Shown piece by piece: positions 1 to 22,227 of a DNA stretch of 22,227 nt (position 1 is its first letter; the number at the start of each line of letters is the position of its first letter). The notes below the pieces were generated by a model that did no database searches, was not told where the DNA came from, and saw only the letters and a list, made by a program, of their open reading frames with translations. The stretch comes from Clostridiales bacterium. GTDB lineage: Bacteria; Bacillota_A; Clostridia; Christensenellales; Christensenellaceae. The position numbers were made by a program, and so were the translations under genes. The stretch spans positions 39,708 through 61,934 of the forward strand of contig QANA01000018.1 in NCBI GenBank assembly GCA_003149735.1. The letters are read 5' to 3'.

Positions 1-26
1 TCATCAAGAAAATTTTAGATGCATAT

Positions 27-53
27 AAAAATCCGCTATAATAGCGGATTTTT
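27..53 (-). terminator. Intrinsic terminator of the parA-parB operon
   Basis: A perfect 12-bp stem (27-38 with 42-53) and a 3-nt loop lie immediately downstream of the parB stop codon. The stem has a GC core and A/T runs at both ends, so on the minus strand it ends in a U-tract. The symmetry means it could also stop transcription coming from the left. Positions 1-26 hold nothing recognisable. Confidence 0.85.
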
Positions 54-57
54 AACT

Positions 58-909
58 TTACTTTTTTCCCTTCAGGTATTCATAAAGGGCATATAACTGT
101 TCTTTGGAAAAATATTCAATGATAATTTTCCCTCGTTTGCTGCTGCCTTTAAAATGGACTTTGGTTTCCAGCAACTCTCCGATTTCCCGTTCTGCCGTTT
201 CAAACTCCAGGTTTGCCGGTTTTGCGGAGACTCGTGGTTTTTCAGTCAACAGGCGCTTTACATATTGCTCTGTCTCGCGCACAGAGAACTGTTTTTCCAG
301 TACGTAGAGCGCTGCCTTTTCCAGTAGTGTTTTATCTTTAATTGCCAATAAAGCTCTGGCATGCCCTGCAGAAAGTTTCCCCTCCACCACCGCTTCTTTT
401 ACACTCTGCGGCAGGTTTAACAGGCGCAGGCTATTCGCTACCGCGCTGCGCGAACGTCCTAATATTTCTGCCGCCTCTTCCTGATTCAGGGAAAACTGCG
501 CCATCAACTCTGCAATGCCTTCTGCTTCTTCCAATGGATTCAAATCTTCCCGTTGAATATTTTCTATAATAGAGAGCTGCAAAAGTTCCTGGTTTGTTAC
601 TTCCTTGATCACTGCAGGCACCTGCTTAAGCCCTGCCATCCGGGCTGCGCGATAGCGGCGCTCTCCCGCAACAATCAAATAGCGCGCCTTTTCCGGCTTC
701 AAGACCAAAGGTTGAATAATACCATGCTGACGAATGGATTCAGCCAGTTCACGAAGTTTTTCTGCATCAAAATTTTTTCTGGGCTGATTTGGGTTAATAT
801 CAATCAACTGAATATCAATTTCGCTTGGCGTCTTCTGTTGTTCCTGATCAATTTCCTCGCGAATATCCATCAGAGCACCCAGGCCCTTTCCCAAGGCTTT
901 CTTAGCCAT
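58..909 (-). CDS. parB: Chromosome-partitioning protein ParB (Spo0J)
   Basis: ParB is the parS-binding CTPase clamp that loads at parS near the origin, spreads along DNA and works with ParA in origin segregation. The 283-residue protein has the usual ParB architecture. The N-terminal ParA-stimulating motif (KALGKGLGALM) is at residues 4-14 and the CTP-binding GERRYR box is near 82-87. ENIQREDLNP is near 116-124 and the helix-turn-helix runs about 140-165. A C-terminal dimerisation domain follows. I chose the second ATG (907-909) because GGAGG lies six bases upstream of it, whereas the first ATG (913-915) abuts that ribosome site. The gene overlaps the parA stop by 8 nt, which suggests translational coupling. 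It is distinguished from the second ParB-like gene (1781-2611) by being paired with parA. Confidence is high. Confidence 0.97.
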   Translation of the reverse strand: MAKKALGKGLGALMDIREEIDQEQQKTPSEIDIQLIDINPNQPRKNFDAEKLRELAESIRQHGIIQPLVLKPEKARYLIVAGERRYRAARMAGLKQVPAVIKEVTNQELLQLSIIENIQREDLNPLEEAEGIAELMAQFSLNQEEAAEILGRSRSAVANSLRLLNLPQSVKEAVVEGKLSAGHARALLAIKDKTLLEKAALYVLEKQFSVRETEQYVKRLLTEKPRVSAKPANLEFETAEREIGELLETKVHFKGSSKRGKIIIEYFSKEQLYALYEYLKGKK

Positions 910-1675
910 TTTCATCCTCCGTTTCCATCAATTCTCTGGCCAGATCCATATATGCTTCTGCTCCTGCGCATTTAGGATCATAAACTGTGATCGGCTTCCC
1001 ATGGCTGGGCGCCTCCCCCAATCGTACATTGCGGGGGATAACCGACCGATGTACTTTCTGGGCAAAAAAGCGTTTTACTTCTTCCACCACCTGAATCGAA
1101 AGATTGGTACGTCCGTCATACATGGTCAAAACTACCCCTTCCACTTCCAGCGTTTTGTTAATATGCTTTTTAATCAGGCTGATGGTTTTAATCAATTGCG
1201 ATAACCCTTCCAGCGCATAAAATTCGCACTGTATTGGAATCAGCACCTGATCCGCAGCTGCAAAAGCATTGAGCGTAATCAATCCCAGGGAAGGTGGCGC
1301 ATCAATAAAAATATAATCGTATTCTTCTCGAATCTCCTGCACTGCTCTTGCCAGAATCGTCTCTCTGGAGATCATCGAGACCATCTCGATTTCCGCGCCA
1401 GCCAAATCAATATTGGATGGGAGAACATCCAAATTCTGCACTGCAGAATGCAAAATTGCCTGACGCACCGGTTCATGGTTAATCAATACGTCATAAATGG
1501 AACTCTCCAGTTTGCGCTTATCCACACCTATGCCGCTGGTTGCATTTCCCTGTGGATCAGCATCAATCAGCAGCGTTTTTCTATCCAGCTGTGCCATACA
1601 GGCAGCCAGATTGACGGCGGTTGTCGTTTTACCCACTCCACCTTTCTGATTTGCAACAACTATAATTCTGCCCAT
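902..1675 (-). CDS. parA: Chromosome-partitioning ATPase ParA (Soj)
   Basis: ParA is a nucleoid-binding, deviant Walker ATPase that works with ParB; in Bacillus the homologue (Soj) also regulates DnaA. The 257-residue length is typical. The deviant Walker A motif KGGVGKTT is at residues 11-18 with the signature lysine at 11. DADPQG is at 38-43 and a Walker B-type stretch ending FIDAPPS is near residue 120. The start ATG has GGAGG six bases upstream. A consensus-like minus-strand promoter lies about 20-45 bp upstream of the start, so parA and parB form one operon ending at the hairpin at 27-53. Chromosomal context and the adjacent parS argue for the chromosomal Soj type, not a plasmid ParA. 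Confidence 0.97.
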   Translation of the reverse strand: MGRIIVVANQKGGVGKTTTAVNLAACMAQLDRKTLLIDADPQGNATSGIGVDKRKLESSIYDVLINHEPVRQAILHSAVQNLDVLPSNIDLAGAEIEMVSMISRETILARAVQEIREEYDYIFIDAPPSLGLITLNAFAAADQVLIPIQCEFYALEGLSQLIKTISLIKKHINKTLEVEGVVLTMYDGRTNLSIQVVEEVKRFFAQKVHRSVIPRNVRLGEAPSHGKPITVYDPKCAGAEAYMDLARELMETEDENG

Positions 1676-1694
1676 GCCGTACCTCCAGTATTTT

Positions 1695-1723
1695 ATTATA
1701 ATAATTTATACTGTCTTTTTCAA
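1695..1723 (-). promoter_or_regulatory. Sigma-A type promoter of parA-parB
   Basis: Reading the minus strand, TTGAAA (complement of 1718-1723) is followed by exactly 17 bases and then TATAAT (complement of 1695-1700). This is one mismatch from full consensus. It sits between the upstream gene's terminator and the parA ribosome-binding site. Confidence 0.75.
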
Positions 1724-1727
1724 CCTT

Positions 1728-1761
1728 TGGGAAAAATAAAAAGCGCTCTTACGAGCGCCTT
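1728..1761 (-). terminator. Intrinsic terminator of the Noc-like gene
   Basis: Inverted arms GCGCTC (1743-1748) and GAGCGC (1753-1758) enclose a 4-nt loop. On the minus strand they are followed by a T-rich run (complement of 1728-1742). It lies downstream of the noc-like stop and directly upstream of the parA promoter, separating the two transcription units. Confidence 0.75.
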
Positions 1762-1776
1762 GTTTCACGTGAAACA
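1761..1776. promoter_or_regulatory. parS centromere site
   Basis: TGTTTCACGTGAAACA is a perfect 16-bp palindrome identical to the well-known bacterial parS consensus. It is the nucleation site for ParB. It lies in the short gap between the noc-like stop codon (1781) and that gene's terminator, next to parA. I saw no other perfect copy in this window. Confidence 0.96.
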
Positions 1777-1780
1777 TCCA

Positions 1781-2611
1781 TTACTTGTCAATTTTGATAG
1801 TGACCTCTAAAAAGTCCCCTTTGTCTACATACTGAAGATCTGTCTTTACGCCAAGCATCTGTATTTTTGCAAGACTTCGCCGCAATGTGTTAACATAAAG
1901 ATTATAATTGCACTTCATTTTGAAATTGCCCTCTTGCGGCTTCGCTTCCTCACCATACAGCTTCTTCAATTCCTTTTCCACTAGATCTTCTGTCGCCTTC
2001 ACTGATAATCCCTCCCCGGCTACTTTTTCGATCAATTCAATTTGTGCTGCTTCATTGTGCAGTCTCAGCAAAGCTCTCGCATGACGTTCTGAAAGCCCTG
2101 CCGACAGTATCCGCTCTTTGACAGCTCTTGACAATTTTAAAATTCTCAATTTGTTAGCAATCGTAGACTGATTTTTGCTCAGCCTATTTGCCAATTCCTC
2201 CTGCGTAAAACCGTGCTCACGCAACAAACTTTGATAGCCTTCTGCCTCTTCAAAGAAATGCAGATTCTCTCTTTGCAGATTTTCAATCATTGCAATGGAG
2301 GCAATCTCCTTATCCGCAAGTGAAGTACTGATTAGCGCCTTGATATAGATAAGCCCTGCCATTTTGCAAGCTCAAAGCCGCCGTTCTCCTGCAATCAATT
2401 CATATTTCCCGTCTCCGCAACGGCGCACGTTAATTGGTTGCAGCAATCCGATCTGACGAATCGAGTCGGCAAGTTCCCGAATACTCTTCTCAGAAAAATA
2501 TTTCCTTGGCTGGTATGGGTTTGGATAGATCATGGAAATGGGAATTAATTCAAAATCCTGCTTTGCTTCTTCTTTTGATCTTCTAGTAGATTGACCTGGA
2601 AATTTTAACAT
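1781..2611 (-). pseudogene. noc: Second ParB-family protein (Noc-like), interrupted by in-frame TGA
   Basis: Two open segments in the same frame (2375-2611 and 1781-2371) are separated only by a TGA at 2372-2374. Restoring that codon gives a 276-residue ParB/Noc-type protein: NPYQPRKYF near residue 32, the GERR box near 74, ENLQREN, then a helix-turn-helix and a C-terminal domain. The TGA falls where the family has the arginine of GERRxRA. It is one C-to-T change from CGA. The N-terminal start has a strong AGAGGGG six bases upstream. A possible restart ATG (2360-2362) follows the stop by nine bases, so a 79-residue and a 193-residue piece might both be made. The position between parA and rsmG matches noc in Bacillus. 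The name rests on synteny; I saw no Noc-binding site. A sequencing error is possible. Confidence 0.8.
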
Positions 2612-2986
2612 AGACTACCCCTCTTTTCATTATTTAAAATTTTCTAATTAATCATTTCTCTACTAAGGAAATATTTCCTGCACGACTGCTAAATATAGTA
2701 CTGTTTCGACAAAAGTCGTTTACATAAACAGATAGATATTGCAGTATCAATAAACAGCACTTATCCCCCTTTTTACTATTTCCTATTCATACCTGAGAAA
2801 CAGCGATTTTTTAATTTTCCTCAGGTGCTCTTCCATTTTGCGCCAAATTCCATAACTTGTCAATCTGTGAAATATATAAAAAAATGTCTTTTTTCAGAAA
2901 AAATGTCAAAAAAATTAATCATACCTAAAATCATGTCGACTTTGTGATATAATGATAGCATCATATTTGTGTTGATGAGGGGATCT
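2612..2986. other. Divergent intergenic region between the noc-like gene and the XRE regulator
   Basis: This AT-rich 375-bp gap must carry both divergent promoters. Visible elements are the noc ribosome-binding site (2618-2623, minus strand), a 14-bp perfect palindrome AGGAAATATTTCCT (2666-2679) and a small nested hairpin around 2702-2731. The 10-mer AAAAAATGTC occurs twice, 19 bp apart (2879-2888 and 2898-2907). An extended -10 element for the rightward gene lies at 2945-2953. No additional gene is supported. Confidence 0.5.
2945..2953 (+). promoter_or_regulatory. Extended -10 promoter of the XRE regulator gene
   Basis: TGATATAAT is a perfect extended -10 (TG, one base, TATAAT) 34 bases upstream of the chosen ATG. 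No good -35 hexamer is present at the usual distance, which is compatible with extended -10 promoters. Confidence 0.6.
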
Positions 2987-3529
2987 ATGAAAAACAAATT
3001 GGCAACAGCCCTAAAACAGGCGCGCATTCATTCCGGTTATTCACAGGAAGAGGCCGCCCAACATCTCGGCGTGCGTCGCAGCACTATAGGAAACTATGAA
3101 GCCGGACGTTCTACGCCCAATCTTGAACGCTTCATCCGCCTATGTGATTTTTATCATGTGGATTTTGTGCGCCTTTCCGTCAATCTTTATGGGATGCCCT
3201 ACAAGCCGGATGAAACGCGCGAAGTTCTCCTGGAAGCCATTACCGATCATATGAGACGGCAAAGTACAGATATGCTGCAAGATATCGAATGGATTTTCTC
3301 TGCCCGTCATACTGCGCGTATGGAGCCGCTTATTCAGCTGATTAAATTATACCTGCACTTGGATATTCCCTCCAGAATTCACGCAGTAGAATGGATTTTA
3401 GGATGTTATTCCTTGCTTAAATCACAGGGAATGGCACAAAACACCGGAGCCATGGAACCCAGTATAGAAGAAATCCATGCCGCTCTCAACGACTTACGGC
3501 TGACGCATCAAAAGGAAAGTAATTCATAA
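2987..3529 (+). CDS. XRE-family helix-turn-helix transcriptional regulator
   Basis: The 180-residue protein has an N-terminal Cro/CI-type DNA-binding domain (about residues 5-60). It includes SQEEAAQHLGVRRSTIGNYE and a following TPNLERFIRLCDFYHVD helix pattern, as is usual for this family. The C-terminal 120 residues are helical-looking, match no family I can name and may be a dimerisation or effector domain. I start at the ATG at 2987 because GAGGGG lies four bases upstream; an upstream GTG at 2969 is in frame but lacks such a site. The gene runs against the surrounding minus-strand genes, between the noc-like gene and rsmG, where an extra gene is not usual. Its targets are unknown. Repeats upstream of its own promoter suggest autoregulation, which is inference. 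Confidence 0.85.
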   Translation: MKNKLATALKQARIHSGYSQEEAAQHLGVRRSTIGNYEAGRSTPNLERFIRLCDFYHVDFVRLSVNLYGMPYKPDETREVLLEAITDHMRRQSTDMLQDIEWIFSARHTARMEPLIQLIKLYLHLDIPSRIHAVEWILGCYSLLKSQGMAQNTGAMEPSIEEIHAALNDLRLTHQKESNS

Positions 3530-3534
3530 AAAAG

Positions 3535-3573
3535 CAGCATATCGGAACCCCATCATTCCGATATGCTGTTTTT
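3535..3573. terminator. Bidirectional terminator between the XRE regulator and rsmG
   Basis: A 13-bp perfect stem (3535-3547 with 3556-3568) with an 8-nt loop is followed by TTTTT on the plus strand and preceded by a run of A. It can therefore serve both convergent genes: the XRE gene from the left and the rsmG unit from the right. Confidence 0.9.
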
Positions 3574-3591
3574 ATAACATAAGGCCCCTCA

Positions 3592-4284
3592 TTACAAAGG
3601 CGCTTTTTTTATTTTCGCATATTTCCTGGGCAATGTTGCAGGCGTATCCGCAACCCTCCGATAAATGACTACTACGTGGTTGGTATCCTGCGGCCCCGCC
3701 GCTGCCACTTCCACCAATTCCATGCCCAGCTTTTTTGCCGCAGTTTCCGCTTCTCTCACTTCCTCTTCAGCGCTGCTTCCCTTATAGGCTAAAAATACAC
3801 CGCTATTTTTCACATAAGGCGCGCATAGTTCCAGAAGTACATTAAGTCTGGCCACTGCCCGTGCTACCGCCACATCAAATTTTTGAAAGTATTTTGCGTC
3901 CCTTGCCAATTCCTCACTGCGCCCACAGACTACCTGAATCGCAATATCCAGTGCCGCACAGCTTTCACGAATAAAATCCGTCTTCTTTTCCGAGGAATCC
4001 ATGACTGTCACCTGAGCCTGCGGTAAAAAAATCGCCAGCGGTACACCCGGAAATCCCGCGCCGGTACCGATATCAATAATCTGCGCACGGGCATCGATAT
4101 ATCCTCTGCGTGCCGCATCAATGGAATCAACGAAATGGCTTTTTGCCATATCTGCCGGAGAAAGGATCCGCGTCAAATTAAATTTTTCGTTGGCCTGAAC
4201 CACTCGTTCTCCATACCGGGCCATCAGTTCGGCCTGCTGCCGGGGGATTCCCTGCTCCAATAAACTTTCCAACAATTCCTGCAT
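3592..4284 (-). CDS. rsmG: 16S rRNA (guanine-527-N7)-methyltransferase RsmG (GidB)
   Basis: RsmG methylates N7 of G527 in 16S rRNA using S-adenosylmethionine; loss of the family member gives low-level streptomycin resistance in several bacteria. The 230-residue protein has the family's NLT motif (36-38), HFVDS (50-54) and the SAM-binding loop GTGAGFPG (73-80). VMDSSEKK near 94-101 and AVARAVA complete the signature. The start ATG lies 26 bp downstream of mnmG. An AAGGA-type ribosome site is about 12 bases upstream, somewhat distant. The gene is the last of the mnmE-mnmG-rsmG series and ends at the shared hairpin at 3535-3573. Confidence 0.96.
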   Translation of the reverse strand: MQELLESLLEQGIPRQQAELMARYGERVVQANEKFNLTRILSPADMAKSHFVDSIDAARRGYIDARAQIIDIGTGAGFPGVPLAIFLPQAQVTVMDSSEKKTDFIRESCAALDIAIQVVCGRSEELARDAKYFQKFDVAVARAVARLNVLLELCAPYVKNSGVFLAYKGSSAEEEVREAETAAKKLGMELVEVAAAGPQDTNHVVVIYRRVADTPATLPRKYAKIKKAPL

Positions 4285-4310
4285 GGATGCTTATCTTCCT
4301 TTCTATGTCT

Positions 4311-6182
4311 CTATGCCAAAGGCTGCATATGTTCCTTTTCAAAATAGACCAGCAAAACCGAAATATCTGCCGGAGATACACCGGAAATACGAGCTGCCTG
4401 CCCGATATTTTCCGGCTGTGCTGCCTGCAGTTTCTGCCGTGCTTCTATACGCAATCCCTGCATTGCCATATAATCCATATTTTTCGGCAGTTTTCGATTT
4501 TCCAGTGCACGGAACTGTTCCACCTGCTGGCGTTGTTTTTCTATATATCCCTGATATTTTACTTCTGTTTCCAGGCTTTCCAGCACTTCCTCATCGGGCA
4601 AATCCTCTTCCCCGACAGCTTCCAATACTTCTTTGGCACTAATGCCCGGCCGCCGCAGGATATCTGCCAGCTTTTGCGGCCCATTGGGTTCCGATCCGGT
4701 AAGCGCCAATGTTACTTTTGCCTTGGCGGGCGTCTGTTCCAACTTATCTTTGAGTTTATGTACCATTTCCTGTTTGTACATAAAACGATCATAACGCGCA
4801 TCACTTACCAGCCCCATCTCTCTGCCAATCTGGCAGAGGCGTGCATCTGCATTATCCTGCCTCAACAGCAACCGGTATTCTGCCCGTGAGGTCATCATGC
4901 GATAAGGCTCTCTGGTTCCTTTCGTTACCAGATCATCTATCAAGACGCCGGCATACGCCTGATCTCTCCCCAAAATCATGGGAGGCTGCTGCTGTAAATA
5001 GCGAACCGCATTGATTCCTGCAACAATTCCCTGTGCTCCGGCTTCTTCATAACCGGAAGAGCCATTGATCTGTCCAGCCATAAATAGTCCTGAAATCTGC
5101 CTGCTTTCGAGATTCAGTTTCAGCTGTTGAGGATCTATGCAGTCATATTCAATTGCATAAGCTGTCCGCGTAAAACGCACATTTTCCATGCCTGCAATCG
5201 TACGATAAAAAGCAATTTGCACTTCTTCCGGCAAGCTGGAAGACATTCCCTGTACGTACATTTCATTCGTAGATAAACCTTCCGGTTCAATAAACAGCTG
5301 ATGCCGCTCCCGCTCGGGGAATTTCACCACTTTATCTTCAATGGAAGGGCAGTAACGGGGCCCGGTTCCCTTGATCTGTCCGCTATAAAGAGGGCTGCGA
5401 TGAATATTCTGCCGGATAATCTCATGTGTTTTTTCGTTAGTGTAGGTCAAAAAACAGGGAACTTGCTTTCTCTGTAATTGCCCGCTCATAAACGAAAACG
5501 GAATGATCTTCTCGTCACCGTACTGCGGCGTCATTTTCGAAAAGTCCAGGCTGCGCGCATCTACTCTGGCAGGAGTTCCCGTTTTAAAACGCTGCAGTGT
5601 AATGCCCAGTCTGCTCAACGCACCGCTTAAATGATTGGCCCCCAATAAACCGGAAGGCCCACTCTCCTGCGAAAATTCACCTATGATCACGCGGCTCTTC
5701 AGGTATACGCCTGTTGCCAATACTACTGCTCCACAGCTGATCTTTGCACCGCAAGCAGTATAAACACCGGTGACACGACCGTGCTCTACGCAGAGATCCG
5801 TAATTTCGCCCATGCGCACTTCCAACAGGTCTGTATTTTCCAACACCTGTTTCATAAAAGTCTGATATTGTTTCTTATCGGCCTGAGCCCGCAGGGAATG
5901 TACCGCCGGCCCTTTTCCCGTATTGAGCATCTTGATCTGAATAAAGGTTGCATCAATCGATAGGCCCATCTGCCCACCCAGCGCATCAATTTCCCTCACC
6001 AAATGCCCTTTAGCCGTTCCTCCGATTGAAGGATTACAAGGCATTAAACCGATGCTGTCCGGGTTCAGTGTCATAAGCAGCGTTCTTTTACCCATGCGTG
6101 CGCCTGCCAAAGCCGCCTCGATTCCAGCATGTCCCGCTCCCACTACAATCAGATCGTAGTTTCCGCCATCATAATAGTTCAT
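4311..6182 (-). CDS. mnmG: tRNA uridine 5-carboxymethylaminomethyl modification enzyme MnmG (GidA)
   Basis: MnmG is the FAD-dependent subunit that, with MnmE, modifies the wobble uridine (U34) of certain tRNAs. The 623-residue length is standard. The FAD-binding GAGHAG is at residues 15-20. The signature CNPSIGG-GHLVREIDALGG block is near 49-71, followed by GTPARVD and the C-terminal helical domain used to contact MnmE and tRNA. The ATG at 6180-6182 has an AAGG ribosome site about ten bases upstream. It follows the mnmE stop by 23 bp, so the two enzyme partners are probably co-transcribed. No anomalies were seen. Confidence 0.98.
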   Translation of the reverse strand: MNYYDGGNYDLIVVGAGHAGIEAALAGARMGKRTLLMTLNPDSIGLMPCNPSIGGTAKGHLVREIDALGGQMGLSIDATFIQIKMLNTGKGPAVHSLRAQADKKQYQTFMKQVLENTDLLEVRMGEITDLCVEHGRVTGVYTACGAKISCGAVVLATGVYLKSRVIIGEFSQESGPSGLLGANHLSGALSRLGITLQRFKTGTPARVDARSLDFSKMTPQYGDEKIIPFSFMSGQLQRKQVPCFLTYTNEKTHEIIRQNIHRSPLYSGQIKGTGPRYCPSIEDKVVKFPERERHQLFIEPEGLSTNEMYVQGMSSSLPEEVQIAFYRTIAGMENVRFTRTAYAIEYDCIDPQQLKLNLESRQISGLFMAGQINGSSGYEEAGAQGIVAGINAVRYLQQQPPMILGRDQAYAGVLIDDLVTKGTREPYRMMTSRAEYRLLLRQDNADARLCQIGREMGLVSDARYDRFMYKQEMVHKLKDKLEQTPAKAKVTLALTGSEPNGPQKLADILRRPGISAKEVLEAVGEEDLPDEEVLESLETEVKYQGYIEKQRQQVEQFRALENRKLPKNMDYMAMQGLRIEARQKLQAAQPENIGQAARISGVSPADISVLLVYFEKEHMQPLA

Positions 6183-6205
6183 CTTATTCTGCCTTCCCTT
6201 CGGAT

Positions 6206-7585
6206 CTATTTTCCCAAACAGAACTTTTCAAAAATCCGATCGATAATTTGCTCATCCAGAGTCTCCCCTGTAATCTCTCCCAAATAGCGCCACGCATCAT
6301 GTAAATCTATAGAGGCACAATCCAAATCAATTCCTTCTTCCAAAGCAGATATGCCATCCTGCAATGCGTTACAAGCTTTCTGCAAAGCATAAGCATGGCG
6401 GCTGTTGGTAATTACCAACCCCTCCTGGAGCCCTGCATCTCCCACTGCTTTCCCATAAATTTCTTCCAGCAGCGCTTCTATTCCCTCACCTCGCACAGCT
6501 GCGATTTCCAGGCAAGGCGCATCAAAAATACCCTGCACTTCCTGGAGCGTTGCTTTTGCAGGCAAATCAGTCTTATTGAGCGCAATCAGGAGCGGGATTC
6601 CTTGCGCTTTGGCATATCGGTAAACCTGCATATCCTCTTCCTGTAGCGGCTCGGATCCATCCAGTACCAATACTACTACCGATGCACTGTCAATTGCTTT
6701 GTGCGTGCGCTCTACGCCGATTCGCTCAACTTCGTTCCCAGTTTCCCGTACACCAGCCGTATCCATAAATTGCACAGGCAATGAGTGCAGTTGATAATGT
6801 TCTGTAATCACGTCGCGCGTTGTTCCTGGTATATTGCTTACAATCGCCCGGTCTTCACCAAAAATTGCATTCAACAGTGAAGATTTTCCCACATTCGGGC
6901 GCCCGGCCAATGCTACGCGAATTCCTTCCCGAATTAATTTGCCCTGAGTAAAGCTTTTCTGCAGCACATACATCCGTTCCTGCAAGACCCGAAGTTTTGG
7001 AAGCGCCTCTCCGGCGATCTCCAATTCCAAATCTTCTTCCGGATATTCGATCCCCGCTTCCATTTCAGCCAATATATCTGTTAACTGCCGCTGCATTTGC
7101 CGTATTTGCCGGGCAAGCTCTCCCTGTATTTGCCGGGCTGCCATTTGAGCGCCACGCTCCGAAAGAGCCCCAATCTGATCTGCAATAGCTTCTGCCGCCG
7201 AAATATCCATTTTCCCATTCAAAAAAGCACGTTTGGTAAATTCCCCGGGTTCCGCGGGGCGAACTCCCAAAGAGGTCAGCAGATCCAACGTCATTTTAGC
7301 AGCCTGAATTCCGCCATGGCAATGGAGTTCAAAAACATCCTCTCCCGTATAAGAGTTGGGAGCACGGAAATAAACACCCAAAGCCTGATCAATCAGCTGA
7401 TCACCCAAGCGGATTTCACCTAAATACATATATCGCGGCTTCCAAAGCCCATTTTTCTTTTTATACGGAAAAAATACTTTTTCCGCATCAGACAGCGCCT
7501 GCGGCCCGCTGATACGAATAATGGCAATGCCTCCGCTGCCTACGGCGGTTGCTTGCGCACAAATAGTATCTACCTGATATATCAT
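6206..7585 (-). CDS. mnmE: tRNA modification GTPase MnmE (TrmE/ThdF)
   Basis: MnmE is the GTPase and folate-dependent partner of MnmG in wobble uridine modification. From the ATG at 7583-7585 the protein is 459 residues. An N-terminal tetrahydrofolate-binding domain is followed by a helical domain and an inserted G domain with GRPNVGKS (228-235), GTTRD, DTAGVRET and NKTDL. It ends in the conserved C-terminal FCLGK with its cysteine. An in-frame TTG at 7598-7600 would add five residues, but it falls inside the upstream terminator-like hairpin, so the ATG is preferred. The ribosome site is weak (GGA about ten bases upstream). Expression must pass the hairpin at 7599-7626, so attenuation is possible. 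Confidence 0.97.
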   Translation of the reverse strand: MIYQVDTICAQATAVGSGGIAIIRISGPQALSDAEKVFFPYKKKNGLWKPRYMYLGEIRLGDQLIDQALGVYFRAPNSYTGEDVFELHCHGGIQAAKMTLDLLTSLGVRPAEPGEFTKRAFLNGKMDISAAEAIADQIGALSERGAQMAARQIQGELARQIRQMQRQLTDILAEMEAGIEYPEEDLELEIAGEALPKLRVLQERMYVLQKSFTQGKLIREGIRVALAGRPNVGKSSLLNAIFGEDRAIVSNIPGTTRDVITEHYQLHSLPVQFMDTAGVRETGNEVERIGVERTHKAIDSASVVVLVLDGSEPLQEEDMQVYRYAKAQGIPLLIALNKTDLPAKATLQEVQGIFDAPCLEIAAVRGEGIEALLEEIYGKAVGDAGLQEGLVITNSRHAYALQKACNALQDGISALEEGIDLDCASIDLHDAWRYLGEITGETLDEQIIDRIFEKFCLGK

Positions 7586-7598
7586 AAATTTTGATTCC

Positions 7599-7626
7599 AA
7601 AAAAGGGCATTATTTCAGCCCTTTTT
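7599..7626 (-). terminator. Terminator or attenuator between jag and mnmE
   Basis: The arms (7599-7608 and 7618-7626) pair through GGGC/GCCC and A/T runs around a 9-nt loop, ending in a T-run on the minus strand. The run ends about 14 bases before the mnmE ATG. No promoter fits between it and mnmE, so it may only partly terminate. Confidence 0.75.
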
Positions 7627-7640
7627 GTTCCTTAAATTGT

Positions 7641-8285
7641 TTATTTATTGTTGGTTTGTGTCGTGCGTTTCTTTTTAATAATCACTCTTCGATAGGGTTC
7701 TTCTCCCTCCGAAACAGTACATACTGAAGGATGGTCATGCAATGTAGCATGCAGAATTCTGCGCTCATAGGGATTCATCGGCTCCAGAACTACTCTCCGC
7801 CCTGTTTTAGCTACCTTTCCCGCAATGCGATTGGCCAGATTGACCAACGTTTCCTCCCGCTTTTTACGGTAATTTTCGGTATCCACAAAAACGCGTTTAT
7901 AAGTTTCGGAATCTTTATTGATTACCAGACTGGTCAGATATTGCAGACTGTCCAACGTCTCTCCCCGGCGCCCAATCAGTACCCCGGTGGAATCCCCGTC
8001 CACATTAATATGAATCATATCATCTGTCTCTTCTGCATGCGCCATGGCCGAAATTCCCATTTTGCGGAATAAACCATCAAGAAATTCCTCTGCCCGATCC
8101 GCATCGGAAAATTTTCTGGTCAACCGCACCGTTGCCGATTTTCCCAAACCCAGAAATCCTTTGCCTTCCTGCAAGATCTCCACATCTACCTGGTCAATGC
8201 CAAGCCCCATCTGTGTCAATCCGTTGAAGATTGCTTCTTCGACCGTCTTGCCCTTTGCTTCCATGACCTTTCCGTCATTCATCAT
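7641..8285 (-). CDS. jag: RNA-binding protein Jag/KhpB (SpoIIIJ-associated)
   Basis: Jag/KhpB is a cytoplasmic RNA-binding protein that in related bacteria partners KhpA and affects cell division; its gene is classically next to yidC/spoIIIJ. The 214-residue protein shows three domains. A Jag-N domain (about 6-55) includes KGFLGLGKS. A KH domain follows with the loop GRRG at 105-108. The C-terminal R3H domain has the R-x3-H signature (RRILH, 175-179). Two adjacent ATGs (8283-8285 and 8280-8282) are both possible starts; AAGGGA lies about nine bases upstream of the first. It follows yidC by 48 bp and is followed by the hairpin at 7599-7626. Confidence 0.95.
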   Translation of the reverse strand: MMNDGKVMEAKGKTVEEAIFNGLTQMGLGIDQVDVEILQEGKGFLGLGKSATVRLTRKFSDADRAEEFLDGLFRKMGISAMAHAEETDDMIHINVDGDSTGVLIGRRGETLDSLQYLTSLVINKDSETYKRVFVDTENYRKKREETLVNLANRIAGKVAKTGRRVVLEPMNPYERRILHATLHDHPSVCTVSEGEEPYRRVIIKKKRTTQTNNK

Positions 8286-8333
8286 TCTGCTTCTTCCCTT
8301 TCTCAGTGCCCGCTGCTGCGCGCCTGTTCTATT

Positions 8334-9266
8334 TTACGCTTTTTTTCTGCTCCCCTTTTCTTCCTTACGCTTATAGTAAAAGTTAAAGAAGAAATCCACT
8401 GCAACACTGTAAATACTTGTAAACATCCAGTAAATTGCAAACATGGTGTTGCTGCTCAGACAGATCACAAATGACAATATGGGATAAATATACTTCATCA
8501 TACCCATTTGCTGTTCCATAGCCGGATTAGGATTCAATTTGGAAGAAATCCACTGCTGCAGGAACATTGCGCCGCCCGAAAGCAGGGGCAATATAAACCA
8601 ACCGTTATTGAGACCCATCAGGCCGTTTGCTGCAATGATTCCCGAGCTCAACGCATTATAAGCCGCTTCGTTAACACTCAAAATGCCTTCATTAAACAGA
8701 ATTAAGCCTTTACTCTGCAAAATTCCCATAGTTTGCGGCGTAATGATATTATTATTGCTTTGCAGGAACGTCAAAAACTCACTGGCAGAAGGCAAAATAC
8801 CTGCCATGCCGGAATCAGGCTGCCAAAGGTTATTCACCCACAGCCATCTGGTCAATTCGATGCTGGAAGCGCCGTTTTCCGCTGCCCGCAGTACCAGAGA
8901 CATCGTTTCCTTTGCGGCAATGGAACGCAGCGCTCCATAAAATGCCAGCAAAAATACCAACTGTAACAACATTGGCAGACATCCTGCCATCGGGCTGATA
9001 CCCCGCTCTTTATAGAGTTTATTGATACGCAGATTCAGCTGCTCCGGGTTATTTCCGTAGCGCTTTTTCAATCCCTCGATTTCAGGGTTGATGCTCACCA
9101 TTTTTTTGCTGTTGATACGCTGCTTCATATCAATAGGCAGCAACACCAATCTGACAAACAACGCCACTACAATAATAGTCAGTGAATATTCGTGCAGAAA
9201 CTGATAAATCCACTCAATTGCCAGAATAAAAAAATCGGCAATAAAATTATCGTTTAAAAAACTCAT
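8334..9266 (-). CDS. yidC: Membrane protein insertase YidC/Oxa1 (SpoIIIJ type)
   Basis: YidC inserts and folds membrane proteins, alone or with SecYEG. The 310-residue protein has several hydrophobic segments: about 28-46, 95-117, 222-240 and 258-296. The arginine in LFVRLVLLP (residue 39) matches the conserved groove arginine of this family. A positively charged cytoplasmic region lies between about 47 and 92, and the C-terminal tail is basic (KRKEEKGSRKKA). There is no N-terminal lipobox cysteine, unlike Bacillus SpoIIIJ. The stretch 117-221 between hydrophobic segments is about 105 residues, longer than in Bacillus-type proteins. GGAGG is four bases before the ATG. It follows yidD by 20 bp. 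Confidence 0.95.
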   Translation of the reverse strand: MSFLNDNFIADFFILAIEWIYQFLHEYSLTIIVVALFVRLVLLPIDMKQRINSKKMVSINPEIEGLKKRYGNNPEQLNLRINKLYKERGISPMAGCLPMLLQLVFLLAFYGALRSIAAKETMSLVLRAAENGASSIELTRWLWVNNLWQPDSGMAGILPSASEFLTFLQSNNNIITPQTMGILQSKGLILFNEGILSVNEAAYNALSSGIIAANGLMGLNNGWFILPLLSGGAMFLQQWISSKLNPNPAMEQQMGMMKYIYPILSFVICLSSNTMFAIYWMFTSIYSVAVDFFFNFYYKRKEEKGSRKKA

Positions 9267-9286
9267 GTTACCTCCAGAAAATCAGT

Positions 9287-9496
9287 TCACGGAACGGGAT
9301 CGTAACCGCCCTTGCAAAAAGGATTGCAGCGCAGAATCCGTTTCAGGGCCAACCAGGCTCCTTTCCTCGCACCATATTTACAGACTGCTTCATATGCATA
9401 CTGCGAACAGGTGGGAATAAACCTGCATTTTCCCGGAAAATAAGGAGAAATTCCCTTTTGATATGCCCGAATCACCCATAAAAAAATACGTTTCAT
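9287..9496 (-). CDS. yidD: Membrane protein insertion efficiency factor YidD
   Basis: YidD is a small membrane-associated protein that helps YidC-dependent insertion. The 69-residue sequence carries the family signature: an amphipathic N-terminus, then YQKGISP, the cysteine motif [14 protein letters not shown] (23-36), and a C-terminal [14 protein letters not shown]. Its ATG overlaps the rnpA stop by 4 nt (ATGA), so translation is probably coupled to rnpA. The order rnpA-yidD-yidC is the standard one. Confidence 0.96.
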
Positions 9497-9885
9497 ACCA
9501 ACTGGCCGCTTCCTGTCGTTGGCCCGGGCTTTTCTGGCACCAACAAACCTGCTTTCTTCAAAAGATATCTCATATCTTTTCGGATCTCACTGTAAGTTGC
9601 CTCTGCTATGCAAGCCCTTGCCACAAAAATGAGATTGGCATTCTGTGCTGTCATCTCACCAAGCATTTCCCGCATACATTCCTTCATGCGGCGCCGAACC
9701 TTATTGCGCGCTACAGCTTTTCCCACTTTTTTGCTTACCGAAAAACCGCTACGTATTCCGCCATATCTGTTTTTAAAATAGATCAACACCATACGCCGGG
9801 TAGCGCAGGACTTTCCTCTATGATAAACAAAAGTAAATTCTTTATTTTTTTTTAATGTTACAAGCTTGTTATTTATTTTTTCCAA
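9493..9885 (-). CDS. rnpA: Ribonuclease P protein component
   Basis: RnpA is the protein subunit of RNase P, which matures the 5' ends of tRNAs together with the M1 RNA. The protein has the family's central strand [19 protein letters not shown], which is the RNR motif that contacts RNA. I place the start at TTG 9883-9885 (130 residues) because GGAG lies eight bases upstream. The in-frame ATG at 9901-9903 lies ahead of that ribosome site and would add six residues. The C-terminal tail after about residue 115 (rich in P, G and T) looks poorly conserved. The gene follows rpmH, with a hairpin in the 75-bp gap, and overlaps yidD by 4 nt. Confidence 0.95.
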
Positions 9886-9927
9886 AACCGTCGCTCCTAT
9901 CACGAGCCGTTTTTACACTAAAATTAT

Positions 9928-9952
9928 AGGGCTGTACCTGAGATACAGCCCT
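9928..9952 (-). terminator. Hairpin between rpmH and rnpA
   Basis: A perfect 9-bp stem (9928-9936 with 9944-9952, AGGGCTGTA and complement) with a 7-nt loop lies just downstream of rpmH. On the minus strand it is followed only by a weak A/T-rich run, so it is more likely a partial terminator or RNA-processing/stability element than a full stop. It could explain unequal rpmH and rnpA levels. Confidence 0.55.
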
Positions 9953-9960
9953 GCACGCTA

Positions 9961-10095
9961 CTAAGCTGTGAGTTTTTTTCTGCCTTTATTGCGTCTGCGC
10001 TTCAATACATTGCGGCCATTGAGCGTTGCCATGCGCTTGCGGAAACCATGTACTTTACTGCGGTGACGTTTTTTGGGCTGAAATGTTCTTTTCAT
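9961..10095 (-). CDS. rpmH: Ribosomal protein L34
   Basis: This 44-residue open frame, found by reading the minus strand directly, begins [20 protein letters not shown] and ends GRKKLTA. It is an unmistakable bL34 protein of the usual length, very rich in Arg and Lys. A GAGG ribosome site is about ten bases upstream of the ATG. It is the first gene of the leftward unit that starts beside oriC and has a perfect promoter at 10181-10209. Confidence 0.99.
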
Positions 10096-10180
10096 TATAA
10101 AATTACCTCGCAAATCTGTAAATTCTCTTTTTGCTATCTAAAGCGCGTGAGCCACTTTTTTCCGATAAAAAGACGAGTTT

Positions 10181-10209
10181 ATTATATAGAAAAACGGCTA
10201 TGCTGTCAA
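10181..10209 (-). promoter_or_regulatory. Consensus sigma-A promoter of rpmH-rnpA-yidD-yidC-jag
   Basis: On the minus strand TTGACA (complement of 10204-10209), 17 bases, then TATAAT (complement of 10181-10186) forms a perfect consensus promoter about 85 bp upstream of rpmH. A DnaA-box-like 9-mer (TTATCAACG, 10231-10239) lies 21 bp further upstream. Confidence 0.88.
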
Positions 10210-10379
10210 CAAAAAACCGCATTTCAAAGCTTATCAACGATATATTATACCTGCTTTGGCCGATTTTTCAATGCTTTTCTCCACTTCTCCGGTAAAAATA
10301 TTATTCTTTTTCACCTTTCCATTTCAAAAAAACAATCATCCGCAAAAAACGATTTTCTTTGTGGATAAATAACATTGGG

Positions 10380-10421
10380 TTATCAACAAATGTTGATAAC
10401 TTTTAATGCATTTGTTGATAA
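10380..10421. repeat. DnaA-box module 1 (TTATCAACA type)
   Basis: Boxes are at 10380-10388 (forward), 10391-10399 (inverted, 2-bp gap) and 10413-10421 (inverted, 13-bp gap). The first 41 bp match module 3 except for two bases. Confidence 0.9.
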
Positions 10422-10464
10422 TTCTATTCATATAGCCATTTTTTACTCCTTTTATTTTGTTGAG

Positions 10465-10506
10465 TTATCCACAATTTGTGGATATTTTCCGTAGATTTGT
10501 GGATAA
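10465..10506. repeat. DnaA-box module 2 (TTATCCACA type)
   Basis: Boxes are at 10465-10473 (forward), 10477-10485 (inverted, last base differs) and 10498-10506 (inverted). Gaps are 3 and 12 bp, the same as module 4. Confidence 0.9.
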
Positions 10507-10634
10507 CCTGTTTTTTGGTAAAACTGAAAATGGAATCCTTTTCCTGTTTGAAATATCCGCACAAAATATCTATAAATCTCAAAAAAATTCGTTTCTTTTT
10601 TTTCGCCGCAACTATGTTGACAGTTTTTCAAAAG

Positions 10635-10676
10635 TTATCAACATTTGTTGATAACTTTTAATGCATTTGTTGATAC
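10635..10676. repeat. DnaA-box module 3 (TTATCAACA type)
   Basis: Boxes are at 10635-10643 (forward), 10646-10654 (inverted) and 10668-10676 (inverted, last base differs). Gaps are 2 and 13 bp, and the 13-bp spacer is identical to that of module 1. Confidence 0.9.
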
Positions 10677-10718
10677 TTTTTCACTTTTCCCATAAAACTG
10701 TGTTTCTTACAAAAAAAG

Positions 10719-10760
10719 TTATCCACAAAATGTGGATAACTTTTTTTAGTTTGTTGATAA
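10719..10760. repeat. DnaA-box module 4 (mixed boxes)
   Basis: Boxes are at 10719-10727 (TTATCCACA, forward), 10731-10739 (TGTGGATAA) and 10752-10760 (TGTTGATAA). Gaps are 3 and 12 bp. This is the module nearest the dnaA promoter, ending 65 bp before its -35 region, so it is a candidate for DnaA autoregulation. Confidence 0.9.
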
Positions 10761-10825
10761 CTTGTCCATTTCCTGTGCAATTTTCTTTTTTTCCACAATC
10801 TTTGCGAATATTCGATTCTATCGCT

Positions 10826-10853
10826 TTGATGACATCCTTATTTATGATATAAT
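10826..10853 (+). promoter_or_regulatory. Probable dnaA promoter
   Basis: TTGATG (10826-10831), a 16-bp spacer and a perfect TATAAT (10848-10853) lie 55 bp upstream of the dnaA start. The leader then contains CTCCTT (10865-10870), complementary to the dnaA ribosome site AAGGAG (10895-10900). Confidence 0.65.
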
Positions 10854-10907
10854 AAATAACCGAACTCCTTTTTGGGAGAGTGCTTTGATTGTACAAGGAG
10901 AATATGC

Positions 10908-12281
10908 ATGAATTCGTTCACCGTACTATGGGAATCCGCATTAAAAAAACTGGAATCGTATTATGAAGCCAATCAAAATACGATCGCTTTTAGTACCTAT
11001 ATCAAAATTCTCTCTCCCGCTTTCGAAGAGAATGGAAAATATATTTTCAAAGTTCCGAACGAAATTTATAAAGAACAATTCCAAGAGCGTTTTGCCCCAT
11101 TGATTTTCCAAACCATGAAGGAGTGTTGCCTCGAGACCTACGGGCAGGATCGCGCTCTGGAAATTTTTTATTATACCCCCGAAGAACTGGATCAGTATCT
11201 TCTGAATCGCCCTGCCGCTCCCAGAGCATTGGGGGATATTGCTCTGAATCCCAATTACACTTTTGATACTTTCGTAGTCGGGAAAAACAATAATCTCGCT
11301 CATGCAGCTTCGTTGGCAGTGGCCAATAGCCCCGGAATAGCCTACAACCCTCTTTTTATTTACGGAGGAAGCGGGCTTGGCAAAACGCACCTGATGCATG
11401 CCATCGGCAATCGGATTCTTGAACAGAATCCCTCTGCCCGTATTATTTATATCACGACCGAAGCTTTTACGACGGAATTTATCGAATCCATCCAGAAACA
11501 CACGTCCGAAGCTTTTCGCAATAAGTTCCGTAAAGTAGACGTTTTACTGATTGACGATATTCAATTTATTTCCCGTGCCCGCGAAACACAGGAAGAACTT
11601 TTCCATACTTTTAATACCCTTCGCGAAGCGAATAAGCAAATTATTCTTTCCTCGGATAAGCCTCCGGAAGAAATTCCGCGTTTGGAAGAGCGCCTGATTT
11701 CCCGTTTTAAATGGGGGCTTACTACGGATATTGGCCTTCCCGATTATGAGACGCGCGTTGCCATTCTCAAGAAAAAAGCTCCCTATATCAAAGAACTCAC
11801 CCATTGCACATTGGAAATTGAAGATGAAGTATTTACCTATATTGCTTCCAAAGAGGACTCCAACATCCGGGATCTGGAAGGTGCGTTAAACCGTGTCATT
11901 GCCAGTGCTCAACTGGATAGTAGCTTACGGGCCATTACGCTCAATGTGGCAATCGGTGCCTTGGGCAATTTCTTTACATCTCCCGTTTCCAAAGTAATCA
12001 CACCCAAAAATGTAATACGCAAAGTCTGTGAATACTATGATATTACGGAAGAAGAAATTATGAGCAAAACCAAAAGCCGTAATATCGCTTATCCCAGGCA
12101 GATCGCCATGTATCTGCTCAAAAAACTCACGGATCTCACAAATCAGAAAATAGGTGAATGCGTTGGTTTAACCAATCATTCCACGGTCATTCATGCCTAT
12201 AAGAAAATTTCGGAAGATATGGAAAAAGATCCGGATTTACAGGGTATCCTCACAGATATCACACAAAAAATCAAAGAATAA
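10908..12281 (+). CDS. dnaA: Chromosomal replication initiator protein DnaA
   Basis: DnaA is the AAA+ initiator that binds DnaA boxes, oligomerises, melts oriC and loads the helicase. The 457-residue protein has an N-terminal domain I (about 1-90) and a short linker. Its AAA+ core shows Walker A GGSGLGKT (153-160), Walker B LLIDD (213-217), sensor 1 ILSSD and the SRF motif (265-267). Domain IV contains YPRQIAMYL and the signature helix. That helix reads LTNHSTVIHA (421-430) where most DnaA proteins have GRDHTTVLHA or GRDHTTVIHA, a notable change in the DNA-recognition motif. I start at ATG 10908, seven bases after AAGGAG. Upstream in-frame codons lack a ribosome site, and the ATG at 10904 is out of frame. 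It is flanked on both sides by DnaA boxes. Confidence 0.98.
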   Translation: MNSFTVLWESALKKLESYYEANQNTIAFSTYIKILSPAFEENGKYIFKVPNEIYKEQFQERFAPLIFQTMKECCLETYGQDRALEIFYYTPEELDQYLLNRPAAPRALGDIALNPNYTFDTFVVGKNNNLAHAASLAVANSPGIAYNPLFIYGGSGLGKTHLMHAIGNRILEQNPSARIIYITTEAFTTEFIESIQKHTSEAFRNKFRKVDVLLIDDIQFISRARETQEELFHTFNTLREANKQIILSSDKPPEEIPRLEERLISRFKWGLTTDIGLPDYETRVAILKKKAPYIKELTHCTLEIEDEVFTYIASKEDSNIRDLEGALNRVIASAQLDSSLRAITLNVAIGALGNFFTSPVSKVITPKNVIRKVCEYYDITEEEIMSKTKSRNIAYPRQIAMYLLKKLTDLTNQKIGECVGLTNHSTVIHAYKKISEDMEKDPDLQGILTDITQKIKE

Positions 12282-12600
12282 AAAGTTATCCACAGTTTGT
12301 GGACAACTGTGTCAATTCTCTGTCCAACTTTTGTGGAGTGGTTGTTTATAAACAGGCGTTTTTTTGCAGATTTCAATGGGAAACGGAAAATTTCTTTGCG
12401 TTATTTTCTGTAAAATTACACAAAACTCTGTTTAAAATGCACAGAGCATCCATAGAGTTTCCACCGGATTTTCACATAGCCCGGCGCGATTTTTTCCTTT
12501 TCTGATGCTTATGCACAAAGTTATCAACATTATCAACATTACTACTGCTACTACTGCTAATTACTATTTTTTTATCATTCCATAAAAAGGAGTAGATATT
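12282..12600. other. oriC: oriC, right part: DnaA boxes and unwinding region between dnaA and dnaN
   Basis: This 319-bp AT-rich gap has a forward TTATCCACA (12286-12294) facing an inverted near-box TGTGGACAA (12298-12306) across 3 bp, the same inverted pair as in upstream modules 2 and 4. A 12-bp palindrome TGTTTATAAACA lies at 12343-12354. Three close boxes follow: TTATGCACA (12509-12517), TTATCAACA (12521-12529) and TTATCAACA (12530-12538). A trinucleotide-repeat stretch then leads into a T-run. The dnaN ribosome site AAGGAG (12587-12592) ends the region. The arrangement matches the DNA-melting half of bipartite Bacillota origins. Confidence 0.88.
12539..12577. promoter_or_regulatory. DnaA-trio-like origin unwinding element
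   Basis: Directly after the last of three clustered DnaA boxes comes ACTACTGCTACTACTGCTAA, then TTACTA and an AT-rich tract. On the complementary strand read 3' to 5' this gives successive GAT/GAC triplets, the pattern of the DnaA-trio element described in Bacillus subtilis. Spacing and order (boxes, trios, AT-rich) agree with a site where DnaA loads onto one strand. Confidence 0.8.
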
Positions 12601-13710
12601 ATGAAGTTTATCTGCAATAAGGAAGAACTTATCAAAGGAATCAACATCGTCATGCGAGCAGCCTACAGCAAATACCAAAAATCCATTTTGGAATGCATCC
12701 ATATTAAAACAGAAGAACAAACGCTGCTGCTAGATGCATTTGATATGACGACAGCAATTAAAACAAGTGTTTATGCGCAAGTGGAAGAAGCCGGGGAAAC
12801 GGCAATTCCAGCACGCATTTTATATGATATCGTAAATAAATTTCCCGCCGGAGAAATTGTCTTTGAAAGAGAGGATGCAGCGATTCGCATCAGTGGGGCA
12901 AATTCCAGTGCAACCCTTTCGGAAATGGATGCACAGCAATTTCCTGCTTTTCCCGTCTATGAAGGCAATGCAGATCATCAGATTCAAATTTCACGGCAAA
13001 CTTTTAAAGATATGGTGGAAAAAACGGCATTTTCTGCTTATACGGGAGAAGATCGCCCTATTTTCACAGGATTGCTGTTAGAAACAAATCCGCAAGACGG
13101 TACTTTAAGCGTTGTGGGAATCGATGGAATCCGCATGGCAAAAAAAATGAGCCCGCTTTCCTGTAAAAGCCATATCAAAGCGATCGTTCCAGCAAAAATG
13201 CTGAAAGAAGCTTCCCGCATTCTTGGAGACGGCGAAGAAGAAATCTCCCTTTGTTTTACAGAACATGCATGTTTCCTGAAATGTGAAGAAATAGAAATTT
13301 TCACCCGCCTGTTGGATGGCGAATTCATTAATTATCAGGCTCTGATTCCTGCACAGTATAAGACAAGAGTAAAAGTCAATACCGGTATGTTTGAGCGCAG
13401 TTTGGAACTGATGATGGTGTTGGCTCGGGAAGATAGTTCCAATCTTATCCGCATGACAATTGAAAATTCCTGTATTGATCTGCAATCTGTTTCCGAATAT
13501 GGAAAAGCACAGGATACTCTCAGCGTGGAAATGCAGGGAGAAGTTTTAAAAATTGCATTCAATGCAAAATACCTTTTGGATGTATTCAAAGTTATTGAAG
13601 AAGAAGAGGTATATATGGAATTTACCGGTCGTTTGCAGGCTTGTGTTATCAAACCGGTAGCGGGAGATGCATTCCTTTATCTGGTTGTGCCCGTTAATAT
13701 TGCGGAATAA
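12601..13710 (+). CDS. dnaN: DNA polymerase III beta subunit (sliding clamp)
   Basis: DnaN is the ring-shaped clamp that tethers DNA polymerase III to DNA and serves as a docking platform for repair and replication factors. The 369-residue length is standard. The sequence aligns in spirit with three repeated clamp domains, including the start MKFICNKEELIKGI, ALIPAQYKTRVKVN in the middle and a C-terminal AFLYLVVPVNI tail that forms part of the peptide-binding pocket. AAGGAG lies eight bases before the ATG. The gene lies directly after the oriC unwinding element and 15 bp before recF. Confidence 0.98.
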   Translation: MKFICNKEELIKGINIVMRAAYSKYQKSILECIHIKTEEQTLLLDAFDMTTAIKTSVYAQVEEAGETAIPARILYDIVNKFPAGEIVFEREDAAIRISGANSSATLSEMDAQQFPAFPVYEGNADHQIQISRQTFKDMVEKTAFSAYTGEDRPIFTGLLLETNPQDGTLSVVGIDGIRMAKKMSPLSCKSHIKAIVPAKMLKEASRILGDGEEEISLCFTEHACFLKCEEIEIFTRLLDGEFINYQALIPAQYKTRVKVNTGMFERSLELMMVLAREDSSNLIRMTIENSCIDLQSVSEYGKAQDTLSVEMQGEVLKIAFNAKYLLDVFKVIEEEEVYMEFTGRLQACVIKPVAGDAFLYLVVPVNIAE

Positions 13711-13725
13711 CAAAAGAAAGGCGTT

Positions 13726-14817
13726 ATGCCGATGAAAATCACAAGATTGGCGCTGCGGGATTTCAGAAACTTTGAAGCGCTCGAACTGGATGAATTGAGC
13801 AGCGGAATCAATGTATTTGCAGGTCATAATGCCATGGGCAAGACTAACCTGATTGAAGCTGTTAATTATTTATCCTGTGGAAAATCTTTTCGCAATGCGC
13901 CGGATCAAAAATTAATTCGGGACGGGCAGGGATTTGCCGGTATTTTTGCTCAATACGAAACGGCTTCTCACCGTGGAAAAATTGAAGTAGGCATTTTTGG
14001 AGAGTCTAAGCGCAGCATTCGCCTGAATGGACTGCCAATTAAAAAAATATCCGAATTGATGGGTGCGGTAAATTCCATTGTTTTTGCACCGGAAGATTTA
14101 CGCGTTATCAAAGAATCCCCTTCGCTTCGCCGAAAAATGATGGATATGGAACTTTGCAAAATCAGTACGGGATATTACCATGATTTGCAAAATTATATGC
14201 TGGCGCTCAGAAGCAAAAATAAGCTGTTGAAGGAGAGTCGTGCTCAAGAAGGCGTGATTCGTGCGTATAGTGAGCAGATGGCCGCATATGGAGCAAATAT
14301 GATCCGCCGTCGTGCCGAATTTGTGGAAAAGCTGAATGCATATGGATCAATTTTTTATGAGAACCTGCAGGATGTAAAAGAAAATATTAAAATTCGTTAT
14401 AAATGCAGTGCAGAACCGGAAAATGCACAGCAAAGCTTGCTGGATAAAATGCAGATGAACGCTAAAAGAGAACGGGAAATGGGAACTTCTCTGGTAGGGC
14501 CGCACCGGGAGGATCTGGAAATTCTTATCAATGGAAAGGATTCCAAAATTTATGCTTCACAGGGGCAGCAGCGCACGGCAATGCTGGCATTAAAGCTGGC
14601 TTCTCTGGAAATCGCTCAGGAGCAGACGGGGGAAAGCCCAATTTTATTGCTGGACGATGTGTTTTCAGAACTGGATCAGAGACGTCGGGAAAGCCTGATG
14701 GAAATTGTAAGCAACCGGCAGGTATTTATTACCTGTACGGATTTGGAAGGAATGGAGAAATTTTCAGGAGCTTTTTACTATACAGTAGAACAGGCAAAAG
14801 TCAATCGAAAATCATAA
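13726..14817 (+). CDS. recF: DNA replication and repair protein RecF
   Basis: RecF is an SMC-like ATPase that helps load RecA at gapped DNA. The 363-residue protein has Walker A GHNAMGKT (33-40), the RecF/ABC-type signature SQGQQRTAMLALKLA near residue 280 and Walker B LLLDDVFSELD near 306-316. Two ATGs are candidates. The first (13726) has AAAGG four bases upstream and the second (13732) has it ten bases upstream. The gap to dnaN is only 15 bp, so the yaaA (S4-domain RNA-binding) gene often present here is absent. The stop codon lies within the long terminator palindrome that follows. Confidence 0.97.
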   Translation: MPMKITRLALRDFRNFEALELDELSSGINVFAGHNAMGKTNLIEAVNYLSCGKSFRNAPDQKLIRDGQGFAGIFAQYETASHRGKIEVGIFGESKRSIRLNGLPIKKISELMGAVNSIVFAPEDLRVIKESPSLRRKMMDMELCKISTGYYHDLQNYMLALRSKNKLLKESRAQEGVIRAYSEQMAAYGANMIRRRAEFVEKLNAYGSIFYENLQDVKENIKIRYKCSAEPENAQQSLLDKMQMNAKREREMGTSLVGPHREDLEILINGKDSKIYASQGQQRTAMLALKLASLEIAQEQTGESPILLLDDVFSELDQRRRESLMEIVSNRQVFITCTDLEGMEKFSGAFYYTVEQAKVNRKS

Positions 14818-14857
14818 TAAAGAAAACGCCGTAGATACGGCGTTTTCTTTATTATGA
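14812..14857 (+). terminator. Terminator after recF: 22-bp perfect inverted repeat
   Basis: The arms 14812-14833 and 14836-14857 are perfectly complementary over 22 bp with only two central bases (GA). The stem has a GC-rich core (ACGCCGTA) with A-run and T-run flanks, so it can terminate in both directions. The recF stop codon TAA (14815-14817) is within the left arm. Confidence 0.92.
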
Positions 14858-15018
14858 ATATTATGATTTTTATGCGGAAACCCTTTTAAAATAGCTCAAA
14901 AAGAGGTATAATATATATTAAAGAAGAAATTTTAAATTCCAGCCTGAAAGCCATTGCGTTAAGCAAATGGCTCACAGTTGAAATAACAGCTTGAATGAAA
15001 AAAAGATAGGAGAATGTT
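14858..15018 (+). promoter_or_regulatory. gyrB promoter and leader
   Basis: A perfect TATAAT is at 14907-14912; the -35 region (TTTTAA, 14884-14889, 17-bp spacer) is weak. A roughly 100-base leader follows and contains an imperfect stem, AGCCATT (14948-14954) with AATGGCT further on. The gyrB ribosome site AGGAG is at 15008-15012. Gyrase genes are often supercoiling-sensitive, which fits a weak -35, but that is inference. Confidence 0.5.
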
Positions 15019-16929
15019 ATGGCGGAGAAAGCAGCTTCCACTTATGATGAAAGTCAGATACAGATTTTGGAAGGTCTGGATCCGGTGCGCAAACGCCCGG
15101 GCATGTATATCGGTTCCACTGATAAACGCGGCCTGCATCACCTGGTCTATGAAATTGTAGATAATTCCATTGATGAAGCGATGGCAGGATTTTGCGACCA
15201 AATAGAAATCACCTTGACCAAAGAAGGCAGCGCGCGAATTAAAGATAACGGCAGAGGAATTCCTACCGGTATTAATAAGCAGACGGGAAAATCCACTTTG
15301 GAAGTTGCCATTTCCATGCTGCACGCAGGTGGTAAATTCGGCGGCGGCGGATATAAAGTCTCCGGTGGTCTGCACGGTGTTGGCGTTTCGGTAGTCAATG
15401 CACTTTCTACCCGATTAATTGCTACAATTGAGAGAGATGGAAAAATTGTTACACAGGAATATAAGCGCGGAATTCCGCAAACCAATGTGACAGAAATCGG
15501 AAAATCCGAAAAAACAGGAACTACCATTGAATTTTTCCCGGATCCCGAAATTTTTGAGTCGGTTGAGTTTGATTATGATACCCTGCGGGTGCGTTTTCGG
15601 GAAATGGCATTTCTCAACAGGGGAGTCCGCATTATTTTGACGGATGAACGGAAGGATCCGGTGGTTCGTCATGAATATCATTATGAAGGCGGCATTGTTT
15701 CCTTTGTGGAATATCTGAATCAGGGAAAAACCACTCTGCTGGAACATCCCATTTATATGTATGGGGAAAAGGATATGGATATTGTCGAAGTGGCGTTGCA
15801 GTATAACGATCGCTATGATTCCACTATTTTTTCCTTTGCCAATAATATCAATACAGTAGAGGGCGGAACGCATGAGACGGGCCTGCGCTCCGCATTGACG
15901 AAGGCTATCAATGATTATGCCCGCAAATATAATCTGCTGAAAGAAAAAGATGAGAATCTGACGGGGGATGATGTCCGGGAAGGATTAGTAGCCGTTATCA
16001 GCGTTAAATTGCCGGAACCGCAATTTGAAGGGCAAACAAAGACCAAACTGGGCAATAGTTCCATGCGTACACTGACGGATAATATGGTCGGCAATAAGCT
16101 GAGTGAATATTTGGAGGAAAATCCCAAAGAAGCCAAAAAAATAGTGGAAAAATGTATTTTGGCCAGAGCAGCAAGGGATGCAGCCAGAAAAGCACGGGAT
16201 GTAACACGGAAAAAATCCGGATTATTTTCTATGCCGGTCAAACTGGCCGATTGTACCAGCAAAAACGTCTCTGAACGCGAAATTTTCATTGTAGAGGGAG
16301 ATAGCGCCGGTGGTAGTGCAAAGAGTGGGCGCAACCGCAAAACGCAAGCTATCCTGCCTTTGCGCGGTAAAATTCTCAATGTGGAGAAGACACGTTATGA
16401 TAAAGCGTTGGGGAATGCTGAAATACGCGCCATGATTACGGCTTTTGGTACGGGTGTTGGTTCGGAGTTTGATATTTCCAAGCTGCGCTATGATAAAATC
16501 ATCATTATGACGGATGCTGATGTCGACGGCAGCCATATCCGTATTTTGCTGTTGACCTTCTTTTATCGCTATTTGCGCCCCATTATTGAACAGGGGCATG
16601 TCTATGCAGCGCTTCCGCCCCTTTATCGTCTTTCAAAGGGAAACCAGATTTTCTATGCTTACAGCGAGGAAGAGCGGGTAAAATTCCTGGAAGAAAACGG
16701 AAGTGGATATGAAATACAGCGGTATAAGGGCCTGGGCGAGATGGATGCTTCTCAGCTGAAAGAAACCACAATGGACCCTCAAAAACGGACGCTTATGCAA
16801 GTGACTTTGGAAAATGCTATGGAAGCGGATGAGCTATTTGATATTCTAATGGGAGAAAATGTTGAACCGCGCCGTGCTTTTATCGAGGAAAATTCCAAAA
16901 TGGTAGATAAGGACAGCCTGGATATCTGA
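15019..16929 (+). CDS. gyrB: DNA gyrase subunit B
   Basis: GyrB is the ATPase subunit of DNA gyrase, which introduces negative supercoils. The 636-residue protein has the GHKL ATPase motifs [17 protein letters not shown] and [15 protein letters not shown] in the N-terminal part. The TOPRIM motifs [13 protein letters not shown] (near 425) and DADVDGSHI (near 499) follow, and RYKGLGEM lies near the C-terminus. AGGAG is six bases before the ATG. It ends in TGA and is immediately followed by gyrA, so the pair is co-transcribed. I judge it GyrB rather than ParE from the position beside recF and the gyrase-type partner. Confidence 0.98.
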
Positions 16930-16943
16930 TGGGAGAAAAAAAC

Positions 16944-19427
16944 ATGGAAAACGAAATGAATCATAATAGAATTATTCCTCTGGATTTGGGCGGAGAGATG
17001 AAAAAATCTTTCATTTCCTATGCAATGGCGGTTATTATTAACCGTGCTTTGCCGGATGTGAGAGACGGATTGAAGCCAGTGCATAGAAGAATCATCTACT
17101 CCATGGCCGAACAGGGAATTACACCTGATAAACCGCATAAAAAAAGCGCACGTATTGTAGGAGATGTGTTGGGTAAATATCACCCCCATGGCGATACGGC
17201 AATTTATGATAGTATGGTGCGCATGGCACAGGATTTCTCTACCAGATATTTGTTGGTAGATGGGCATGGTAACTTTGGCTCCGTCGATGGTGACGGCGCT
17301 GCGGCTATGCGTTATACCGAAGCACGCCTTGGAAAAATTTCCATGGAATTGGTGCGGGATATTGATAAGGATACGGTGGATTTTTATCCAAACTTTGATG
17401 GATCTTTGCAGCAGCCGGTAACGCTGCCTTCCCGATTCCCCAATCTTTTGGTCAACGGTTCCGGCGGTATTGCTGTAGGTATGGCAACCAATATTCCTCC
17501 GCACAATCTTGGAGAAGTTATTGATGCGACCTGTGCCTGCATAGATGATCCGGAAATCAGTATTGAACAACTGATGCAGTATATCAAAGGCCCGGATTTT
17601 CCGACAGGCGGCGAGATTATTGGTTATTCCGGTATACGTCAGGCATACCAGACGGGGCGTGGAAAGATTATTCTGCGCGCCAAGGCGGAAATCGAAACCG
17701 AAAAAGAACATCAAAGAATCGTGGTGACAGAGATTCCCTATCAGGTCAATAAAGAATTGATGGTAGGGGCAATCCGGGAACTGGCGAGAGATAAGAAAAT
17801 TGATGGAATTGCAGATGCAAATGATGAATCCGATCACTCCGGAATGCGTGTGGTAATTGAATTGAAAAAGGGAGCAAATGCTTCCGTTGTGCTGAATCAG
17901 CTTTATAAACATACGCAAATGCAGATCAGTTTCGGAATCATCATGATTGCTTTGGTCAATAATGAGCCAAAAGTACTCAATCTGAAGCAGATTTTAACGG
18001 AGTATATCAAATATCAGCGGGAAGTAATTGAGCGCAGAACACGCTTTGATTTGGAAAAGGCGCAGAAACGGGCACATATCGTAGAAGGCCTGTTAAAAGC
18101 GATGGATGTCATTGATGAAGTGATTCATACCATTCGCTCTTCCAAAGACGGTACAACTGCCAGAAACTCTCTGATTGAAAAATTTGCTTTTACCGAAATA
18201 CAGGCACAGGCTATTTTGGATATGCGTTTGCAGCGATTGACCGGTTTGGAACGGAATCGCCTGCAGGAAGAATATGATAAGCTTTGCCAACAGATTGCTT
18301 ATTATCAGCAGGTGCTGGCAGATCCGGCTTTGGTTTACGAAATCGTGAAAAAGGACTTACAGGAAATCAAAGAAAAATATTCTGACGCCCGGCGCACCAA
18401 GATTGGCCATGCAGAAAATGAAATTGAACTGGAGGATTTGATTCAGGAAGAAGATATGGTAATCACGCTTACCCAGCATGGTTATATCAAACGCACTGCC
18501 AGCGATAACTATCGTGCACAGCGCCGTGGCGGTAAGGGCGTGACAGGTTTGGCGACGAAGGAAGAGGACGGAGTCAAAGAAATATTTACCAGTTCAACGC
18601 ATAATTATATTCTTTTCTTTACCACAAAAGGAAAAGTTTATGTAAAAAAATGTTATCAGATCCCGGAAGCCGGCAGAAACGCAAAAGGAATGGCAATTGT
18701 CAATCTGTTGGCATTGGATGGAGATGAAAAAGTATCAGCAGTATTCCCCGTTGCGGATATGGAAGATGATTCCAATCTGGTCATGGTTACCCGCCAGGGA
18801 ATTATTAAGAAGACAGAACTTTCGGCTTTTTCCAATATTCGCCAAAGCGGTATTATTGCTATTGCGTTGAGAGACGGAGATGAATTGGTCAGCGTACTCA
18901 AAACACATGGAGAGGATCGGATTATTATCGGTTCCAAAGATGGTATGGCGATTTCTTTCAGTGAAAAAGATGTACGTCCTATGGGCAGAGTAGCTGTAGG
19001 TGTGCGCGGAATGAAATTGCGAAAAGACGATTATGTGGTGGGAGCAAGTGTTCTGCAGGATGACCAGTATGTGCTGGTGATTTCCCAAAACGGTTATGGA
19101 AAACGTTCTTCGGCAGAAGAATATCGGGAACAGGCTCGTGGCGGAATCGGAGCCAGAACGATGAATCTGACGCAAAAAACAGGTTCTATGGTAGGGATTC
19201 TTACGGTACATGACCATGAAGATATTATGCTGATTAATGATGCGAATGTCATTATCCGTATGGGGTCGGATGATATTTCCGTATTTGGCCGTTCGGCGCA
19301 GGGAGTGCGCATTATGAGATTGGCAGAAGGAGAAAGTGTGGTCAGCGTCGCGAAACTTCCACAGGATGAAACGGAGATGGAAGAAGAAACAGCGGAAGCA
19401 GAAAATGGGACTCAAACAGAAGCATAA
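16944..19427 (+). CDS. gyrA: DNA gyrase subunit A
   Basis: GyrA carries the DNA cleavage-rejoining tyrosine. The chosen start (ATG 16944, 827 residues) has GGGAG eight bases upstream. An in-frame ATG at 16929 overlaps the gyrB stop and lacks a good ribosome site; it would add five residues. In this numbering the quinolone-determining segment is [11 protein letters not shown] (80-90) and the catalytic tyrosine is Y124 (MRYTEARL). The C-terminal beta-pinwheel contains the GyrA box QRRGGKG, which marks gyrase rather than topoisomerase IV. The position equivalent to E. coli Ser83 is Thr, with Asp kept at the position of Asp87. The tail is strongly acidic. Confidence 0.97.
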
Positions 19428-19458
19428 AAAGAAACGCCGTATGACGGAGTGAGGCTGC

Positions 19459-19498
19459 GGGCACTTGATATACATGGTTATCAAGTGCCCTTTTTATT
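19459..19498 (+). terminator. Terminator after gyrA
   Basis: A 12-bp perfect stem (19459-19470 with 19479-19490, GGGCACTTGATA) with an 8-nt loop is followed by TTTTTATTAT. It ends the gyrB-gyrA unit and marks the right edge of the syntenic core. Confidence 0.92.
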
Positions 19499-19551
19499 AT
19501 GAAGTATAGGAAAGAAGTAAAAAAAGGACCGGTAAAATAGAAAGAATATAA

Positions 19552-19581
19552 TTGTCAAACGACAGGATTGCGTTATATAAT
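19552..19581 (+). promoter_or_regulatory. Promoter of the MBL-fold hydrolase gene
   Basis: TTGTCA (19552-19557), an 18-bp spacer and TATAAT (19576-19581) form a near-consensus promoter 32 bp upstream of the ATG, so the gene is transcribed independently of gyrA. Confidence 0.75.
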
Positions 19582-19613
19582 GAAAAAAAAGATGATGAAA
19601 AGGGGTAACGCTT

Positions 19614-20615
19614 ATGATTCCTGCTGTGCCGAACAAACCCAACAGACCGATTAATACGGATCTGGGCTCGCATCGTATTGTATGGGAGTATGAACATGTA
19701 GTTCGATGGCCTTTCTTTAAAGTATTGCGTGAATTTTCCACGCTGCGTGAATTTTATCCTGAAATCAGCAAATTCCATGAGGCTTATAAAGTGAGAGACA
19801 ATACATGGGCAATTTACACCGATTCTTTTTCGGGAACGGGTGATCCGTGGATGTTTGTTATCAATGGGCCTAAAAAAGCATTGGTCGTTGATACCGGTTA
19901 TGGAATTGGAGATTTGCGCGGTCTGGCAGAGAAACTGACCGGAAAGAAAGATATTCTTTGCTGTGTGACACATCATCACCTGGATCATGCATATGGTAAC
20001 TTCCAGTTCGATCAGGTATATTGTCATGAAGATGAAGTGGAAGATCTGAAGGCGACAATGCGCCCGGATATTTGGGATTTTATGCTTGATCCCGAAACGG
20101 ATAAACCGCTTTATACTGAGGGCTGGACACGCGATGATATTGTAGAGTTTAAAGAATATGAGATACTTCCGCTGAAATCCAATGAAATGATTGATCTTGG
20201 AGATGGATATTTGGTGGAAATCATTCCTCTGAGAGGGCATTGCAAAGGAATGAGCGGCTATCTCGATCATCAGACGGGTTGTATTTTTACGGGCGATCTG
20301 ATCAGTGCGGAACCGGTAGAAATGCTGAGAGATGATTTGTACCAAATCTGTCAGCGGATGGATGAAATCTCAGGTGTATTTCATGGCCATGGCATGTTTG
20401 ACCAGACGCCGGTTACATTGCAGTATCACTATAATGCAGCAAAAGCAATTTGTGACAATCCTGAGAATGCTGATGAAAAATCAGTGATTACGCTTCCGGA
20501 TGGAACGAAGCAGAAATATTATAAAAAATATGTACTGCAGGCGACTAATATTAAATACAATCCGGATAAGGTGACTTACGAACAAACGGGCAGAGTCAAT
20601 CCTTATAAAAAATGA
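19614..20615 (+). CDS. Metallo-beta-lactamase-fold hydrolase
   Basis: The 333-residue protein has a complete set of metal-binding motifs of the metallo-beta-lactamase fold. These are HHHLDH (120-125), a histidine in RGHCKG (209), the bridging aspartate in FTGD (228) and a final histidine in FHGHG (257-259). The active site therefore looks intact. The substrate cannot be told: the family includes glyoxalase II-like thioesterases, lactonases and ribonucleases. About 75 residues precede the first strand of the fold and include an aromatic-rich stretch (HVVRWPFFKVLREF). There is no signal peptide, so a cytoplasmic location is expected. AGGGG lies eight bases before the ATG. It has its own promoter and terminator, so it is a single-gene unit outside the conserved origin cluster. 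Confidence 0.88.
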   Translation: MIPAVPNKPNRPINTDLGSHRIVWEYEHVVRWPFFKVLREFSTLREFYPEISKFHEAYKVRDNTWAIYTDSFSGTGDPWMFVINGPKKALVVDTGYGIGDLRGLAEKLTGKKDILCCVTHHHLDHAYGNFQFDQVYCHEDEVEDLKATMRPDIWDFMLDPETDKPLYTEGWTRDDIVEFKEYEILPLKSNEMIDLGDGYLVEIIPLRGHCKGMSGYLDHQTGCIFTGDLISAEPVEMLRDDLYQICQRMDEISGVFHGHGMFDQTPVTLQYHYNAAKAICDNPENADEKSVITLPDGTKQKYYKKYVLQATNIKYNPDKVTYEQTGRVNPYKK

Positions 20616-20620
20616 AGAAT

Positions 20621-20656
20621 ATCAAAAAGAACCGATATAATTCGGTTCTTTTTTGA
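20621..20656 (+). terminator. Terminator of the MBL-fold hydrolase gene
   Basis: AAGAACCGA (20627-20635) pairs with TCGGTTCTT (20642-20650), extended by A and T runs, and is followed by TTTT. It lies six bases after the hydrolase stop codon. Confidence 0.9.
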
Positions 20657-20849
20657 TGGAAAGAAAAAGAAAAGTTGTCGCAGACTATCTTGCTTGCGGC
20701 GACATGGAGGAGAAGGGAAAATTTAAAAGGGGGCAGAACATAGCTCACAAAACAAACTACGCAAAAGTGGGATAAACTGCAAAATATTCGTATCGAATTG
20801 ACAGAATATGTGGTGTGTTTAAACTATCATTTAAGTCAGGTGAAATGCA
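20657..20849. other. Leader region before the zinc-ribbon gene
   Basis: A TTGACA (20798-20803) is followed after 16 bases by TAAACT (20820-20825), a plausible promoter for the small zinc-ribbon gene. Upstream, TGTCGC (20676-20681) and GCGACA (20699-20704) form a hairpin followed by a purine-rich GGAGGAGAAGGG. A 23-codon frame from 20704 has no ribosome site and is not supported. Confidence 0.4.
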
Positions 20850-21017
20850 ATGGAATATACATTTAGAGAAGTTGTGTGCCCGTTTTGTGAACATAGGTTT
20901 ATGTACAATCAAAATGGAAGAAAAATCATTTTTTATGAATATCGCGATAAAGAAACCGGAAAGTATTACATTGATACAGTTTGCCCTAAATGCAATGAAA
21001 AAAATGATTATGCTTGA
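20850..21017 (+). CDS. Small zinc-ribbon protein, function unknown
   Basis: This 55-residue frame (MEYTFREVVCPFCEHRFMYN at the start, CPKCNEKNDYA at the end) is supported by two CxxC pairs, CPFC (10-13) and CPKC (45-48). They lie 31 residues apart and are typical of a zinc ribbon. Between them is a charged strand-rich segment (KIIFYEYRDKETGKYYIDTV). AGGTGA lies six bases before the ATG, and a TTGACA/TAAACT promoter is about 25 bp upstream. I do not recognise the family. Such small ribbons are found in nucleic-acid-binding and mobile-element proteins, but the role is unknown. An ATG two bases after its stop starts another short frame (21020-21085). Confidence 0.65.
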   Translation: MEYTFREVVCPFCEHRFMYNQNGRKIIFYEYRDKETGKYYIDTVCPKCNEKNDYA

Positions 21018-21019
21018 AC

Positions 21020-21085
21020 ATGAATGAAAGGGATATTTTACAGATGATAGTAGATTTGAAAATATATGGTTTTCGTAGGATATAG
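21020..21085 (+). CDS. Possible 21-residue peptide or truncated gene start
   Basis: MNERDILQMIVDLKIYGFRR-I starts two bases after the zinc-ribbon stop and looks like an amphipathic helix. There is no ribosome site of its own, but coupling to the preceding gene is possible. It could also be the truncated beginning of a lost gene, or chance. Confidence 0.2.
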   Translation: MNERDILQMIVDLKIYGFRRI

Positions 21086-21136
21086 CTGACTTATATTCAT
21101 TACGTGTGCAGAAAGCAAATGATTCAGCGGGGTACT

Positions 21137-21268
21137 AAAAACGATTCTCAGGATCGTTTTTGCACTTCCTGCCATGCCCGTTCAAATCCCTCTCTGAGTT
21201 TTTCGCATAAAAAAAAGAACGCATCGCATTGTCTAATAAACTTTACGATGTGCTCTAAATGGTGTCAA
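21137..21268 (-). ncRNA. Candidate small RNA (minus strand)
   Basis: On the minus strand TTGACA (complement of 21263-21268), 17 bases, then TAAAGT (complement of 21240-21245) resembles a sigma-A promoter. About 80 bases further on, an 11-bp stem with one G-U pair and a 3-nt loop (21137-21161) ends in TTTTT. A transcript of roughly 95 nt would result. A 38-codon minus frame (21148-21264) ends with its TGA in the hairpin loop and could instead be a gene remnant. No known RNA family is recognised. Confidence 0.3.
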
Positions 21269-21335
21269 CTACGGCGGAAAAACCTCCATTGTTGTTTGGA
21301 AAAGAAATCATATATTGATAGAATTTTTGCCTATG

Positions 21336-21384
21336 GGTGCAAATGCACGGTTGTTGGTGCAAATTGATACCCATGGGTGCAAAT
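21336..21384. repeat. Three iteron-like direct repeats at 20-bp spacing
   Basis: GGTGCAAAT occurs at 21336-21344, 21356-21364 and 21376-21384, exactly 20 bp (about two helical turns) apart. The first and third are extended upstream to ATGGGTGCAAAT. This phasing is typical of binding sites for a replication initiator or regulator of a mobile element, but the cognate protein is not in the window. Confidence 0.6.
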
Positions 21385-21459
21385 CAAAGGTGGCGGTTGA
21401 AAAGTATCCTATACTGCGTAAGGACAGTGCCGTTGATACAATTTTACGATTGCTTTATG

Positions 21460-21487
21460 AAAAAACGGCAGGAGTGCATTCCTGCCG
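21460..21487 (-). terminator. Terminator of the MFS transporter gene
   Basis: CGGCAGGA (21466-21473) pairs with TCCTGCCG (21480-21487) around a 6-nt loop. On the minus strand it is followed by a run of T (complement of 21461-21465). It is 120 bp downstream of the transporter stop codon. Confidence 0.8.
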
Positions 21488-21606
21488 CAATAAATGATTG
21501 TGGTGCGATAATCGTCCGCTGTGTGCCCTCAAAAATCACATTTTCGAAGGTATACCCGCTTTGCCTGTGAAAACGGGATACAGGGGCTTTGCGAGGAGCC
21601 GATGTA

Positions 21607-22227
21607 TTATTTATCCTTTTTTGTACCTCCATACAATTCTTTAATTGAGGGCAATACTGCTCCGACAACAGCAATTCCGGCGATGAAAATCCCCGATATT
21701 GCAAACCATGTTTCAACACCTGTCATATCCGCAAAGCATCCTGCCGCAATCAAACCCAAAGGCATGGCGAGCGACATGGTGCTGAGCGAAAGGGAGAAAA
21801 CACGCCCAAGATATTCGGGTCTGACCATCTCTTGGTATATGGCGGTCTGTACACCGTAGAACGGAGCAGAAAAGCCCATGATCGCACAACAGACCACAAA
21901 GGCAATGAAACCTGATGCGGGTAAAATGCCGGCAATGAGCAATGCAATCCCCATGACCGCAATGGACAAAAGCACCGTTGTTGTTTTTCTTTGAAAGCCT
22001 CCCCATACACCAAGCACGATTCCGCCGAGCAGCATCCCCGCTGCAAATACCGATTCAGACATTGCAACGTGCCAAGTTGTTCCGCCAAAATGATTCATGC
22101 TGATGAGAGGAAACAGGGCATTGATGGGCATATAGGCAAACATATATAAGGCTCCCATCCAAAGAAGCGTCAACAGACCTTTCTGCTGAGCCAAAATACG
22201 GTATGCCTCCTTAGCTCCTGCAAGAAC
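21607..22227 (-). CDS. MFS transporter, C-terminal half (runs off the right edge)
   Basis: The frame stays open to the end of the window, so this is the last 206 residues of a longer protein. About six hydrophobic segments are visible: LLTLLWMGALYMFAY, a segment ending GMLLGGIVLGVWGG, a segment with SIAVMGIALLIAGILP, FIAFVVCCAIMGFSAPFYG, a segment with MPLGLIAAGCFAD and IFIAGIAVVGAVLP. They match the C-terminal six-helix bundle of the major facilitator superfamily. The cytoplasmic motif RPEYLGRVFSLSLS resembles drug-efflux members of the macrolide or multidrug type, but the substrate is not determinable. A TTG at 22192-22194 is internal, not a start. It is in accessory-looking DNA, consistent with a transferred efflux gene. 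Confidence 0.85.
   Translation of the reverse strand, partial: VLAGAKEAYRILAQQKGLLTLLWMGALYMFAYMPINALFPLISMNHFGGTTWHVAMSESVFAAGMLLGGIVLGVWGGFQRKTTTVLLSIAVMGIALLIAGILPASGFIAFVVCCAIMGFSAPFYGVQTAIYQEMVRPEYLGRVFSLSLSTMSLAMPLGLIAAGCFADMTGVETWFAISGIFIAGIAVVGAVLPSIKELYGGTKKDK

Follow-up and report, generated by a model that had tools for sequence, protein, structure and literature searches.

Do the DnaA boxes upstream of dnaA in this chromosome form an ordinary cluster, or are they built from a repeated unit that serves DnaA assembly at the origin? The question is raised by a stretch of 22,227 nucleotides from a Clostridiales bacterium (hereafter the window), in which an earlier note had described four three-box modules at a pitch of about 85 bp, which would put them all on the same face of the DNA. 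From their sequences, we take the leftward genes to be, in order, parB/parA-like, rsmG, gidA, trmE, jag, yidC, rnpA and rpmH, and the rightward genes that follow the modules to be dnaA, dnaN, recF, gyrB and gyrA. Two ParB-like ORFs on the minus strand (58-915 and 1781-2362) lie on either side of the parA-like gene, and the second may, by its sequence, be a relative of the Noc type; within the parA-like gene (1518-1559) a forward and an inverted DnaA-like box lie 33 bp apart (the second TGATCCACA), which may be chance. A search of a plasmid collection with the window gave no match.

DnaA-box clusters are present on both sides of dnaA, between rpmH and dnaA and between dnaA and dnaN, and there is a switch in strand composition at the locus, with the GC skew changing sign between about 11 and 13 kb of the window, as expected of a bipartite origin of the Firmicutes type. 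In the dnaA-dnaN interval (12509-12566), TTATGCACA and two abutting copies of TTATCAACA are followed by a run of TAC/TGC trinucleotides, such that co-oriented boxes adjoin DnaA-trios at the probable unwinding site (12521-12566). A box cluster between rpmH and dnaA (oriC1/incAB), and a box-plus-trio layout between dnaA and dnaN, are likewise reported for B. subtilis and C. difficile in the cited parts of PMC7561715, PMC10721633 and PMC13220808, and the downstream layout thus places the modules in what would be the upstream half of a bipartite origin.

Table 1. Features of the origin locus, in positions of the window.
Feature	Position	Strand	Remarks
Lead inverted DnaA box, TTATCCACA	10360..10368	-	20 bp before module 1
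Module 1, type A	10380..10421	+	boxes 10380-10388 (+), 10391-10399 (-), 10413-10421 (-)
Module 2, type B	10465..10506	+	boxes 10465-10473 (+), 10477-10485 (-), 10498-10506 (-)
Conserved ATATCCGCACAAA element	10553..10565	+	contains weak DnaA box ATATCCGCA; 82 bp before module 3
Weak counterpart of lead box, CTGTCAACA	10615-10623		20 bp before module 3
Module 3, type A	10635..10676	+	boxes 10635-10643 (+), 10646-10654 (-), 10668-10676 (-, GTATCAACA)
Module 4, type B	10719..10760	+	boxes 10719-10727 (+), 10731-10739 (-), 10752-10760 (-)
Single DnaA-box-like TTTTCCACA	10789..10797	+	37 bp downstream of where the last box starts
Probable dnaA promoter	10826..10853	+	TTGATG, 16 nt, TATAAT, preceded by TG
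dnaA	10908..12281	+	ATG start used in searches; the mechanical ORF begins upstream at TTG
Head-to-head DnaA pair directly 3' of dnaA	12286..12306	+	12286 (+), 12298 (-, one mismatch); 12-bp offset
Three co-oriented boxes	12509..12538	+	12509, 12521, 12530; last two abut; beside the probable unwinding element
DnaA-trio-like stretch, TTACTACTGCTACTACTGCTAATTACTA	12539..12566	+	probable unwinding site; motif as in the cited parts of PMC10721633 and PMC7561715
dnaN (presumed from gene order and sequence)	12601..13710	+	

Each of the four modules upstream of dnaA spans 42 bp and consists of a forward box followed by two inverted ones (Table 1). The forward box and the first inverted one, separated by 2 or 3 bp, form a head-to-head pair, and relative to the forward box the inverted boxes begin at 11/33, 12/33, 11/33 and 12/33 bp in modules 1 to 4; the +0/-11/-33 arrangement is referred to as type A and +0/-12/-33 as type B. 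Successive module starts are separated by 85, 170 and 84 bp. In order, the boxes are TTATCAACA three times in module 1, TTATCCACA, ATATCCACA and TTATCCACA in module 2, TTATCAACA, TTATCAACA and GTATCAACA in module 3, and TTATCCACA, TTATCCACA and TTATCAACA in module 4. The coordinates, length, offsets and steps described earlier were all reproduced, and the box listing agrees with the claim that modules 2 and 4 contain mainly TTATCCACA boxes. Such regularity is far beyond what arises at random: when these boxes, 16 under a loose definition, were placed over their own span 200,000 times, 199,368 placements contained no triple, 628 contained one, 4 contained two and none contained more, compared to the four observed. 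Modules 1 and 3 are identical in 39 out of 42 positions and modules 2 and 4 in 31 out of 42. As the 42-43 bp gaps that follow modules 1 and 3 are dissimilar (by eye), a fresh tandem duplication of a 255-bp block was ruled out.

Relatives were sought among 101 genomes around G001 (the genome of locus L001); 98 of these had a DnaA match, and dnaA loci were taken from 70 of the 98. Named relatives include an 'uncultured Eubacteriales' (L001; 88% DnaA identity), a 'Clostridia bacterium' (72%) and two entries labeled 'Christensenellaceae bacterium' (60% and 50%), so that the source is probably an uncultured clostridial bacterium. Together with the window, six genomes, with DnaA identities to the window of 88, 88, 77, 72, 70 and 61%, form a clade with support of 100/99 in a midpoint-rooted tree, in which the branching of the window, L083, L084 and L085 is an open fork. 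Modules are found upstream of dnaA in all six of these genomes, the closest among those examined. Two A-B pairs are present in the window, L083 and L084, hence the alternation of A and B, and one pair in L085, L086, L087 and L088. By parsimony, a single A-B pair is probably ancestral, which the window lineage carries twice. The four-module layout is therefore a feature of three of the seven genomes and not a general one, and neither is the 85-bp pitch fixed: the A-to-B steps are 85 and 84 bp in the window, 84 and 86 in L083, 84 and 85 in L084, 88 in both L085 and L086, 85 in L087 and 74 in L088, and the B-to-A step between pairs, 170 bp in the window, is 191 bp in L083 and 182 bp in L084, its two closest relatives.

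Conservation is stronger within the modules. From the box map we picked 20 modules in the seven genomes, and in 13 of the 20 all three boxes have at most one mismatch to TTATCMACA and lie at exact 11/33 or 12/33 offsets. The head-to-head pair is kept at 11 bp in all ten A modules and at 12 bp in eight of the ten B modules, type B being present in all seven genomes; the exceptions are the first B module of L083, with a degenerate middle box, and the second of L084, at 11/32. Nine out of ten B modules but only five out of ten A modules retain the third box at 33 bp (it is absent in L086 and L088, and has three mismatches in L087 and in the second A module of L084), which counts against the unit as first described. 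The expectation that the offsets would be kept while the surroundings change was mostly borne out, by the exact offsets and the varying inter-module gaps. It failed for the A spacer, which reads CTTTTAnTGCA exactly in four of the ten A modules and is one letter off in two more, and thus does not drift freely. The two A modules of L083 agree in 42 out of 42 positions and the gaps after them are dissimilar, a pattern that would fit conversion or selection on the module as a block.

A displaced arrangement is that of G006 (L087/L134), where extra DNA on both sides of dnaA puts the module starts 725 and 640 bp before dnaA, and dnaN starts about 1.64 kb past the end of dnaA. The pair has nevertheless kept its head-to-head offsets and its 85-bp step, with a degenerate third box in the A module (three mismatches). 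The extra DNA (L134), which separates dnaA from the modules on one side and from dnaN on the other, is GC-richer and contains repeated stretches (by eye). A doubled box is present in the dnaA-dnaN interval of the window and five relatives, its second unit carrying one mismatch in L083 and L084, and is followed by trio-like repeats that are clear in the window, L083, L084 and L088 and weaker in L085 and L086. No exact doubled box was found in this interval of L087, where trio-like letters and one box occur about 50 and 180 bp before dnaN. Each of the six genomes that have doubled boxes at the unwinding site also has the C or A variant used there in its modules.

The specificity of DnaA itself was considered as a cause of the TTATCAACA box, which is often used in the clade. 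All seven clade DnaAs have Asn in the motif NHSTV, while Asp is found in 125 of 132 typed non-clade DnaAs (the tally of box variants includes 10 loci without a recognizable motif); the equivalent residue in E. coli, Asp433, contacts bases according to the relevant passage of PMC7561715. We found no clean support for an effect of the Asp-to-Asn change, as low-GC genomes with Asp use TTATCAACA too, and low GC explains part of the preference. Where the upstream GC content is below 0.31, 17 Asp genomes have 18 C boxes and 17 A boxes in total, and 5 clade genomes have 14 C boxes and 35 A boxes. L083, with Asn, has C boxes alone, and A boxes are missing from two non-clade Asn genomes.

The suggestion that all modules face the same side of the DNA holds in part. 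At a helical repeat of 10.6 bp, the inverted boxes of the window are strongly phased (R = 0.98, n = 9), and R is 0.88 in L084, 0.67 in L083, 0.45 in L085, 0.51 in L086, 0.50 in L087 and 0.93 in L088. The combined value for inverted boxes, 26.7, exceeds the maximum of 20.3 in 1000 random placements that position boxes singly, meaning that part of the signal is the fixed internal offset. For module starts, one in 2000 jittered sets scored as high, where this null and the former treat the seven genomes as independent and they are kin. The forward boxes show no significant phasing (186 out of 1000 random sets as high). Steps of 74, 84-86, 170 and 191 bp are near whole turns and those of 88 and 182 bp are not, the 88-bp A-to-B step (two genomes) corresponding to 8.3 turns of 10.6 bp and the 182-bp B-to-A step to 17.2. 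A common face is evident for the inverted boxes of the window.

Several other elements are found between rpmH and dnaA (Table 1). The ATATCCGCACAAA element occupies a slot of the ladder without a module, about one module pitch before module 3; in five of the seven genomes (window, L083-L086), a copy with 12-13 out of 13 matches precedes the proximal A module by 80-82 bp, where the match of the window is so by construction and the best of 1400 simple shuffles scored 11. A missing fifth module at 10550 was ruled out, since this slot carries a different conserved element. In the position equivalent to TTTTCCACA, TTTTTCACA is found at 36 bp in L083 and 37 bp in L084. The -10 stretch of the probable dnaA promoter is conserved in the six aligned genomes (L087 left out). 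A perfect match to a sigma-70-type promoter (TTGACA, 17, TATAAT) on the minus strand at 10181-10209 is directed toward rpmH. In the oriC loci of the clade, AAAG often precedes DnaA boxes (G at -1 in 48 and A at -2 in 52 out of 75 boxes), and as a consequence some head-to-head pairs are longer palindromes.

Outside the clade, the triple was absent from the dnaA loci scanned, which lends support to the earlier reading. Using loose boxes in both orientations, at most 900 bp upstream and at most 500 bp downstream of dnaA where present, we found no 11/33 or 12/33 triple in 142 non-clade dnaA loci and 14 in the seven clade loci at the same settings, in a set from which L002 was left out (it looks like the contig of L103), in which some loci (L003, L044, L092 and L109, for example) have little upstream DNA, and in which the 79 named loci (L002-L080) were found by short DnaA patterns, are not a random sample and may overlap with the unnamed ones. 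Cousins from the same family have a (+,-,-) triple upstream of dnaA like the modules, but with a 34-bp outer frame: the middle box is at 22 bp in five loci (+0/-22/-34, L093-L097) and at 12 bp in L089 (+0/-12/-34). When 248 whole genomes of the order were searched with a strict pattern, seven matched, and the reversed-pattern control gave none in any genome. Five matches are at oriC (clade genomes G001, G003, G004 and G005, and family member G009) and two are elsewhere (G030 and G057); the clade genomes G002 and G006 had no match to the strict pattern. Among 101 genomes around G030, five matched the A triple with three mismatches allowed, two of them exactly (G030 and G057). A search of 11 genomes for the head-to-head core of 20 bp, with its 2-bp gap, found it in six, and these are exactly the clade genomes.

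The two non-clade sites, L183 (G057:C18, about 75779) and L184 (G030:C14, about 13798), have the exact A geometry (+0/-11/-33) and further boxes at -74 and +103, spaced identically in both. Both adjoin a small, seemingly homologous lipoprotein gene; the gene on the other side differs and dnaA is on other contigs. These sites look like a chromosomal DnaA cluster. The head-to-head core also occurs away from oriC in four clade genomes, G004, G003, G005 and G002 (L130, L131, L132 and L133), each with one extra palindrome that lies 14-54 bp beyond the 3' end of a GNAT-like gene common to all four (373-375 aa, identified by eye); no palindrome past this gene was found in G001 and G006. A class-wide pattern with a gap of N{12,13}, able to find type B and not type A, matched four of 391 genomes, with none in the reversed control: G001 at oriC, and G342, G252 and G303 elsewhere (L116, L117 and L118), where the B geometry (12/33) is not beside dnaA as judged from the ORFs; L118 lies before a pheS-like ORF, with further DnaA boxes. 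Type B spacing is thus found, if rarely, in other members of the class, whether through function or by chance.

Could the modules be an ordinary DnaA-box cluster, in which a general spacing of 11-12, 22 or 33 bp and shared descent within a small clade produce the regularity, and which does not act as a unit? Among 103 other dnaA loci the most frequent offsets are likewise 11, 12 and 22 bp, with 33-34 bp present, the triples of the family cousins resemble the modules, and the unit is confined to seven related genomes with half of the A third boxes lost. We nevertheless consider this unlikely, given that the offsets persist down to 61% DnaA identity while the inter-module gaps vary, that identical A modules in L083 are followed by dissimilar gaps, that the pair of G006 kept its step despite an altered distance from dnaA, and that two other genomes of the order have the exact A geometry outside the origin.

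Similarly, we doubt that autoregulation of dnaA or titration of DnaA, rather than origin opening, is the main role of the modules. They do lie upstream of the probable dnaA promoter, and for B. subtilis the cited part of PMC13220808 reports that DnaA occupies boxes in the promoter region of dnaA and represses the operon. Direct occlusion of the promoter is unlikely, because 65 bp separate the last module from the first promoter hexamer. Both roles are compatible with an assembly function, and may be added to it.

Among the systems known to control DnaA, the DARS loci of E. coli resemble the modules. In MG1655, at the presumed locations of DARS1 (bioD-uvrB) and DARS2 (near mutH), the triples taken as their cores are both +0/-14/-26; like the modules, they have three boxes at a fixed spacing in a (+,-,-) pattern. 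In the passages cited from PMC5742627, box I is opposite to boxes II and III, spacing is equal at both loci, ADP-DnaA is preferred, and DARS2 requires IHF and Fis. That the modules act like DARS within the origin, with a pair and a third box promoting nucleotide exchange on ADP-DnaA, could draw on this likeness and on the A geometry at non-origin sites in two genomes of the order. It appears improbable to us: the spacing is 11-12/33 instead of 14/26, and the modules sit at oriC, whereas DARS lie away from it. Because spacing and place differ, we do not assign the modules to DARS, though the topology is shared. The E. coli datA locus is also a spaced DnaA-box cluster that regulates DnaA, but its essential boxes have one direction and it needs an IHF site (according to the cited part of PMC5742627), in contrast to the mixed box directions of the modules.

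A broader version of this idea, which we put forward as a long shot, is that the (+,-,-) triple is a portable DnaA-assembly element of some Clostridia, in which the third, phased box would sense or reset the nucleotide state of DnaA as in DARS, with tandem copies in oriC1 of this clade and a shared chromosomal place in G030 and G057. If true, the origin would contain its own DARS-like control element in the form of this triple.

Finally, it is highly improbable that the palindromes serve in intrinsic termination of transcription or are bound by a dimeric protein other than DnaA: modules 2 and 4 do score as terminator-like (two found, 0.2 expected), module 4 with 17 pairs of which only 4 are G-C, but the boxes fit the DnaA consensus and share their variants with the unwinding-site boxes, the third box is outside the palindrome, and no transcript would be expected to end between the divergent rpmH and dnaA.

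Overall, our analyses point to the modules being, with good probability, a clade-specific scaffold for DnaA assembly in the oriC1/incAB half of a bipartite origin. Directly visible in the sequence are gene order, unwinding motifs, boxes, the conservation of spacing and the phasing in the window; for DnaA binding, cooperativity, looping and enhancement we infer from reports on B. subtilis and C. difficile. In C. difficile, unwinding requires both oriC1 and oriC2 (as stated in PMC7561715), and for B. subtilis the cited part of PMC13220808 describes looping and a possible enhancer role for oriC1. The unit would be the 42-bp triple, in which the head-to-head pair is followed by a third box at three turns from the first; two such triples, one of type A and one of type B, at a distance of about 85 bp would make up a pair, present twice in the window lineage. 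DnaA may fill the head-to-head pairs first, after which protomers could join via the inverted boxes, on one helical face in the window, and extend to the third boxes to give an ordered assembly. The assembly at oriC1 would then loop over dnaA to the doubled boxes downstream, and in this way may help to load DnaA on the DnaA-trios, where the strands open.

A repeated three-box unit with its own spacing would be a variant on the known bipartite oriC. The oriC1 regions of C. difficile and other clostridia, in the passages that describe them, have 9-19 putative boxes in clusters, in contrast to the repeated 42-bp composite unit of the window. We found no description of a repeated three-box origin unit in the open-access literature searched, which is weak evidence of novelty. 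Box arrangements differ widely among bacterial origins, and these differences are described as unexplained in structure or function in the cited part of PMC5043019. The clade varies in box variant, GC content, number of modules and distance to dnaA, yet mostly keeps the 42-bp spacing rule, and it thus provides a natural alignment for reading the geometry of DnaA assembly.
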